Assembly (NCBI RefSeq): GCF_014077095.1
Contig: NZ_JACGVG010000037.1
Coordinates: forward strand, 1 to 64,000
Direction of reading: 5' to 3'
DNA: 64,000 bases
DNA from: Colwellia sp. MB02u-6
Lineage (GTDB): Bacteria > Pseudomonadota > Gammaproteobacteria > Enterobacterales > Alteromonadaceae
Shown piece by piece: positions 1 through 64,000 of this stretch (position 1 is the first letter of the stretch; each line of letters opens with the position of its first letter). The translations under genes and the position numbers were made by a program. The notes under the pieces are model-generated. The model searched no databases and was not told the DNA's origin. It worked only from the letters and a program-made list of their open reading frames with translations.

Positions 1-49
1 AGACGAGTATAAAAAGACGAGTATAAAAAGACGAGTATAAAAAGACAAA
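1..49. repeat. 15-bp tandem repeat at the window edge
   Basis: Three consecutive copies of AGACGAGTATAAAAA (1-15, 16-30, 31-45) followed by AGAC, the start of a fourth. The array is cut by the left edge of the window, so the true copy number is unknown. It lies outside any gene I can recognise. Confidence 0.9.
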
Positions 50-501
50 ATATAGCTGGGTTATGACTATTATGTTGGAGAGTGGTTAATAACCAAGGTA
101 CAAATCAACAGTAATAATAGCACCAAAAGCTATTAAAATCATAGCGTAAGCAGGTGAGGGTATTGAGTTATTTGCGACTAAACAATCAACTTGAATATCA
201 CTAGTTAATTGAAAGTTATTAGTCGCTCTATTAGCATTATTAGTCTAGTGACAGCAGAAATATTTCTTGATGCTTATGGCCAAAAACAGCTCATACATTG
301 AATTGATACGCTTAATGAACACCTTATTTCAGTCAGTATTCGCTATACCTTTTTCTGCGGCAAAGATGAACTCAGTGGTAAAATTTTTGAACGCAGGCAT
401 GCTTGAGTGTGTTCATTATCTTGTAACGCAGTAAAGAAAAATGTGTTGTTTAGTTTTCAAGTTTTCAAGTTTTCAAGTTTTCAAGTTTTAAAAATGTAAA
501 A
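50..501. other. Gene-poor stretch
   Basis: No recognisable gene. A 54-codon ORF (ATG 270 to TAA 434, plus strand) ends in residues VHYLVTQ, but it has no convincing ribosome-binding site and no family I know. Positions 341-394 resemble 3861-3912, at roughly 70 percent by eye without gaps, so both may be remnants of one decayed element. The downstream part carries an 8-bp tandem repeat listed separately. Confidence 0.35.
453..484. repeat. 8-bp tandem repeat, four copies
   Basis: Four perfect consecutive copies of GTTTTCAA lie just downstream of the stop codon of the minus-strand diguanylate cyclase gene. A partial fifth copy follows (GTTTTA). Such arrays are prone to slipped-strand change, so copy number may differ between strains. 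No function is evident. Confidence 0.9.
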
Positions 502-2502
502 TTAAAAACTTCCAAAAATTATCACCATATTTCGTCCTCTTTTCTTTGCTTCATACATTGCCTTATCGGCGCACTCCATCAACATAGCTTGCTCTGTTGC
601 ATGCTGAGGATAAATTGCCACACCAATACTTGAGGAAATATTCAGTACCTCATGATTATCCATGACAAAATCATTTTCCAAAGTCATTCGTATTTTATTG
701 GCTACATCCTCTGCGTGCTGATATATAGTAGGGAGAATCACTACAAACTCATCTCCACCTAAACGTCCAACGGTGTCGGTAGCGCGCAAGCAAGATTGAA
801 TACGGTTGGATACTTGGATTAACAACCAATCACCAGCATGATGCCCATAGCTATCATTTATTTGTTTAAAGCCGTCTAAATCAATAAAAATAACAGCCAT
901 ACTTTTTTCATTGCGATCACTAAATGCTATCGCTTGCTTTAATCTATCATTGATCAAACGACGATTAGGAAGCTGTGTTAACTGATCATACGAGGCTTGC
1001 TTATCGAGATGTATTTGCAGTTTTTTTTGCTCAGTAATATCATAATTTACGCCAACAATCCGAACCGCTCTACCGGCATCGTTAAAAGAGCTTTTTGATA
1101 CCGCTTTAATATGATGAACTGAGTTGTCTTGCCACAAAACACGAAATTCGAGGCAATATTCTCGCTCATTTTTAAGGGCTGACTTTATTTCACTGGTGAC
1201 ATACGTTTGGTCATCTATATGTATTCTGGCAAGCCATGCCTGTTGTAAATCTTCAACATTTGACTTGTCTATATCATATAATTCGTACATGACAGAGTCC
1301 CAATTCAAAATGTTATTTTTAACATCCCAATCATAAATCCCAACAATTCCAGCTGAAGCGCCGGCTTTTAATCGGTCGATCAATACTTTTAATTCTGCGC
1401 TTGCCTCGCGCACTTTTTTACTGCTAATGGCAATATTTAGCAGTACAAACAGTAAAAGTAACGATAAAGTTGTGCCAGTAAAACCGACTAATGTCGCTAA
1501 GTTGTCTTTAACTATACTTTCAAAAACGTAGGTGCTGCGAAGGTGTATAGTCCAATTTCGGCCTGGAAACTCAATGGTTTTAACAACAGAAAAACGAGGT
1601 GTAAATGCTTTTATGTCAGCATTAGATACAGAGTGTGGCTTAATTTTGGGGCTGTAAAGAAGATCTTCTACCGCTTGTGAATCTCCGTCATAGATTGAAA
1701 AATTTATTTGGTGTTTTTTAGTACTTAAAAGAATGCCTTTAATCAGATTATCCATGCGAAATGGGCTGTATACATAGCCGATGAGTTCTTTTTGGCGCTG
1801 GGCTATATTTTCAATGACTGCTCCATTTCGATATAAAGGGAGATACATGAGAAATCCGTTCTGCAAATCAGAGCCATTTTCCTGAACTAGCTTAACCTTA
1901 GCGGAAAATGCGACATTGCCATTGTCGCGCGCAATGTCCATGGCGATATGACGAGAATTTTCTGAGTACATATCGTAGCCAAAGGCGCGCTGATTTCTAA
2001 CTGTGAATGGCTCAAGATAGAGAATGCTACTGTATTTTTCACGTTGACCTGCTGGAAAAATAGTAAATTCATTAAAGCCTTCTAGCCTGAGTGCATTGAC
2101 AAATAAGTCTTTTTCTTTTGGCTTCAACATAACAGCATAACCGATACCTTGAATGCCAGGCCAATGTTTATCAACGTCCAAATTAGTGACATAATCATGA
2201 AATTCTTGACGGGTAACATGAGAACTTGATTTAAATAATCCTATACCGCCGCGCAGGACTTGCTGATATCCTTGCATACGTTGTTCGATCGATTGAAGGG
2301 TTTGGGTGACCTCAAATATGAATAAATCTTGAGCATGACGTTGATGAGATTTGTCAGTGATCGACCAAGCAATAAAGGTAATAAACAGGGTTAATAAAAA
2401 TATTAGCCAAGGGAAGTAAGTACCTCGAAAAAAGGCTAACAAATTTTGTCTACTTGACACTCTATTTGCATCGTTTCCTTTATCGGAAAGTTTGCTCGCC
2501 AT
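502..2502 (-). CDS. CHASE-PAS-GGDEF membrane diguanylate cyclase
   Basis: Predicted to make cyclic di-GMP from two GTP in response to a periplasmic signal. After a short cytoplasmic N-terminus there is a membrane segment (LIFLLTLFITFIAW), a periplasmic CHASE domain (with the GGIGLFKSS and HWPGIQGIGYA stretches), a second membrane segment (TLSLLLLFVLLNI), a PAS fold (DWDVKNNILNWD) and a C-terminal GGDEF domain. The catalytic GGDEF is intact at about residue 582, and an RATD I-site sits five residues before it, so product inhibition is likely. No EAL domain is present. I chose ATG 2502 (MASKLSD) because GGAGG lies five bases upstream; a reading frame extended to 2565 has no such site. No partner gene is adjacent. 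Domain calls are confident; the ligand is unknown. Confidence 0.9.
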   Translation of the reverse strand: MASKLSDKGNDANRVSSRQNLLAFFRGTYFPWLIFLLTLFITFIAWSITDKSHQRHAQDLFIFEVTQTLQSIEQRMQGYQQVLRGGIGLFKSSSHVTRQEFHDYVTNLDVDKHWPGIQGIGYAVMLKPKEKDLFVNALRLEGFNEFTIFPAGQREKYSSILYLEPFTVRNQRAFGYDMYSENSRHIAMDIARDNGNVAFSAKVKLVQENGSDLQNGFLMYLPLYRNGAVIENIAQRQKELIGYVYSPFRMDNLIKGILLSTKKHQINFSIYDGDSQAVEDLLYSPKIKPHSVSNADIKAFTPRFSVVKTIEFPGRNWTIHLRSTYVFESIVKDNLATLVGFTGTTLSLLLLFVLLNIAISSKKVREASAELKVLIDRLKAGASAGIVGIYDWDVKNNILNWDSVMYELYDIDKSNVEDLQQAWLARIHIDDQTYVTSEIKSALKNEREYCLEFRVLWQDNSVHHIKAVSKSSFNDAGRAVRIVGVNYDITEQKKLQIHLDKQASYDQLTQLPNRRLINDRLKQAIAFSDRNEKSMAVIFIDLDGFKQINDSYGHHAGDWLLIQVSNRIQSCLRATDTVGRLGGDEFVVILPTIYQHAEDVANKIRMTLENDFVMDNHEVLNISSSIGVAIYPQHATEQAMLMECADKAMYEAKKRGRNMVIIFGSF

Positions 2503-2959
2503 CAAAGCCTCCATTAATATTTTTTTGCAAAAAATGCATACGCTCGCTTTTAATAATGACTGCACTATGTATTAAAAGTGAGCGCATAATAAGAGTAAAG
2601 CACATACCTGAACTATTCGATAGCTTTGGTTGTGAAAGGTTTAGCGTCATAGAACTGATGTTTGCAAGAGATTGGTGGAGAAAAAAGAAAAATTTTAAAG
2701 TGTTAGGTATTGATTGATCCTGTGAGTCAGAAAAATGTGCTAAATAAGCACGCTGACTGGCTTTCTGTTGGTAAATATCTATCAACCGAGTCATTCAACT
2801 GGTGCTATGTCATATTTTTAAGGTTAGTTATAGGGTTAACCTTGATAGTTTTTCATACGAACTAAGCTAGCTTCAATCAGCATGTCAGCATTGATTTGGG
2901 CGTAATATAGCCCTTGTTATTTTTGCTGCACTCAAATTTTAAAGCAATAAATCAGTGGG
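2503..2959. other. Intergenic region, promoter side of the CHASE-GGDEF gene
   Basis: No gene recognised. ORFs on both strands here overlap the start of the cyclase and look like chance frames. A nested inverted repeat around 2720-2765 (GTCAG outside, GTGCT/AGCAC inside) could form a hairpin but has no T-run. The region should hold the minus-strand promoter of the cyclase and the 3' end of the methyltransferase transcript. Confidence 0.4.
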
Positions 2960-3631
2960 TTAGGCTTTGCTATTGTAAGCACTAATGATGTGTTCAATGT
3001 TCTGGCTGCTTCCTTGCTGAATTCGGTTGTAATGCTGAAGTGTTTTATCTAAATACTGTTTAACGATACTTGCTTGTTTAGCGGTTACTGATTGCCAAAT
3101 GTCATGTCCTACAGGACTAATTTCTTTATGAGTATCGCTGGTTGATGAAACCAAAATCACTTCATAGAAACGGTGATTATCTTTAACTAACACTTCGTTT
3201 TTTAAACTGAACTTTAGCGCGATTAATTTTTCACGTAGTGCAAATTGTTGGTTAACGGGGCAGAGCAAAAAATCAATGTTCATGTCGGGGTGTTTTTGCT
3301 GAATAGCATCAATGAATTGGATCATTAAGTCACCGCCAATACCCGCAATGATGACTAAGTGTTTGCCTTGGTATTCTTGTAAGGGTAAATTGGCGACATC
3401 AAGACAATGTGTTTTCCACGCTGAAATCGAATGCTGGAAAAACTCTTGTAACTTACTTTCTATTCCTGCTATTAGCTTAGGCACTATATCAACAAAATGT
3501 ATATTTTGGCCCGCTTGTCGAGACAATAAGCTGGCCCCTAAAAAACCGTGATCACAGCAGCAATCCCAAATGTGGGTATAATCCACGGTTACCATTTGCT
3601 CAATATGCTGTAATCTTTTACTGAGTTTCAA
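2960..3631 (-). CDS. TrmK-family SAM-dependent methyltransferase
   Basis: A 223-residue class I methyltransferase of the COG2384/TrmK family. In Gram-positive bacteria TrmK methylates N1 of adenine 22 in tRNA; the role in gammaproteobacteria is less certain. Visible motifs are the SAM-binding CDHGFLGASLL near residue 27 (family: GCDHG-Y/F), the following acidic FVDIVPK, and IAGIGGDLMIQFID near residue 95, matching the family's GMGG loop. Length is normal. It stands alone, with 5' and 3' intergenic gaps of several hundred bases. ATG 3631 begins MKLSKRLQHI, a usual start for this family. Family assignment is firm; the exact tRNA position is inferred. Confidence 0.8.
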   Translation of the reverse strand: MKLSKRLQHIEQMVTVDYTHIWDCCCDHGFLGASLLSRQAGQNIHFVDIVPKLIAGIESKLQEFFQHSISAWKTHCLDVANLPLQEYQGKHLVIIAGIGGDLMIQFIDAIQQKHPDMNIDFLLCPVNQQFALREKLIALKFSLKNEVLVKDNHRFYEVILVSSTSDTHKEISPVGHDIWQSVTAKQASIVKQYLDKTLQHYNRIQQGSSQNIEHIISAYNSKA

Positions 3632-4158
3632 TTAAATAGCCTGTATTGCGATTTTAAATTATTGCATTGTAATAGTTTTATTGCTTTTTGCGAAGTTGAA
3701 TAAACAACTAAAATTAACTCAGAAATCGACAATTATTTGAGAAATATCCAGTGCTCTACTCGCCTCAGTAAACCAGTGAAATTAGCAGTTTTTAAAAATA
3801 CCGCCAGTAAACACCTAGTAGACTAATCTGTAGTGCTTGCTATCACTGTATTAGTTTATGCTCGCCATCTCTTTATTTACCTTGAAAATCAACTCAGTAG
3901 AAAAATTTTTAACACCATTATTATTAGGTCTAAAATAAGCGCTGAGCCTTGAAATAATTTGTCGTTATTGATGTCTGCGTTTAATACAAAGGATTGATTC
4001 GGTATCTAAAGCAATAAAAATTATGTTATGGTTATTGTAGCTAATATAGGTTTTTCGTTGTTTAATCGACTGATCACCGTGCTATTTTTAACTAACCCAC
4101 AGGTTGTAAGTTAGCCTTATGAGTGTGTTTTTTGTCTATAGTGTTAGCAGGTTTGAGC
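3632..4158. other. Intergenic region without a recognised gene
   Basis: About 530 AT-rich bases with no supported gene or RNA. The segment 3861-3912 is similar to 341-394 near the left edge of the window. The right part probably contained the promoter of the now broken flavodoxin-like gene that follows. Confidence 0.4.
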
Positions 4159-4384
4159 ATGAATGAAACTATTGCGCTAATGGTTAGTTCGAGACGTGAT
4201 GGCGATACAGGAAAATTAATTGATCTCATTGCGGGTCAATTACGTATTTAGGCTGTAGATTTAGCATATAAAAATATTCACCTACAGATACATATTTAGG
4301 TATAAGCTATGGTGGTTTTGTCTACCTGTACTGCAAAAATGGCACGATGTAATTTATTCAAGCGGGCGCCAAAGATCTTACTAG
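4159..4384 (+). pseudogene. Remnant of a flavodoxin-like NAD(P)H/FMN reductase gene
   Basis: From ATG 4159 the frame reads MNETIALMVSSRRDGDTGKLIDLIAGQLRI and then meets TAG at 4249. It continues in the same frame with AVDLAYKNI before further stops. The SSR..G.TGK.ID pattern followed by VDL..KNI is what small flavodoxin-fold NADPH-dependent FMN reductases show at their N-terminus (FMN-phosphate loop, then beta-2). The middle and C-terminal parts of the protein (usually 150-200 residues) are missing. A possible C-terminal scrap, ending near 4384, is in another frame. The right boundary is uncertain. I infer a gene broken by a stop and a deletion; no intact copy is visible here. Confidence 0.45.
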
Positions 4385-4473
4385 CGTTCGTTTTTCGCAA
4401 TTATAGCCAGCTATCTTTCGCCGTTGAATCGGCATAGCTATGATTTTCACAATGTTCAACATGAGGAAATAAA

Positions 4474-4947
4474 ATGACAGATATAAATATTGGTATAAAT
4501 AAAGAAAATAGAACAGAAATTTCAGATGGTTTAAAGCAGCTTTTAGCAGACTCTTACACGTTATATTTACAAACACATAACTTTCATTGGAATGTAACGG
4601 GCTTACAATTTCGTGAATTACATTTAATGTTTGAAGAGCATTACACAGAATTGGCAATTGCTGTTGATGATATTGCTGAACGTATTAGAACACTTGATGT
4701 GCCAGCACCTGCTACTTATAAAGAGTTTGCAAAACTCAGCTCTGTTAAAGAAGTAGATGGAGTGCCAAGCTCAGCTGAGATGGTTGAATTGCTCACTAAA
4801 GGTCACGAACAAGTGATTAAAACTTGCCGTAAAGTTTTAAAAATTGCCCAAAGTGCTGATGATGAATCAACGGCATCGTTAGTTTCTGACCGTATGCGTT
4901 TACATGAAAAAACAGCTTGGATGCTAAGAGCGACTACAAAAGCATAA
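4474..4947 (+). CDS. dps: Dps-family ferritin-like DNA-protection protein
   Basis: A 157-residue Dps/miniferritin. These proteins form dodecamers that oxidise Fe(II) with peroxide and store the iron, sparing DNA from Fenton damage. The intersubunit ferroxidase signature is visible: [14 protein letters not shown] (His and Trp of helix A) followed by [20 protein letters not shown] (Asp and Glu of helix B). The C-terminus [12 protein letters not shown] is the usual last helix. ATG 4474 follows GAGGAAAT at a sensible distance. A 10-bp hairpin lies a few bases after the stop. It is flanked by long intergenic regions, so it is probably transcribed alone. An OxyR or stationary-phase promoter is likely from family knowledge but was not identified. 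Confidence 0.93.
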
Positions 4948-4954
4948 CCCAGAA

Positions 4955-4984
4955 GAATAGGTGTCGCACAGTCTACACCTATTC
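4955..4984 (+). terminator. Hairpin after dps, possible terminator
   Basis: Perfect 10-bp inverted repeat GAATAGGTGT / ACACCTATTC with a 10-base loop, starting seven bases after the dps stop. There is no clear T-run behind it, so it may be a stabilising 3' hairpin and not an intrinsic terminator. Confidence 0.5.
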
Positions 4985-5491
4985 GACTGCTTACCAGCTC
5001 AACACCCTTCTTGGTATAGTTAATAATCTCATGTTAGCCCTAGCGTAAAAACACCAGCATGAGTCATCAAGTTAAACACTATTAGTGTACTCATTGCTTA
5101 GGTCCCTCTTAGATTCAAATAGTCAGTGACTATTTCTAGTAAGTAACTATTTCTAGTAAGTAACTATCTCAAATTCTGATGGCTTTTAGGTACACAATAA
5201 ACACCTCAGCTCACTAACCTTACAGCCAACAATTTATCAGCTATTGCCGACAGGTGTAATTTACGCTTATAAGTGCCTTAAAAGGATAAAAAAGTCGAAT
5301 CTTTCTCATGCATCGTTTATATTTAAGCCACTATATTTAACTCGCCAATGACACTATTTTGCCAACAAGAAGCAGATGAGCATTGTGTGGTGATCTCAAT
5401 AAAGCCACTGCTCATGATTCTTCCGTGTGAACTTAATTGATTTATACCGTCAAAGCCTCGCATTTGCGGGTGTTAACCTAAGGAGTTGGTG
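4985..5491. other. Intergenic region between dps and a small membrane-protein gene
   Basis: No supported gene in about 500 bases. It contains a 17-bp tandem repeat (listed separately). The right end must hold the promoter of the small membrane-protein gene at 5492. Confidence 0.4.
5127..5170. repeat. 17-bp tandem repeat, 2.6 copies
   Basis: The unit TAACTATTTCTAGTAAG occurs at 5144-5160, with a one-mismatch copy at 5127-5143 and a partial copy at 5161-5170. It is intergenic and has no evident function. Confidence 0.85.
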
Positions 5492-5758
5492 ATGCCAACA
5501 AATAAACATAAACGAAAAACCGCTGCTCATGCTAAACCTAAAGCAGCAAAATATGCACTATCATCTCGTTTGATAACGTTACACCCAAAAGCTTTTATTT
5601 CTGTTGGTTTGCTCTTTGTTGCCTTAGGTTTATATCTTTTGGCTTTTGAAGCTAAAAATAATGCCATGTTTGGTGTCGCTATGTTGTCTCTTATTGTGGG
5701 CACAGCAACGACAATTTACGCGAACTTTGCTATGCCTAAGAAAAAGCAGACAAAGTGA
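5492..5758 (+). CDS. Small two-helix membrane protein
   Basis: An 88-residue protein that I do not recognise. It starts with a strongly basic tail (NKHKRKTAAHAKPKAAK), followed by two hydrophobic segments (FISVGLLFVALGLYLLAF and AMFGVAMLSLIVGTATTIYANF), and ends in another basic tail (MPKKKQTK). By the positive-inside rule both ends should be cytoplasmic. ATG 5492 is preferred to the upstream in-frame TTG and GTG because AGGAG lies six bases before it. The mscL gene starts 69 bases downstream on the same strand, so co-transcription is possible. Similar small proteins occur across Alteromonadales, but no function can be given. Confidence 0.7.
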   Translation: MPTNKHKRKTAAHAKPKAAKYALSSRLITLHPKAFISVGLLFVALGLYLLAFEAKNNAMFGVAMLSLIVGTATTIYANFAMPKKKQTK

Positions 5759-5826
5759 ATATTTAACGGTTAACTATTGATATGACTATTGATATAACTA
5801 CAGTTAATCATTAAAACTGAGACAAT

Positions 5827-6282
5827 ATGAAGAAAATATTTGCGGAATATAAAGCATTTGCCTTGAAAGGCAATGTGCTAGATATAGCTATTGGTATTGT
5901 TGTAGGTGGTGCTTTTGCTACCATTACCAGTAGTTTAGTGGCTAATGTTATTGCGCCAAGCATAGGTTTATTTACCAGTGGTGTTGATCTGGCTGATTTG
6001 TTCTTGGTGCTAAAAAATGGTGTACAGGGTGGTCCATATCTTACTTTAGCACTTGCCAATAAAGACGGTGCGGTAACACTCAGTTATGGTTTGTTTATTA
6101 ATAGTGTCTTCAGTTTTATGATAGTGTCTTGGTTTGCCTTCATTTTAGTTAAGGGGATCAATCGTATAAAGGACACAGAGTCGAAGCAAGTAGGCAAGGT
6201 AACGAAAAACTGCCAATTTTGTTATTCGGTTATCAATATTAAAGCGTCTAAGTGCCCACAATGCACAGCAAACTTAGGGTAA
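5827..6282 (+). CDS. mscL: Large-conductance mechanosensitive channel with C-terminal zinc ribbon
   Basis: MscL forms a pentameric inner-membrane channel that opens under extreme turgor and lets solutes escape on osmotic downshock. The family hallmark is clear in TM1: KGNVLDIAIGIVVGGAFATITSSLV followed by NVIAPSIGL (20-residue limit respected here by quoting in two parts). TM2 is SYGLFINSVFSFMIVSWFAFILVKGINR. The protein is 151 residues, longer than the 136 of E. coli, because the C-terminus carries two CxxC pairs (Cys129/132 and Cys143/146) that look like a zinc ribbon replacing the usual helical bundle tail. It may share a transcript with the small membrane protein before it. Confidence 0.93.
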   Translation: MKKIFAEYKAFALKGNVLDIAIGIVVGGAFATITSSLVANVIAPSIGLFTSGVDLADLFLVLKNGVQGGPYLTLALANKDGAVTLSYGLFINSVFSFMIVSWFAFILVKGINRIKDTESKQVGKVTKNCQFCYSVINIKASKCPQCTANLG

Positions 6283-6446
6283 ATTCACGCGATAAACGGG
6301 CTTACTATTGCCTATCAACGTCTCTGCTTCCCTATTAATTTTGTCTTTAAGTCGCTTGTTAGTGGTAAATTAAGATCAAAGAAATTTAAATTGATGCAAT
6401 ATCTACTCGCTGTAAATGTTGGTGAGCAACCAGTAAGGATAACGAA

Positions 6447-7817
6447 ATGCAAAATAACAACAATAATGAAACCTCAAAGCATCATGAGAGTACCGATATA
6501 TTATATGGCAGCGAAACGGCCAAAGCCCTGACTAATTTTACCATTAGCGAGCTAAAAATGCCGCGGGCATTTCTTTGGGCGCTCGCGACAATAAAAAGCG
6601 CTTGTGCACAAGCTAATCAAGAGTTACGGCTGCTTGATGGCGATAAATCTGCTGCTATTCAATTGGCTGCCAAAGAAGTGGCTGATGGCTTTCACCTTAA
6701 TCAGTTTCCAATTGATGTATTTCAAACTGGCTCGGGCACCAGCACTAACATGAATGTGAATGAAGTTATTGCCTCGTTAGTTAAGAAAAATAGTCAGCAG
6801 AGCATTAACCTGCACTCAAACGACGACGTTAATATGGGGCAAAGCTCTAATGACGTTATCCCGTCATGTATCCACTTAAGTGCAGCCAAGCTTATCTCTG
6901 ATGAATTGTTACCCTCACTACAACATTTGAGCGATACCTTGGATGCAAAAGCAAGTGAACATCACAACACGATTAAAACTGGCAGAACGCATTTAATGGA
7001 CGCTATGCCATTGAGTTTCGCTCAGGAAATAAGTGGCTGGAGTAGCCAAATGAGCTATGCACACGACCAGCTTAAAAGTAGCTTACCTAGCTTATGCAAG
7101 CTGGCTATTGGTGGTACGGCTATCGGTACAGGTGTTAATACACATCCTGAGTTTGCTGCGATTGTAACGCGGGTATTAAGCGAAAGAACTGGGTTAAAAC
7201 TGAGCCCAGCAGATAATTATTTTCGAGCCATAAGTGCTCAAGACACAGCGGTGCAGGTCAGTGGTATACTCAAAACTACAGCGGTTAGTTTGAGTAAAGT
7301 CAGTAATGACATTCGTTGGTTGAGCAGTGGGCCTTTAAATGGCTTAAATGAATTACAGCTACCCGAACTACAAAAAGGCAGCAGTATTATGCCTGGCAAA
7401 GTTAACCCGGTGATCCCTGAAGCGGTACTAATGGCTTGCACTCAGGTGATTGGTAATGACACCACCATTACCTTAGCAGGACAATCGGGCAATTTTCAAC
7501 TCAACACCATGTTGCCTTTAATTGGCCATACTTTGCTACAAAGTATTCAGCTATTGAGTTCAAGCAGCACAGCACTTGCTGATAAAGTGATCAAAGACAT
7601 GCAAGTCAACCATACAATGATCACTCAAAACTTGGTCAGAAACCCGATACTGGCAACGGCATTAACAAATTTGATTGGTTATGATAAAAGCGCTGAGATA
7701 GCCAAAAAAGCGAATCAAGAAAAAAGAACCGTATTAGATGTTGCGCTAGAGCTAACCGATATTAATGAAACCGAGCTTATTGTATTGCTCGACCCTAAAC
7801 GGCTAACAGGCGGATAA
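6447..7817 (+). CDS. fumC: Class II fumarate hydratase
   Basis: Fumarase C interconverts fumarate and L-malate in the TCA cycle without an iron-sulfur cluster, which makes it useful under iron limitation or oxidative stress. Family motifs are all present: TGSGTSTNMNVNEV near residue 94, SNDDVNMGQSSNDV near 124, the catalytic GRTHLMDAMPLS around His182, LAIGGTAIGTGVNTHP, and the lyase signature GSSIMPGKVNPV near residue 315. At 456 residues it is slightly short of the usual 460-467. The N-terminus is an Asn-rich tail (MQNNNNNETSK), which is unusual but does not touch the fold. Start ATG 6447 follows AAGGATAACGAA. It is monocistronic by position. No alternative family member (aspartase, argininosuccinate lyase) fits the active-site context as well. 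Confidence 0.94.
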   Translation: MQNNNNNETSKHHESTDILYGSETAKALTNFTISELKMPRAFLWALATIKSACAQANQELRLLDGDKSAAIQLAAKEVADGFHLNQFPIDVFQTGSGTSTNMNVNEVIASLVKKNSQQSINLHSNDDVNMGQSSNDVIPSCIHLSAAKLISDELLPSLQHLSDTLDAKASEHHNTIKTGRTHLMDAMPLSFAQEISGWSSQMSYAHDQLKSSLPSLCKLAIGGTAIGTGVNTHPEFAAIVTRVLSERTGLKLSPADNYFRAISAQDTAVQVSGILKTTAVSLSKVSNDIRWLSSGPLNGLNELQLPELQKGSSIMPGKVNPVIPEAVLMACTQVIGNDTTITLAGQSGNFQLNTMLPLIGHTLLQSIQLLSSSSTALADKVIKDMQVNHTMITQNLVRNPILATALTNLIGYDKSAEIAKKANQEKRTVLDVALELTDINETELIVLLDPKRLTGG

Positions 7818-8015
7818 AATTGAATATAACAGTTAGGCGAAAAAAGTAGGCGACAAGGTTTATTTCCCAGAGCTAATTAATAGCATTCTACAGGGGCGTT
7901 TTTAACTTAGGTTTATAGGGTTTAACTAAGTTTCAACTAGGGATGTTAATGCTGAATTTAAATTTTTAGGTGAACTAAACTCGCTGTTAACTCAGTTCAC
8001 TAACGATAATTAGCG

Positions 8016-8648
8016 CTATTTCTTGCTGTCTTCTTGATCAATTATATCAAAAGCTGGCAAGGTTACGCGCCAATAAATAGCCGCTAAACGTAACGACAAT
8101 GCACCCAATATTGAGCCAATAATAGCGATATGCTGGGGTAAGTCAAAATATAGCAATAAGGTATATAATGTGCCCCCTAAGATAGCGGCGGTAGCATAAA
8201 TTTCTTTTCTTAAAATCATTGGAATTACATTGCACAATACGTCGCGTATCATGCCGCCAGCAACGCCTGACATTGTGCCCATAACAATGGCGACAGGAAC
8301 TGCCGCGCCAAGGCTGAGTGCTTTTTCAGTACCCAGTACAGCAAATAATGCTAAACCAAAGGCGTCAGAAACCAATAATAGTCGTTTGGGAATGCGTTTT
8401 GGGCAACGAATAAAAATAATAGTCAGTACCGCAGTAGCCAAAATGACATAAAGATAAACCGGATTTTCTACCCAAAATACTGGCGTTTGTAGAATTACAT
8501 CGCGAATGGTGCCGCCGCCAATCGCGGTAACCGCAGACAACACCACCACACCAAATGGGTCAAGTTTATAGCGCCCGGCCATTAATGCCCCTGAAAAGGC
8601 AAAAACAATAACGCCAAACAGATCAAGCCGATAGAGTAATTCTGACAT
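8016..8648 (-). CDS. TRIC/UPF0126-family membrane protein (YicG-like)
   Basis: A 210-residue integral membrane protein with about seven hydrophobic segments, made of two homologous halves. Each half carries the family signature: AIGGGTIRDVILQTPVFWV near residue 43 and GVAGGMIRDVLCNVIP near residue 128. Bacterial members of the trimeric intracellular cation channel family share this GGxxRD repeat and conduct monovalent cations in vitro; the physiological role in gammaproteobacteria is not settled. The next gene on the strand (rhodanese) ends 20 bases upstream of its start, so the two are probably co-transcribed. Some annotations call this family trimeric intracellular cation channel protein. 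Confidence 0.85.
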   Translation of the reverse strand: MSELLYRLDLFGVIVFAFSGALMAGRYKLDPFGVVVLSAVTAIGGGTIRDVILQTPVFWVENPVYLYVILATAVLTIIFIRCPKRIPKRLLLVSDAFGLALFAVLGTEKALSLGAAVPVAIVMGTMSGVAGGMIRDVLCNVIPMILRKEIYATAAILGGTLYTLLLYFDLPQHIAIIGSILGALSLRLAAIYWRVTLPAFDIIDQEDSKK

Positions 8649-8668
8649 TTGTTAAAGTACTTATTTGC

Positions 8669-9058
8669 TTATTTTATTAGAGGTAGATCGGCAGCTTGCC
8701 AAGCATTCATATCGCCATCGAGATGGCGAAGATCACTAAAGCCGGCAGCACGTAAATCATTTTCAGCACTTAGTGCACGACGGCCTGAGCGACAAAGCAC
8801 CACTACAGTTTGATCTTTCAAGTCGATAATTTTATTCATATTTGCATTAATTTTCTTATGGCTGATATTAATTGCGCCTTCAATATGGCCTTTGGTAAAC
8901 TCTTCAGCCGCACGCACATCTAATATCACGGTTTTATTCGCAGGCGTTGCCATTAAGGTTAACAATGCTTGCTGTGAAATAGTGGCGGTTTGCTCAGCAA
9001 AAGTAAAAAGTGAGAATGCGCTCAATAAAACAGCTAATGTTGTGGTGATAAATTTCAT
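8669..9058 (-). CDS. Periplasmic single-domain rhodanese
   Basis: A 129-residue protein with a Sec-type signal peptide (MKFITTTLAVLLSAFSLFTFA, likely cut after FA-E) and one rhodanese domain. The active-site loop CRSGRR is intact (Cys about residue 89) and is preceded by VVVL; the HIEGAINI stretch and the C-terminal LDGDMNAWQAADLP are typical of the fold. Rhodaneses carry a persulfide on the loop cysteine and transfer sulfane sulfur; the periplasmic acceptor here is unknown. It is followed at 20 bases by the TRIC-family gene. Start ATG 9058 is supported by AGGAATTT just upstream. Confidence 0.87.
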   Translation of the reverse strand: MKFITTTLAVLLSAFSLFTFAEQTATISQQALLTLMATPANKTVILDVRAAEEFTKGHIEGAINISHKKINANMNKIIDLKDQTVVVLCRSGRRALSAENDLRAAGFSDLRHLDGDMNAWQAADLPLIK

Positions 9059-9278
9059 AATAAATTCCTATAATGTAGTAAAAATCTAGCCTTTACTTAA
9101 AGTAAGGTATTTTAAAGTGACTTGTGTTTTAGGCTTGATAGTTTAGCAAAATTGCGGTGATAGCAAAGGTTTTTAATCGCCATTTAATCGTCATTTAACA
9201 TAGCAAACAGTTGTCATACCCATTGCTATCACGTTATCTGAGTTTGAATAACTTAGTATTAGATTTGAAACTGAAACA

Positions 9279-10259
9279 CTACTTACCCTGACCAGCAACA
9301 GAATAGGAAATTATGGCCAATAGCATCAGCAATAAAATAAACAGATATAATGCGTAATTTATCCGTTTGCTAGCATGAATAATGTCAGTGACTTGCGGTT
9401 GCCTTGCTTGGTCATTAAAACTGTTTTTACGGACTTTATCACCATTATACATAGCGACACCGCTCAATTTTATTTCTAAACTTAAGGCCAGTACATGTAA
9501 TAATATGGCGTTGTTTGTTTGAAAAAACTTGCCCCTGATTAAACGCCAATACAGCAAGGTATTTTGACCAACTGTGCCAAGTAAAAGCAGCAAGGAAAAT
9601 AAGCGTGACGGCAACCATTGTAGTAGTTTAACGATATAATTTACCGCCGCGCCAAAGTTCGAAAAACGCGCAAGTTTTATATTCCAAGCATAATGCATTT
9701 CAAGTAATAAACGAAAAGTTAATGCCGCTAATGGACCAAACAGCAGATAATAAAAGCCCACGCAAACCAGCAGTTGTGAGCTACGTAACACTTGCATTTC
9801 AATGCAGGCTTTACTCACGCCTAACGGCGATAGTTGCTTGGTATCACGTAATAAATATGGCGCTATTTTTTGTTTTGCTTGGTAATGGTTATTGGCAACT
9901 AACTCCCGTGCCACCCCTTTGCAGGTTTTAGTTAAACCCAAGCTGCCTAATGCAAAGTAAAGTAATAACGCTTGCCAAAGCCAAGGCACCTCAATAAACA
10001 TTTCAAATAGCCATAAGATCATAATTAATGGCACTAAAGTTACCAAGATAGCGATTAAGCCTGAAATTTTTTGTTGGCGTGGACTACCACTTTGTTGATT
10101 CACTTTGTCGGCTAGGCGCTGACAGTAAAAATTGAAAAAAACTAACGGTTGCTGAGTAACAAACTGACTGATTAACGCTTTTAACGCTATGAGCAATAAT
10201 AGCGTTATAACGGCAGAATACAGCTCTGAGCTGGTTAGTATATTACTCAGGTTTGCCAT
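9279..10259 (-). CDS. CbiB/CobD-like membrane protein, orphan of the cobalamin pathway
   Basis: A 326-residue membrane protein of the CbiB/CobD family, whose characterised members attach aminopropanol to adenosylcobyric acid. Segments resembling the family include ACIEMQVLRSSQ, FYYLLFGPLAALTFRLL and FSNFGAAVNYIVKLLQWLPSRL (the family's N/D-W-P-R-L turn). No cobalamin genes lie nearby. It overlaps the mtnN stop by one base (ATG/TAA overlap), so the two are translationally coupled. Similar orphans next to the nucleosidase gene are, to my knowledge, common in marine gammaproteobacteria, usually annotated as cobalamin-biosynthesis family protein. The real substrate may differ from cobyric acid. 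Family confident, function not. Confidence 0.75.
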   Translation of the reverse strand: MANLSNILTSSELYSAVITLLLLIALKALISQFVTQQPLVFFNFYCQRLADKVNQQSGSPRQQKISGLIAILVTLVPLIMILWLFEMFIEVPWLWQALLLYFALGSLGLTKTCKGVARELVANNHYQAKQKIAPYLLRDTKQLSPLGVSKACIEMQVLRSSQLLVCVGFYYLLFGPLAALTFRLLLEMHYAWNIKLARFSNFGAAVNYIVKLLQWLPSRLFSLLLLLGTVGQNTLLYWRLIRGKFFQTNNAILLHVLALSLEIKLSGVAMYNGDKVRKNSFNDQARQPQVTDIIHASKRINYALYLFILLLMLLAIISYSVAGQGK

Positions 10260-10969
10260 TAGTTTAGTGTTTTGCCTTTTAAGGCATCTACCATGCTAAT
10301 GACTAACTGAGAAGAATTAATCGATGCGGTTTCTAGGTAAGCTTCAAATGAGCTTGGCGACTCTTTGCCGGCAATATCAGACATTGAGCGAATAACCACA
10401 AAAGGAATATTAAACTGATGGCAAGCATGTGCAATAGCAGCTCCTTCCATTTCCACTGCCGCCATAGTGGGGAAATTAGCTCTAGCTTTGGCAATGTCTT
10501 CATCTTTAGTCATAAAGGTATCACCTGTGGTGATTAAGCCAACCAAAGTTTGCACATTATCAAGTGAGCTTATACCCACTTTTGCCGCGGCAACAAGTTC
10601 AGGGTGGGGAATATAGGCTGGTGGGTTCGCTGGTAATTGACCTATTTCATAACCGAAAGCGGTCACATCAACATCGTGGTAACGCACTTCTGAGCTGATG
10701 ACAATATCACCCACTTTAAGTGCTTGGTCAAAGCCACCAGCAGAGCCAGTATTAACCACGTAATCGGGCTGAAATTTATCAATAAGTATCGCGGTTGCTA
10801 ATGCGGCCGCTACTTTGCCAATACCTGATTGTACAATAACCACGTCAGAACCGTTTAACTGCCCTTGATAAAATGTGTATCCAGCATGGGTGGATGTTTG
10901 GCCATTGACTAACTTTGCTTTTAAAATTGCAACTTCTGGCTCCATTGCGCCGATAATGCCTGCTTTCAT
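10259..10969 (-). CDS. mtnN: 5'-methylthioadenosine/S-adenosylhomocysteine nucleosidase
   Basis: MtnN (Pfs) hydrolyses MTA and SAH to adenine plus the thiosugar, clearing by-products of polyamine synthesis and methylation and feeding the autoinducer-2 route. Motifs match the E. coli enzyme along its length: MKAGIIGAMEPEVAILK with the catalytic Glu near residue 12, VVNTGSAGGF near residue 74, AVEMEGAAIAH with the ribose-binding Met-Glu near 172, and FVVIRSMSDIAG with the catalytic Asp near 197. Length 236 is normal. The stop overlaps the start of the CbiB-like gene by one base, which indicates an operon. The upstream region 10970-11229 contains the terminator of the preceding DUF2726 gene. Confidence 0.95.
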   Translation of the reverse strand: MKAGIIGAMEPEVAILKAKLVNGQTSTHAGYTFYQGQLNGSDVVIVQSGIGKVAAALATAILIDKFQPDYVVNTGSAGGFDQALKVGDIVISSEVRYHDVDVTAFGYEIGQLPANPPAYIPHPELVAAAKVGISSLDNVQTLVGLITTGDTFMTKDEDIAKARANFPTMAAVEMEGAAIAHACHQFNIPFVVIRSMSDIAGKESPSSFEAYLETASINSSQLVISMVDALKGKTLN

Positions 10970-11162
10970 TAACTTTTATCCTGTAAAGATTTTAGCGAAC
11001 AGATTTCGCCAAGGTTTATGGGCGGATTATAGCGCGACTTGCGCATAAAATCTTTTAACAATATTTGAAAATAGTATAGCTCTCATCAAGTCTTGCGCCT
11101 TAAGCTGATTTCTTCGCTTAACGTTGGAATCAGCGCTTTAAGTGGAGCGGGTAGTTATCAAC

Positions 11163-11189
11163 AAAAAAGCAGACAACAAGGTCTGCTTT
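11163..11189 (-). terminator. Intrinsic terminator of the DUF2726 gene
   Basis: Read on the minus strand, a 9-bp stem AAAGCAGAC / GTCTGCTTT with a six-base loop is followed by a run of T. It lies about 40 bases after the DUF2726 stop codon and upstream of mtnN. Confidence 0.8.
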
Positions 11190-11229
11190 AGCTTTTATTT
11201 AGCACCTGATACCAAGGCAATAAATAAAC

Positions 11230-11895
11230 TTAGTGAGGTAATGCCGCTACTTGAGCAGAAGAAACCTGTCTAGCCATAGCTGGCGCATCTTTTGCCAGCA
11301 TTGCTTGTGCAGCTGAAGAGGTGAATACACCGGATGGTTTTGGACGAGCTTTCACTAAAGGCGCAGGAATAATTCGACCTTTTACTTTTGGCGCCGGTGT
11401 AGGTGCATTATTACCTAATATCCGGCTATTAATACAGCTGCGAATTTCATCGATAGTGTAATTGGGTTTCACTTTTATACGAATATGTGGGATGGCTGCG
11501 GCTTCAAGTGTACCGCTAACAAACCAGTCTTTTTTAATTTTGTAGCCTTTACCTTGGGTGTCAACTAAATCAATGACGCCGAGTAATTTCATGCTATCGC
11601 GTTCACAAATAACAAAATCTAAATATTTGCTATTAGCATTATTTGTTGCCGTTTGGCCTGCTCGATTTGATACGCCATTGCGAATGCTAACTATATCAGC
11701 AAGTTTAACGCGATTAATAATGCGATACCTTGAGCCCATGGCTTGTTCAACCAGGTTTTGAAAGTTTTTTTCTGCGGGCGTAAACAGGGCAGTTTTACGA
11801 TCGAAAGGAAAGGGAAAACTATTATCGTTTAAGCGGCTAACAAGCACACCAACAATAACAATTAGGCTGATCATGGCAAATAGAATGAGTTCCAT
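11230..11895 (-). CDS. DUF2726-domain membrane-anchored protein
   Basis: About 221 residues. One N-terminal membrane segment (LILFAMISLIVIVGVLV) is followed by a DUF2726 domain: TPAEKNFQNLVEQAMGSRYRIINRVKLADI, then YLDFVICERDSMKLLGVIDLVD and IPHIRIKV, a layout reminiscent of restriction-endonuclease-like folds (acidic residues with a VIDL strand). The C-terminal 60 residues are Ala/Pro-rich low complexity. DUF2726 has no established activity in this context, though it is sometimes found with topoisomerase or helicase domains. I prefer the second Met (ATG 11895), because GGAG lies six bases before it and directly touches the upstream ATG. The gene stands alone with its own terminator. Confidence 0.75.
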   Translation of the reverse strand: MELILFAMISLIVIVGVLVSRLNDNSFPFPFDRKTALFTPAEKNFQNLVEQAMGSRYRIINRVKLADIVSIRNGVSNRAGQTATNNANSKYLDFVICERDSMKLLGVIDLVDTQGKGYKIKKDWFVSGTLEAAAIPHIRIKVKPNYTIDEIRSCINSRILGNNAPTPAPKVKGRIIPAPLVKARPKPSGVFTSSAAQAMLAKDAPAMARQVSSAQVAALPH

Positions 11896-12068
11896 ATACA
11901 TCTCCGGCAGTTCAATTTTTTGACGTTTATCTTAGTTAGCTAGATAAAGCAAAAAATGAGCCAGAGATGGTGTTATCTACTGAGTAGTGAATTAATAAAA
12001 TTCATCACAGTTAAAGTTACAAGCAACTCACTGACTTATATTGTTTTATTTTAATTTTTTTACTTGTG

Positions 12069-12701
12069 CTACTTTGGGTACTTAGCTTCTAATGCGACAT
12101 AAAGTTGTTGCTGGAAATCAACCGCACTAGCGTCTAGGGTATTAACTAAGTTTGCCAACACTTCGTTATCTTCACCACCAGGCCAAATTTTAATATAGCT
12201 ACCTTCTTTATAACCGTGATCTTGACGGAAAAAATTCAAGGTGTTTTTACCAACATATTGGCGAAACAGCTCGTTTAAATCCATCGACATTAAGCGCATG
12301 CAATCCGCCAATGCGAAGGCATCAAAGGCTTTATCACTAAGGGCTTTCGATGCCAATGCTTCTAAAGCAATTTTGAAATCTTGCTCGCCACTGTTTTGGC
12401 CTAATTGAGTGGCTAAGGTCTGGCTAATGTCTTCAATTGAGTCGCCAGTCATTAAACGTAAACTTAAGCCAAAATGAAAAATATCAACCAGTTCTAATTG
12501 TACTTGTGCAATGTCAATTTCTTGGTGTTTCCACCACTTCCAACCATGGTGATCTAGCATTTCTGCACATTCAACCCAAATGGCACGATACCATTGATAA
12601 TTGTTATCTCGCCAGGTTTCGCTAACCCGTGAATTCATCGCATCTTGCATTGATAACATTTGTGTAATTTGGTTTTTTGCGGTGCTAAGTAAATCGCTCA
12701 T
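12069..12701 (-). CDS. Dimeric (all-alpha) dUTP diphosphatase
   Basis: A 210-residue protein of the dUTPase_2/MazG-like all-alpha superfamily, which hydrolyses dUTP (and often dUDP) and keeps uracil out of DNA. The metal-binding helices are visible: AIWVECAEMLDHHGWKWWK near residue 41 (the E..E/D motif and the W-K-W-W-K uridine pocket) and VQLELVDIFHFGLSL near residue 66 (ExxxD). C-terminal GYKEGSYIKIWPGGEDN is also a family trait. It is unrelated to the trimeric beta-fold Dut. ATG 12701 (MSDLLSTAKN) has GAGA upstream and matches family N-termini; the longer frame to 12731 has no site. Divergent from the DUF2956 gene. Confidence 0.85.
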   Translation of the reverse strand: MSDLLSTAKNQITQMLSMQDAMNSRVSETWRDNNYQWYRAIWVECAEMLDHHGWKWWKHQEIDIAQVQLELVDIFHFGLSLRLMTGDSIEDISQTLATQLGQNSGEQDFKIALEALASKALSDKAFDAFALADCMRLMSMDLNELFRQYVGKNTLNFFRQDHGYKEGSYIKIWPGGEDNEVLANLVNTLDASAVDFQQQLYVALEAKYPK

Positions 12702-12855
12702 GCTTGTCTCAATATTATAGGTATTAATCAAATTAGTTGCCGATAGTCTACCGCAGCAGCCATAAACTAATACGCTTTGTGGTTAAAGTATTGTGTTAAT
12801 GATGGCATTATACAATCATTAGATAATGATTAAAAATAATTAAGGGAGTTTAACT

Positions 12856-13197
12856 TTGACAGCTCAAGTCACGACAAAAGTTTCCAACGAAGTGCAAAAT
12901 GAAGCGTTACGTGTTGCTAAAGGCACACAAAAAAAAGCACAAACCAAAGAGCAAACAAAATTGATTGCTCAGGGTATTGAAAAAGGTATCAGTGAATATA
13001 AGAAGCAACAAAAAATTAAGGGCCGCGAGCGCGACAAGCAACGTAAAAAAACAGTCGCAGCGAAAGCGAATGAATCAACAGAGGCCATAGCCACTGAAAG
13101 CATTACACCAGAAAGCTCAGCCAATAGCGCTAGAGCACTATCGGCTTTACCTTGGTTACTCTTGTTGGTGAGCTGGGCTTACTTTCTTTTGCTGTAA
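12856..13197 (+). CDS. DUF2956 small basic protein with C-terminal anchor
   Basis: A 113-residue protein of the DUF2956 family, restricted largely to marine gammaproteobacteria and without known function. The conserved core is VQNEALRVAKGTQKKAQTK followed by EQTKLIAQGIEKGISEYKKQQK; a Lys/Arg-rich stretch follows, then an Ala/Ser/Glu linker and a single C-terminal membrane segment (ALPWLLLLVSWAYFLLL). The topology suggests a tail-anchored inner-membrane protein with a basic cytoplasmic part. The start is TTG 12856, chosen because GGGAG lies seven bases upstream and the frame has no nearby ATG. Confidence 0.8.
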   Translation: MTAQVTTKVSNEVQNEALRVAKGTQKKAQTKEQTKLIAQGIEKGISEYKKQQKIKGRERDKQRKKTVAAKANESTEAIATESITPESSANSARALSALPWLLLLVSWAYFLLL

Positions 13198-13262
13198 ACC
13201 AGTGACCAGCAGATGAGTGTTTTAGTCATATCATCTGCTTACATTACCGGCTTTGCTAGGTT

Positions 13263-13424
13263 ATACCAATTTCATTAATTAGGTGGTCTACTTTATACGT
13301 AGGAAAAATGGCCAAATATAAGGCATTTATTTTAATAACTAGTTGTTCTAATTATTAAATAAATAACGCAGTAGTGGGTTATTTTAACCAGTAAAAATGA
13401 TCAGATAATTAGTGAGATTGGTAT
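13263..13424. repeat. MITE-like 162-bp palindromic repeat element
   Basis: The element is bounded by imperfect terminal inverted repeats of about 19 bp (ATACCAATTTCATTAATTA at the left, the complement of ATACCAATCTCACTAATTA at the right). It has an inner near-palindrome around ATTTATTTTAATAACTAG / TAATTATTAAATAAATAA. It contains no ORF. Its right end meets the stop codon of the outer-membrane protein gene at 13424. A partial diverged copy in the opposite orientation is at 31328-31380, so it belongs to a dispersed family. It may also form a large hairpin in the 3' end of the transcript. Confidence 0.75.
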
Positions 13425-14806
13425 TAATACTGATAACGCACGCGCAACCAAGCATTACTATTATCTTGATGTTGGCCAAAAAAAGAATACTTATGCTGGC
13501 CAAAAAAAACATTAGCGCCAGCACTTAATAACCATTGGTCATTATATTGATAATTAACAGCAGGTTTAACATAACCGTCTTTATCGCTAGGCGAATAAAA
13601 AGTAAAGAGTGAATAAAGCAGTGTTTGTCGTTGCGCGCGATAGCTTAAACGCAGGGTTAATAAGTGGCGATTTTCAGCCACTAATTGCTCAGGCACTAGG
13701 CTATTATCAACTAAAGCTTGATAATGCTTAGTGCGCTCTAGGTAATATTGCAGGCCTGCGGTGAAATTTTTCGCTAACTCGCGCTCATAACCTATTAACA
13801 ATCTGTGTTGGCCATTGGCGATCAGATCCTTATCTCCGTGCTGATCTTCAATGCTATTATACGTCGCGTATTCAAAGTTGACGATGCCGCCTTTAAACGG
13901 CGCTAAGGCACTAACGCCCCATGAATTTAGCTTTGGAAAATAAGCTTGATTTTGATTTTGGCTTGAATAGCTATTCCCCGCTAGGTTTTCTACTAAGATT
14001 TTACTGCCCACAGGTGTTGGCCAAAAGCCTTGATAACCATAAAGTGAAAACTCAACATCATTAATACGGGTCTTTAAGCGAGCAGACCATTGTGCTTTAT
14101 AGGTTTTATCGACGGAAAAACCTTGTTCTGGCGCGACTATTTGCTGTGCTTGCGGCGAATAAAATGAGAAACGTTCGCCAGTAATATAGTTATCAGGGGT
14201 GAATTCTGGTGTCCATACTAAGCTGAAATTAACTTGGTTAAAAAACCAGTTACTTCTAACACTGTTCGACGGCGCTTTTAAATATTCATCTGCTCGGCCA
14301 GAAAAAAAAGACTGCCAATCTTTAGCAAATAAATCATTGAGAAACAGATAGTCACCAGTGCCCCAAGTTAATACTTGCCTGCCCACTTTTATATCAACAA
14401 AACTAAACGGGCTGGCGCTAATGCTCAATTCTCGGGTGTGAAAAATTGTGTTGGCCAGTACGGCATCATAGTAACTGTCAAGTTTGCCACTGGCCTCGAA
14501 AAGTTCATGGCTATAATCGAGATTGACTCTGGCGCTAACCTCACTCAGTGACGCGCTATTGTCGACAATATTATTTTGTAAAAATTGCCCATAGCCGGCC
14601 TCAACAAAACCGGTTAGTTGCCATGGTGACGGAGGTGGAGCTTCGACCCAGGCATCTGCCCATTCATCACTAGAGTCAGCTATCTGCTGCGCCTTGGTGA
14701 TATTTTCATTATTAGCCATAGCGGAGGTATTAGCTAAAATCAGTAGACTAGGTAGCAGCGTATTGCATAAAAACCTTTTGCTTAATAAACTATTATTAAT
14801 GGTCAT
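13424..14806 (-). CDS. Outer-membrane beta-barrel protein of an RND/LolA-like export unit
   Basis: About 460 residues with a signal peptide (LLPSLLILANTSAMA-N) and a pattern of alternating beta strands ending in an aromatic residue (WLRVRYQY), the usual signal for insertion by the BAM machinery. The N-terminal part resembles DUF1302/alginate-porin-like barrels (GFVEAGYGQFLQN, SARVNLDYSHELF, DIKVGRQVLTWGTGDYLF). It is the last gene behind the MMPL-type pump and the LolA-like protein, 173 bases after the latter. In the same arrangement in other proteobacteria the three are annotated together, and the barrel is presumed to be the outer-membrane partner. The cargo is unknown. The start is ATG 14806, preceded by GAAGGTG. 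Confidence 0.75.
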   Translation of the reverse strand: MTINNSLLSKRFLCNTLLPSLLILANTSAMANNENITKAQQIADSSDEWADAWVEAPPPSPWQLTGFVEAGYGQFLQNNIVDNSASLSEVSARVNLDYSHELFEASGKLDSYYDAVLANTIFHTRELSISASPFSFVDIKVGRQVLTWGTGDYLFLNDLFAKDWQSFFSGRADEYLKAPSNSVRSNWFFNQVNFSLVWTPEFTPDNYITGERFSFYSPQAQQIVAPEQGFSVDKTYKAQWSARLKTRINDVEFSLYGYQGFWPTPVGSKILVENLAGNSYSSQNQNQAYFPKLNSWGVSALAPFKGGIVNFEYATYNSIEDQHGDKDLIANGQHRLLIGYERELAKNFTAGLQYYLERTKHYQALVDNSLVPEQLVAENRHLLTLRLSYRAQRQTLLYSLFTFYSPSDKDGYVKPAVNYQYNDQWLLSAGANVFFGQHKYSFFGQHQDNSNAWLRVRYQY

Positions 14807-14979
14807 CACCTTCTTTAAATCAATGGTTTTGTCTTTAGCGCCTTATTATTTGCATCTAAGGAGGCAATGAATAGCGGGGGTCAGATTTATGCGGTTAACT
14901 TTCCGGGCTAAAATCTGACTAATCATAATACCTGTGCGAATGGCATAGGCATGATGGTTTTAGGTAAATAGTTTAGCGA

Positions 14980-15855
14980 TTATTCTAACCAAGCTTTAGG
15001 TGGCGTGCGCATGCTGCGCTCACTAAAAATATTGTCAGGTAAGCCGAGGTTATATTTAACATGTCGAAATTGCATTTCGGTATAACTATTATTGCTTAGG
15101 TTGATAATGCGTGATTTCATCACGGTGGCGATACCGTCAATGTTTTTGACTTGCAGTACCGTCATTTTTCGCACTGCTTGATTGCTTTGGTCGAAATAGA
15201 TAGTCTCAATCGGTAAAAAATTAGCTTTATCAATTTTCACTGTATAGCGACTAAATTCGACACTTTGTCGATCTTTTGCTACTGCGTTAATGAGGTAGCT
15301 GTCTTTATCTTCGCTGACTAAGGTAAAGTTGTCTTCTTTAGGATTGCGGCCAGAAACATCTTCATAATAAAAATGTGAACCAACAAAAGACGTGCGTTTG
15401 TCGCCAGCAGAAATACGCTTAACGAGATCGAGTGCCGGTAAAAATAACCAGCGATTGTCATCAGATTCAAGTTGTTTTTCGACGCGAAACACTGTGTCTT
15501 TGACATTGCTTGGCTGGGAAAAAAATACCAACATATCTTGATCACCCAGATCTTTTTCATCTTTGCGTAAAATGGTGAATTGGCGCATTTGGCGGTTACC
15601 GTTTTCATCAACAATAATCATCCGTGCTTCAGCGCGGCCATCGTCACCGGCATAATATGAAGCAAGGTTGGCTTGATCGATAATATCGCGCACTGGTTTT
15701 GTTGTGACCTTCGTCGTAACACTTTCATTGCCTAGCGGCGCGAGTTCTGCGGCCGGTAAGGTAAAGTTAGTTGCTAAAAGTAAGCTAAACGACAAGGCAA
15801 CTTGGCCACTAACTTTTGCTGCTTTTATTAGATGATTACTTAGATTAATACTCAT
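14980..15855 (-). CDS. LolA-like outer-membrane lipoprotein-sorting protein
   Basis: A 291-residue periplasmic protein with a signal peptide (VALSFSLLLATNFTLPAAELA) and the LolA-like fold annotated as outer membrane lipoprotein-sorting protein (PF17131 type). Family stretches include DMLVFFSQPSNVKDTVFRVEK, WLFLPALDLVKRISAGDKRTSFVGSHF (split across the family's two conserved blocks) and YEDVSGRNPKEDNFTL. It sits 10 bases behind the MMPL/RND pump gene, with its own AAGGA site, so the two are co-translated. Proteins of this fold shuttle hydrophobic molecules across the periplasm; together with the pump and barrel this suggests lipid or amphiphile transport. This is a paralogue and not the housekeeping LolA. 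Confidence 0.8.
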   Translation of the reverse strand: MSINLSNHLIKAAKVSGQVALSFSLLLATNFTLPAAELAPLGNESVTTKVTTKPVRDIIDQANLASYYAGDDGRAEARMIIVDENGNRQMRQFTILRKDEKDLGDQDMLVFFSQPSNVKDTVFRVEKQLESDDNRWLFLPALDLVKRISAGDKRTSFVGSHFYYEDVSGRNPKEDNFTLVSEDKDSYLINAVAKDRQSVEFSRYTVKIDKANFLPIETIYFDQSNQAVRKMTVLQVKNIDGIATVMKSRIINLSNNSYTEMQFRHVKYNLGLPDNIFSERSMRTPPKAWLE

Positions 15856-15865
15856 TAGGGTGTCC

Positions 15866-18463
15866 TTATGATTGTGCTAAATTTTTTGTTGTTTTAGTCT
15901 TATTACGCCGAGCTAATAGTGTCAGTATGGCCGGTAGTAATACTAAGGTGACTAAGGCGGATAAAATCATGATGCTGGCTAAGAACAAGCCCACCGTGAT
16001 ATAGGGCATCAGTGGCGATAACAATAATGGCGTAAAACCAATAGCAATAACAATGGCATTGCGGGCGATAGCACGGCTAGGTTCTTGAAACATAGCTTGT
16101 AATGCCAAACTTAGGCTTTGCTTTTCAATTTCAAGTTCGCGCACACGCTGAAGAAAATGAATGGCGAAATCAATAGACAAGCCCAGTGTTAATGCTGAAA
16201 GCACCGCGATAGGCATATCATAAGCTTTGCCAAACCAACCCACTAATCCGTAGATCATGGTGATGGTAAAGGTCAGGGGCAGCATGGCTAATATGCCATA
16301 TTTTATCGATCTAAAGAGTAGCACCATGATAAAAAACACCACAACAAATGACGACAGTAGGCTATCGATCATGCCGCTAACCATGGCGTCTTGCCAAACA
16401 ACATTGAGGTATGACTTACCAGCCCATTGATGCTGAACGTCGATAGGGGGCGGATTGGTAACTATGTAATCGTCTAACCAACTCACCACGCTAGCCATAT
16501 GCTGATTGTCGCCACTGCTCATTTGCAGCCATAAAAGTGTCCGTTGATAATCTTGGCTAACAAAGTGTGATAAATCTTGTGGGCGATGAGACGATTGAAA
16601 TTGCAATAAGGTTTGTGCGACACCATTACTGCTACTAGGAATAGCAAAGTCTTTATCGTCACCTGAGTTTAATTCACGGTTAACGGTACTAATGATATCG
16701 GTCAAACTATTAACCTTGCCAACATCGCCTGCATTGACAATAGCGCTTTGTAATGTGGCGAGCCAATTAAGCATCTCAGGGTCGGTAAATATTTTTTGGG
16801 CATTGTTCGCTTGCGCGCTGACCTTATAAAGTTGTTCAAGCCAAGGTTGCTCTAGCGCACTTGCGCTAAAGCGAAAGTCATCAAGCTGTATTAATAAATC
16901 TTGCGTGAAAAAACTGACTTTCTCATGGTTATTATGCTTTAACCACTGTTTATAACGCTCTGCAATAGTGGTTTTTGCTTCGCTCTCATTCGCACCGTCA
17001 AGTATTTCCCTAAAGCTATTAAGGGCGGTTTGTGGTGGTGGTTGGTTATTACTAAACACTATCCAAGCATCATAGGTTCCGGCAAAGTGTTGATTAAGGA
17101 CTTTATCAGCGATACGAATTTCATGATCCGCTTTAAACCAATTCACTGGGTTGTCATTAATGATAATGCGGTTAACACCGACTAGGCTGACCGCAAATAA
17201 AGTGATAAAAGCGATCAAAATAAGTTTGCCACGTTTAATTGAAAAAGCGCCTAATTTCTCTAGGCGGGTGGCTAATTTACCTTTTTGTTCCATCAGTGCG
17301 ATAGCGCGCTGTAATTTGGCTAAGGTTTCAGGCTTCATGCGGGCGATATAGGCGGGGATATAAGTAATGGTTAACACAAAGGCTAATAAAATGCCGGTAC
17401 CGATAAAGGCGCCAAAAACTTTTACTGGTGGAATAGGGGTTAACATCAAGGAATAAAAGCCAACGGCAGAGGTAATTGAGGTAAATAGCATGGGTTTATA
17501 TAAATGCCCCATCACTTTTTTAATGGTTTTTGACCCGTCATCACCAGCTTTAAAACGATCAGCAAATTCTGATAAAATGTGCACCGAATCAACCACGGCT
17601 ATCGGCATCAAAAATATCGCGATCATCGAAGACATAATATGAACGGTAAAACCTAAGCCAATTAAGCTGCCCATGATAATTAATACTGTTGCCATAGCCA
17701 CCACCATAGGGGCAATGATCAAGGCAAAATTGCGAAAGAAAAACCACAGTAATAAAAATATCGCTAAACCCGCTAATGGCGCTGCGACACCCATCTGGAC
17801 AAACATTTCGTAGCCAAATTGGTCTTCAGCCACAGGCAAACCTGTGATGTGAATGGCTAAATTATCTTGCTCAATAGTGCTGATATTAGCGGCTAAGTGA
17901 CGAATTTGTTCAGCAATAATATAGCTTTGATCTTTGGCGATAATAGGCACATAAATGGCGACCGCTTTGTTGTCGCCAGAGACCAAGGTGTTGTTCAGCA
18001 TAGGTAAACGTTTCACTGCTTGCTGAATGTCTTGGCTTGCTTTAAGTGTAGTTGGCGCTTGTTTCATCAGGTATTCAAATAAAACACCTTGGTTAACACC
18101 TTGCTCGTTAGTTAACTGGCGAATATTGTCGACCACATTGAGCGACAGTAAATCTTGTTTAATTACGCCATCAAGTTGCAGGATTTGGTTAGTTAATTGC
18201 TCAACAACGCTTAAGATTTCAGGCGTAAAGATAGTATTTTTACTGACTAAGCCAACAACAATCATATCGCGCATTAAAAAGTCAGTTTTTATTTGATTGT
18301 GAAATACCCGCGCCGGTGCATCTTGGCTGAGCATATTTTCAGGATCGGTATCAATGGCTATTCGGGGTAGCATTGCCACACTCAATAGTGTGATCAGTAA
18401 TAGTAAGCTATAGATAACTTTTGGCTTTGCAATGGCAAAGTTTAATATGCGTTGGTAGTTCAA
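15866..18463 (-). CDS. RND-superfamily MMPL-type exporter
   Basis: An 865-residue inner-membrane transporter with two MMPL-type halves. Each half has one N-terminal helix, a large periplasmic loop and a five-helix bundle: helices near residues 15-32, 225-375 and 415-435, and 690-855. The loop of the first half begins DTDPENMLSQDAPARVFHNQ, a typical start for this group (HpnN/YdfJ-like). The helix-4 motifs AVVDSVHILSEFADRF and LGLSIDFAIHFLQRVREL carry the conserved acidic residues expected for proton coupling. The start is TTG 18463 with AAGGA upstream; no ATG is better placed. It is the first gene of the three-gene unit and is divergent from the ArsR-type regulator, which probably controls it. 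Confidence 0.85.
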   Translation of the reverse strand: MNYQRILNFAIAKPKVIYSLLLLITLLSVAMLPRIAIDTDPENMLSQDAPARVFHNQIKTDFLMRDMIVVGLVSKNTIFTPEILSVVEQLTNQILQLDGVIKQDLLSLNVVDNIRQLTNEQGVNQGVLFEYLMKQAPTTLKASQDIQQAVKRLPMLNNTLVSGDNKAVAIYVPIIAKDQSYIIAEQIRHLAANISTIEQDNLAIHITGLPVAEDQFGYEMFVQMGVAAPLAGLAIFLLLWFFFRNFALIIAPMVVAMATVLIIMGSLIGLGFTVHIMSSMIAIFLMPIAVVDSVHILSEFADRFKAGDDGSKTIKKVMGHLYKPMLFTSITSAVGFYSLMLTPIPPVKVFGAFIGTGILLAFVLTITYIPAYIARMKPETLAKLQRAIALMEQKGKLATRLEKLGAFSIKRGKLILIAFITLFAVSLVGVNRIIINDNPVNWFKADHEIRIADKVLNQHFAGTYDAWIVFSNNQPPPQTALNSFREILDGANESEAKTTIAERYKQWLKHNNHEKVSFFTQDLLIQLDDFRFSASALEQPWLEQLYKVSAQANNAQKIFTDPEMLNWLATLQSAIVNAGDVGKVNSLTDIISTVNRELNSGDDKDFAIPSSSNGVAQTLLQFQSSHRPQDLSHFVSQDYQRTLLWLQMSSGDNQHMASVVSWLDDYIVTNPPPIDVQHQWAGKSYLNVVWQDAMVSGMIDSLLSSFVVVFFIMVLLFRSIKYGILAMLPLTFTITMIYGLVGWFGKAYDMPIAVLSALTLGLSIDFAIHFLQRVRELEIEKQSLSLALQAMFQEPSRAIARNAIVIAIGFTPLLLSPLMPYITVGLFLASIMILSALVTLVLLPAILTLLARRNKTKTTKNLAQS

Positions 18464-18536
18464 AATGCTTCCTTGTCTACATTATAACGTTCATTACAAC
18501 GTTAAGGTATATTAGAAAAATGTAATGTACTTTTAT

Positions 18537-18552
18537 ATTAGCAGTGTCTAAT
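18537..18552. promoter_or_regulatory. Candidate operator between the RND operon and the ArsR-type gene
   Basis: Inverted repeat ATTAG-cagtgt-CTAAT in the 159-bp divergent intergenic region. TATATTAG also occurs as a direct repeat about 28 bases to the left. ArsR-family dimers bind imperfect AT-rich palindromes of about this size, so this is the best visible operator candidate. It is an inference from symmetry and position only. Confidence 0.4.
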
Positions 18553-18622
18553 GTAATATCCAACTATAAATAATTTTACGCGATAAAACGATTTTTTTGC
18601 GATAATGAATAGCGAGTAATAA

Positions 18623-18934
18623 ATGGCTGAGTTAGCCTCAATTGATATAAAAGAAATGCGTAATAATGCTTCGCAAGCTGCGGACTTATTGAAAGCAATG
18701 AGTAATGAACATCGGCTGTTGATTTTATGTCATTTGGGCGAAAAAGAAATGTCAGTGAATGAACTCAATAATTTTGTCGATTTGAGCCAATCAAGCCTAT
18801 CGCAACATTTAGCCAGATTACGTCAAGATAATTTAGTTAAAACGCGACGCGAATCACAAACCATATTTTACAGTATCGCCAACCCTTCAGTAGTGAAACT
18901 GATTAGTTTGTTGCATAGTGAATTTTGCGCATAA
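18623..18934 (+). CDS. ArsR-family regulator of the BigR/SqrR/YgaV type
   Basis: A 103-residue winged-helix repressor. The recognition region VDLSQSSLSQHLARLRQDNLVKTRRESQTIFYSI is typical of the BigR/SqrR/YgaV branch of ArsR proteins (quoted as family hallmark, split at LARLRQ). The metal-site ELCVC-type motif of arsenic or zinc sensors is absent. It has just two cysteines, Cys36 (LLILCHLGE) and Cys102 (EFCA), separated by 66 residues. The same spacing is found in the sulfane-sulfur sensors SqrR (41/107) and BigR (42/108), in which persulfides form a polysulfide bridge and release DNA. It is divergent from the RND/LolA-like/barrel unit, so it probably represses that unit and itself. Confidence 0.85.
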   Translation: MAELASIDIKEMRNNASQAADLLKAMSNEHRLLILCHLGEKEMSVNELNNFVDLSQSSLSQHLARLRQDNLVKTRRESQTIFYSIANPSVVKLISLLHSEFCA

Positions 18935-19041
18935 ACTTTACTATGCCCAATACTAAAACTCACAGGGGATTACTTAAGCACTAAAGCCCTAGAACTCAAG
19001 CACTAAGATAGGACAATAAAAAATTTCCTGATATTAGCCGC

Positions 19042-20073
19042 TTAGTCGTTACTAAATAATTTTCTTCTCACCATTGCTCGGTAAGCTTTTGGCGTTATAT
19101 TTAGTCTTTGCTTAAACAGGCGAGTAAAGTTTGCTTGGTCTTGATAACCAACTTGAAAAGCCACTTCTTGAATGGATAAATTACTCGCGGCTAATAATTC
19201 CTTCGCGGTTTGTATTTTTAATTGTTGCCAATATTGTGTCGCATTAATACCGGTGGCGTATTTAAATCGGCGGGTAAATGAGCGTTGACTAATACCAAAC
19301 TGCTGCGCGATGTCATTTAAGCTCAACTCAGTATTTAAGTTGGTTTTTAACCAAAATTGAATTTGGCTGATTAATTCATCAGGGTGGCGATCTACCGCAC
19401 CTTCCAAATAACGCTGTTCTTCGTAAGGCTTTCTAATTTCATGGGAAAAATTTCGCTCTACTTGTTGTGCGGCATTTTGGCCATAAATCTGAAAAATAAT
19501 ATGCACAACAATATCCGCTAAGGCATTTACACTGGCCGCACAATAGGTGCGTTCCGATTGGGTAATAAAAAAATCTGGCTTCAAATCCACTTTGGGATAA
19601 TCACGTTTAAATTGCTCAACATAGTGCCAATGGGTTGTTGCTGGGTGATAGTCTAAAATACCGGCCTCAGCCATTAAGCAAACACCGGTACCACCGCCAA
19701 TTAAGGTTGATCCTTTGCCCCAAATCTCACTTAACCACCGCAACATTTTTGGTTGTTGAGCAATGGTCGGTCTGGGATTGCGCCACAAACTAGGAATAAA
19801 GGCAAAATCAGGCCGTTGAGCATGGTCAATATCTATATCAGGCAGTAGTTTAATCAAAGCACGAGTTGATATCGGTTTAATGCTTTCAGCAACCATTTGA
19901 ATAGACAAACGCGGTGCATGGCGGTTTGCTTGCAAAGCCACCGCTTCGCCCGCACGTAACATTTCAACCGGCAGGCTGACACTGGTTGCTAGCATGTGAT
20001 CATAAAGTAACAAGGCAATGTTGATGGTATTGTCTTTACGGCGTTTAAATTTTGTCTTCATTAACCTCATCAC
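19042..20073 (-). CDS. GlxA-type AraC-family transcriptional regulator
   Basis: A 343-residue regulator with a DJ-1/PfpI-like N-terminal domain (NIALLLYDHMLATSVSLPVEML, later LIGGGTGVCLMAEAGILD) and a C-terminal AraC-type double helix-turn-helix (LSLNDIAQQFGISQRSFTRRF and LSIQEVAFQVGYQDQANFTRLF). The cysteine in GGGTGVCLMAEAG occupies the region of the DJ-1 nucleophile elbow, but these regulators are not known to be enzymes. It is divergent from fabY with 124 bases between the starts, so it may control fabY; that is only positional inference. The inducer is unknown. Met5 (20061) is an alternative start. Confidence 0.85.
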   Translation of the reverse strand: MMRLMKTKFKRRKDNTINIALLLYDHMLATSVSLPVEMLRAGEAVALQANRHAPRLSIQMVAESIKPISTRALIKLLPDIDIDHAQRPDFAFIPSLWRNPRPTIAQQPKMLRWLSEIWGKGSTLIGGGTGVCLMAEAGILDYHPATTHWHYVEQFKRDYPKVDLKPDFFITQSERTYCAASVNALADIVVHIIFQIYGQNAAQQVERNFSHEIRKPYEEQRYLEGAVDRHPDELISQIQFWLKTNLNTELSLNDIAQQFGISQRSFTRRFKYATGINATQYWQQLKIQTAKELLAASNLSIQEVAFQVGYQDQANFTRLFKQRLNITPKAYRAMVRRKLFSND

Positions 20074-20197
20074 TCTTTATTCTACTTATTTGGCTATTTT
20101 GACATATTTTATGGCTGTAAATGAATATTATTTATTTTCGCTAACTCTTACACTGATTGACATAAATATTACTGTTTGACTTTAAAGAGATTTTTTC

Positions 20198-22093
20198 ATG
20201 ACTGCGTTACCTATTATAGTTGGCATGGGCGGTATTAATGCCGCGGGTAGAACTTCGTTTCATCAGGGCTTTCGCCGCATTGTTATTGATAAATTAAATG
20301 CGGAAGCTCGCCAGGAAACTTTTGTTGGTTTAGCAACATTAATGAATTTATTGACCAGTCAAGACGGACAGTTGCTTGATGCCCAAGGTAAGGTAGTTGA
20401 TAAATCTGAGGTTGAAAAACGTTTCGGTGAAGAAATTTTAGCGGGCACCTTAATCCGCAAAATTGAAAATGAACATTTTGACCCTGATGCGACGCCATGG
20501 CAGCAAAAATTGACGATGGACACTGGCGAAAAGGGTATTAGTTTTGAAACCCGTGCTCGTGACTTACCAAAGCCATTACCGCGTACATGGCAAATCACTG
20601 AACTAGCAGATAAACGTGTTCGTGTTGATATTGCCGGTGAAATTGAAGTCAAACATGACTCAACTCGTGATAATCCCATTAAAGCTGCGGGCCAATTTCC
20701 AACAGGTTTTAAACCCGCCAGTTTATATAACAGTCGTTATCAGCCTCGTGGTCTACAAGCGACTATTTTTGGCGCCGCCGATGCTATTCATTCAACGGGT
20801 TATAGTTGGAATGAAATTGTTGATAAAATTTGTCCTGATGAAATAGGTACATACTCAGCATCGGTATTTGGTCAAACTCAAGCGGAAGGCCTGGGTGGCA
20901 TGATGCAAAATCGCCAAAAAGGTGAGCGTGTTTCAACAAAAAATTTAGCCCTTGGTTTAAACACCATGTCGACTGACTTTATCAATGCTTATGTTACTGG
21001 CAGTGTCGGAACAACCTTTACCTCTACCGGCGCATGTGCCACTTTTTTATATAACTTAAAAGCGGCAGTACAAGATATTCAAGCAGGGCGCATTCGCTTG
21101 GCAATTGTGGGGAGTAATGACTGTGCTATTACGCCTGAAGTTGTGGAAGGTTTTGGCAACATGAGTGCACTGGCAAATGAAGAAGGGTTGAAAAAAATTG
21201 ATGGTAATGGTGTCGCTGATCATCGTCGCACTAGTCGCCCGTTTGGTGATAACTGTGGTTTTACCATTGGTGAGGCCGCGCAGTTTATTGTTTTAGTGGA
21301 TGATGCCTTAGCGCTAGAGCTTGGTATGCATGTTTTAGGGTCAGTGGCGGATGTTTTTACTAACGCCGACGGTATTAAAAAGTCAATTACAGCACCAGGA
21401 CCCGGTAATTATATTACTATGGCAAAGTCAGTTTCATTGGCTAAGTCGATTATTGGCGCGGAGTCAGTTCAGCAACGTAGCTTTATTTTAGCACACGGCT
21501 CGAGTACCCCGCAAAACCGTGTTACTGAATCGTTAATTTATGATCGTATTGCCAAGAGTTTTGATATTAATAATTGGCCTGTAGCAGCACCTAAAGCCTT
21601 TGTGGGCCATACTATTGGCCCAGCCAGTGGCGATCAGGTGGCTATGGCGCTAGGAATATTTTCTCACAATATTATGCCAGGTATTACCACCATTGATAAA
21701 GTTGCCGATGATGTTTATAACGAGCGTTTAAATATTGCTACTGAGCATTGGCATTGCCAAAATATGGATGTCGCCTTTATTAACTCGAAAGGTTTTGGTG
21801 GCAACAACGCTACAGCGACCTTGTTTTCTCCAGCGGTAACCTTAGCGATGATGGAAAAACGCCACGGCGCTGCTGCGATGCTCACTTACCGTGATAAAAC
21901 CACTGTGGTAGAACAAGCAAGAGTTAAATATCAAGCGCAAGCCGATAGTGGGGATTTTCAAATTATTTACCGTTTTGGCGATGGTACGTTAATGGATGAC
22001 GATCTTACGATTACGGATGAAGATATTAGTGTCAGCGGCTTTACTAATAAAATAGTGCTGCCTGCAAAGAATCCGTTTGCTGATATGGTTTAA
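20198..22093 (+). CDS. fabY: FabY-type beta-ketoacyl-ACP synthase
   Basis: A 631-residue condensing enzyme matching FabY, which in Pseudomonas aeruginosa starts fatty-acid synthesis by joining acetyl-CoA to malonyl-ACP in place of FabH. The thiolase-fold catalytic triad is visible: the nucleophile in FTSTGACATFLYNLKAA (Cys near residue 278), His in FILAHGSSTPQNRVTES (near 431) and His in KAFVGHTIGPASGDQVAMALG (near 468). The N-terminal part (PIIVGMGGINAAGRTSFHQG) and the C-terminal FINSKGFGGNNATATLFSP are also typical. The length is far above FabF/FabB (about 410), as expected for FabY. Its own terminator follows. Whether fabH is also present in the genome cannot be seen here. Confidence 0.88.
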   Translation: MTALPIIVGMGGINAAGRTSFHQGFRRIVIDKLNAEARQETFVGLATLMNLLTSQDGQLLDAQGKVVDKSEVEKRFGEEILAGTLIRKIENEHFDPDATPWQQKLTMDTGEKGISFETRARDLPKPLPRTWQITELADKRVRVDIAGEIEVKHDSTRDNPIKAAGQFPTGFKPASLYNSRYQPRGLQATIFGAADAIHSTGYSWNEIVDKICPDEIGTYSASVFGQTQAEGLGGMMQNRQKGERVSTKNLALGLNTMSTDFINAYVTGSVGTTFTSTGACATFLYNLKAAVQDIQAGRIRLAIVGSNDCAITPEVVEGFGNMSALANEEGLKKIDGNGVADHRRTSRPFGDNCGFTIGEAAQFIVLVDDALALELGMHVLGSVADVFTNADGIKKSITAPGPGNYITMAKSVSLAKSIIGAESVQQRSFILAHGSSTPQNRVTESLIYDRIAKSFDINNWPVAAPKAFVGHTIGPASGDQVAMALGIFSHNIMPGITTIDKVADDVYNERLNIATEHWHCQNMDVAFINSKGFGGNNATATLFSPAVTLAMMEKRHGAAAMLTYRDKTTVVEQARVKYQAQADSGDFQIIYRFGDGTLMDDDLTITDEDISVSGFTNKIVLPAKNPFADMV

Positions 22094-22120
22094 TTTTAAT
22101 AAAAATCTAGAAAGTTTGCC

Positions 22121-22157
22121 AAAAGCCCTGCAATAATATTGACAGGGCTTTTGTATT
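22121..22157 (+). terminator. Intrinsic terminator of fabY
   Basis: Stem AAAAGCCCTG / CAGGGCTTTT with a 12-base loop, followed by TTTTGTATTT. It begins about 28 bases after the fabY stop codon. Confidence 0.85.
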
Positions 22158-22244
22158 TAATGCACTATAAATTATGGTTATATTGGTATGAAGTTGTTAA
22201 TATTTTATGATTGATAGAGCATATTTTGCTTTGAGGAGATGCTC

Positions 22245-22271
22245 TTAGTAACTTTAGTAACTTTAGTAACT
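22245..22271. repeat. 9-bp tandem repeat, three copies
   Basis: Three perfect copies of TTAGTAACT, followed by the related TTAATCACT, lie about 80 bases upstream of the membrane diguanylate cyclase start. A change in copy number would alter promoter or leader spacing for that gene. Confidence 0.9.
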
Positions 22272-22349
22272 TTAATCACTTTCGCAGCTTTTATCACTAT
22301 ACAGTGCACATCATAGTAATTTAATAACTATTGAAATGGTAGATTATAT

Positions 22350-24572
22350 ATGGCTATAGCGCCTATTGAAATTGCTCTAAAGCTTGACAATGATCATGAT
22401 ATTGTTGAGCCTAAACCTCCTCAAATTGGCCCGATCTTATTCGCCTTAGTTTTAGGTTTAACGGGCGCCTTGCTCAATAGTTACCCAATAGAGCTCGCCT
22501 ATAGTATTTTCTTAGTGCTTGGTAACCTTGTGTTTATTATTGCTGCCGCCTATCTTCGCCCCGCATTGACCCTACTATGTGCTTTGATTTGTGTCGCGCC
22601 GTTGTTAATTATTTGGGGTCATCCCTTTGGTTTTTTAACTTTTGGCTGCGAAGCGCTTTTTGTTTCTTATTTGCGAAGTCGTGGTTGGTATTTACCGACA
22701 GCAGACTTTTTGTATTGGTTGGTTATTGGTATGCCACTGACCGCATTATTAATTCAATTCACTACGACTAATGCACCAGAATATTTAATATTTTCTTTGT
22801 TTAAACAAAGTATCAATGGGATTTTTTATACTGCTTTGGCTGTTATCTTGATTTTTGTATTTGGTGATAAATTGAGTGGTTGGATCAAATCACAACAACC
22901 ACCGCTAGTGAAAAATCTCAAACAATACTTGCAGTATATTTTATGGGTCATGTCGGCTTTTTTTGTGGTTGGCGTTTGTTTATTTTTAAGTCGAAGTTTA
23001 ACTAATATTCAAGACCAACAATTTCAAGATAAGCTTGATATTAGCAGTCAGTACGCGGGGCGTATTATTGAAAATTATGTTGATGAGCATAAGAAGGCCA
23101 TTGCCCAAGTAGCGAATAAGTTATCGGTTATTGAGCCCAATCATTATGATGATGCCTTGACTAAAGTACATCAAGTTTACCCTGGTTTTTTGACCATGCT
23201 GATTGCCAATCAGGATGGTAACTTAGCGACGTCTTCACCGCGTGCTTTAATGGAAAAACTGCCTAAAAGTGGCTTTAGTGTTGCCGACCGCTCATATTTT
23301 TCCCAAGCCTTTTTTCAGCAATCGCTTTATGTTTCCTCAGTTTTTTTGGGTCGAGGTTTTGGTGCTGACCCTATTATTGCTATTAGTGCGCCAATTTATG
23401 CTAACGATAATGCTGATAAGAACAATAAACCTGTTGGTATTGTTGAAGGTTCGCTAAATCTTAATTTGTTTGAGCAGGTTAATCGTTATGCTGCCAATGA
23501 TCGCGAAATTGATCTGGTATTAACTGATGAAAATGACAATATTATTTATGCTGATGCAAATTTAGCCCTGGCGACATTGTCGAAATTTAATTTTTCTTTG
23601 GATCAAGCGGATGCTAAAAACCAACTACTGACGATTGACACTTATGGTGCCAATAAACAACATTATTTATACCGTCAATCAGTACTTAATAATGGCTGGA
23701 AAATATTTGTTTTAATTGAGCATAGGCAAATTTTAGCCTTAGTAGAGCAACAATATTTGACTATTTTTATCTCGTTATTTGTTATTTTTATTTTCGTGGT
23801 TAGTTTAGCAAACCAATTTGCTCGCACTTTGAGTAGACCATTAGCATTTGCTTTAAAAGAGCTTGCTCACGGTGGAGGTAAAAGCGGTTATAAAACTATA
23901 CCTTACGCGGCGCCTACTGATTTTTTAATCTTGTATGAGGAATTACAGCAGTCGAAAGAGCGTTTACTTAAGCAGCAATTTATTTTAGAAGATAAAGTAG
24001 AAACACGTACCCAAGCATTGAATGAAGCGAATAGGGCCCTAAAAAAATTAGTCAACAAAGATAGTTTAACCGGTTTATATAATCGTCGTTATCTGAACCA
24101 TAAATTTATTGAGTTACAAGCGATACTGGCTCGAAATAATGCCACTATGTTGGTGGCTATGCTAGATCTTGATCACTTTAAAAAGCTTAACGATGAATAT
24201 GGTCATTTAATGGGTGATCGCTGTTTAAAATATATTGCTGAAGTCATGAATAATAAGTTTCCTCGACGCAGTGATATTGTGGCACGCTTTGGCGGTGAAG
24301 AATTTATTATTGTTGCGCAACATGATGAGCAAGGCATTATGCTAGACAAGCTTGAAGAATTACGTCAAGAAATAGCCCAGCATCACTTTGAACATGACAC
24401 TGGGGAGTTTATAAGTGTCACTATATCTATTGGCGTGGTGACGGTTAATGCGACATATTCTGAAAAAATTACTGATTGGATCACACTTGCTGATGAACAA
24501 CTCTATCAAGCAAAAGACAATGGTCGTAATCAATTATCGATAAATCAGTTAGTTCATATTAGTGATAACTAA
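22350..24572 (+). CDS. Membrane diguanylate cyclase with MASE-like and Cache sensors
   Basis: A 740-residue cyclic di-GMP synthase. The N-terminal 170 residues hold about seven hydrophobic segments, forming a MASE-type integral sensor. Another membrane helix (LWVMSAFFVVGVCLFLS) follows, then a periplasmic dCache-like domain (residues about 220-450, with VADRSYFSQAF and SAPIYANDN, typical of small-molecule-binding Cache folds), a further helix, a linker coiled coil (QQFILEDKVETRTQALNEAN) and a GGDEF domain. The catalytic site is GGEEF, near residue 646, with an RRSD I-site five residues before it, so it should be active and product-inhibited. The gene ends inside a perfect 19-bp hairpin. It has no obvious operon partner; the sensed ligand is unknown. 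Confidence 0.88.
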   Translation: MAIAPIEIALKLDNDHDIVEPKPPQIGPILFALVLGLTGALLNSYPIELAYSIFLVLGNLVFIIAAAYLRPALTLLCALICVAPLLIIWGHPFGFLTFGCEALFVSYLRSRGWYLPTADFLYWLVIGMPLTALLIQFTTTNAPEYLIFSLFKQSINGIFYTALAVILIFVFGDKLSGWIKSQQPPLVKNLKQYLQYILWVMSAFFVVGVCLFLSRSLTNIQDQQFQDKLDISSQYAGRIIENYVDEHKKAIAQVANKLSVIEPNHYDDALTKVHQVYPGFLTMLIANQDGNLATSSPRALMEKLPKSGFSVADRSYFSQAFFQQSLYVSSVFLGRGFGADPIIAISAPIYANDNADKNNKPVGIVEGSLNLNLFEQVNRYAANDREIDLVLTDENDNIIYADANLALATLSKFNFSLDQADAKNQLLTIDTYGANKQHYLYRQSVLNNGWKIFVLIEHRQILALVEQQYLTIFISLFVIFIFVVSLANQFARTLSRPLAFALKELAHGGGKSGYKTIPYAAPTDFLILYEELQQSKERLLKQQFILEDKVETRTQALNEANRALKKLVNKDSLTGLYNRRYLNHKFIELQAILARNNATMLVAMLDLDHFKKLNDEYGHLMGDRCLKYIAEVMNNKFPRRSDIVARFGGEEFIIVAQHDEQGIMLDKLEELRQEIAQHHFEHDTGEFISVTISIGVVTVNATYSEKITDWITLADEQLYQAKDNGRNQLSINQLVHISDN

Positions 24573-24595
24573 GCTGAGTTATCACTAATATGAAC
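24552..24595 (+). terminator. Perfect 19-bp hairpin spanning the stop codon
   Basis: Arms GTTCATATTAGTGATAACT (24552-24570) and its exact reverse complement (24577-24595) with a six-base loop AAGCTG. The left arm encodes the last residues of the diguanylate cyclase and the stop TAA is 24570-24572. It lacks a T-run, so it may protect the 3' end from nucleases and need not terminate transcription by itself. Confidence 0.7.
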
Positions 24596-24929
24596 ATAAA
24601 TTACGTCAATAAAAATAGTGAGACTTTTTTGCGCAATAAATACGGCAGAATAACAAGCTCGGTAAGTAGTCTGCTGGGTTTGATAACAAAAAAACGCTCG
24701 CCATTTGAGGGTAATAATAGTGTTCAAATTTGTATTAAAAGATAAGTCGTAAGCTTGAAGTTATGGTTATTATGCGTCAAGGTGCTTGCTGATCAATTTC
24801 ACTTTAAAATATGGCCAAGCCATACTTTAAAGTGATTTATGCCAAACAGATTCACCTTAGTTAAGTCAGCAAAATATTAGCCTGACTGTTATTAGCCCGC
24901 TTGTTATTAGGCTGATTTTTTAGGCAATA
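24596..24929. other. Convergent intergenic region between the cyclase and gltD
   Basis: No gene. A second long hairpin lies at 24799-24835: TCACTTTAAA and TATGGC pair with GCCATA and TTTAAAGTGA around the loop CAA, with one mismatch. A weaker stem AGCCT / AGGCT near 24875-24920 is followed by TTTTTT on the plus strand. These are likely 3' structures of the two converging transcripts. Confidence 0.5.
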
Positions 24930-26402
<1,473 letters not shown>

Positions 26403-26405
26403 TCA

Positions 26406-29400
26406 TTATTGTGCTTGAACACGAAGTTCTGCAGATGAACGGCTACGATGTCCCAATAGGGTTTTAACATCAACGGCCTTTGGCTTAACTAGCTTAAATA
26501 GTGGGGCGTAAGTGGCAAAATTAGTTAAAATTTCTTCTGCTCTTAAGCTGCCGGTTTCATCTAAGTGTTGGTTGATAATGCCACGTAAATGTTCTTGGTG
26601 AATATTAAGCTTATCTATCGCTAACATTTCAATTGATTCATTATTCAGCCGTATGGCTAGGTCGTCTTGCTCATCTAAAACATAAGCGAAGCCGCCAGTC
26701 ATACCGGCACCAAAATTAACGCCAACTTGACCTAAAATGGTCACTATACCGCCGGTCATATACTCACACCCATGATCACCGGTACCTTCAATAACAGCAT
26801 GACAGCCGGAATTTCGCACCGCAAAACGCTCACCTGCACGGCCACAACCGTATAGCTTACCGCCGGTTGCTCCGTATAAACAGGTATTGCCCATAATCAT
26901 GGTTTTATGACTTAAATATTCCACGCCTTTAGGTGGCTTAATGGTTAATTTGCCACCGGCCATACCTTTACCGACATAGTCGTTGGCATCACCTGTTAGG
27001 GTCATTTCTAAGCCGCCAGCATTCCAGACACCAAAGCTTTGACCGGCAGTGCCATTGAAAAATATTTTAATGGGGTCAGCTGCCATGCCCTGGTCACCAT
27101 GTTTAGCGGCAATTTCACCCGATAATGAAGCACCGACAGATCGATCGGTGTTTTGAATCGTTAAACGATATTCGCCGCCACTACTGTGGGCAATAGCATG
27201 TGAGGCAAGTGCGAGTAAACGCTGATTTAACACGCCTTTGTCAAAGGGTTCATTGCTAGCGGTTTGATATAAGGTCGTATCATCACTGGCGACAACCGGC
27301 GCAATAATGGGACGTAAATCTAGTTTTTCTTGCTTTGCAGTAATACCGGTTAAGGGGACAAATAAATCTGTACGGCCAATAATAGCGGTTAAGCTTTCAA
27401 CGCCTAAACTGGCTAAAATTTCACGTACATCTTGAGCAATAAATTTAAAATAATTCATCACTTGCTCAGGTAAACCCTTAAAGAATTGTTCACGTAGTAC
27501 TTCATCTTGTGTTGCTACACCCGTGGCACAATTATTTAAATGACAAATACGCAGAAATTTACAGCCTAAAGTCACCATAGGCGCGGTGCCAAAACCAAAG
27601 CTTTCCGCACCTAAAATAGCGGCTTTAACAATATCCAAGCCAGTTTTTAGACCGCCATCAACTTGTAAACGCACTTTGTGGCGTAAACCGTTTGTTACCA
27701 GTGACTGGTGCGCTTCAGCTAGGCCAAGCTCCCACGGGCAACCGGCATATTTAACTGAGGTTAATGGGCTGGCACCTGTGCCGCCGTCATTACCAGAAAT
27801 AGTAATAAAGTCAGCAAAGGCTTTGGCAACGCCTGAGGCGATAGTGCCAACACCTGGACCTGAAACCAGTTTTACAGAAATAATCGCTTTGGGATTGACT
27901 TGTTTTAAGTCAAAAATCAGTTGTGCGAGATCTTCAATCGAATAAATATCGTGATGTGGAGGTGGTGATATTAAGGTTACTCCAGGCACTGAAAAACGCA
28001 ATTTTGCAATTAAAGGTGTGACTTTATCACCGGGCAATTGACCACCTTCACCCGGTTTAGCACCTTGTGCTACTTTGATTTGCAGCACATCAGCATTCAC
28101 CAGATAGTGCGGTGTAACGCCAAAGCGCCCAGAGGCAATTTGCTTAATACGTGAGTTTTTGACTGTGCCGTAACGGCGCTCGTCTTCACCGCCTTCTCCA
28201 GAATTTGAGAAGCCACCTAGGCGATTCATCGCAATCGCTAGCGCTTCATGTGCTTCAGGACTCAATGCACCAATTGACATAGCGGCACTATCAAAGCGTT
28301 TAAACAGTGCAGACTCTACTTCAACTGCGGAGATATCAATGGCGGTTTGATCGTCTTTTAGGGCTAATAAATCACGTAATGCTGCGGGTGGACGTTTGTT
28401 AACGTGGTCAGCAAATATTCTGTAATCACTATAGTTACCGCTGCGTACCGCCGCTTGTAGCGTGCTCACCACATCAGGGTTATAGGCATGGTATTCACCG
28501 CCGTGGACATATTTTAGTAAACCGCCATGACTCATTTTTTGATGTGGCATAAAGGCTTTGCGAGCTAGGTTTATATTGTCTTGTTCAATGTCGGTAAAGT
28601 CAGCGCCCTGAATACGGCTAGGCAGATCAGGGAAACAAAGTGCCATAATCTTACTATTAAGACCAATAACTTCAAATAGTCCGGCACAACGGTAGCTGGC
28701 AATGGTGGAAATACCCATTTTTGATAATATCTTTAATAGGCCTTTATTAATGCCTTCACGGTAATTTACGATCGCTTCGCGGGCTGTGAGGTTAAGTTGC
28801 TTTTGTTCAACCAGTTGTTCAATAGTCTCATAAGCTAAGAAAGGGTAAATCGCCGTTGCCCCTAAGCCAAGCAGCACGGCAAACTGATGTGAATCACGCA
28901 CTGAAGCAGTTTCGACAATAATATTGGAATCACAACGTAATTGCGTATCGACTAAACGTTTTTGCACTGCACCCACCGCCATTGCCGCAGGAATAGGCAA
29001 CATACCTTTATCTATATGGCGATCTGATAACACTAAGATTACGGTATTTTTATCTCTGACTAATGTCTCGGCTTCATCGCACAAGCGAATGATAGCAGCT
29101 TCCAAGCCCTCTGCTTGATCATAGTTTAAGGTTAAGGTGTCTGAGCGGTAATGTTCAGGGTCTAGCTCGCGTAATTGTTTTAAGCCGGTATACATTAATA
29201 CCGGTGTAGCAAATAGAATACGGTCGGCATGGTCAGTCGTTTCATTAAAAACATTATGCTCACGGCCGATACAAGTGCCTAACGACATAACATAGCGTTC
29301 ACGCAAAGGGTCAATGGGTGGATTAGTGACCTGAGCAAATTGTTGGCGGAAATAATCATAAAGCGAACGCGACTGACTCGATAATACCGCCATAGGGGTG

Positions 29401-30866
29401 TCATCGCCCATCGAACCGGTAGCTTCTTGACCGTTATCAGCTAATGCTTTGACAACCTGATGTATTTCTTCGTAGCTGAAGTTAAACATTTTATGATATT
29501 GAGCGATTTCTTGATCACTAAATATCCGTTGACCAATCAAGTTCGCTGCTAATGTATCAAAAGGGACTAAGCGACGAATGTTATTGTCTAACCATTGACG
29601 ATAGGGGTGACGAACTTTTAACTCATTGTCGATAGCATTAGAGTTAAAGATTTTTCCTGTATAGGTATCAATGGCTAACATTTCGCCTGGGCCTACGCGG
29701 CCTTTTTCAACCACTTCATCTTCGCCGTAATCCCAGATACCTACTTCAGAGGCTAAGGTAATAAAACCATCACGAGTAATAACATAGCGTGCAGGTCGTA
29801 AACCGTTTCGGTCTAAATTACAGGCTACGTGCCGGCCATTGGTGACCACAACACCTGCGGGTCCGTCCCAAGGCTCCATATGCATAGAGTTAAATTCATA
29901 AAAAGCTTTTAAATCATCATCCATTAATGGGTTACTTTGCCAAGCGGGTGGCATTAATAATCGCATGCCGCGGTAAAGGTCCATGCCACCAGCCATAAAT
30001 AACTCAAGCATGTTGTCTAATGATGAAGAGTCAGAGCCGCATTCATTAACAAAGGGCGCTGCATCTTGTAGATCGGGTAATAACGGCGATCTAAAACCGT
30101 GGGTGCGCGCCCTACTCCATTGACGGTTGCCTTTAATGGTATTAATTTCACCGTTGTGTGCTAAATAACGAAAAGGTTGTGCCAAGTGCCACTCGGGCGA
30201 GGTATTAGTAGAGAAGCGCTGATGAAATAGACAAATAGCAGTTTGCATACGAATATCGGCTAGATCCAAATAAAAATTGGGTAAATCTACCGGCATCATT
30301 AAGCCTTTGTAAATGGTGACTAAGCACGACAAACTGGCGACATAAAAACGTTCATCACTGATGCGTTTTTCTGCCCGTCGTCTGGCCATATATAACCGGC
30401 GTTCAAGATCTCGATTTCGCCATCCTGATGGCGCATCAACAAAAACTTGTTCTATAGCCGGTAAATTACCTTTGGCAATTTCACCTAAGGTGCTGGTATC
30501 GGTAGGGACAATTCTCCAGCCAACTAAGGTAAGGGTTTCACGTGCTAATTCTTCTTCTAGAATTTTTTTACTCGCGCTGGCTTTAATAGGATCTGGATTA
30601 AGAAAAATCATGCCTACCGCGTACTTTCGGCCTAATGGCCAGTTATTTTCTTCGGCAACTGCGCGGAAAAAACTGTCAGGCTTTTGCATTAATAAACCGC
30701 AACCATCACCAGTTTTACCATCGGCAGCGATACCCCCACGATGTTGCATTCGGTCCAAGGCTTGAATGGCAGTCTTTACGAGCTTATGACTTGTTTCGCC
30801 ATGCTGATGGGCAATAAGCCCAAAGCCACAATTGTCTTTTTGATATGAATGGTCGTAAAGTTGCAT
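26406..30866 (-). CDS. gltB: Glutamate synthase (NADPH) large subunit
   Basis: GltB makes two glutamates from glutamine and 2-oxoglutarate, the assimilation arm of GS-GOGAT. The glutaminase domain begins at NCGFGLIAH, with the catalytic cysteine near residue 13 exposed after removal of a short propeptide. The central FMN domain contains SNSGEGGEDERRYG, KVAQGAKPGEGGQLPG and GNDGGTGASPLTSVKYAG; the 3Fe-4S cysteines are in CKFLRICHLNNCATGVATQ. The C-terminal beta-helix domain (GGKLTIKPP, GERFAVRNSG, GGIVTILG) is complete. Length 1486 matches E. coli (1486). AGGAGA precedes ATG 30866. The 5' region is long (about 660 bases to folE2) and AT-rich, consistent with a regulated promoter, though I could not identify Lrp or NtrC sites. 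Confidence 0.96.
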   Translation of the reverse strand: MQLYDHSYQKDNCGFGLIAHQHGETSHKLVKTAIQALDRMQHRGGIAADGKTGDGCGLLMQKPDSFFRAVAEENNWPLGRKYAVGMIFLNPDPIKASASKKILEEELARETLTLVGWRIVPTDTSTLGEIAKGNLPAIEQVFVDAPSGWRNRDLERRLYMARRRAEKRISDERFYVASLSCLVTIYKGLMMPVDLPNFYLDLADIRMQTAICLFHQRFSTNTSPEWHLAQPFRYLAHNGEINTIKGNRQWSRARTHGFRSPLLPDLQDAAPFVNECGSDSSSLDNMLELFMAGGMDLYRGMRLLMPPAWQSNPLMDDDLKAFYEFNSMHMEPWDGPAGVVVTNGRHVACNLDRNGLRPARYVITRDGFITLASEVGIWDYGEDEVVEKGRVGPGEMLAIDTYTGKIFNSNAIDNELKVRHPYRQWLDNNIRRLVPFDTLAANLIGQRIFSDQEIAQYHKMFNFSYEEIHQVVKALADNGQEATGSMGDDTPMAVLSSQSRSLYDYFRQQFAQVTNPPIDPLRERYVMSLGTCIGREHNVFNETTDHADRILFATPVLMYTGLKQLRELDPEHYRSDTLTLNYDQAEGLEAAIIRLCDEAETLVRDKNTVILVLSDRHIDKGMLPIPAAMAVGAVQKRLVDTQLRCDSNIIVETASVRDSHQFAVLLGLGATAIYPFLAYETIEQLVEQKQLNLTAREAIVNYREGINKGLLKILSKMGISTIASYRCAGLFEVIGLNSKIMALCFPDLPSRIQGADFTDIEQDNINLARKAFMPHQKMSHGGLLKYVHGGEYHAYNPDVVSTLQAAVRSGNYSDYRIFADHVNKRPPAALRDLLALKDDQTAIDISAVEVESALFKRFDSAAMSIGALSPEAHEALAIAMNRLGGFSNSGEGGEDERRYGTVKNSRIKQIASGRFGVTPHYLVNADVLQIKVAQGAKPGEGGQLPGDKVTPLIAKLRFSVPGVTLISPPPHHDIYSIEDLAQLIFDLKQVNPKAIISVKLVSGPGVGTIASGVAKAFADFITISGNDGGTGASPLTSVKYAGCPWELGLAEAHQSLVTNGLRHKVRLQVDGGLKTGLDIVKAAILGAESFGFGTAPMVTLGCKFLRICHLNNCATGVATQDEVLREQFFKGLPEQVMNYFKFIAQDVREILASLGVESLTAIIGRTDLFVPLTGITAKQEKLDLRPIIAPVVASDDTTLYQTASNEPFDKGVLNQRLLALASHAIAHSSGGEYRLTIQNTDRSVGASLSGEIAAKHGDQGMAADPIKIFFNGTAGQSFGVWNAGGLEMTLTGDANDYVGKGMAGGKLTIKPPKGVEYLSHKTMIMGNTCLYGATGGKLYGCGRAGERFAVRNSGCHAVIEGTGDHGCEYMTGGIVTILGQVGVNFGAGMTGGFAYVLDEQDDLAIRLNNESIEMLAIDKLNIHQEHLRGIINQHLDETGSLRAEEILTNFATYAPLFKLVKPKAVDVKTLLGHRSRSSAELRVQAQ

Positions 30867-31327
30867 TATCTTCTCCTAAATAAAGACCTCAGCAATTCAG
30901 CTTGGTTAAATTAGAATAAAGTTATACTTTAAGTGCATAAGTAATCCAGCATTCGTCGCTAAGGACTTATCAGATTAAACATTTAAAATTAAAACGTCAA
31001 TCTGAATAGAGTAAATACTCGTTATTATTTTACATAACTATTGGCAGATAAAAGCAGGTAGCTTGATTTTTAGGTTTTTTTCATCATCTTTGATAGTTTA
31101 TGCACGGTATTTAGCCAATCAGATTAATATCACCTTATTTTTTTGTAATTTTATTACATTTTAATTTTTTAAGGCACTAATCTTTATCGTATTTCATATG
31201 CACTATTTATTCAGCGTTATAATTAGCGCTGAGTATTTTAGCCGTGGTTGTTGCAGCCGTGAGTATAAACACTGGTTAGTAGGTGGGGTTGATAAATATT
31301 TGGGTATTGAGAATTAATAGCAAGTTT

Positions 31328-31380
31328 ACTAATTTTCTGACCATTTCTACTGGTTAAAAAAACACTGCAGCGTTATTTAT
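31328..31380. repeat. Partial diverged copy of the dispersed palindromic repeat
   Basis: The stretch beginning CTAATTTTCTGACCATTTCT and ending GCAGCGTTATTTAT is closely similar to the reverse complement of 13360-13411 in the 162-bp element. The match fades to the right of about 31380, and the far inverted-repeat end is not found. I infer an old truncated copy. Confidence 0.65.
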
Positions 31381-31452
31381 ACTTATATTTTAATTCGGCT
31401 ATAGCCAGTTCTTGTGTTTAATTAGAAAATTTTTGTTGGTTTTATAGCGGTA

Positions 31453-31492
31453 GAAACAAAAATCCCTAGCCATTTTAAAAATAACTAGGGAT
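31453..31492 (-). terminator. Intrinsic terminator of folE2
   Basis: Read on the minus strand: stem ATCCCTAG / CTAGGGAT with a 15-base loop followed by TTTTTGTTT. It starts about 35 bases after the folE2 stop. Confidence 0.85.
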
Positions 31493-31526
31493 GATTGATT
31501 TTAAGCTTAACTTGTTGGGTTAATCT

Positions 31527-32456
31527 TTAATAAGCTTTATAACCATCGACAATACCTTTAGTCGTCACACTCACTGCGTCATGGGCATGTAACGATTCTA
31601 AATGATTAATACGCAGCCAAAAATCATCAAATTGCTCAGAGGCATTCATGGTGTGTTGTAAACGACGAGCCGCATCTTCACAAAACATCAAGTTCTGACC
31701 ATTTAAGCGGGCAAATTCTTGTTCGTCTTCACGCTTTACTGCCGCTTGAACGGGTGTCTTCAGTGAATTTTCAATTAAGTCGACAAGATCTGTAATGGGA
31801 AATTCAGTGGTTGATCGATTAAGTTTAACTTTAATTTCAGCAACAGAGCGTTGACTATGTGGCGTTGCCATAATACCTTCGGTAGTACCAAGCCATTCGT
31901 GTACGTCGGTTAAATCCACATCAGCTTGACCAATGAATTTTTCTTTAAAGGCTTGCTGAATAAGCTGACGAGCCAAGGCTGCAGAACAAGGGCAAGTTGA
32001 AGAGTAACGCACGTCAAGAGAAAGCTCGATATCCAACTTACCTTTATTTAATCGCCCAGTAATAGTAACGGGATAAGCTTTCCAGCCTTGTTTACCACTA
32101 ATCAGTGATTTGCGGCGCAGATGATAGTCAAAGCTAAACTTAACTTGGGCATTATCGCTTAGCTCTTGGTGGCTACTAATAAAGCCGTCTAATAAGGTCA
32201 CTAAACTTTGATGGTTTAAAACATTTGAGTTTGATAATTCATCAAGGAGCAGATATAAACGCGACATATGTATGCCTTTCGCTTGTGGCTCTTTAAGGTT
32301 AACAAACGCATCTACGTAGGCTGATACCATACGTTCTGATTGGCCTTTTGAGGCAATCATGATAGGCATTTCTATATTACTCATGCCGACCCAATCCAAA
32401 GTCCCCTCAGTTTGTGCTGTGGTGTGATTTGCTATATCAGGCATTAATGTTGGCAT
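31527..32456 (-). CDS. folE2: GTP cyclohydrolase FolE2 (type IB)
   Basis: FolE2 converts GTP to dihydroneopterin triphosphate, the first step of folate synthesis, using a loosely chosen metal in place of the strict zinc of FolE. The protein is 309 residues, typical for the family. Diagnostic stretches are [16 protein letters not shown] near residue 18, [17 protein letters not shown] with the metal-site cysteines near 155, [13 protein letters not shown] near 200 and [13 protein letters not shown] near 258. In many bacteria folE2 is controlled by Zur and substitutes for FolE under zinc shortage; I saw no convincing Zur box upstream. It is monocistronic, with its own terminator. Confidence 0.92.
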
Positions 32457-32822
32457 TTTGACTCCGCTGTTCGCTGTGCACTAGGTAAAGGGTTATCTAT
32501 GGTAACTTCAGTAGCTAGTAAAATTATAATTAGCATTACTGTCGTAAAAATGGTGACAGTCTCCACAAGTAGTTAACAAAGTGGAATCTAATGCATTGGT
32601 CCGGAAAAAGGCGGCTATTTTGAACGAAATACCCCCTAAAAGCAATGTTTGTCATAGCTATGTTGATATTGTTCTAGTATATGGTAGTTGTATTTAATAT
32701 CTGTTATAAACAGGGGGTGTATAAGTCACAACTTCAAGTTGAAATGTTGTTTGATATTATATAAATAACATTAAAATTTTAATTCGACGTAGTGAGAAGC
32801 TGGCGTCACATAAGGAGACTTC
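32457..32822. other. Divergent promoter region between folE2 and hptA
   Basis: About 365 AT-rich bases with no gene. Candidate symmetric elements, such as AATGTT/AACATT at 32744-32772, are too widely spaced for a Zur operator. The hptA ribosome-binding site AAGGAG is at 32812-32817. No sure promoter call can be made. Confidence 0.4.
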
Positions 32823-33170
32823 ATGGCAACAACTCGGCACATAGATTTGATCTTGATTAATGGCTATTTAGAAGCATTAGACCTAGCTGTGATTGCACAA
32901 ATGTTAGATTTATATATTCAGCAGTCTGCGTTATATTTAACGGCGATTAATCATGCCGTTGTTACGGTTGATCAAAAGGCATGGCAGGAGCAATGCCATA
33001 AAATGAAAGGGGCAGCGGCTAGCGCAGGTTTAACTAAAGTGCACCAGAAACTTATCTTGATAGAAAAATCGGCTGAAGACAGTGAAATAAAGGCCCAGCA
33101 CTTGCAAGCACTGAGCTTGTTAAACCAACAAGCCATTAGTGCTTTTCAACAGTGGTTTACTGAGCAATAA
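32823..33170 (+). CDS. hptA: Stand-alone HPt phosphotransfer protein (HptA-like)
   Basis: A 115-residue all-helical histidine phosphotransfer protein. The phosphorylation site is His59 in QEQCHKMKGAAASAGL, the H-x-[KR]-G signature of Hpt domains. In Shewanella the sensor ArcS lacks an Hpt domain, and a separate HptA relays the phosphate to ArcA. This protein matches that role in size and organisation and is convergent with arcA, 56 bases away, which supports the pairing. A weak hairpin (33187-33219) sits between the two stops. Start ATG 32823 has AAGGAG six bases upstream. The assignment as HptA is by analogy and context. Confidence 0.8.
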   Translation: MATTRHIDLILINGYLEALDLAVIAQMLDLYIQQSALYLTAINHAVVTVDQKAWQEQCHKMKGAAASAGLTKVHQKLILIEKSAEDSEIKAQHLQALSLLNQQAISAFQQWFTEQ

Positions 33171-33226
33171 CCGGACAAGTCACTATATTAGTAGGTGAAT
33201 CAGTTTTTACCCTGCTAATAGCGTTA

Positions 33227-33934
33227 TTAATCTAGTTGGCCAATAAATCGATAACCTTCACCATGAATAGTGTTGATCAACTCTGGTGAACTTTCTACTG
33301 ATTCAAAATGCTTACGTAAGCGACGAATGGTCACATCAACTGTTCGGTCATTAATACGTAAGTCTCGACCGGTCATTTCTTTTATCAATTGTTGACGGGT
33401 AACAATTTGCCCTGCATTAGCGATAAGTAGACGTAGCGCGCGGTATTCACCACGAGGAATAGATATTTCTCGATTATCAGGTGTGGTCATTTTTCGAGCA
33501 TTACCATCAAGAGACCACTGATTAAAGCTAATAAGTGCATCGTTTTTTTCCACATTGCTAGATAACATACGGCTGAGTATGTTGCGCGCACGAATAGTAA
33601 GTTCACGTGGATTAAAAGGTTTAGTTAGATAATCGTCAGCGCCAATTTCTAGCCCAAGAATTTTGTCAATATCACTGTCGCGACCGGTCAGAAAAATTAA
33701 GCCTAAGTCGCTCTGGCGAGTTAATTCTCGCGCAAGCAATAGTCCATTTTTACCTGGTAAATTAATATCCATAATAATTAAATTTATTACGTTGTTGGTT
33801 AGTGCGCTTTCCATGCTATCACCATCTATTGCTTCGGAGACCTGATAGCCTTCAGCTTCAAATAAATTTCTTAAATTAAAGCGGGTGACGTCTTCGTCTT
33901 CTACGATTAATATATGAGGTTTTTGCATGTTCAT
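33227..33934 (-). CDS. arcA: Aerobic respiration response regulator ArcA
   Basis: An OmpR/PhoB-type regulator nearly superimposable on E. coli ArcA. The receiver begins [19 protein letters not shown] and carries the phosphoacceptor in [19 protein letters not shown] (Asp56 with this start, Asp54 if Met3 is the start); [19 protein letters not shown] closes the domain. The DNA-binding domain ends [18 protein letters not shown] and [13 protein letters not shown], both diagnostic of ArcA. It represses or activates respiratory genes when the quinone pool is reduced. A histidine-kinase gene lies about 300 bases upstream on the same strand, and a separate Hpt gene is convergent. Confidence 0.95.
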
Positions 33935-34234
33935 TGTCCAATTCTCTAAGGTTTGATTTTTTCAAATTTTAATTTTATTTCTACTAATTAGTGTTTATTC
34001 CTGACCATATAATTATAGACTATTCGATGGCTAATAAATAATCGGCACATGGTATAGAAGCTATCGTTAAAAAACAATCAATAGCAGGCTAATTACTGCT
34101 TTTTATCACTTTTAAAATAATGGAGGCGCCAAATTATGCTAAGTGCTAGTGAATGAATGTTCACTTAACGCCCTAGATTGTCATCAATATAACTATAAAC
34201 TATATTGAAATTTAACCAATAGCGAGTTAATTGG
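33935..34234. other. Upstream region of arcA
   Basis: Three hundred AT-rich bases between the arcA start and the end of the histidine-kinase gene. It probably holds the arcA promoter. I saw no clear terminator behind the kinase gene, so read-through into arcA cannot be excluded. Confidence 0.4.
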
Positions 34235-35851
34235 CTACTTATTTATAGGAAAGTTAATTTCTATGTTAACGCCATGATCTAATTCGCTGCTTAGTACTAT
34301 TGAGCCACCAAGTGCTTGAGTCACTAAATTATAAACTAAATGCAAACCTAAACCACTACCGCCTTCACCTCGCTTTGTGGTAGTAAATGGTTCAAAGACC
34401 TTATGCTTTATTGATTCAGCAACGCCAATGCCATCATCTTTATAGAGGATGTTGAGTTGGTTGCTCAGTGGCATAACTGTGATTGAAATGAGGCCCTTAT
34501 CTTTACCTTCAAAACCGTGAATGATGGAGTTCATGATCAAATTAATAAGAATTTGATTAATTGGTCCTGGTTTACTACTAATGGTTAGATCATTAGGGCA
34601 ATCAATATCAATAATATAGGGTAAAATATTGAGTTGTGGTTTGAGGCTGAGTAAAACTTCGTTCAAAAGTTGCTTAACGTCGAAAGTACGTAGATCTTCA
34701 CTTGTTTGGTCTACGGCGACTTTTTTGAAGCTTGATATCAGGTCGGCGGCACGATTTAGATTACGATAGATAATGGCGACATTTTCGCAACTGTCATGCA
34801 AAAACTTCTTTAATTGGCTCGATCTTAGGGTTTTATTATCAAAAGCATATTTAATTTCATCTAGCCTATCCGCTAATAGTGTTGAGGCCGTTACCCCTAA
34901 ACCTATCGGTGTGTTGACTTCATGTGCAACGCCGGCAACCATATCTCCTAGAGAGGCCATTTTTTCGCTTTCAACCAATTGGCTTTGAAATTGATGGAGT
35001 TTCTCTAACGTAGAGAGTAACTCTTGGTTAGATTCTTTAAGGGCGTCGGTACGTTTGTTAATTTTATTTTCTAATGCTTGTGAGTGCTCAAGACTCTGTC
35101 GCCCCTGGGTATCTAATTGTGTGATGTGTTTATCTATTCGAGCAAATAACATATTAATATTAAGAGCTAAAATGTCAGCTTCACGATATGGCATACTTTC
35201 ACACTGCTGTTGAAATTTTTTTTGTCGAGCGGCAATTTGTACGGTGTTAGTTAAAGAAGAGAATGGCGCACTGATATAGTGTTCAAGCTTGAGCGCAATA
35301 AAAATGGCGATAATAAATACTATAAAAACAATGATAATGCTGATGATTAATAATTTATCAGTCAGCTGTGTGAGGTACTCGCTGCTACTCTGCAAATAAA
35401 TATAACCGATGATTTTTTCTTTAACTTTAATAGGTTGCATGTAATCAAGGTGTTTTTCTTTGAATCTTGGTGTCAATAAATTTTTAACTTCAAGCGCTGT
35501 TTTCGCAATGCTAGCCCGCTGTTCATTACGTTTGTAACTATAAAAAGAGGTCAATTTTTCAGTGTCGCTATTAAATTTATAAAGGTGTAAGTAATTTAAA
35601 TTAGGAATGTGCTGGGGTAATGAAAAATTATCTTTTAGTGCTAATCGTTCTGAGTTAACTAAATAGGGTAGACTTTCATCAGCTAAAACATTGGCCCAGT
35701 GTTTTATTTCAGTGGCTGCACTGTCATGATAACTGTTGTTAAATTGTTGGGTAATGATTGAGAGACTCAATAGTGATAATAATGTGATGGCACTAATGAC
35801 GGTGCTTAAGCAGATACGACGAAGAGACCAATCAGGTTTGATTGTTGACAT
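34235..35851 (-). CDS. Membrane sensor histidine kinase without receiver domain
   Basis: A 538-residue kinase. A first membrane helix (LSTVISAITLLSLLSLSII) is followed by a periplasmic sensor of about 120 residues, then a second helix (LLIISIIIVFIVFIIAIFIALKL), a HAMP region, a coiled coil (QALENKINKRTDALKESNQELL) and a catalytic core. The phospho-His region reads MASLGDMVAGVAHEVNTPIGLG (His in AHEVNTP), a variant of the usual H-E-[IL]-[NR]-[NT]-P box that is common in large PAS-type kinases. The ATP-binding N, G1 and G2 boxes are visible (NLIMNSIIHGF, DDGIGV, GEGGSGLGLHLV). It has no receiver or Hpt domain. It lies upstream of arcA on the same strand, but a direct partnership is not shown. 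Confidence 0.87.
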   Translation of the reverse strand: MSTIKPDWSLRRICLSTVISAITLLSLLSLSIITQQFNNSYHDSAATEIKHWANVLADESLPYLVNSERLALKDNFSLPQHIPNLNYLHLYKFNSDTEKLTSFYSYKRNEQRASIAKTALEVKNLLTPRFKEKHLDYMQPIKVKEKIIGYIYLQSSSEYLTQLTDKLLIISIIIVFIVFIIAIFIALKLEHYISAPFSSLTNTVQIAARQKKFQQQCESMPYREADILALNINMLFARIDKHITQLDTQGRQSLEHSQALENKINKRTDALKESNQELLSTLEKLHQFQSQLVESEKMASLGDMVAGVAHEVNTPIGLGVTASTLLADRLDEIKYAFDNKTLRSSQLKKFLHDSCENVAIIYRNLNRAADLISSFKKVAVDQTSEDLRTFDVKQLLNEVLLSLKPQLNILPYIIDIDCPNDLTISSKPGPINQILINLIMNSIIHGFEGKDKGLISITVMPLSNQLNILYKDDGIGVAESIKHKVFEPFTTTKRGEGGSGLGLHLVYNLVTQALGGSIVLSSELDHGVNIEINFPINK

Positions 35852-35930
35852 ACAGTACTAAACTCAATTAATTGTTGCTATAAAGTGCTTGTCAAAAATC
35901 TTATGGCTTTGAACAATCACACATGCTTAA

Positions 35931-36980
35931 TTACTTTTTCCCATTAAGATAACACTGATAAACCGCAAATCCTTTTTTAATCGCTAAAGTTTTTGTTTTA
36001 CCAATAGCCTTTTCCATGATCGGTAAGTATTTCAAAAAACTATTAGCGACTATGGTGATGCAGGCTTTGCTGGCTGAATTTTGCTTTATCTCGGCTAAAA
36101 ATTGTTCGGTAGCGCCGTAGTGCGTTTTTACGCCCTGATGAAATGGTGGGTTGGAAATGACAAAATCATAGCGTTCTTGAACATTAGATAAGCTATCTGA
36201 GGCAATATATTGCCCGGTTAACTGGTTTAAAGACAGGGTTTTTTGCGCTGAGTGTAAGGCTAACGCACTCACATCAACCAAGGTCAATGTTGTTTTTGGG
36301 TAAACTGTGCCGATATAAGCGGCAATAACCCCTGCACCACAGCCAAAGTCTAATACTTTACCTGAAATAAAATCAGGTAAGTGTGCTAATAAAACCTCTG
36401 TACCCATATCTAGTGCATTTTGGCTAAATACGCCTGGCAAAGTGGCAATTTTTAGTACTTTATCTTGTACCTGTATTGGGTAGTATTTATAAAACTTTTG
36501 TAGATCAAAGCGAGGCAGTGAGAGTTTTAATTTGCCAATGTACATTAAGCAATGTCTTGCAGCGTCAACATTTTGGCAATATTCTAGGTAATCAATACCA
36601 AGTTTTTTGGCTGACTTTACCCCCGCTTTATTTTCACCAACAATGACTATGGCCGCATCGTCTGTCATTGAGTTAGCGAGCATAGCTAAGGTAAAACTAA
36701 ATTCAGCCTTACTTTTTGGAAAATGAATGATCGCCATATCATGTTTAGTTTTGGCGATATACTCGACGCCAAAATGTGCCTGTACACGGGTATTTTTCAA
36801 TTGCTGACAAGTTATATATTCAGCATAATTAGTGTGGTAACTATCAATATGAGCAGCGCTATGCTGACTTAAGTAATGGCTAATAAAACCGTCATCTGCG
36901 ATATTAACCAATAGAGGTCTCGTTGCGGCTAGTGCTTCAATATTGCGGTTTAATAATTGGTTAATGTTACTTATTGCCAT
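35931..36980 (-). CDS. rsmC: 16S rRNA (guanine-1207-N2)-methyltransferase RsmC
   Basis: RsmC methylates G1207 of 16S rRNA in the small subunit. The 349-residue protein has the two-domain layout of the family: a degenerate N-terminal Rossmann domain (MAIIHFPKSKAEFSFTLAML, AAIVIVGENKAGVKSAKK) and a catalytic C-terminal domain with the SAM site VLDFGCGAGVIAAYIG and the target-base motif FVISNPPFHQGVKT. The last strand (FAVYQCYLNGKK) ends normally. It is monocistronic and its 5' side faces the lysine-riboswitch operon. ATG 36980 starts MAISNINQLLNRN, in line with homologues. Confidence 0.92.
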   Translation of the reverse strand: MAISNINQLLNRNIEALAATRPLLVNIADDGFISHYLSQHSAAHIDSYHTNYAEYITCQQLKNTRVQAHFGVEYIAKTKHDMAIIHFPKSKAEFSFTLAMLANSMTDDAAIVIVGENKAGVKSAKKLGIDYLEYCQNVDAARHCLMYIGKLKLSLPRFDLQKFYKYYPIQVQDKVLKIATLPGVFSQNALDMGTEVLLAHLPDFISGKVLDFGCGAGVIAAYIGTVYPKTTLTLVDVSALALHSAQKTLSLNQLTGQYIASDSLSNVQERYDFVISNPPFHQGVKTHYGATEQFLAEIKQNSASKACITIVANSFLKYLPIMEKAIGKTKTLAIKKGFAVYQCYLNGKK

Positions 36981-37450
36981 GAAGATACCTGTAATTAAGC
37001 TAACTATTATTTATAGGGGCGATTTATTGACGATATTTATGGGTCGAGTTATCTGAAAATACCGGCGTTACTTTAAAAAAAAATTATAATAATGACAGGG
37101 CAAACTTAGCGAGTATTCATTAATACAGCCGTAGTGAATATGTCATAGTGCTGCGTAGTTTACGCGAATTTAATTATCTCGCCATCTTTAGTCCACAGGG
37201 AGTAAGCTATTTTGACCCAGTTCAACTTATCGGGCGAAGCTTATTTTAGTGATGGGCACTCTAGTTATTGGGGACAAGATCGTGTTTACTTATTATAAAA
37301 ATAAATAAAACCAGTAAAATCAATCTATTAAATATAAAAATCGGCATACGTCTAGCCGTCTATTGACTGCGCTTATATTTAAATGTTTTAATATTGTTGT
37401 CCCTTATTCCAGTGTAATTAATCGTAAAAAATTAATCATCGCCAATAAAG
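36981..37450. other. Divergent region upstream of the lysine riboswitch
   Basis: No supported gene in about 470 bases. A 33-codon open stretch ending near 37242 (protein-like FSPQGVSYFDPVQLIG) has no start context and is left uncalled. A possible promoter for the riboswitch transcript is at 37363-37392 (listed separately). Confidence 0.4.
37363..37392 (+). promoter_or_regulatory. Candidate sigma-70 promoter of the lysine-riboswitch operon
   Basis: TTGACT at 37363-37368 and TTTAAT at 37387-37392, with an 18-base spacer rich in A/T. It lies about 60 bases before the aptamer, which fits a transcript starting just upstream of the riboswitch. The -10 match is only moderate. Confidence 0.4.
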
Positions 37451-37695
37451 GGCCAGAAGAGGAGCGTTAACCAGGTAGTTATTGTGAAGAGATCAAACTC
37501 TAGTGAACAATAATGAGGGGGTTTAACGCCGAGGTAATTGTTTGCTTGATAAGGCAATTGCCGGTTGTTAAGGCTTAGTTGTTAATATATAACCATTAAG
37601 TTTTATAGTCATTGGATACGTTCGATGGCTACTAGGTTGAATCCTTGCAACTGTCACCTAATTAGGTGGAGAGCTTCTGGCCTTTGTAAAGGCCA
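37451..37695 (+). ncRNA. Lysine riboswitch
   Basis: The aptamer is closed by a perfect P1 stem GGCCAGAAG (37451-37459) / CTTCTGGCC (37674-37682). Inside are the landmarks of the lysine (L-box) class: GAGGAGCG right after P1, a P2 stem GCGTTAA (37464-37470) / TTAACGC (37523-37529) followed by CGAGG, and the strongly conserved 3' part CTGTCACC-taatta-GGTGGAGAGCTTCT. Lysine riboswitches control lysine synthesis or uptake genes, and the next gene is a dapA homologue. At 232 nucleotides the aptamer is long for the class. Directly after it, GGCCTTT/AAAGGCC (to 37695) competes with the 3' strand of P1, giving a plausible switch. Confidence 0.9.
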
Positions 37696-37735
37696 ATTTC
37701 ATCCTAGAAATTTTGTCTGTACAAGCGCCTAAAAG

Positions 37736-37766
37736 TTCTCCGAACGACAAGAGTTCGAGAGAAATG
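37736..37766 (+). promoter_or_regulatory. Hairpin abutting the dapA start codon
   Basis: TTCTCCGAAC (37736-37745) pairs with GTTCGAGAGAA (37753-37763, one bulged A) around a seven-base loop; the stem ends at the base before ATG 37764 and covers the purine-rich GAGAG. It could hide the ribosome-binding site, making the riboswitch act on translation. There is no T-run, so it is not a terminator. Confidence 0.5.
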
Positions 37767-38774
37767 AATCAAAAAAAACTGATAGAAAATCACCTGATAA
37801 CAGACCGACCTTTGGTTTGGACCGCATTGATCACGCCATTATTTGATGATAGCGGCATTGACTATGTTAGTTTACGTAACCTAGTGTTACAACAAAATGC
37901 GGCCCACAATGGCATTTTATTACTGGGCAGCACGGGCGAGGGTTTAGCGTTAACCGCGCAAGAGCATTTAAGTATAGTGCAATACGTTTGTGCGATGACG
38001 TTACAAGTGCCGATAATGGTTGCTGTTGGCGGCTACAATCTTAATGAGCAACTGGCCTGGATAGCTAAATGCAATAAATTGCCGGTAAAGGCTTACTTAC
38101 TTACTAGCCCTATTTATGCCAAGCCGGGGCCCGTAGGGCAAGCCGCTTGGTTTAAACGTTTACTCGATGCCGCAAACGTCCCTTGTATGCTTTATAACGT
38201 GCCTTCACGTAGCAGTGTTGAAATTTCCTTTTCGGCCTTACAACAATTACAAGACCATAAAAACTGTTGGGCACTGAAAGAAGCCAGTGGCGATCTTAAT
38301 AAACTGCTGGCCTATAGAGAGCATTGCCCTAACATTGACTTGTATAGTGGTGAAGACGCCATGATGCCATACCTTGCGAGTGCCAATGTTAAAGGTTTGG
38401 TGTCCGTTTGCGCTAACGTTTGGCCAGAAGCTACTAGGCAATATGTTGCTATGGCCTTAGCTCATCAACATGAAGGACTTTTTCCGCTTTGGCATAAAGC
38501 GATATCGGCATTATTTCAAGTGTCTAGTCCGATCCCGGTAAAAGTGTTAATGGCTGAGCTGAATATTATTGGCTCGGCAAAACTTCGTCTACCCTTATGC
38601 CAAGCAGAACTTTCAGCGCAACACGGTTTACTCGACATTCATCAACAAATTCAGCAATGGTTAGTGAGTAACAGCAGCAAGCCTCTAGCTCAGCATCACA
38701 CTACTGATTACCTTTTAAGTGCACAAACCCCTCACCCTTTAGATTTAATTAACTTACGAGCAATAAAATCATGA
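37764..38774 (+). CDS. dapA: DapA-family 4-hydroxy-tetrahydrodipicolinate synthase
   Basis: DapA condenses pyruvate with aspartate semialdehyde, the first committed step to diaminopimelate and lysine. The catalytic set is present: GSTGEGLAL (threonine pair replaced by Ser-Thr, as in some homologues), YNVPSRSS with the proton-relay tyrosine, and [10 protein letters not shown] with the Schiff-base lysine, 28 residues after the tyrosine as in E. coli. The C-terminus runs about 35 residues past the usual end ([15 protein letters not shown]...). I prefer ATG 37764; an in-frame TTG at 37713 would add 17 polar residues across a strong hairpin. It overlaps dapD by four bases (ATGA), so translation is coupled. 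It is the first gene after a lysine riboswitch. Other DHDPS-superfamily lyases are less likely given the neighbours. Confidence 0.85.
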
Positions 38775-39520
38775 CTTGGCAACAAACATTAACAGACTTA
38801 GAAACCGGTAAAGTTCGTGCAGCAGAACAAAATAGCGATGGCACTTGGCAAGTCAATACCGCTGTTAAACAAGCCATTTTAGCGGTATTTAAAGCCGGAG
38901 AAAACACTGAGTTCGATGGTATTTATCGTGGCTTTGTGGATAAGGATAACTTACCTGCACGCGAGTTCACCGTTGCTGATAAGGTAAGAATGGTGCCGGG
39001 TGGTTCATCGGTTCGTTGTGGTGCCTATGTGGCGCCAGGTGTAATTATTATGCCACCGGCCTATATTAATGTTGGCGCTTTTGTTGATAGCGGGACTATG
39101 ATTGACAGCCATGCTTTGATTGGCTCATGCGCACAAATAGGCAAAAATGTTCACGTTTCTGCCGCGGTACAAATTGGTGGTGTGCTTGAGCCGATTGGTG
39201 CTAGTCCGGTGATTATTGAAGATAACGCCTTTTTAAGTGCTGGCGTGATTATTGTCGAAGGCATTGTCGTGAAAAAAGGAGCGGTGTTAGCCCCAGGCGT
39301 ATCTTTGTCGGCCTCGGTAGCTGTTTATGACTGTGTTAATAATGTGATATTGGAAAAAGGTTCTGACATTCCTGAAAATGCGGTTGTGGTGCCGGGTACA
39401 CGACCGGTTGCGGGTGATTGGGCTCAGCAGCAAGGACTTAACATGGCTTGCGCATTAATTGTTAAATATCGAGATGAAAAAAGTAATGCCGCTTTAGCAC
39501 TTGAATCTGTACTGCGTTAG
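38771..39520 (+). CDS. dapD: DapD-like tetrahydrodipicolinate N-succinyltransferase
   Basis: A left-handed beta-helix acyltransferase of 249 residues (E. coli DapD has 274). Hexapeptide repeats run through the middle: [20 protein letters not shown], then [20 protein letters not shown] and [16 protein letters not shown], which closely follow DapD. DapD adds a succinyl group to tetrahydrodipicolinate to protect the amine. The N-terminal domain is shorter than in E. coli and parts ([12 protein letters not shown]) lean toward other hexapeptide transferases, so acetyl-CoA use is a lesser possibility. It starts inside the end of dapA (ATGA) and is followed nine bases later by the LysA-like gene. 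Confidence 0.82.
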
Positions 39521-39529
39521 GATCAAAAA

Positions 39530-40792
39530 ATGACTGCCATGTTAAATTCGACAACTAGGCCAAACTGGCTTAGACCTGCTGTACTTGCAGCGCTAGCACA
39601 GCACAGTGAAACACTTAAAAACAGTGTGGAAGCTGAGCAAGATGAAGACGGTTTTTTTCTTTATGATTTAGACTACCTTGAGCAACACTTGTCGGTGTTA
39701 ATGCAACAAGAGGTGATTAAACTCTGGTTTGCTGTTAAGGCTAATCCCTTGTCGCGTGTAATAAGCACCTTAGCGCAGCAAGGTTTTAATTTTGATGTGG
39801 CGAGTCAAGGCGAATTAACGCAAGTATTAGCACAAAATGTTCAAGCCGATTGCATTCTCAATACCGGTCCGGCCAAATCAAAGCGACAAATGAAAGCCTT
39901 TTTAAGCCAAGGTGTGCGCACTTTTGTCGTGGAGAGTTTGAACCAGTTGCAATGGCTTAATGAAGCAGCAATAGAATTGGCTTGCCAACCACAAGTATTA
40001 TTAAGAGTACAATTACAGTGGCAAGAAGGTGAAAAAAATCCTTTAGGAGGTAATGAAGTGACGCCTTTTGGTTTATCTTGCCAAGAGTGGCAAACCATAA
40101 AAGTTAGTCACTTTCCGGCGTTAAATATTAATGGCTTGCATATTTTCCAATGGGGAAATATGCTCTGCAATGCTCGAATGTATGAGCTTTGGTCACAAAT
40201 GGTCACGCCATTGTTATCGCTCGCAGAACAATTGGGCATGAGGTTAGAAGTCTTAGATTTGGGCGGTGGCCTAGGTGTCGATTACCTGCAAACAGGGCAA
40301 GGCCTAAGCTGGAAAAAAATTGTTGCTGACTTAGCCAAAATAAAAGCACAGGCAGGTGTTAGCGAACTCTGGCTAGAGCTAGGTCGTTTTGCCGTTGCTG
40401 ACATGGGTTATTACGTGACTTCGGTTGTTGACCGTAAAAAAAACTTTCAGCAGCAACAATTAGTACTTGCCGGTGGCATTAATCATTTAATTCGCCCGGC
40501 AATTACTGAACAGCCTTTTCCTGTCGCCATGCTGAGAGAGTCAGCAGCAAGCCCTTGTTATTTTGATCTACATGGCCCGCTTTGTACCAGTTTAGATAAA
40601 TTGGGTACCTTGGCAATAGCCAGTGACGTTGATGTGGGTGATCAATTAATTTTAGGTTTAGCAGGCGCTTATGGCTTTACTGAAAGTATGCCGTTTTTTC
40701 TTTGTCATCAAATTGCGGCTGAATATGTTTTACAGCAAGGCAAAGTTGAGCAAGTACGTGCAGCAGAGCCTGCCGCTTGGTATTTACGTTAA
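39530..40792 (+). CDS. LysA-like PLP-dependent decarboxylase (fold type III)
   Basis: A 420-residue alanine-racemase-fold decarboxylase of the DAP/ornithine/arginine decarboxylase-2 family. PLP binds Lys70 in LWFAVKANPL, and the phosphate loop LEVLDLGGGLGVDY is intact. The second active-site half shows GPLCTSLDKLG (the cysteine of the C-x-x-x-D motif) and LAGAYGF (PLP tyrosine). In this position LysA normally decarboxylates meso-diaminopimelate to lysine. Departures from canonical LysA are LHIFQWGNML in place of H-x-H-x-G-S, and ELGR in place of EPGR, features seen in decarboxylases of secondary pathways. So the substrate is likely DAP by context, but not certain. An AGGA site precedes ATG 39530. 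Confidence 0.8.
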   Translation: MTAMLNSTTRPNWLRPAVLAALAQHSETLKNSVEAEQDEDGFFLYDLDYLEQHLSVLMQQEVIKLWFAVKANPLSRVISTLAQQGFNFDVASQGELTQVLAQNVQADCILNTGPAKSKRQMKAFLSQGVRTFVVESLNQLQWLNEAAIELACQPQVLLRVQLQWQEGEKNPLGGNEVTPFGLSCQEWQTIKVSHFPALNINGLHIFQWGNMLCNARMYELWSQMVTPLLSLAEQLGMRLEVLDLGGGLGVDYLQTGQGLSWKKIVADLAKIKAQAGVSELWLELGRFAVADMGYYVTSVVDRKKNFQQQQLVLAGGINHLIRPAITEQPFPVAMLRESAASPCYFDLHGPLCTSLDKLGTLAIASDVDVGDQLILGLAGAYGFTESMPFFLCHQIAAEYVLQQGKVEQVRAAEPAAWYLR

Positions 40793-40831
40793 CCTAGTCA
40801 ATAAAGTCGTTCGATTGGTAAGAGATTATTT

Positions 40832-41980
40832 ATGAATTTAATCAGTAAAGAAGTGATGCATGTGGGTGAAATGGCCAGTGGTGCTGCGCTTACCGTGCCG
40901 GTGTATCGTATTAAGGGTAAACAGCAGGGGCCTGATGTTTATATACAGGCTAATATGCATGGCGCAGAAGTGCAGGGCAATGCGGTTATTTTTCAGTTGT
41001 TAGAGCAATTAAAAACCCTTGAATTAAATGGTAGCATTACGCTCGTGCCTTATGCCAACCCTGTCGCTTGTAATCATAAAAATGGGGAATATACCTTAGG
41101 ACGATTTGATCCCATTACCGGCGTTAATTGGAACCGGATGTTTCATTTCGATGCTGATATTATTGCGCCGTTTGTACAAGCGCATTTAACCGCGACTAGC
41201 GCTGAAATTGAGCGAGCGTTTAAAGTATTACTGCTGCAGCAAATAACTGAAAAGTTAAATCATAATATTTATGGCCTGACGACAGGGCAACGTATTGCCT
41301 TTCAACTGCAACGCCTAGCACATCAAGCTGATATTGTTTTAGATCTGCACACTGGGCCGATTTCCAGTAAACACTTGTATTGCCCTGAATATGCCATAGC
41401 CAGTGCAAAATACTTTGATATTCCACATACTTTATTGATTCCTAACGACTTTGATGGTGCCTTAGATGAAGCCACTTTTTGTCCTTGGTGGCAGTTACAG
41501 CGGACCTTTGCTGCCCTTGGTCGTGACTTTCCTATAACTAAAACTGAGGCTAATCAAGACCAAAGTGTTATTATCAAAGAGAGTTTTACCGTTGAGTTGG
41601 GCTCACAAGAGCAGATTGATTTAGAGGTTGCCCGTGAAGATGCTTTAGGTATTTTAAGTTATCTACAGTATCAAGGGGTGATCAATAGCCAAGATTACCA
41701 GCCGAAAACCATGATGCGTTATAGCTGTATGTTAGCCGATTATAAGGCACTATATTCACCCATGGGCGGGATGGTTGATTACTTGGCTCAATTTGGTCAG
41801 CCTTTAGCGGCAGGAGAGCCCTTAGCGCGTATTCTACGTATGGATAATTATGGTGATGGTGACCCATTGCACTATATAACGTTAGATCATAGTGTCATAC
41901 CGATTTTGCATTTTGCTTCGGCGAGTGTCAATCAAGGTACTGAACTCTATAAAGTATTTAGTAGGTTTAATATTTTATAG
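40832..41980 (+). CDS. AstE/AspA-family zinc deacylase in a lysine-riboswitch operon
   Basis: A 382-residue M14-like zinc hydrolase of the succinylglutamate desuccinylase/aspartoacylase family. The metal ligands are His43 and Glu46 in MHGAEVQGN and His173 in LDLHTGP; the substrate-binding motif is GVNWNRMF (Asn101-Arg102) and the general base is Glu255 in FTVELGSQ. A C-terminal beta domain follows (SPMGGMVDYLAQFGQPLAAGEPLA, quoted as the biotinyl-like fold; split at FGQ). The family removes acyl groups from amino-acid amines. As the last gene of a DapA-DapD-LysA cluster, it is the obvious candidate for removing the succinyl group from N-succinyl-diaminopimelate, a job normally done by DapE (M20). 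Bidirectional terminator follows. The role is inference; the family is firm. Confidence 0.82.
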   Translation: MNLISKEVMHVGEMASGAALTVPVYRIKGKQQGPDVYIQANMHGAEVQGNAVIFQLLEQLKTLELNGSITLVPYANPVACNHKNGEYTLGRFDPITGVNWNRMFHFDADIIAPFVQAHLTATSAEIERAFKVLLLQQITEKLNHNIYGLTTGQRIAFQLQRLAHQADIVLDLHTGPISSKHLYCPEYAIASAKYFDIPHTLLIPNDFDGALDEATFCPWWQLQRTFAALGRDFPITKTEANQDQSVIIKESFTVELGSQEQIDLEVAREDALGILSYLQYQGVINSQDYQPKTMMRYSCMLADYKALYSPMGGMVDYLAQFGQPLAAGEPLARILRMDNYGDGDPLHYITLDHSVIPILHFASASVNQGTELYKVFSRFNIL

Positions 41981-41994
41981 TCGTGCATTTCAAC

Positions 41995-42038
41995 AAAAAA
42001 AGCGCCTTGATGTAGCCTTAAATTAAGGCGCTTTTTTT
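41995..42038. terminator. Bidirectional terminator between the lysine operon and darP
   Basis: AAAAAAAGCGCCTT (41995-42008) and AAGGCGCTTTTTTT (42025-42038) form a 14-bp stem with a 16-base loop and have T-runs in both directions. It serves both the plus-strand operon and the minus-strand darP gene. Confidence 0.92.
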
Positions 42039-42080
42039 GTGTCGTTACCCGGCTATTATTTTTTAATAGCGATTTAAGCC

Positions 42081-42602
42081 TTACTTAAAAACTACGTGTT
42101 CTTTTAAGTAAGTAAACAAGTCACGGTAATGTTTGCCGATTTTTTCAGCACTGTGCTCTTTTTTTGCCTGACGAACTAATTGTCTCAGCTTTTGCCTTTC
42201 CATGCTGTCGGCTTCAGCTAACAAGGCTTCAATGGTGTCATTACCGTCTGCTATCAAGTCGTCACGCATTTTTTCGAGCTTTTCAAATTTGACCGACTCT
42301 TGTTGATGTTTATTGGCCATAACATCCATTGCCTGTTTAATCGGCTCAAGATCCATTTCAGACAGCATTTTCGCGACATGACGGACATGGCGACGCAAAG
42401 CTTCATGCTTATTGGTTATTTTATCTGCTAGCAGCATAGCGGCTTTCAGTTCATCGGTCAGTGGTAGCTTGCTGCGTTGGTGCTTCGACATTTTGACTAT
42501 GATTAGGCCAAAGTCTTGCAGTCGATGCATTTCTCGTTTTATTTCTGATTTACTCAGTAATTCTTCTTCTAATTCATCGATATCGTTGGCAGAGTGGGGC
42601 AT
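42081..42602 (-). CDS. darP: Ribosome-biogenesis factor DarP (YjgA, DUF615)
   Basis: DarP binds late 50S precursors and helps assemble the peptidyl-transferase region. The 173-residue, highly charged, all-helical protein shows the DUF615 features: IKREMHRLQDFGLIIVKMS near residue 20, KLPLTDELKAAMLLAD, HEALRRHVRHVAKML and the C-terminal LRQLVRQAKKE...YRDLFTYLKEHV. I start at ATG 42602 (MPHSANDIDELEEELLSKSE), four codons inside the open frame, since homologues begin near this point. It is divergent from pmbA, its usual neighbour in gammaproteobacteria, and ends at a bidirectional terminator. Confidence 0.92.
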   Translation of the reverse strand: MPHSANDIDELEEELLSKSEIKREMHRLQDFGLIIVKMSKHQRSKLPLTDELKAAMLLADKITNKHEALRRHVRHVAKMLSEMDLEPIKQAMDVMANKHQQESVKFEKLEKMRDDLIADGNDTIEALLAEADSMERQKLRQLVRQAKKEHSAEKIGKHYRDLFTYLKEHVVFK

Positions 42603-42707
42603 AATGTTAAGCAATCAAGTGATAATTACCTATAGTATACAACAAAGCAGTATCAGCAAAAACATTCCTGTTGCATGTATCGATAAAATGTGAGAAATAA
42701 TTTACCT

Positions 42708-44063
42708 ATGAGCGATTCAGATAGTATTCAAATGCAAATAGAACATGTGAAAAAACGTGTTAATGACGCCATGACAATGGCCAAATCACTCGGAGCCGAT
42801 GGTGCTGAAGTTGCGATGAGTCGCCAACAAGGTCTGAGCGTGAGTACCCGTTTAGGCGAGGTTGAAAATGTTGAATTCACCAGTGATGGTGGGCTTGGCA
42901 TAACCGTTTACAAAGACGGTCGTAAAGGTAGCGCTTCTACAGCTGATTTATCTGAAAAAGCTTTAAAACAAGCAATAGAAGCCGCGGTAAATATTGCTAA
43001 ATATACCTCTGTTGATGAATGCTCAGGTATGGCAGATAAAGATTTATTGTCGATGACGCCTGAAGATTTAGATTTATATCACCCGAAAGCGTTAACCACA
43101 GAGCAAGCGATTAGTTTAGCAAAAGCCTGTGAAGACACCGCGCTTGGCTATGATAAACGTATTACTAATTCAGATGGCGCCACATTAGAGAGCTTTGAAG
43201 GTTTTAAAGTTTACGGCAATAGTCAGGGGCAGCTGGTGGGCTATCCGAGTACTCGCCATAATTTAAGTTGTGTGATGATTGCCAAAGAAGGTGACGACAT
43301 GCAGCGGGACTATGCTTATACTGTGAGTCGTGAATTTGACGCGATGGAAAGTGCAGCCAACATAGGGCAACAAGCGGCTAAAGAAACATTATCGCGCTTA
43401 GGTGCTCGTAAGTTAGCGACCGCTAAAGTACCTGTGATGTTTCGAGCTGATGTTGCCAATAGCCTATTTGGCCATTTTATTGCCGCGATTAGTGGTGGTA
43501 ATTTGTACCGAGAATCTTCGTTTTTGATGGACGCCATTGGCCAAAAAGTTTTTCCTGAATTTTTAAGCATCAGTGAGCGCCCTCATTTGAAAAAGGCCTT
43601 GGCAAGTAGTGCTTTTGATGCCGAAGGTGTCGCTACCCTAGATCGTGAGATTATTACGGATGGCTGTTTAGCCACTTACCTGTTAACTAGCTATTCAGCG
43701 CGTAAGTTAGGTATGAAAACAACCGGTCATGCTGGTGGTATTCATAATTGGCAACTCGGCATGAAAGACGCAGGCCAAGGCGGTGATTTTGATGCGATGC
43801 TAAAAAATTTAGGCACAGGTTTGTTAGTAACCGAGTTGATGGGGCAAGGCGTGAATGTAGTGACGGGTGACTATTCTCGTGGTGCAGCAGGTTTTTGGGT
43901 GGAAAATGGTGAAATAGCTTATCCAGTTGATGAAATTACCATTGCGGGTAAATTACAGGATATTTTTGCTGGTATTGTTGCTATTGGTGAGGATACCGAT
44001 ATGCGAGGCAGTATTCGCACCGGCTCTATTATTGTTAACCAGATGCAAGTAGCGGGCAGCTAA
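42708..44063 (+). CDS. pmbA: Metalloprotease PmbA (TldE) subunit
   Basis: PmbA/TldE pairs with TldD to form a heteromeric protease that degrades unfolded or modified peptides and matures some peptide natural products; in the pair the metal sits on TldD. The 451-residue sequence covers the whole family: LGADGAEVAMSRQQGLSVSTRLG near residue 22, FTSDGGLGITVYKDGRKGSAST near 55, LTSYSARKLGMKTTGHAGG near 330 and TDMRGSIRTGSIIVNQMQVAG at the end (each a conserved block). ATG 42708 (MSDSDSIQ) is chosen over a GTG at 42690. It is divergent from darP and ends at a bidirectional terminator shared with mgtE. Confidence 0.94.
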   Translation: MSDSDSIQMQIEHVKKRVNDAMTMAKSLGADGAEVAMSRQQGLSVSTRLGEVENVEFTSDGGLGITVYKDGRKGSASTADLSEKALKQAIEAAVNIAKYTSVDECSGMADKDLLSMTPEDLDLYHPKALTTEQAISLAKACEDTALGYDKRITNSDGATLESFEGFKVYGNSQGQLVGYPSTRHNLSCVMIAKEGDDMQRDYAYTVSREFDAMESAANIGQQAAKETLSRLGARKLATAKVPVMFRADVANSLFGHFIAAISGGNLYRESSFLMDAIGQKVFPEFLSISERPHLKKALASSAFDAEGVATLDREIITDGCLATYLLTSYSARKLGMKTTGHAGGIHNWQLGMKDAGQGGDFDAMLKNLGTGLLVTELMGQGVNVVTGDYSRGAAGFWVENGEIAYPVDEITIAGKLQDIFAGIVAIGEDTDMRGSIRTGSIIVNQMQVAGS

Positions 44064-44092
44064 GCGTTATTAATCTGCTTCGAATAAAATCT

Positions 44093-44122
44093 AAAAAGCG
44101 AGCTTAAGTAGCTCGCTTTTTT
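44093..44122. terminator. Bidirectional terminator between pmbA and mgtE
   Basis: AAAAAGCGAGC and GCTCGCTTTTTT form an 11-bp stem around a seven-base loop. The A-run on one side and the T-run on the other allow termination in both directions. Confidence 0.92.
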
Positions 44123-44179
44123 GTCAATATCGCTTAGTGATTAACAGAGTTAAATAACTAGTGATTACTGCCCAAGTCC

Positions 44180-45541
44180 TTACTTACCAAGTAACAGGGT
44201 CGCTGTGCCTAAAAATGCAAATATACCCACGACATCAGTAACCGTTGTCAAAATAACACTACCAGCTAATGCAGGATCTATATTCATTTTTTTCAACATT
44301 AAGGGCACGGTAACACCGGCAATGCCAGCCGCGGTCATATTCATTAACATGGCAAAGGCAATGATGGCGCCTAGCATTAAGTTTTGCTGCCAAATCGCCA
44401 CAACCGAAGCGATTAACACCGCCCAAATTAGACCATTAAAAAACCCAATGGCCAATTCTTTATAGAGCAAAATTCGCGAGTTACTTTCACCGACATGGCC
44501 TAAGGCCATAGCGCGGATAACTAAGGTTAAAGTTTGGTTGCCGGCGACGCCGCCCATGCTAGGCACCAAAGAGTTTAACACCGCCAAAATAGCCAGTTGA
44601 TTTAAAATACCTTCAAACATGCTCGACACTGCGACAGCCATAAGAGCGGTGATTAAGTTCACACCTAACCAAATAGAACGGCGTTGGGTACTTTTCAAGA
44701 CTGGAGCAAAGGTGTCAGCCTCATCATCTAGACCGGCCATACTCATCATAGAATGCTCGGCTTCCTCACGAATAATATCAATAACATCATCGATGGTAAT
44801 ACGACCCAGTAGTCGTGCTTCGTGATCGACAACAGGGGCAGAAAACCAATCGTAGCGCTCAAATAGCTGCGCGACATCTTTTTCATGCATATCAGCGGTA
44901 ATGGCTTGAATATCTTTATTGATTAGGTCTGAGATAATGGTTTCTGCTTTGGCAGTAACAATGGCAGATAAAGACACTGAACCGAGGAAATGATCGGCTC
45001 TGTCAACCACATAAAAAGAGTCAGTTGCTTCAGGTAATTTACCGCGTAGTCGTAAATAACGTAGCACCACATCTACCGTAACATCAGGACGAATAGAGAT
45101 GGTATCGGTATTCATGATACCGCCGGCCGTGTCTTCCTCAAATGAAAGTGCAGCTTCAACACGATGGCGATCTTGCCAATCCATTGCATTAAGCACTTCC
45201 TGATAAACTGTGTCAGGCAGTGTTCTGAAAACTTCAGCTAAATCATCAACATCCATTCCCTCTGCAACAACAGCTAGCTTCTCTGGATGAATATTTTTCA
45301 GAATGCCTTTTCGAACTTCTTCGTTTAGCTCTTCGAGCACATCACCGTGATGATCGGCATCAATAAGCTGCCAAAGTGCGACACGGCTTTTGCTTGGTGA
45401 TGACTCTAATAATAAGGCAAGATCGTAAGCAGGCATGTCTTGCAATAACTTGCGAACATGGACAAACATACCACTATCGAGGGCATCATTAACCTGCTGA
45501 AGGCGCTGATGATTGTATTCTTGTTTAGAAACTTCCGGCAT
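44180..45541 (-). CDS. mgtE: Magnesium transporter MgtE
   Basis: MgtE is a dimeric Mg2+ channel gated by cytoplasmic magnesium. The order of domains is complete in 453 residues: an N domain of superhelical repeats (DALLLESSPSKSRVALWQL, KLAVVAEGMDVDDLAEVFRTLP), a CBS pair (TAGGIMNTDTISIRPDVTV and WFSAPVVDHEARLLGRITIDD), the plug helix, and five membrane helices from about residue 290, with the pore stretch SLVPSMGGVAGNQTLTLVIRA. The last helix ends in GTATLLLGK. It lies near ptsO, as in Vibrio and Shewanella, but is separated from it by 509 bases. A long 5' leader is possible; no magnesium riboswitch was recognised. Confidence 0.94.
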   Translation of the reverse strand: MPEVSKQEYNHQRLQQVNDALDSGMFVHVRKLLQDMPAYDLALLLESSPSKSRVALWQLIDADHHGDVLEELNEEVRKGILKNIHPEKLAVVAEGMDVDDLAEVFRTLPDTVYQEVLNAMDWQDRHRVEAALSFEEDTAGGIMNTDTISIRPDVTVDVVLRYLRLRGKLPEATDSFYVVDRADHFLGSVSLSAIVTAKAETIISDLINKDIQAITADMHEKDVAQLFERYDWFSAPVVDHEARLLGRITIDDVIDIIREEAEHSMMSMAGLDDEADTFAPVLKSTQRRSIWLGVNLITALMAVAVSSMFEGILNQLAILAVLNSLVPSMGGVAGNQTLTLVIRAMALGHVGESNSRILLYKELAIGFFNGLIWAVLIASVVAIWQQNLMLGAIIAFAMLMNMTAAGIAGVTVPLMLKKMNIDPALAGSVILTTVTDVVGIFAFLGTATLLLGK

Positions 45542-46050
45542 ATATTCACCTTTTGCCGTTGTAAAACGAAAACTGAAAATTATTAGGGATTGTTGAACTT
45601 ACTTTAGTGCAGTTTGTTTAGTATGTAGGCTCAGCAAACACATGATGTGTCGCTGGCTACATAGACGTATGAGCACGTCATAGCCATTGCAAACTAACTC
45701 TATTATCTTTGGGTTTATCTAAAGCCACTGAAGCGAGTTCAATGTTAACCCAGAAAGTTAAACAGATCCTATTATGAGAGATAACTATTAAGTTTTGTTA
45801 TAGCAAATAAATATAAGCATCGATAGATCTGGACGGTAGTGCGACTCAGGAGACAAAGTTGAAAACGGGTATGCTTGAGTTATTTCGCTTGTTCTAAAGG
45901 CTTTAATGTAGCGCTAAATTGGCTAGTATATTATTTTAGTCACTAGGGTTCGTTAATAATTATCCGCGTAGAGTTTACCGTAATCTAGCCATTTTAGCAG
46001 CTTTTTTATTGACTTAAGCACGTGCTTAGCCACGAAGAAGCTCTCTGTTA
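45542..46050. other. Intergenic region between mgtE and ptsO
   Basis: About 500 bases with no recognised gene. A palindrome TAAGCACGTGCTTA lies at 46015-46028, just after the ptsO stop, and may be a 3' hairpin of the rpoN operon. The segment 45844-45880 starts ACTCAG and ends ATGCTTGAGT, like 370-408, but this is a weak similarity. The mgtE promoter is expected near the left end. Confidence 0.4.
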
Positions 46051-46329
46051 CTATTCAGCTTCATTAAATTTGTTACTAAAGAGTTGGCAAATTTCTGCTA
46101 GGGCTTGTTCAGCATCTTGGCCAGAGGCAATAACCTTGACGGTTTTACCTTGGGCGCCTGCCAGCAGCATTAGCCCCATAATACTATTCGCGTCTGCTCG
46201 GTTTTCGTCTAATTCAATGATGACTTTAGCGGTAAATTTTTGGCTTAATTGGGCAAGCTTAGAAGCCGCTCGGGCATGTAGCCCAAGTTTATTGATGATG
46301 AGTACATTACGGCTCTTAGGCTTGCTCAT
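46051..46329 (-). CDS. ptsO: Phosphocarrier NPr of the nitrogen PTS
   Basis: An HPr-like protein of 92 residues that carries phosphate from EI-Ntr to PtsN. The phosphorylation site is His18 in NKLGLHARAASKL, and the second conserved block is ADANSIMGLMLLAGAQGKTVKV, where HPr of the sugar PTS would show the regulatory Ser46 motif (here NSIMGL, retaining Ser). Its position at the end of rpoN-hpf-ptsN-rapZ is the standard place for npr/ptsO. It is separated by six bases from rapZ, so it is co-transcribed. Confidence 0.93.
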   Translation of the reverse strand: MSKPKSRNVLIINKLGLHARAASKLAQLSQKFTAKVIIELDENRADANSIMGLMLLAGAQGKTVKVIASGQDAEQALAEICQLFSNKFNEAE

Positions 46330-46335
46330 CTTAGC

Positions 46336-47190
46336 TTATGTGCCTTCAACGGTTAAGTCACGGTGGCGAGATTGCACATCTTTGCGCTCTTTACGCATAT
46401 TATTTGCCAGTAATTCGGCAATATAGACCGAACGATGCTTGCCACCCGTGCAACCAATGGCAATGGTGATATAACTGCGATTATTACGTTCTAAGTGGGG
46501 TAACCAGGTCATCATAAAACTGTTAATTTGCCAAACAAATTTAGTCACAATAGGCTGGCTAGCAAGAAAGTCTTGTACCGGTTTGTCTAAACCTGTGTAG
46601 CCTTTTAGCTCTTTATCCCAAAATGGGTTAGGTAAGAAACGTGCATCAAAAACATAATCTGCATCTTGTGGTACACCATGTTTAAAACCAAATGATTCAA
46701 AGACAACCACCATTGAACCAGACGTTTTACCCAAAATTCGCTCTCTAACTAAATCAGCGAGTTGGTGCGGTGTCAGTTGACTGGTATTGATGTATAGGTC
46801 TGCCCGACTGGCGATGGGCTCAAGTAATTTTTTCTCCAAGGCAATCGCTTGGTCTAGAGCAATATTTTGCTTGATTAACGGATGTAAACGCCGCGTTTCA
46901 CTGAACCGGCGAATAAGGTCACTATCATCAGCATCTAAATACAGTATGCTCAATTCTACTGCATTGGGCAGGTATTCAATAATTTCGGGTACGTCGTTAG
47001 GATCGGCTGGCAGGTTACGAACATCGAGACTTACGGCAACATTTTCATAATCATTAATCACCGTATGGGTTAGTGCGGGTAACAAGTTGACAGGGATATT
47101 ATCAACACAATAATAACCTAAATCCTCTAAAACACGCAGTGCAACACTTTTCCCTGAGCCTGAACGGCCACTTACAATAATTAATTTCAT
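46336..47190 (-). CDS. rapZ: RNase adapter protein RapZ
   Basis: RapZ binds GlcN6P and guides RNase E to the small RNA GlmZ, controlling cell-wall precursor synthesis in enterobacteria; elsewhere its target may differ. The 284-residue protein has an N-terminal P-loop (IIVSGRSGSGKSVALRVLEDLGY, residues about 3-25) and the C-terminal RNA-binding domain with RFLPNPFW, LKGYTGLDKPV and IAIGCTGGKHRSVYIAE. It lies between ptsN (six bases upstream) and ptsO (six bases downstream), the conserved order in gammaproteobacteria. Confidence 0.95.
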   Translation of the reverse strand: MKLIIVSGRSGSGKSVALRVLEDLGYYCVDNIPVNLLPALTHTVINDYENVAVSLDVRNLPADPNDVPEIIEYLPNAVELSILYLDADDSDLIRRFSETRRLHPLIKQNIALDQAIALEKKLLEPIASRADLYINTSQLTPHQLADLVRERILGKTSGSMVVVFESFGFKHGVPQDADYVFDARFLPNPFWDKELKGYTGLDKPVQDFLASQPIVTKFVWQINSFMMTWLPHLERNNRSYITIAIGCTGGKHRSVYIAELLANNMRKERKDVQSRHRDLTVEGT

Positions 47191-47196
47191 CCGTGT

Positions 47197-47655
47197 TTAA
47201 CTCGCTTGTTGTATTAACTGAAACAGTTCTTGATTACTTTTGCATTTACGCACTTGCTTGCAAAATTGCTTGTCACGAAAGATTTTTGCGATACTTTGCA
47301 GCGTACTCAAGTGGCTCTGGCATTCTTCTTCAGGCACGAATAAGGCGATAAAAATATCAACAGGGCGATGATCAATAGCGTCAAAATTAATCGCTTGTTC
47401 TGTGGTAATAACGACAGCAATAGGTTTCGTAGGCGTAGCATTTTCTAGGCGGCCATGTGGTATAGCAATGCCATTACCTATGCCTGTTGAGCCCATTCTT
47501 TCGCGTTTAACTAAACTTTCTAAGAGCTGAAAAGTATCATGGCTGTCGAGTTTATCGGCGGCCAAGCGACTTAAATATTCTAATATACGTTTTTTACTGG
47601 CACCCGGTGCTGCACAAATAGTGCAGTCCGGGGTTAAGATGTCTTGCAACTTCAT
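47197..47655 (-). CDS. ptsN: Nitrogen-regulatory EIIA protein PtsN
   Basis: PtsN (EIIA-Ntr) is the terminal phosphoacceptor of the nitrogen PTS and modulates potassium transport and other processes according to its phosphorylation. The site is His67 in GNGIAIPHGRLEN. Family features DHRPVDIFIALFVPEEECQSHLSTL follow near residue 110 (a two-block match), and the length of 152 is normal. It lies between hpf and rapZ, with only six bases to rapZ. Confidence 0.95.
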   Translation of the reverse strand: MKLQDILTPDCTICAAPGASKKRILEYLSRLAADKLDSHDTFQLLESLVKRERMGSTGIGNGIAIPHGRLENATPTKPIAVVITTEQAINFDAIDHRPVDIFIALFVPEEECQSHLSTLQSIAKIFRDKQFCKQVRKCKSNQELFQLIQQAS

Positions 47656-47684
47656 AAACTTCTAAGACCTATAGCGAAATGACG

Positions 47685-47972
47685 CTAATGTTTGTTGATT
47701 TTGCCTTTATATTTCAATATTTGGCGATCTAGCTTATCAATTAATGCATCAATCGATGCATACATGTCACTATGTTGTGCCTTAGCATGAACTTCGGTGC
47801 CACTTAAGTGCACTGTTGATTCGGCAATCTGATTCTGTTTTTCTACCGTTAACACCACATGTACATTATTGATATGATCAAAATGACGCTCTAGTTTTTC
47901 AAACTTGCCATTGACATAATCACGCAATGAATCGGTAACATCGACATGGTGTCCAGTAAGATTAATTTGCAT
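47685..47972 (-). CDS. hpf: Ribosome hibernation promoting factor (short form)
   Basis: A 95-residue HPF/YfiA-family protein that binds the 30S decoding region in stationary phase and helps form 100S dimers. The fold is visible as MQINLTGHHVDVTDSLRDYV (start), FEKLERHFDHINNVHVVL, then VEKQNQIAESTVHLSGTEVHA and DMYASIDALIDKLDRQILKYK (conserved blocks). It lacks the C-terminal extension of the long HPF. The second Met (47972) is the family start. It sits directly behind rpoN, as in E. coli. Confidence 0.94.
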   Translation of the reverse strand: MQINLTGHHVDVTDSLRDYVNGKFEKLERHFDHINNVHVVLTVEKQNQIAESTVHLSGTEVHAKAQHSDMYASIDALIDKLDRQILKYKGKINKH

Positions 47973-48008
47973 ATATTTCAATCCTCTTTATTGGCTAAAT
48001 AAAATTGC

Positions 48009-49514
48009 CTACAATAGGCTTTTACGTTGATTTGATGGCGGTATAGAAAGTGACTCTCGATATTTAGCAATGGTACGCCTTGCCACTTGTATACCTTGCT
48101 CTGCTAAAATTTCTGCCATTTTATTGTCGCTGAGTGGTTTTGCAGGCACTTCGGCAGCCACTAGCTTTTTAATTAATTCTCGAATAGCAGTTGATGAACA
48201 TTCACCGCCGTTTTCGGTACTTACGTGGCTAGAAAAAAAGTACTTAAGCTCAAAAATTCCTCTAGGCGTGTGCATATATTTTTGTGTTGTAACACGAGAA
48301 ATGGTTGATTCATGCATATCTACAGCTTCGGCAATATCGTTCAATACCATAGGACGCATCGATTCAGGTCCGTGTTCAAAAAAGCCTTGTTGGCGTTGCA
48401 CAATGCAATTTGAAACCTTTAAAAGCGTTTCGTTACGGCTTTCTAAGCTTTTAATAAACCATTTAGCTTCTTGCAAGTTAGAGCGAATAAATTGATTATC
48501 AGTAGATGACTTCATTGAACGAGACATAGCGGCGTATTGCTGATTAACCGATAGTTTAGGTGCAGTGTCAGGATTGAGCTCTACTGTCCACCGGCCGTTT
48601 TTCTTTTCAACGGACACGTCTGGGATAACATATTGTTCTTCACTTTTGATGACACTATCACCTGGACGGGGATCTAAACTTTGTATTAGGCGAATAACTT
48701 CGCGTAATTGCTCTTCTTTCAAGCGTAATTTACGCATCAATTGACGATAATCGCGATTACCGAGCAAGTCAATATACTCGCTGACAGCGATTTTGCTTTC
48801 TGCTAACCAAGGGGTATCTGTAGCAAATTGATTGAGCTGAATACGCAAGCACTCTGGAATTGAACGGGCGGCAACACCAACGGGGTCAAATACGTTAATA
48901 CGCTTTAACACTACCTCAATCTCATCAAGTTCGACACCATCAATACCGACACTCTCTAAGATTTCTTCGGCTGAAACGGTTAAATAACCGGCTTCATCTA
49001 TGGCTTCAATAATGGCAATGGCAATGGTTCTGTCAGTGTCACTAAAAGGCGTTAGTTCCATCTGCCAAATTAGATGGTCTTGTAATGAGTCTTTCGTTTC
49101 ACCTTGATAAGTATAATCTTCTGAGGCATGGCCGACACCACCACTACTGACACCGGCACTGAAGTTATCATCCCATGTGCTATCACTATTGAGTTCTTCG
49201 GGGATGTCTGTTTTTGCTAAACCTTCAGAGGAGCTAATTTCGTCTATCGAGGGAGTGGAGTCTTCGCTACCATCAGAGGATGCTGCAGATTTTTCGCCTG
49301 CAGTTACCGAATATCCTGCTTCTAAATGGTCAGGGGTACTTTCTGAATTGTTATCGTGTGTTTCGTCAACCTCAAGCAAAGGGTTACTTTCAAGTGCTTC
49401 TTGAATCTCTAGTTGCAGATCCAAAGTTGATAATTGCAACAGTTTGATCGCCTGCTGCAATTGCGGGGTCATCGTTAACTGTTGTCCGATACGGAGTTGC
49501 AGAGTAGGACGCAT
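48009..49514 (-). CDS. rpoN: RNA polymerase sigma-54 factor RpoN
   Basis: Sigma-54 directs polymerase to -24/-12 promoters that need AAA+ activators. Region I begins [29 protein letters not shown] (the glutamine-rich activator-contact region). An acidic, low-complexity linker (residues about 55-125) follows, then the core-binding domain and the DNA-binding domain with the helix-turn-helix [26 protein letters not shown] (conserved). The RpoN box, [10 protein letters not shown], is near residue 480. Length is 501 residues. It lies between lptB and hpf in the conserved LPS/nitrogen block. Confidence 0.96.
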
Positions 49515-49565
49515 TTACGTTTTCTTTTCCCTATTCAAATTCATTAATTCAATTGGCTTTATTCA

Positions 49566-50297
49566 CTATAGCGTGAATTGTTCGCCAAGGTATACATCTC
49601 TTACATGTTGATTTGCAAGAATTTGCTTTGAATTACCTTCAGCGATAAGCTCGCCATGACTAACAATGTAGGCATGTTCACAAACGTCGAGTGTTTCTCG
49701 CACATTGTGATCTGTGATCAAAATACCTATGCCACGATCTTTTAAGTGTAGGATAATTTTTTTTATATCACCTACCGAAATTGGGTCAACACCGGCAAAG
49801 GGTTCATCCAGTAGTATAAATTTAGGATCTGCGGCTAATGCCCGTGCTATTTCAACTCGTCGGCGCTCACCGCCAGATAAACTCATGCCTAAGTTATCTT
49901 TTATATGGCCTATGTTGAACTCTTCTAATAAATGTTCAAGTTTTTCTTGTCGGTCAACATCATTAAGTGATTTACGTGTTTGTAAAATAGCCATAATGTT
50001 GTCATGAACAGATAACTTACGAAAAATAGACGCTTCTTGTGGTAAATAACCGATACCTTTTCTCGCGCGCTCGTGCATCGGCAGTAAGGTTATATCTTCA
50101 TCATTTAAGACAATTGCACCACTGTCGTTCTTTACCAAGCCAACAATCATATAAAAAGAGGTGGTTTTACCTGCGCCATTTGGCCCTAATAAGCCAACAA
50201 TTTGTCCAGCTGAGACGTGCATACTAACGTTTTTAACAACTTTTCTGCCTTTATAAGACTTGGCAAGGCCGGTTGCTGATAATGTAGAAGTTGACAT
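49566..50297 (-). CDS. lptB: LPS export ABC ATPase LptB
   Basis: LptB powers extraction of lipopolysaccharide from the inner membrane together with LptFG. Walker A is [20 protein letters not shown] near residue 34, the signature [15 protein letters not shown] near 140, Walker [17 protein letters not shown] near 160, and the switch His in [12 protein letters not shown]. Length 243 is standard. It begins directly after lptA (start at the base next to the lptA stop), which shows an operon. LptF and LptG are not in this window, as is usual. Confidence 0.96.
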
Positions 50298-50843
50298 TTA
50301 CTCTTGCTTATCCTTTGATTTTATAGGCAATTCAATTTTTTTCTTTGGCTGTAAGACAGTTTCAACTTTAGCGTTTTCTAGGCTTTCGGCATTGACATAT
50401 TCTGTGGCAAAATTGTAGGTGATTTTACTGCCACTCACTTTACTGCCTTCTTGGCTAAGGAGGGCATTGCCTGAAATAACGACGTTATTCATACTCGGTT
50501 CATAACGAATTTCATTGGCTTGCAAATTGATTGGACTACCATCTTGAAGCGTTTGTTCAAAGGTCGCCGGTGAGCCTTTGGCAATATAAATTTTGTTGTC
50601 ACTTTTTTCTTGGGTAATAACCTGGACTAACTCGGCATGTATGGTTAGTGTGCCTTGAGTAATAATGACATTATCAATATAACTGAATATTTTATTTTTG
50701 AGATCGGCCGCTTGGCGTGAAGAAGATATTTTAATCTCTTGTTCTACGTCAAATTTTTCTGCACTTGCCACAGGCACTAATAATGCTAAAGTAGTGAAGT
50801 AATATAAGTTATTTTTTAATTTTTTTATAAATAGTTTGTACAT
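50298..50843 (-). CDS. lptA: LPS transport periplasmic protein LptA
   Basis: LptA polymerises into the periplasmic bridge that carries LPS from LptC to LptD. The 181-residue protein has a signal peptide (YYFTTLALLVPVASA-E) and the beta-jellyroll OstA_N fold (LTIHAELVQVITQ, IYIAKGSPATFEQTLQDG, ANEIRYEPSMNNVVISGNALL). The start overlaps the lptC reading frame by 35 bases, a longer overlap than normal, so its ribosome-binding site lies within the lptC coding sequence. It is followed immediately by lptB. Confidence 0.92.
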   Translation of the reverse strand: MYKLFIKKLKNNLYYFTTLALLVPVASAEKFDVEQEIKISSSRQAADLKNKIFSYIDNVIITQGTLTIHAELVQVITQEKSDNKIYIAKGSPATFEQTLQDGSPINLQANEIRYEPSMNNVVISGNALLSQEGSKVSGSKITYNFATEYVNAESLENAKVETVLQPKKKIELPIKSKDKQE

Positions 50844-51375
50844 GTTCGGTCAATGTCATCTGTGTTGTGTTTAAGTCTACAATTAATCCTGAGCCATACA
50901 TAGTAAATCCTTTACCTAATATTAAGATAGTTTGCTCTGAGCTGATAATATTAGTTTTTAAGTCCATTTCTAAATTTTTACCATGCACTTCCTGTATCAA
51001 ACTTTCTTGATCAGTGGCGATTAAACGTACGCGGTTTGCTAATTTTACGCGATTGTTATTATATAAGGTGCCTTCATTGGCGGTTATTTGCCAAGTAGGT
51101 TTGTTGTTCCTTGGATATAAGGTATAGCGTGGATATTCAAAGTGTGTGACCCCTAATTCAGCATAATGTTCCATGCGTTTTGCTTCTACATTATAAGATA
51201 ATGCCCCCGTGGTTTTATAAACATCACTGTTAAGGTTTTCAGCAATAAATTCAGGGTTATTAGCGGTATCGAGGATGTTGCTGGTTTCTTCCTTCGCGCC
51301 ATACCATTCAAGTAAGCCATAAGTGGTTAAGGCCAATAGAAATAAGCTTAGACTGACAAGGTATATGCGATTCAT
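50809..51375 (-). CDS. lptC: LPS export protein LptC
   Basis: LptC is a bitopic inner-membrane protein that receives LPS from LptBFG and hands it to LptA. The 188-residue sequence shows one N-terminal helix (YLVSLSLFLLALTTYGLLEW) and a periplasmic jellyroll domain (YNVEAKRMEHYAELGVTHFEYPRYTLY and WQITANEGTLYNNNRVKLANRV as the conserved core). Start ATG 51375 overlaps the kdsC stop by four bases and the 3' end overlaps lptA by 35 bases, a compact translationally coupled run. Sequence divergence in this family is normal; the context makes the call firm. Confidence 0.9.
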   Translation of the reverse strand: MNRIYLVSLSLFLLALTTYGLLEWYGAKEETSNILDTANNPEFIAENLNSDVYKTTGALSYNVEAKRMEHYAELGVTHFEYPRYTLYPRNNKPTWQITANEGTLYNNNRVKLANRVRLIATDQESLIQEVHGKNLEMDLKTNIISSEQTILILGKGFTMYGSGLIVDLNTTQMTLTEHVQTIYKKIKK

Positions 51376-51917
51376 ACGCTAGCACCCGTAGCATCAGCTA
51401 GGGTATTTTGGCTTTGCATAATAAGATCGCAAGTTTCGCGCACGGCACCGAACCCACCTCGGGTATAGGTGATGTAGTCACAAGATTTCAAAATGGCGGG
51501 GTGGGCGTCATTAACCGCAATACTAAAACCAACATAATTAAGGCAGTCAAAATCTGGCATATCGTCGCCGATATAAGCCACTTGTTCAGGTATTAACTTT
51601 AATGTGGCGAGCATAGTTTTTAAAGCGGGTAGCTTATTTTCTTCACCTTGCACTATGTGCTTAACATTTAATGCGCTCATACGTGTTTGCACGATGGATG
51701 AAGTTCTGCCCGTAATCACGGCTACATCAACGCCACTTGCACCTAAGGCTTTAACGCCATAACCATCTTTAGTATGAAAGGCTTTTAATTCCTCACCATT
51801 ATTACCTAAATAAATACGACCATCTGAAAAAACGCCGTCTATATCGCAAACCAAGAGTTTGATTTTTTGCGCTTTTTGCCAAATACTTGGCGCTACTTTT
51901 CCGTATAAGCTGTTCAA
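51372..51917 (-). CDS. kdsC: KDO-8-phosphate phosphatase KdsC
   Basis: KdsC removes phosphate from 3-deoxy-manno-octulosonate 8-phosphate, the third step to the KDO of the LPS core. It is a C0-type HAD phosphatase: the nucleophile loop LLVCDIDGVFSDGRIYLG near residue 25, the Ser/Thr motif VAVITGRTSSIV, the Lys in a conserved loop and the terminal acidic motif YIGDDMPDFDCL near residue 116 are all visible. Length 181 is normal. It lies two bases behind kdsD and overlaps lptC by four bases. Confidence 0.94.
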   Translation of the reverse strand: MNSLYGKVAPSIWQKAQKIKLLVCDIDGVFSDGRIYLGNNGEELKAFHTKDGYGVKALGASGVDVAVITGRTSSIVQTRMSALNVKHIVQGEENKLPALKTMLATLKLIPEQVAYIGDDMPDFDCLNYVGFSIAVNDAHPAILKSCDYITYTRGGFGAVRETCDLIMQSQNTLADATGASV

Positions 51918-51919
51918 CT

Positions 51920-52885
51920 TTAGAGCACTCCAGATTTTAATAAGTCATGCATGTTCATAGCGCCAATGGGTTGGTTATTATCGTTAACAATAATTAAACC
52001 GTTAATTTTTTTATCTTCCATGATCTTTAATGCCTCAGCCGCCAGCATATCCTGCTTAGCCACTAAAGGATTTTTTGTCATTACGCTAGTAATACTGTCT
52101 TGGTGAATATTAATTTCTTCATCTAAAATACGGCGTAAATCACCATCAGTAAACAGGCCTATTAAGCTATTGTTTGCGTCAACAACAGCGGTCATACCCA
52201 AGCCTTTTAGTGACATTTCAACTAAGGCATCTTTTATTTTAGCTACTTGGCTTACTCTTGGTAGGCGTTCGTCTTTGTGCATGATATCGGCCAAGCGTAA
52301 TAATAGTCTTTTACCTAAGCTACCACCGGGGTGAGATAAGGCAAAATCATCTGCAGTAAAGCCGCGCGCATTCAATAAAGCCACCGCTAGGGCATCGCCC
52401 ATTACCAAGGTTGCTGTGGTGCTAGAGGTCGGTGCCAAGCCTAATGGGCAAGCTTCTTGTGCTACTTTTACACAAACATGGCTATCGGCAAGTTTAGCCA
52501 GCGTAGAGTCAGGATTACCCGTCATGGCGATGAGTTTTGTGCCAATACGCTTTAAGACCGGAATAATCGCCAAGACTTCGCCAGTTTCACCCGAATTAGA
52601 AATGGTCAGTACCACATCATCAACAGTCACCATACCTAGATCGCCATGGCTTGCCTCACCTGGGTGAACAAAAAATGCCGGTGTGCCGGTACTTGCTAAG
52701 GTTGCGGCAATTTTGCCTCCAATATGCCCTGACTTTCCCATACCGATCACGATAACGCGGCCTCGACAATTAAACATTAACTCACAAGCTTGAGCAAAGT
52801 CGTCGTCAATAAATTGCGACAATTGTGCAATAGCTTGCTGCTCAATGTTAATGACATTTAGTGCTAATTGTTTAAAGTTTTTCAT
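51920..52885 (-). CDS. kdsD: Arabinose-5-phosphate isomerase KdsD
   Basis: KdsD converts ribulose 5-phosphate to arabinose 5-phosphate, the first step of KDO synthesis. A SIS domain (VIGMGKSGHIGGKIAATLASTG and the conserved TISNSGETGEVLAI) is followed by a CBS pair (MHKDERLPRVSQVAKIKDALVEM, TSVMTKNPLVAKQDMLAAEALKIM). I place the start at ATG 52885 (MKNFKQLAL): the upstream frame runs into yrbG, and this Met lies 17 bases after the yrbG stop. About 321 residues, as in E. coli (328). Confidence 0.94.
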   Translation of the reverse strand: MKNFKQLALNVINIEQQAIAQLSQFIDDDFAQACELMFNCRGRVIVIGMGKSGHIGGKIAATLASTGTPAFFVHPGEASHGDLGMVTVDDVVLTISNSGETGEVLAIIPVLKRIGTKLIAMTGNPDSTLAKLADSHVCVKVAQEACPLGLAPTSSTTATLVMGDALAVALLNARGFTADDFALSHPGGSLGKRLLLRLADIMHKDERLPRVSQVAKIKDALVEMSLKGLGMTAVVDANNSLIGLFTDGDLRRILDEEINIHQDSITSVMTKNPLVAKQDMLAAEALKIMEDKKINGLIIVNDNNQPIGAMNMHDLLKSGVL

Positions 52886-52901
52886 TGCTATAAACCACTT
52901 G

Positions 52902-53882
52902 TTACCTGTTAATTTGACTAAAAAGTAGTACTTGATAACCAATAAATACGGCTAATAATAGTAACCCTTTCGCCCGCGTGATGCGAAATTTTCCACCTCG
53001 ACTAAAACAAAGTATAAATAATAAGAAGGTTGTTGCCAGCATAAATGGTGCGTCACGCACCGCGGCGGCATGATCGATATCGCCCGGCGCAATTAAGCCA
53101 GCTAGCGATAAAACCGCAAGTATATTAAAGATATTCGAGCCAATAATATTACCAAGCGCTAAATCATCTTCTTTTTTAATGATACTCATAATACTGGCCG
53201 CTAACTCAGGTAGGCTAGTGCCAATAGCAATGACCGTTAAGCCGATGACTAAATCACTAATACCAAAAGCTTTGGCTATAAATATCGATGAGTCAACTAA
53301 AAAACTAGCACTGAGTGGCAGTAATATCATACCGACCACTAACCAAATTACCGAGTGTTTGGTACTGACCCCATCAGGCACTTCTTGTTCTGCTTCTAAC
53401 ACCATTTTATCGTCGATAGGGTTTTGTTTTGATCGCCTTAACGTGACAATAAGCAAGGTAGCGATATAAAGTACAAAACCGATAATCAGTATTAAGCCTT
53501 CATTAAAACTAAAGTTGCTGTTGGCTAGCATATATGTCGCGATAGCCGTAACAACTAAAATAAGCGGGATTTCACGTTTAATGGTCGTTGAGGAAACCGA
53601 TAAAGGATGAAACAGTGCCGTTAAGCCTAACACTAAGGCAATGTTGGTAATATTTGAGCCAATGGCATTGCCAACGGCAGTATCTACATTACCCTGTAAA
53701 GAAGCGGTGACCGCTATCATGATTTCAGGTGCTGAAGAGCCCATAGCAACAATAGTTAAGCCAATTATCATGGGAGAAATACCCAGATTTCGTGCTAATG
53801 CTGAGGCACCAAATACAAACTTGTCTGCACTCCACACTAAAGTAATTAGTGAAAGTAATAAGATCAAAATTTGGATGAACAT
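52902..53882 (-). CDS. yrbG: Calcium/sodium antiporter YrbG
   Basis: A member of the CaCA cation-exchanger superfamily with two inverted alpha repeats: GLTIVAMGSSAPEIMIAVTAS near residue 42 with AVGNAIGSNITNIALVLGL, and GLTVIAIGTSLPELAASIMSI near residue 213 with ALGNIIGSNIFNILAVLSL. These are the ion-binding regions. About ten membrane helices fit the 326-residue length. The cation specificity in vivo is not established; the E. coli homologue is annotated as calcium/sodium antiporter. It is the first gene of the kdsD-kdsC-lptCAB transcription block and is divergent from mla. Confidence 0.9.
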   Translation of the reverse strand: MFIQILILLLSLITLVWSADKFVFGASALARNLGISPMIIGLTIVAMGSSAPEIMIAVTASLQGNVDTAVGNAIGSNITNIALVLGLTALFHPLSVSSTTIKREIPLILVVTAIATYMLANSNFSFNEGLILIIGFVLYIATLLIVTLRRSKQNPIDDKMVLEAEQEVPDGVSTKHSVIWLVVGMILLPLSASFLVDSSIFIAKAFGISDLVIGLTVIAIGTSLPELAASIMSIIKKEDDLALGNIIGSNIFNILAVLSLAGLIAPGDIDHAAAVRDAPFMLATTFLLFILCFSRGGKFRITRAKGLLLLAVFIGYQVLLFSQINR

Positions 53883-54248
53883 TCAAAGCTCCTGTTTGGC
53901 TAAGATAAATAAATAGTGTTTGTGCTAATTGATGAAAGACAAAGAGGAATTATAAACCACTGATGGTAACCGATGACACTCAATTAATACTCATTTTGCT
54001 AACATTACGTGAGCGAAAAGCATTATAAACTTTTTCTGATATTATTGGCACGTGGATTGACAATAAAATAACTAAGCTAAAAAAAAGGCTTATTCATTAC
54101 GCTAACTTTACACTTGCGTTACACTTATATACTTTTGGTTACTCTTTTCGCACCAAATAGTTGTGAATTTGTGATGACTGAGGTGTTGTGCTGCGGTAGA
54201 ATTCTACTACATAAAACAATAATTAACAGTGATGTTATTCCAAGCGAT
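53883..54248. promoter_or_regulatory. Divergent promoter region between yrbG and mlaF
   Basis: 365 bases with no gene. For the plus-strand mla operon the best promoter candidate is TTTACA (54107-54112) with TATACT (54128-54133), spacer 15 bases, slightly short. TTGACA at 54057 has no -10 partner at a normal distance. The open frame that extends upstream of mlaF is regarded as leader, not protein. Confidence 0.4.
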
Positions 54249-55058
54249 ATGTCTGAAATTTTAGTTGATATCAAAAACATGACCTTTAAGCGTAACGAGC
54301 GTGTTATTTATGATGGCATTAGTTTGTCTATTCCTAAAGGTAAAGTTACCGCGATAATGGGCCCAAGTGGTATTGGTAAAACAACGTTATTGCGCTTAAT
54401 TGGTGGTCAAATTAAACCAGAGTCTGGGCAAATCCTTTTCGATGGTCACGACATTCCAAAATTGTCTCGTAGTGCGTTATATGAAATACGTAAACGTATG
54501 AGTATGCTATTTCAAAGCGGTGCCTTGTTTACTGACATGAGTGTTTACGACAATATTGCCTTTCCTATACGCGAGCATACTCAGTTATCAGAAGACATCA
54601 TTGAAAAAATGGTGCTAATGAAATTAGAGGCGGTGGGTTTGCGTGGTGCAAGAAATTTACGTCCAAGCGAGCTCTCTGGTGGTATGGCGCGTCGAGCAGC
54701 ATTAGCTCGCTCAATTGCGCTTGACCCTGAACTTATTCTTTACGATGAGCCCTTTGCTGGCCAAGACCCTATTTCTATGGGCGTGATTGTCCGGCTCATT
54801 CATCAACTAGGTGATGCATTGGGATTAACCTCTGTGGTGGTTTCTCATGATGTCCCAGAAGCGATGAGTATTGCAGATTATATTTATATTATTGCTGAGC
54901 AAAAAATTATTGGCCAAGGCACGCCGGAAGAAATCTACGCGCACACCTCACCTTTAGTGCAGCAGTTTGTTAAAGGTGAAGCTGATGGCCCTGTGCCATT
55001 TCATTATCCTGCGGCGTCATACAGTGAAGAGTTAATTGGTCGAGGTGTTGAGAAGTGA
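54249..55058 (+). CDS. mlaF: Phospholipid-trafficking ABC ATPase MlaF
   Basis: MlaF drives the MlaFEDB complex that moves glycerophospholipids between the inner and outer membranes, keeping phospholipids off the cell surface. Walker A is [19 protein letters not shown] near residue 38, the signature [19 protein letters not shown] near 140, and Walker [16 protein letters not shown] near 160; the C-terminus [17 protein letters not shown] is the MlaF tail that contacts its partners. I start at ATG 54249 ([11 protein letters not shown]), aligning with E. coli, and not at the upstream frame extending to 54114. It overlaps mlaE by four bases (GTGA). Confidence 0.95.
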
Positions 55059-55831
55059 ATCAGCTGCAAATATTGGGTCATAGCATTATCGAACAAATCT
55101 CAGGCTTAGGTAGAGCTTTGTTGATGCTAGCATCAGCACTCTTTCATATTCCGAACCCACGCAAAGGTTTTCCTTTGTTGTTGAGCCAATTGTACTCTGT
55201 TGGCGTATTATCTTTAGTTATCATCGTTGTTTCGGGTTTGTTTATCGGTATGGTGTTGGCTTTACAGGGCTATACTATTCTGGTTGATTTTGGCGCTGAA
55301 GCCAGCTTAGGACCCATGGTAGCCTTATCGTTATTACGTGAGTTAGGTCCAGTGGTTGCCGCCTTACTTTTTGCTGGTCGAGCTGGGTCTGCACTGACTG
55401 CTGAAATAGGTTTGATGAAAGCAACAGAGCAACTTTCTAGTCTTGAAATGATGGCAGTAGATCCTTTGCGTCGTGTTATTGCCCCACGCTTTTGGGCTGG
55501 CTTTATCAGTTTGCCACTGTTAGCTGCTATATTTTCTGCGGTGGGTATTCTAGGTGCTCATCTAGTTGGTGTTGATTGGTTAGGTGTTGACAGCGGTACG
55601 TTTTGGTCGGTAATGCAGTCACAAGTGTCATTCGAAAAAGACATTTTAAATGGCATTATTAAAAGCTTAGTCTTTGCTTTTGTGGTGACTTGGATCGCAG
55701 TTTATAAAGGTTATGCTTGCGAGCCAACCTCTGAAGGTATTAGCCGAGCAACAACGTCAACCGTAGTGCAATCGTCACTATTAGTTTTAGGATTAGATTT
55801 TGTATTAACCGCGTTAATGTTTACAAGTTAA
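55055..55831 (+). CDS. mlaE: Phospholipid-trafficking ABC permease MlaE
   Basis: MlaE is the membrane subunit of MlaFEDB. Its 258 residues contain five to six hydrophobic segments and the family signatures [20 protein letters not shown] near residue 50, [44 protein letters not shown] in the coupling-helix region ([13 protein letters not shown] is conserved), and the C-terminal [17 protein letters not shown]. The start is GTG 55055, overlapping the mlaF stop, so translation is coupled. It is followed 60 bases later by mlaD. Confidence 0.95.
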
Positions 55832-55891
55832 TCTTTGTAAAAAACTTATAGCGGTTATTTAGTTAAATATTATTTGAATTTGGTGGAAGAC

Positions 55892-56362
55892 ATGGTGTCG
55901 AAAAAAATAGAATTATTGGTCGGACTATTTGCTGCAATTGGTATTGCTGCATTGTTAATGCTAGCACTAAAAGTAGCTGACAGCGGTATTACAGGCACTG
56001 GCAACACATATCAGTTATATGCCAAATTTGACAATATTGGCGGCTTGAAAGTTCGCTCGCCAATCAAAGTGGGGGGTGTTGTCATCGGCCGTGTCAGTGC
56101 AATTTCGTTAGACAGTGCAGATTATACGCCTTTAGTGACTTTGGAGATTTTTACTGAGTATAATAACTTCTCAGAAGCGACTTCAGTGTCAATATTAACG
56201 GCGGGTTTATTAGGTGAACAATACATAGGTTTGTTACCTGGCTTTATTCACAGCTCGGTTGAAATTTTAAAACCAGGTGATTATATTGAAGATACCAAGC
56301 CTGCATTGATATTAGAAGAACTGATTGGTCAGTTTTTATTTAGCCAAGGCAGTGGTGATTAA
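55892..56362 (+). CDS. mlaD: MCE-domain lipid-transport protein MlaD
   Basis: MlaD is anchored by one N-terminal helix (ELLVGLFAAIGIAALLMLALKVA) and presents a periplasmic MCE domain that forms a hexameric ring with a hydrophobic pore. Conserved MCE stretches are YQLYAKFDNIGGLKVRSPIKVGGVVIGRVSAI (split at GGLKV) and VSILTAGLLGEQYIGLLPG. The tail is short, as in E. coli. The ATG at 55892 (MVSKKIELLVG) is preceded by GGTGGA, better than the upstream TTG in the same frame. About 156 residues. Confidence 0.94.
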   Translation: MVSKKIELLVGLFAAIGIAALLMLALKVADSGITGTGNTYQLYAKFDNIGGLKVRSPIKVGGVVIGRVSAISLDSADYTPLVTLEIFTEYNNFSEATSVSILTAGLLGEQYIGLLPGFIHSSVEILKPGDYIEDTKPALILEELIGQFLFSQGSGD

Positions 56363-56364
56363 TA

Positions 56365-57009
56365 ATGATAAATAATGCAATGAAAAAATGCTTTTTTTGT
56401 TTAGCACTGCTAGGTTTGTCGATACCGGCTAGCGCGACAGGAGATGTTGATAAAAAAGACCCTTATCAAATGATTAAAACGGTTGCCGAGATCACTTTTA
56501 AGCGCTTTGCCAATGAACAAGTGGCGATACGTGCAGAGCCTAATTTATTGAAAACGATCGTTCGTGAAGAATTAATGCCGTACATAAATTATCAATATGC
56601 CGCCTATAAAGTCATTGGTAGTAACTTTAAGAAAACCAATCAGGCTGACCGAGCTGAGTTTGTACCGGCATTTCGTGAGTATCTTATCACAGCTTATGCG
56701 CAGGTTTTTACCTTGTATGATAACCAAAAGGTCGAATTTGCACCGGCAGAAAATTTTGCTGAACATCGCGTAGTGTCTGTTGATACTAGTGTAATGGAGC
56801 CAGGCCGTGGTCCCATTAATATTTCCTTTCGTGTGCGCAAGCATAAAAAAACCGGCGACTGGAAAGCTTATGATATGGTAGCAGAAGGTGTTAGCTTACT
56901 TGACAGCAAACAAGCAGAGTTAAGTGGTTTGATCCGTCAAAAAGGGCTAGCTTATGTCACTGAAATGCTGAAAGAAAAAAGTGCAAAAAGTATTGTTTTT
57001 AAATCATAA
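56365..57009 (+). CDS. mlaC: Periplasmic phospholipid-binding protein MlaC
   Basis: MlaC ferries single phospholipids between the outer-membrane MlaA-OmpC complex and MlaFEDB. The 214-residue protein has a signal peptide (KKCFFCLALLGLSIPASA-T) and the MlaC/Ttg2D fold: DPYQMIKTVAEITFKRFANEQ, LMPYINYQYAAYKVIGSNFK, FVPAFREYLITAYAQVFTLYD and WKAYDMVAEGVSLLDS, all in family order. It begins two bases after mlaD, either at ATG 56365 or at the Met five codons later, which is where the signal peptide proper starts. Confidence 0.94.
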   Translation: MINNAMKKCFFCLALLGLSIPASATGDVDKKDPYQMIKTVAEITFKRFANEQVAIRAEPNLLKTIVREELMPYINYQYAAYKVIGSNFKKTNQADRAEFVPAFREYLITAYAQVFTLYDNQKVEFAPAENFAEHRVVSVDTSVMEPGRGPINISFRVRKHKKTGDWKAYDMVAEGVSLLDSKQAELSGLIRQKGLAYVTEMLKEKSAKSIVFKS

Positions 57010-57071
57010 AATTTAATTTTTGCCAAGCATACAGACAAAGTAGCATATGATAAGGTTGTTAGCAGATTAAA

Positions 57072-57368
57072 ATGATAGAAGTCCAACAAGCAGAGCAAAA
57101 AGCGATTTTTAGTGGTGCGTTAACCCGTGCTACAATAACGCCTGCATTTGATAAAAAGTATCGTAAATTAGTCAATAATAAACGAATTATTATTGACTTA
57201 GCTAAGGTGAGTCAAGTTGACACCGCAGGGTTAGCATGGATTTTATTATTAATTGAACTGGCGACTAGCAAAGCTTGTCATATCAGTTTGATTAATTTAC
57301 CTGAAGATTTATTAAAGCTGGCAACGTTAAGTGCAGTTGATACGTTATTGCCGATAGAAACCCCTTAA
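57072..57368 (+). CDS. mlaB: STAS-domain protein MlaB
   Basis: MlaB is a cytoplasmic STAS-domain protein that binds MlaF and is needed for assembly and activity of the transporter. The 98-residue sequence has the STAS core IIIDLAKVSQVDTAGLAWILLLIELA, with the conserved DxxG (VDTAG), in which a Thr follows the Asp as in E. coli MlaB. The C-terminal half shows SLINLPEDLLKLATLSAVD. Located 62 bases after mlaC and 24 bases before ibaG on the same strand. Confidence 0.9.
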   Translation: MIEVQQAEQKAIFSGALTRATITPAFDKKYRKLVNNKRIIIDLAKVSQVDTAGLAWILLLIELATSKACHISLINLPEDLLKLATLSAVDTLLPIETP

Positions 57369-57392
57369 TCTACACGCTATTTGGAGCAAAAA

Positions 57393-57650
57393 GTGGAAGT
57401 AAAAGAGATAGAAAAATTAATTACCGATGCCGTTGAATTAGATGAGATTCATGTAGCATTTGATGGTTCACAATGTAAAGTAATTGCCATTGCTGACTTT
57501 TTAGGTGATTTAAGCCGAGTGAAAAAACAACAAACAATTTATGCCCCTTTAGCGAAAATTATCAACGAAGGTGTCATTCACGCGGTATCCATTAAAACCT
57601 TCACAACGTCTGACTGGCGTCGTGAAAAAATGTTTAACCTACCCCTTTAA
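57393..57650 (+). CDS. ibaG: BolA-family protein IbaG
   Basis: IbaG (YrbA) is a BolA-like protein that forms [2Fe-2S]-bridged complexes with monothiol glutaredoxins and helps acid resistance or iron-sulfur homeostasis. The 85-residue sequence shows IEKLITDAVELDEIHVAFDG, QCKVIAIADFLGDLSRVKKQQTIYAPLAKIIN in the BolA core (AxxF/L..xxxRV..Q..IYxxL) and the C-terminal IKTFTTSDWRREKM. The start is GTG 57393, with GGAG six bases before it; a TTG at 57381 is an alternative. It sits between mlaB and murA, the conserved arrangement. Confidence 0.92.
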   Translation: MEVKEIEKLITDAVELDEIHVAFDGSQCKVIAIADFLGDLSRVKKQQTIYAPLAKIINEGVIHAVSIKTFTTSDWRREKMFNLPL

Positions 57651-57665
57651 TTCATACCGACATAA

Positions 57666-58940
<1,275 letters not shown>

Positions 58941-58965
58941 GGTTAATTAAGCGTTAGCGCGTGAT

Positions 58966-58999
58966 AAAAATCCCAGCTACTTTGCTGGGATTTTTATTT
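58966..58999. terminator. Bidirectional terminator between murA and degS
   Basis: AAAAATCCCAGC (58966-58977) and GCTGGGATTTTT (58984-58995) form a 12-bp stem with a six-base loop, with a T-run on each strand. It can end both murA (plus) and degS (minus) transcripts. Confidence 0.93.
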
Positions 59000-59022
59000 G
59001 CTTGGTGCATTGCTGGCAGTAT

Positions 59023-60081
59023 TTACTTTGGTACTTCAACAATAGTCACCGGTAATATTAATTGTTGATTATCGCGAGAGATCATAAAGCTCAACACAGT
59101 ACCAGGCGGAGCCTCAGCAACAACGTCTAAGCCTTGTTTTGCATTTTGTAATCTAATATCATCTATTTGATAAACCACATCACCTGATTGTAATCCAGCT
59201 ATCATAGCCGGACTTTCTGGCGTTACTGCACCAATAATAAAGCCCTTAAGATTAGTCACAGAATCGTTTGCCTCAACACCAAGCCAGCCACGTACCACGC
59301 GACCATGTTCAATAATTTTTAACATAATGGTACGTGCTAATTGATAAGGTACAGCAAAAAATATGCCCTGAATATTGAGATTAGGATTCGCTTGGGTAAA
59401 TTTTCTTGAATTAATACCGACTAACTCACCATTAGAATTTATCAGAGCACCACCAGAATTGCCCTCGTTAATAGCGGCATCCATTTGTAAAAACTGTAAA
59501 TAGCTGGTACTTAGACCACTTTGTCCGGTTGCGCTGACAATGCCTTGCGTGACAGTCTGTCCTAAATTTAGTGGATTACCTATGGCTAATACTACGTCAC
59601 CGACTTGCGGTGTTAATGTGCTCATTTGAGGAATAACCGGCAAATTGTTCGCTTGTACTTTTAATACAGCAAGATCGGTCAAGACATCATAACCAATGAG
59701 TTCAGCATGAAGCTCTTGGCCTCGTTGTAAAACTACTACAGTTAAATCAGCACTTTGTACCACATGGTAGTTAGTTAAAATGTAACCTTGGCTGTGCATG
59801 ATAACGCCACTACCTAAGCGGGTTACTTTTCGCGGCTGGCGGCCATAAGTTGGGTTTACTTGAATTTCTTCAGAGTAAATATTCACTACAGCAGGGCCAG
59901 CTAAACGCACCGCTTTTGCATAAGACAAAGGTGCTTGTATTTTCTCGGCGCTGGACAATAATTGCCAAGGAAGTATATTTTTTTCACGCAGCTCAGGTAC
60001 TAGTATCAACAAAACCAAGGCAAACATGACGCCGTAGCTAGCTGAACGAATGAAAAACTTTAGGGCAGTGATAATTTTCAA
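59023..60081 (-). CDS. degS: Periplasmic site-1 protease DegS
   Basis: DegS is anchored by an N-terminal helix (SASYGVMFALVLLILVPEL) and cleaves anti-sigma RseA when its PDZ domain binds the C-termini of misfolded porins, starting the sigma-E response. The catalytic triad is His106 (TNYHVV), Asp136 (LTDLAVL) and Ser209 (INEGNSGGAL). A single PDZ domain follows (residues about 265-345, GFIIGAVTPESPAMIAGLQSGD). The lack of a second PDZ and the membrane anchor separate it from DegP/DegQ. Length 352 matches E. coli (355). Confidence 0.95.
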   Translation of the reverse strand: MKIITALKFFIRSASYGVMFALVLLILVPELREKNILPWQLLSSAEKIQAPLSYAKAVRLAGPAVVNIYSEEIQVNPTYGRQPRKVTRLGSGVIMHSQGYILTNYHVVQSADLTVVVLQRGQELHAELIGYDVLTDLAVLKVQANNLPVIPQMSTLTPQVGDVVLAIGNPLNLGQTVTQGIVSATGQSGLSTSYLQFLQMDAAINEGNSGGALINSNGELVGINSRKFTQANPNLNIQGIFFAVPYQLARTIMLKIIEHGRVVRGWLGVEANDSVTNLKGFIIGAVTPESPAMIAGLQSGDVVYQIDDIRLQNAKQGLDVVAEAPPGTVLSFMISRDNQQLILPVTIVEVPK

Positions 60082-60433
60082 CAGGATTATTTTTATTAGT
60101 CTGATTTTTTATAGATTAACATAAAGCCTTCGCTGTTATAAAGTTTTTGTCGTAGATAATCGCTGAGCTGGCTTTGAGTATGGGCCAGAGATTAACCTGG
60201 TTTAAATAGCTGAAATACTGACTTTGTTGGCTAAATAGTTAAAGATATTTGGATCTGAGACATAACGTCATCGTGGATAAGCCGGCAATAAAATTTATTG
60301 CCGGCTGTCATCAATAGGCTTGTTATCGCTTGAAATCTTTCTCGCCTATTTGGAATTTTCAATGCTATAAATCTAAGCTAAGGTTAAATTCCATCGCTAT
60401 TTTTAACGGATATTGGTTGAATTTATGGGTGTT
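60082..60433. other. Intergenic region between bax-like gene and degS
   Basis: No gene in about 350 bases. It holds a perfect 13-bp inverted repeat at 60280-60306 (AGCCGGCAATAAA / TTTATTGCCGGCT). The degS promoter must lie near 60082-60200. Confidence 0.45.
60280..60306. terminator. Perfect inverted repeat downstream of the bax-like gene
   Basis: AGCCGGCAATAAA, one central A, then TTTATTGCCGGCT. It lies about 130 bases after the bax-like stop (minus strand). Without a T-run behind the stem it may be a 3' stabilising hairpin or a protein-binding palindrome; termination is possible but not shown. Confidence 0.45.
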
Positions 60434-61123
60434 TTAGTTATTCGCATCAAGTTGATGAAATTTATTAAACTTAATGATTGAGGTTAATTCATGACCATAT
60501 TCTGCACCTTTTTCAGAATAACGGTCTAATTTTTTAACTAAAGCAAACGGGTCATCAGTTTTCATTTTTAATTTTCTAAACTCTTTAAATGCACCACCAC
60601 GGGCAATGGTTCGATAATAGTCGCTAACAGAGGCTTTTATCGAGGGATATTCTTTGACCCAAATAGTTTTATCACCACGTTTTTTCAGGGCAGCAATTCT
60701 AGGTTCATCTTTATCAAACGACCAAACACCGAATATATTATAAGCTTCTCTAAAAAAACGAGATGTTGCCCAAGAACTTTCCATTGCCGCTTGTGCAATC
60801 GCAATACTTTTAGGGTGCGGTTTCAGTGCCATTAAAAGCTCTGCATCAGTTTTTGCTTTATATTCCACTTTCAGCTTGGCTATTTTATCGGTATCACTAC
60901 CTGATTCTAGTGACGCTGAAACCTTATTATATCGGACCATAAGTTCAGCATAGACATCGTTTACTGCCGGAATAATGAGGTTTTTAAATCTGGCTTTTTT
61001 TTCTTGCACTGTCATTTTAGGCAGCGCTGTATCTTTTGATGAATAAAAATAAATAACGGCAGAGAATAAGAGTATGGCAATAAGTGCAGCAAATACTTTT
61101 GATTGCAAAGAAGTTAATTTCAT
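60434..61123 (-). CDS. Bax-like glucosaminidase-family protein
   Basis: A 229-residue protein with one N-terminal membrane segment (VFAALIAILLFSAVIYFY) and a glucosaminidase (mannosyl-glycoprotein endo-beta-N-acetylglucosaminidase-type) domain similar to E. coli Bax. The catalytic region reads IAIAQAAMESSWATSRFFREAYNIFGVWSF, with the conserved Glu in AAMESSW and NIFGVW typical of peptidoglycan hydrolases of this group; SIKASVSDYYRTIARGGAF follows. It probably trims peptidoglycan in the periplasm. I start at ATG 61123 (MKLTSLQSKV); the open frame reaching 61228 would place 35 residues before the signal anchor. Confidence 0.85.
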   Translation of the reverse strand: MKLTSLQSKVFAALIAILLFSAVIYFYSSKDTALPKMTVQEKKARFKNLIIPAVNDVYAELMVRYNKVSASLESGSDTDKIAKLKVEYKAKTDAELLMALKPHPKSIAIAQAAMESSWATSRFFREAYNIFGVWSFDKDEPRIAALKKRGDKTIWVKEYPSIKASVSDYYRTIARGGAFKEFRKLKMKTDDPFALVKKLDRYSEKGAEYGHELTSIIKFNKFHQLDANN

Positions 61124-61580
61124 ATAAAGCCTTACTTGAAGGGTAAAAAAATCTTCAACTATAATAGCATATAATTTATATCTTCTGAAAAGTAGCTCAC
61201 TTAGCTGAGCGTTTACCTTGTTTGACAATAAAATTTGTTTGTTTACCCATATAGGTATAGAAGCAAGTTTTATTATATTTTCAGTTTCAATACACAGCGC
61301 ACTTATCTCTTTATAAGTTAAGCTGTTTAGAATAAGTTCTAGGTATATTGCTGGTAATCTTGTTTACACAGTCAAAGTAAAAGTGAGTCTTTAACGTGAT
61401 ATGTAGTTGGTAAAATAAGTCTTAATCATACCTAAGTTAAACCTTTAATCTATGATAGTGGGAGAAGAACTACCATAAAAAAAGCCTGTCGTGTGACAGG
61501 CTTGGTCTAGTGCTTAGGTTAGCTGTTAGGCTTTAATGCCGTGCCATTAGCAAATAATTATAGTTCTTAAGGTGAAAGTA
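61124..61580. other. Intergenic region between degQ and the bax-like gene
   Basis: About 450 bases with no gene recognised. It contains the degQ terminator at 61477-61503 (listed separately) and must include the promoter of the bax-like gene near its left end. Confidence 0.45.
61477..61503 (-). terminator. Intrinsic terminator of degQ
   Basis: On the minus strand: stem AAGCCTGTC / GACAGGCTT with a four-base loop, followed by a run of seven T including the stem end. It starts about 80 bases after the degQ stop. Confidence 0.9.
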
Positions 61581-62948
61581 TTAGCGGATCATTAAGAACA
61601 ATGAGGTGCTGTTACGCTGAACATTCAGTGCAAAAACGCCTTTATGATCGCTTAAGTAACTACGTAGCTCACCAATGTTATTAATGCGTTGGCGATTAAT
61701 GCCATTAATAACATCACCTTTGCGTAAACCCACTGCTGCAGCAGGACTGTTTTCAGCAACTTCAGCAACACTGATACCATTACCTTTACTATTGTTTTCT
61801 AGCTCAGCGCCATCAAGCATGGGATGTAAACTCGCGGCTGCAATATTAGCCATGTCAGCTTTTTTCAAAGTAACGTCATATGTTTTTTCTTTACCGTCTT
61901 TTCTGATCACGGTAATTTTTACCGTTTGCCCAGCGCCAATTGAACCAATTTTACCTCTGAGTGCGTTAAAGGTTTTAATTATTTTACCGTTAACTTTAAT
62001 AATGACATCACCGGCACGAATACCGGCTTCATCAGCGGCTGAATCTTTCATGACTTGTTCGACAAAACCGCCTTGATTAACCTCAAGTTCCATTGCTTTA
62101 GCAATTTCACTGGTAACACTGCGACCGGCAACACCTAAAACGCCGCGTCGTACTTCGCCAAACTCAATAATTTGATTAACCAAGTTTTGTACCATGTTAC
62201 TTGGAATGGCAAAACCAATACCGACATTGCCACCGTTAGGACCTAAGATGGCGGTGTTGATACCAATAAGCTCACCACGTAAGTTGATCAAAGCACCGCC
62301 TGAATTACCACTATTAATCGCAGCATCGGTTTGAATGAAGTCTTCGTAGTTTTCAACGTTTAGGCCACTGCGACCTAAGGCGCTGACGATACCAGAGGTC
62401 ACCGTCTGTCCCAAGCCAAATGGACTACCTATGGCAACCGCAAAATCACCTACACGTATGTCGTCAGAGTCTGCAATTTTTACTGCCACAAGGTCATCCG
62501 CTACTATCTGTAATAAAGCGATATCGCTGGCTTCATCACCACCAATTTTTTTAGCGTCAAGTTGACGACCATCTTTTAGCGTAATTTGAATTTCATCAGC
62601 ATCGTTAATGACATGGCTATTAGTTACAATGTAACCTTTGTCAGCGTCCAGAATAACACCTGAGCCCAAACCCCGAAATTGTCGTTCTGTTTGTTGGTTT
62701 TGTCCTTGACCTTGGCGGGGGTTACCAAAGAAAAATTTGAAAGCTTCTGGCACACGCTGCTCAACTTCATGGGTGCCACGAACTGAAATGAGCACAACTC
62801 CCGGTGTTACTTGCTCTAACATAGGTGCAAGGCTAGGCATGTTTTGCCCATTAAACGATTGAGGTAATTTGGCTTGCGCGGGTAAACTTGCCATGGCAAT
62901 CGTTGAGGAAAGTAAGACAATATTTACTAAAACTGATAAATTCTTCAT
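61581..62948 (-). CDS. degQ: Periplasmic protease/chaperone DegQ (Do family)
   Basis: A 455-residue HtrA protease with signal peptide (VNIVLLSSTIAMASLPAQA-K) that degrades unfolded envelope proteins as a cage-like oligomer. The triad is His112 (TNSHVI), Asp142 (ASDIALL) and Ser216 (INSGNSGGAL). Two PDZ domains follow (residues about 265-355 and 370-450, marked by GVLGVAGRSV...AGIRAGD and AVGLRKGDVING). The short LA loop (about 65-92) is Gln-rich. E. coli DegQ has 455 residues and DegP 474, so DegQ is the better name. It lies next to degS in the standard order, but is transcribed separately. Confidence 0.94.
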   Translation of the reverse strand: MKNLSVLVNIVLLSSTIAMASLPAQAKLPQSFNGQNMPSLAPMLEQVTPGVVLISVRGTHEVEQRVPEAFKFFFGNPRQGQGQNQQTERQFRGLGSGVILDADKGYIVTNSHVINDADEIQITLKDGRQLDAKKIGGDEASDIALLQIVADDLVAVKIADSDDIRVGDFAVAIGSPFGLGQTVTSGIVSALGRSGLNVENYEDFIQTDAAINSGNSGGALINLRGELIGINTAILGPNGGNVGIGFAIPSNMVQNLVNQIIEFGEVRRGVLGVAGRSVTSEIAKAMELEVNQGGFVEQVMKDSAADEAGIRAGDVIIKVNGKIIKTFNALRGKIGSIGAGQTVKITVIRKDGKEKTYDVTLKKADMANIAAASLHPMLDGAELENNSKGNGISVAEVAENSPAAAVGLRKGDVINGINRQRINNIGELRSYLSDHKGVFALNVQRNSTSLFLMIR

Positions 62949-63067
62949 GTAACAGAAAACTCCTAATTAAAGTATTAATAAGCAACAGGATTATTTAGTA
63001 AAATAAATCAGTTAAACAAACCTGTTGGGGTCACTCAATTAAAGACCTGCAATAAAAAGATTAGTTC

Positions 63068-63532
63068 CTAATTATTTGTTTCAGCATCTGTCACACTGTA
63101 TTTTTTATCATTAAACAAGCCACTAGGTGCGCCGGAATAATCTAACGGAGGCTCTGATGTCGTTTCGTCATGTTTACGAGGTTTTTTGTCATGTCGTAGA
63201 TTTACGGTTTGCGCTAATTGCTCTTGGGTTTCTTTAGAGAAAAAGGGCATATTTTCGATATTATCAGGAGTTACTTGTTGCAACAGTTGGGTGCTTTGCG
63301 CCATTTGAGCCATAGCAACTTGGCAGGTACTGTTCATTTGCTCAAGCAAATTGGCAGAGTTTGCAAGATGCTCAGTTACGTCAAGTTTATATCGTGCTAA
63401 TTCTGCTTCACTTTGGCTAGCTTTAGTCGCCAGTTTTTGTGTTTCTTGTGCAGATGAAAACAGCATTCTGTTAGCAAAAAAACCAACAATTGCGCCAACA
63501 ATAAATAGCCCGAGTCCTAAAACAACATTCAT
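63068..63532 (-). CDS. zapG: Cell-envelope/division protein ZapG (YhcB, DUF1043)
   Basis: A 154-residue protein with one N-terminal membrane helix (VLGLGLFIVGAIVGFFANRML) followed by a coiled coil (QETQKLATKASQSEAELARYKLDVTEHLANSANLLEQM) and a disordered polar tail, the layout of YhcB. YhcB/ZapG affects division and coordination of peptidoglycan and lipid synthesis. It is divergent from zapE (176 bases between the starts), the conserved arrangement in gammaproteobacteria. Confidence 0.92.
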   Translation of the reverse strand: MNVVLGLGLFIVGAIVGFFANRMLFSSAQETQKLATKASQSEAELARYKLDVTEHLANSANLLEQMNSTCQVAMAQMAQSTQLLQQVTPDNIENMPFFSKETQEQLAQTVNLRHDKKPRKHDETTSEPPLDYSGAPSGLFNDKKYSVTDAETNN

Positions 63533-63709
63533 ATTTCTTTACCTTCATTGTATTCATGGAAAAAATTAGAGAAAATAAGCTTCAATAAATTTAATATAAC
63601 GTGCTTCACGCTACTTACCTAGTGAATATGTTTGTAAAAAAAAATATTTCAAGCCTAGCTTGCTTATACGTTATAAAAATAAAGTCAGTATTAATTAAAT
63701 GGCAGTTAA

Positions 63710-64000
63710 ATGATTAAATTATCTCCAATTGGAAAGTACACACAAGATTTAACCCGCGATGATTTTCTCTTTGACGCGGCTCAAGAAAATGCAGTTAAAA
63801 ATTTACAACGTTTGTACGACGATTTAATGACTCAACCTTTGCCAGTAACCGGCTTTAAAAAGGTGCTGAATCGCTGGAAGCGCGTGGTAAAAAAATCCGA
63901 AATTAAGCCGATAAAGGGCATTTATTTTTGGGGAGGGGTTGGGCGCGGTAAAACCTATCTGGTTGATACCTTTTATGATGGCTTACCCTTTACTAATAAA
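63710..64000 (+). CDS. zapE: Cell division protein ZapE, N-terminal part
   Basis: The first 97 codons of ZapE (YhcM/AFG1-like AAA+ ATPase), cut by the right edge of the window. It begins MIKLSPIGKYTQDL and contains the Walker A motif in YFWGGVGRGKTYLVD. The preceding AQENAVKNLQRLYDDLM is also typical. ZapE destabilises FtsZ polymers under low oxygen or heat in E. coli. ATG 63710 is the only plausible start: an ATG at 63699 is out of frame and stops after four codons. It is partial only because of the window. Confidence 0.93.
   Translation, partial: MIKLSPIGKYTQDLTRDDFLFDAAQENAVKNLQRLYDDLMTQPLPVTGFKKVLNRWKRVVKKSEIKPIKGIYFWGGVGRGKTYLVDTFYDGLPFTNK

Follow-up and report, generated by a model that had tools for sequence, protein, structure and literature searches.

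A lysine riboswitch operon of Colwellia with a possible late-deacylation branch to lysine

RESULTS

A conserved four-gene operon follows a lysine riboswitch

The window analyzed here is the whole stretch of 64,000 nucleotides from Colwellia sp. MB02u-6 (contig NZ_JACGVG010000037.1). As the original prediction had proposed, it contains a lysine riboswitch followed by dapA-, dapD-, and lysA-like genes and a gene for an AstE/AspA-type zinc hydrolase, here called AstEx; the Rfam and protein family matches agree with that description. The features, all on the forward strand, are as follows.

37449..37684, + strand, lysine riboswitch aptamer RF00168 (cmscan 90.4 bits, E 1.8e-22, gathering score 30)
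37667..37763, + strand, probable expression platform (folds of two stretches, z -4.6 and -4.1 versus shuffles)
37764..38774, + strand, dapA2, 4-hydroxy-tetrahydrodipicolinate synthase homologue (TIGR00674 245 bits, cut-off 206)
38771..39520, + strand, dapD2, tetrahydrodipicolinate N-acyltransferase paralogue (NF008808 296 bits, cut-off 204)
39530..40792, + strand, lysA2, pyridoxal phosphate (PLP) decarboxylase of the LysA/SbnH/BtrK group, predicted N-acyl-diaminopimelate (DAP) decarboxylase
40832..41980, + strand, AstEx, zinc hydrolase of the AstE/AspA type, predicted to deacylate N2-acyl-lysine (PF24827 104 bits)
42015..42039, + strand, terminator-like hairpin with a T run, 3′ of the hydrolase gene (pattern scan)

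RF00168 was the sole Rfam match above the gathering score within the window, and a search of the strain's own genome found two copies in all, the second lying 5′ of lysC. Downstream of the aptamer, positions 37667-37676 (its 3′ part) can pair with 37733-37742, and the alternative is a hairpin at 37736-37763 that would cover the GAGAG ahead of ATG 37764. This platform is predicted to control dapA2 at the level of translation. Because the GAGAG and the stable hairpin lie directly 5′ of it, ATG 37764 is probably the start of dapA2, rather than TTG 37713, which opens the longest reading frame in the ORF list. The terminator-like site at 42015 carries little weight alone, since 7 such sites were found in the region versus 5.5 expected.

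The coordinates of the reading frames bear out the stated spacing: dapA2 and dapD2 overlap by 4 bases, lysA2 follows dapD2 after a gap of 9 bases, and the hydrolase gene follows lysA2 after one of 39. Loci of Colwellia, Thalassotalea, Pseudoalteromonas, and Psychrobium show the same gene order, so that the expectation of a lysine-sensing lysine-pathway operon with conserved order held, and a chance operon is ruled out by order kept across genera. The make-up of the operon had been thought undescribed. However, Mukherjee et al. (2017) list a riboswitch operon of Pseudoalteromonas as dapA-dapD-lysA-hypothetical1-hypothetical2 (PMC5584792), apparently the same operon under the same regulation. 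What stands of the claim is that the hydrolase is unnamed there: the list entry gives its slot as "hypothetical," lists lysA as ordinary, and proposes no pathway.

AstEx does not replace DapE

The original prediction assigned AstEx the role of a non-homologous substitute for DapE. This is ruled out by the canonical dapE of this strain and of almost every AstEx genome searched. The strain itself has a canonical dapE (556 bits, cut-off 362), a gene separate from AstEx, together with canonical lysA (549 bits) and dapD (478 bits); finding these three genes elsewhere in the genome covers, for dapE, lysA, and dapD, the genetic half of what the prediction had named as speaking against it. In the family sample of 147 genomes, 91 had an AstEx match at E < 1e-40, and dapE was above cut-off in 89 of them, the two others being G076 (84% complete) and G118 (97%). 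Outside the family, dapE was found in 25 of 26 AstEx genomes. The exception, G174 (92% complete), keeps canonical LysA and AstEx with no dapE above cut-off; a LysA2 match was not found in the other genome of its family (two genomes in the sample).

AstEx showed no homology to DapE, its matches being PF24827 (AstE_AspA_cat, 104 bits versus a cut-off of 25) and weak ones to the Peptidase_M14 model (21.3 bits, cut-off 21.6) and the DoeB model (41 of 403 bits). The predicted metal and catalytic residues, H43, E46, H173, and E255, proved invariant in an alignment of 36 rows. AstEx thus belongs in the AstE/AspA zinc hydrolase family with DoeB and with AstE, the succinylglutamate desuccinylase. Like these two enzymes, it is predicted to cleave the N2-acyl group off an L-amino acid. 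Unlike them, AstEx has no NCBIfam model above cut-off. It is a full-length relative of two solved chains, 3fmc and 3lwu (410 bits each), which are named putative succinylglutamate desuccinylase / aspartoacylase; a search of open-licence papers by PDB code found no function for either and nothing relevant for 8ein or 8eip.

LysA2 lacks a key residue of DAP decarboxylases

The lysA-like gene had been taken as ordinary, but LysA2 scored 190 bits with TIGR01048, short of the LysA equivalog cut-off of 298 (152 to 215 bits among the copies surveyed, the lowest being a partial match), is 29% identical to the canonical LysA of its own genome, and scored as high with TIGR03099 as with the LysA model. 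In a tree that left out 19 of 49 LysA2 rows, LysA2 formed one clade separate from canonical LysA (support 100/100), beside two unnamed relatives on long branches; SbnH, FigC, and BtrK were outside the tree set.

Among solved structures, a single-sequence search ranked SbnH (6knh) first at 124 bits versus 111 for the best DAP decarboxylase, and a profile search gave SbnH 172, BtrK 148, and the best DAP decarboxylase 146 bits. In the single-sequence search three DAP decarboxylases outranked BtrK, which argues against the late deacylation proposed below, and the N-citrylornithine enzyme FigC (7kh2) fell well below the DAP decarboxylases in both searches (76 bits in the profile search). SbnH decarboxylates N-citryl-L-2,3-diaminopropionate, and BtrK decarboxylates carrier-bound glutamate (PMC7857480).

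In the active site of Thermotoga maritima LysA, Arg249 and Arg285 hold the distal carboxylate of DAP and Glu315 holds its distal amine (PMC8277567). These residues align with R286, R322, and T353 of LysA2, and the pattern was R, R, T in 49/49 LysA2 rows (rows shorter than 350 amino acids, L059 and L060, were left out) compared to R, R, E in 14/14 canonical LysA rows; 13 foreign canonical sequences were hand-picked among 36 genomes above cut-off. The 49 rows are not 49 independent events, because many come from close Colwellia relatives and L095 duplicates L057 (identical proteins). The residue beside the catalytic Cys is Thr353 in LysA2 and also Thr in SbnH and BtrK, none being acidic. The pattern fits the needs of a substrate whose distal carboxylate is kept and whose amine is capped. 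The E315T variant of T. maritima LysA lost most DAP activity and preferred 2-aminopimelate, which has no distal amine; however, it was still D-specific, and most other E315 mutants retained some DAP activity (PMC8277567), so that Thr alone fixes neither the substrate of LysA2 nor its stereochemistry. In addition, all 49 LysA2 rows have Phe at the position of LysA's PLP-stacking His, which again goes against late deacylation.

The likeness to SbnH raises the question of whether the operon makes not lysine but a lysine-like special metabolite for a siderophore or an osmolyte. The TIGR03099 score can be read this way, as can a likeness of LysA2 to plasmid-borne proteins: the 30 listed of 68 plasmid records included proteins annotated as exosortase-associated decarboxylases and as type III PLP-dependent enzymes. 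The relatives from plasmid searches were all below 60% identity among the matches listed. However, the operon is controlled by a lysine riboswitch and linked with lysC, dapB, and dapA. Across loci, no gene for a transporter, a ligase, or a synthetase recurs beside it, the single cases being an amino-acid permease in L130 and an EamA-type permease in L044 and L054. We consider a special metabolite highly improbable.

LysA2 travels with DapD2, and AstEx also occurs without them

DapD2 missed the TIGR00965 cut-off (192 bits versus 375), reached that of NF008808, and is 42% identical to the canonical DapD of its own genome. It has no acid at the column assigned by eye to Mycobacterium bovis DapD Glu189: the window copy has Ile, and no residue reached 80% in 47 rows. 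The acyl donor of DapD2, and even its substrate, are thus uncertain.

DapD2 and LysA2 occurred together in 44 of 51 AstEx loci and were both missing from 6, the remaining locus (L060) being cut off. Both were also present in L083, L084, and L094-L096 (L095 being the L057 record), and three genomes from a different order had the pair as well; lysA2 followed a dapD paralogue in every uncut locus. Within the order sample of 247 genomes, 16 had LysA2 (E < 1e-60) and 15 of these had AstEx, the sixteenth (G301) having a partial LysA2 match. AstEx lay directly 3′ of lysA2 in the loci of this order that were analyzed. In the other order, a lysine riboswitch precedes lysC-dapB-dapA-dapD2-lysA2 operons, and an aminotransferase gene either adjoins them or has a lysine riboswitch of its own. 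dapE was absent from the stretches of these operons examined, and no AstEx match lay within the 10 to 16 kb taken from the three genomes, of which L131 ends about 1.2 kb past lysA2; this too counts against late deacylation by AstEx.

This coupling, for which DapD2 copies away from LysA2 were looked for in the strain's own genome, bears on a second reading, in which the operon encodes a second version of the pathway that lysine represses: AstEx would desuccinylate N-succinyl-LL-DAP beside DapE, DapF would give meso-DAP, and LysA2 would be a diverged DAP decarboxylase. All the genes have pathway-like homology and are under riboswitch control, AstEx is found beside riboswitch-controlled lysC in genomes where LysA2 had no match, which would be in keeping with a second desuccinylase, and G174 combines AstEx and canonical LysA without dapE above cut-off. 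We nevertheless consider such an isozyme set unlikely, given dapE in nearly all the AstEx genomes and the distal-amine Glu missing from every LysA2 row, a residue whose change to Thr cost a real LysA most of its DAP activity. Moreover, an ordinary LysA acting on a shared meso-DAP pool leaves the coupling of LysA2 to DapD2 unexplained.

AstEx itself is more widespread. At the thresholds used, 27 of 42 AstEx genomes of the order sample were without LysA2, an observation against late deacylation. Riboswitch-lysC-AstEx operons without LysA2 were found at L080, L082, L085-L090, L092, and L093, reduced loci had dapA2-AstEx only (four) or AstEx only (two), and 16 stand-alone loci had neither riboswitch nor LysA2 (a lysine riboswitch in 0/16 loci, of which L073 covers fewer than 300 upstream bases). 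One of the motif searches behind the loci without LysA2 ran without a chance control and gave about 10 stray matches elsewhere; the AstEx tree left out 13 of 83 loci as near-copies. This spread, beside lysC only, beside dapA only, or as a stand-alone gene, and the near-threshold Peptidase_M14 match would suit a salvage or repair deacylase or peptidase outside the pathway (acting on N-acyl-lysine or on DAP- or lysine-containing peptides) made at lysine shortage beside a lysine isozyme set. We regard this as rather unlikely too, slightly more so than the duplicate pathway, since AstEx is present in all but one of the LysA2 genomes of the order sample and lies directly after lysA2 in the analyzed loci of this order. 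In addition, the stand-alone forms differ near the metal site (Thr174 is Asn in 94% of 16 rows, for example) and may for that reason have another substrate.

DISCUSSION

The reading that we prefer, at a probability of roughly 48%, is that the operon encodes a late-deacylation branch of the diaminopimelate pathway that serves lysine alone. Tetrahydrodipicolinate would come from DapA2, together with DapB encoded elsewhere, and would be N-acylated by DapD2, most likely with succinyl; a general aminotransferase would then give N-succinyl-LL-DAP. LysA2 would then decarboxylate the free L-amino-acid end to N2-succinyl-L-lysine, from which AstEx would take the acyl group, as AstE does on N2-succinylglutamate, to yield L-lysine. 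Every substrate, and the sequence of the steps, is a prediction from the genes; the gene order matches the proposed reaction order, which favours late deacylation. DapE, DapF, and meso-DAP would be bypassed and wall meso-DAP would come from the canonical genes, so that the riboswitch could stop lysine synthesis without a meso-DAP shortage for the wall.

The proposed branch resembles the succinylase branch (DapD-DapC-DapE-DapF-LysA) in its DapA and DapD homologues, acylated intermediates, and PLP decarboxylation. It differs in that the operon is without DapE and DapF, the decarboxylase is without the Glu that reads the free distal amine of DAP, and a hydrolase gene of another family is placed after the decarboxylase gene. 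LysA2 shares its fold and group, and the lack of an acid beside the catalytic Cys, with SbnH, FigC/FslC, and BtrK (FigC has Met there), enzymes that act on acylated or carrier-bound L-amino acids (PMC7857480), a likeness predicted for LysA2. However, those enzymes serve siderophores or antibiotics, whereas LysA2 lies in lysine operons and keeps the Arg residues for the distal carboxylate of DAP. In the arginine pathway of Bacteroides, N-succinylcitrulline is probably desuccinylated late, so that an acyl cap outlasts the usual deacylation step (PMC7311316); that case differs in its product, arginine, and in its candidate hydrolase, a distant DapE relative.

No description of N-succinyl-lysine as a lysine precursor was found in the open-licence literature. 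We hold a little more tentatively the broader claim of an undescribed lysine branch, from N-acyl-LL-DAP to N2-acyl-L-lysine to deacylation, with no DapE, DapF, or free diaminopimelate. It may uncouple the making of lysine, along with its riboswitch control, from the supply of the wall, and would exist in two or more orders within one class; AstEx would carry out the deacylation in one order and a different enzyme in the second.

Lysine and the wall unit meso-DAP normally come from one shared pathway, so that lysine repression risks starving the wall. If the proposal is true, branching off before the acyl group is removed would solve this conflict, and cells would have a new way of making a core amino acid. 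Annotation would be corrected as well: LysA2 is easily called a diaminopimelate decarboxylase, and AstEx belongs to a group that includes two solved structures of no found function.

Operon structure and riboswitch

The lysine riboswitch, the only one in the window, is followed by dapA-like, dapD-like and lysA-like genes and a gene for an AstE/AspA-type zinc hydrolase (AstEx), with a 4-base overlap and then gaps of 9 and 39 bases between the open reading frames, as the original prediction had described.

37449-37684, lysine riboswitch, 90.4 bits
37736-37763, hairpin covering the GAGAG before ATG 37764
37764, probable ATG start of the first gene, dapA2
38771-39520, dapD-like gene (DapD2)
39530-40792, lysA-like gene for a PLP decarboxylase (LysA2)
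40832-41980, forward strand, AstEx

The 5′ arm of the hairpin has an alternative partner in the 3′ end region of the aptamer, and this competition suggests that the riboswitch may act by translational control. The second lysine riboswitch of the Colwellia genome sits 5′ of lysC. AstEx matched PF24827 over the cut-off, and the four residues predicted for its active site (His43, Glu46, His173, and Glu255) were invariant in all 36 rows of the AstEx alignment.

Canonical lysine genes in AstEx genomes

AstEx had been predicted to replace a missing DapE. This was rejected because dapE co-occurs with AstEx almost everywhere: in the Colwellia genome itself, where a search for further copies found canonical dapE (556 bits), lysA (549 bits), and dapD (478 bits), all on contigs other than that of the window; over its cut-off in 89 of the 91 AstEx genomes among 147 sampled from the family; and in 25 of 26 AstEx genomes outside it. 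In the family sample, AstEx was counted at E below 1e-40, and weaker matches to its first 80 residues were treated as a paralogue and not counted. One genome (G174, 92% complete) had no dapE over the cut-off and had canonical lysA. LysA exceeded its cut-off in 36 of 37 genomes picked for LysA2 or near kin, the exception being G237. A dapF-like frame was read from the translation 3′ of lysA in locus L008. Elsewhere in the Colwellia genome, a short stretch (L013, contig C29, 138953-139162) matched the DapD model only in its C-terminal part (201-270; 93 bits).

The LysA2 pocket and a possible late-deacylation route

LysA2 is 29% identical to the LysA of its own genome and scored equally against the LysA and exosortase-associated TIGR03099 models, under both cut-offs. 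In the LysA tree, LysA2 formed one clade apart from canonical LysA (100/100), nearest to two other decarboxylases, with long branches flagged. Among solved structures, the best match to the single sequence was 6knh (124 bits), followed by DAP (diaminopimelate) decarboxylases (111, 106, and 102 bits) and BtrK (97 bits); a profile search again placed 6knh first (172 bits), ahead of BtrK (148 bits) and DAP decarboxylases (from 146 bits down). The N-citrylornithine enzyme 7kh2 scored far lower in both searches. 6knh is SbnH (PMC7139808), described as an N-citryl-L-2,3-diaminopropionate decarboxylase (PMC7857480).

In Thermotoga maritima LysA, the distal amine of DAP is bound by Glu315 and its distal carboxylate by Arg249 and Arg285 (PMC8277567). 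The E315T mutant lost most DAP activity and gained activity on 2-aminopimelate, which has the carboxylate and lacks the distal amine, and it was still D-specific; most other E315 mutants retained reduced DAP activity (PMC8277567). Glu315, Arg249, and Arg285 align with Thr353, Arg286, and Arg322 of LysA2, respectively. Thr, Arg, and Arg occupy the three positions in 49 of 49 LysA2 rows, and Glu, Arg, and Arg in 14 of 14 canonical LysA rows. N-acyl-DAP would require just such a pocket, one that still holds the carboxylate and no longer the amine. A LysA-related decarboxylase in L118 (G143, contig C22) offers a contrast to LysA2: it too has Thr aligned with Glu315, but Ala aligned with Arg285.

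The reading that we favour is a route with late deacylation, to which we assign a probability of about 0.48. DapD2 would acylate the precursor, an aminotransferase would complete N-succinyl-LL-DAP, LysA2 would take the carboxyl off its free L-end to give N2-succinyl-L-lysine, and AstEx would remove succinate; the gene order would be the order of the reactions. The centre at which standard LysA acts on meso-DAP is the D-centre (PMC8277567). The substrates of SbnH and FigC, by contrast, are L-amino acids (PMC7857480), and N-succinyl-LL-DAP likewise offers an L-centre. Because of that L-centre at the decarboxylation site, an epimerase would be needless.

Two residue changes count against this route. 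DapD2 has no acid at the position aligned with Glu189 of the Mycobacterium bovis enzyme, which leaves its acyl group uncertain, and LysA2 carries Phe where LysA has the PLP-stacking His. It is very improbable that the operon makes a special metabolite instead.

AstEx loci among relatives

A search of the species collection yielded 51 AstEx loci, whose gene content was assigned by tblastn: 44 have both DapD2 and LysA2, six have neither (L033, L044, L049, L050, L051, and L054), and one (L060) is cut off. A DapA2 match at 1e-20 is missing in 7 of the 44, and in L023 dapA2 has shrunk to a 117-aa remnant (5506-5859) 5′ of dapD2-lysA2-AstEx. In 48 of the 51, a two-motif search, which also gave about ten stray matches elsewhere, placed a riboswitch-like element 5′ of the first gene; L044, L054, and the truncated L060 lack one. 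Rfam scans of 12 of these loci detected the lysine riboswitch in all except L044 and L054, a total of 10. In these two Pseudocolwellia loci (8001-10087), AstEx stands alone with a DMT/EamA-like permease behind it. Psychrobium and its kin have lysC-dapA-dapD-lysA2-AstEx in six of the 51 loci and in L095 (a repeat of L057) and L096.

Other AstEx genes lie directly behind lysC, namely in seven of eight loci of family f6, which we take to be Shewanella, and in L093 (family f15). Rfam detected the riboswitch in L085, L087, L089, and L093 but not in L091; in L086, L088, L090, and L092 it was seen by motif only. Riboswitch-lysC-AstEx also occurs in L080 and L082 (family f1). Such riboswitch-controlled AstEx genes lacking a LysA2 partner count against the late-deacylation route, for they show a present or past role of AstEx that is independent of LysA2. 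A second DapE-like role would explain such genes and would suit a reading of the operon as a set of isozymes, which we consider unlikely; acyl-lysine repair would explain them equally under the reading of AstEx as a salvage or repair enzyme, which is quite unlikely.

In the AstEx tree, copies from the lysine operons, Psychrobium and kin, and the f6 lysC operons form one group that also takes in L044, L054, and L091; losses of dapA2, or of dapD2 and lysA2 jointly, are scattered. L080 and L082 fall in a separate clade with 16 stand-alone genes, none of which (0 of 16) has an Rfam lysine riboswitch at its locus. Branches are long for L091, L093, and L094. The stand-alone genes (L065-L079 and L081) belong to other genera of the family, have differing neighbours in most loci, and carry substitutions, some close to the metal site, such as Thr174 to Asn, and others farther off, such as Arg336 to Asn.

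LysA2 operons in a second order

In a class sample of 369 genomes, LysA2 (E below 1e-80) was found in three genomes besides that of Colwellia, all of family f76 in another order and of 2.0-2.1 Mb. Each has a lysine riboswitch followed by lysC-dapB-dapA-dapD2-lysA2 (L129-L131), and all three LysA2 proteins, read separately from the 49 rows, have the Thr and the two Arg as well. The place of an aminotransferase-like gene varies: directly 3′ of lysA2 in L131, upstream with an asd-like gene in L129, and behind its own, second lysine riboswitch (1470-1649) in L130. DapE and AstEx queries had no match in these stretches, of which L131 extends only some 1.2 kb past lysA2, and no dapF-like frame was seen in their frame lists. 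These operons strengthen the DapD2-LysA2 pairing and weaken AstEx as the sole possible deacylase.

Short DapB-like reductases (225-226 aa) occur in L130 (4646-5326) and L094 (1002-1679), scoring 91 and 107 bits, under the curated dapB cut-off of 122; the L130 protein is the one short DapB of family f76 that was scored. The L094 operon (G174, 1002-4857) reads short dapB-dapD2-lysA2-AstEx and has no Rfam riboswitch; it is flanked by mgtE- and pmbA-like genes, both of which types are also near the window's operon.

Relation to known pathways

The riboswitch operon is already in print as a list entry (PMC5584792); among the entries listed by searches of open-licence papers, none describes the lysine branch proposed here. 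PMC5584792 also notes a riboswitch before dapD in Colwellia psychrerythraea, which fits the dapA2 loss across loci. Late deacylation has been proposed for arginine in Bacteroides (PMC7311316); here it is proposed for lysine. With such a branch, lysine could repress its own late-deacylation route and leave the meso-DAP supply untouched.
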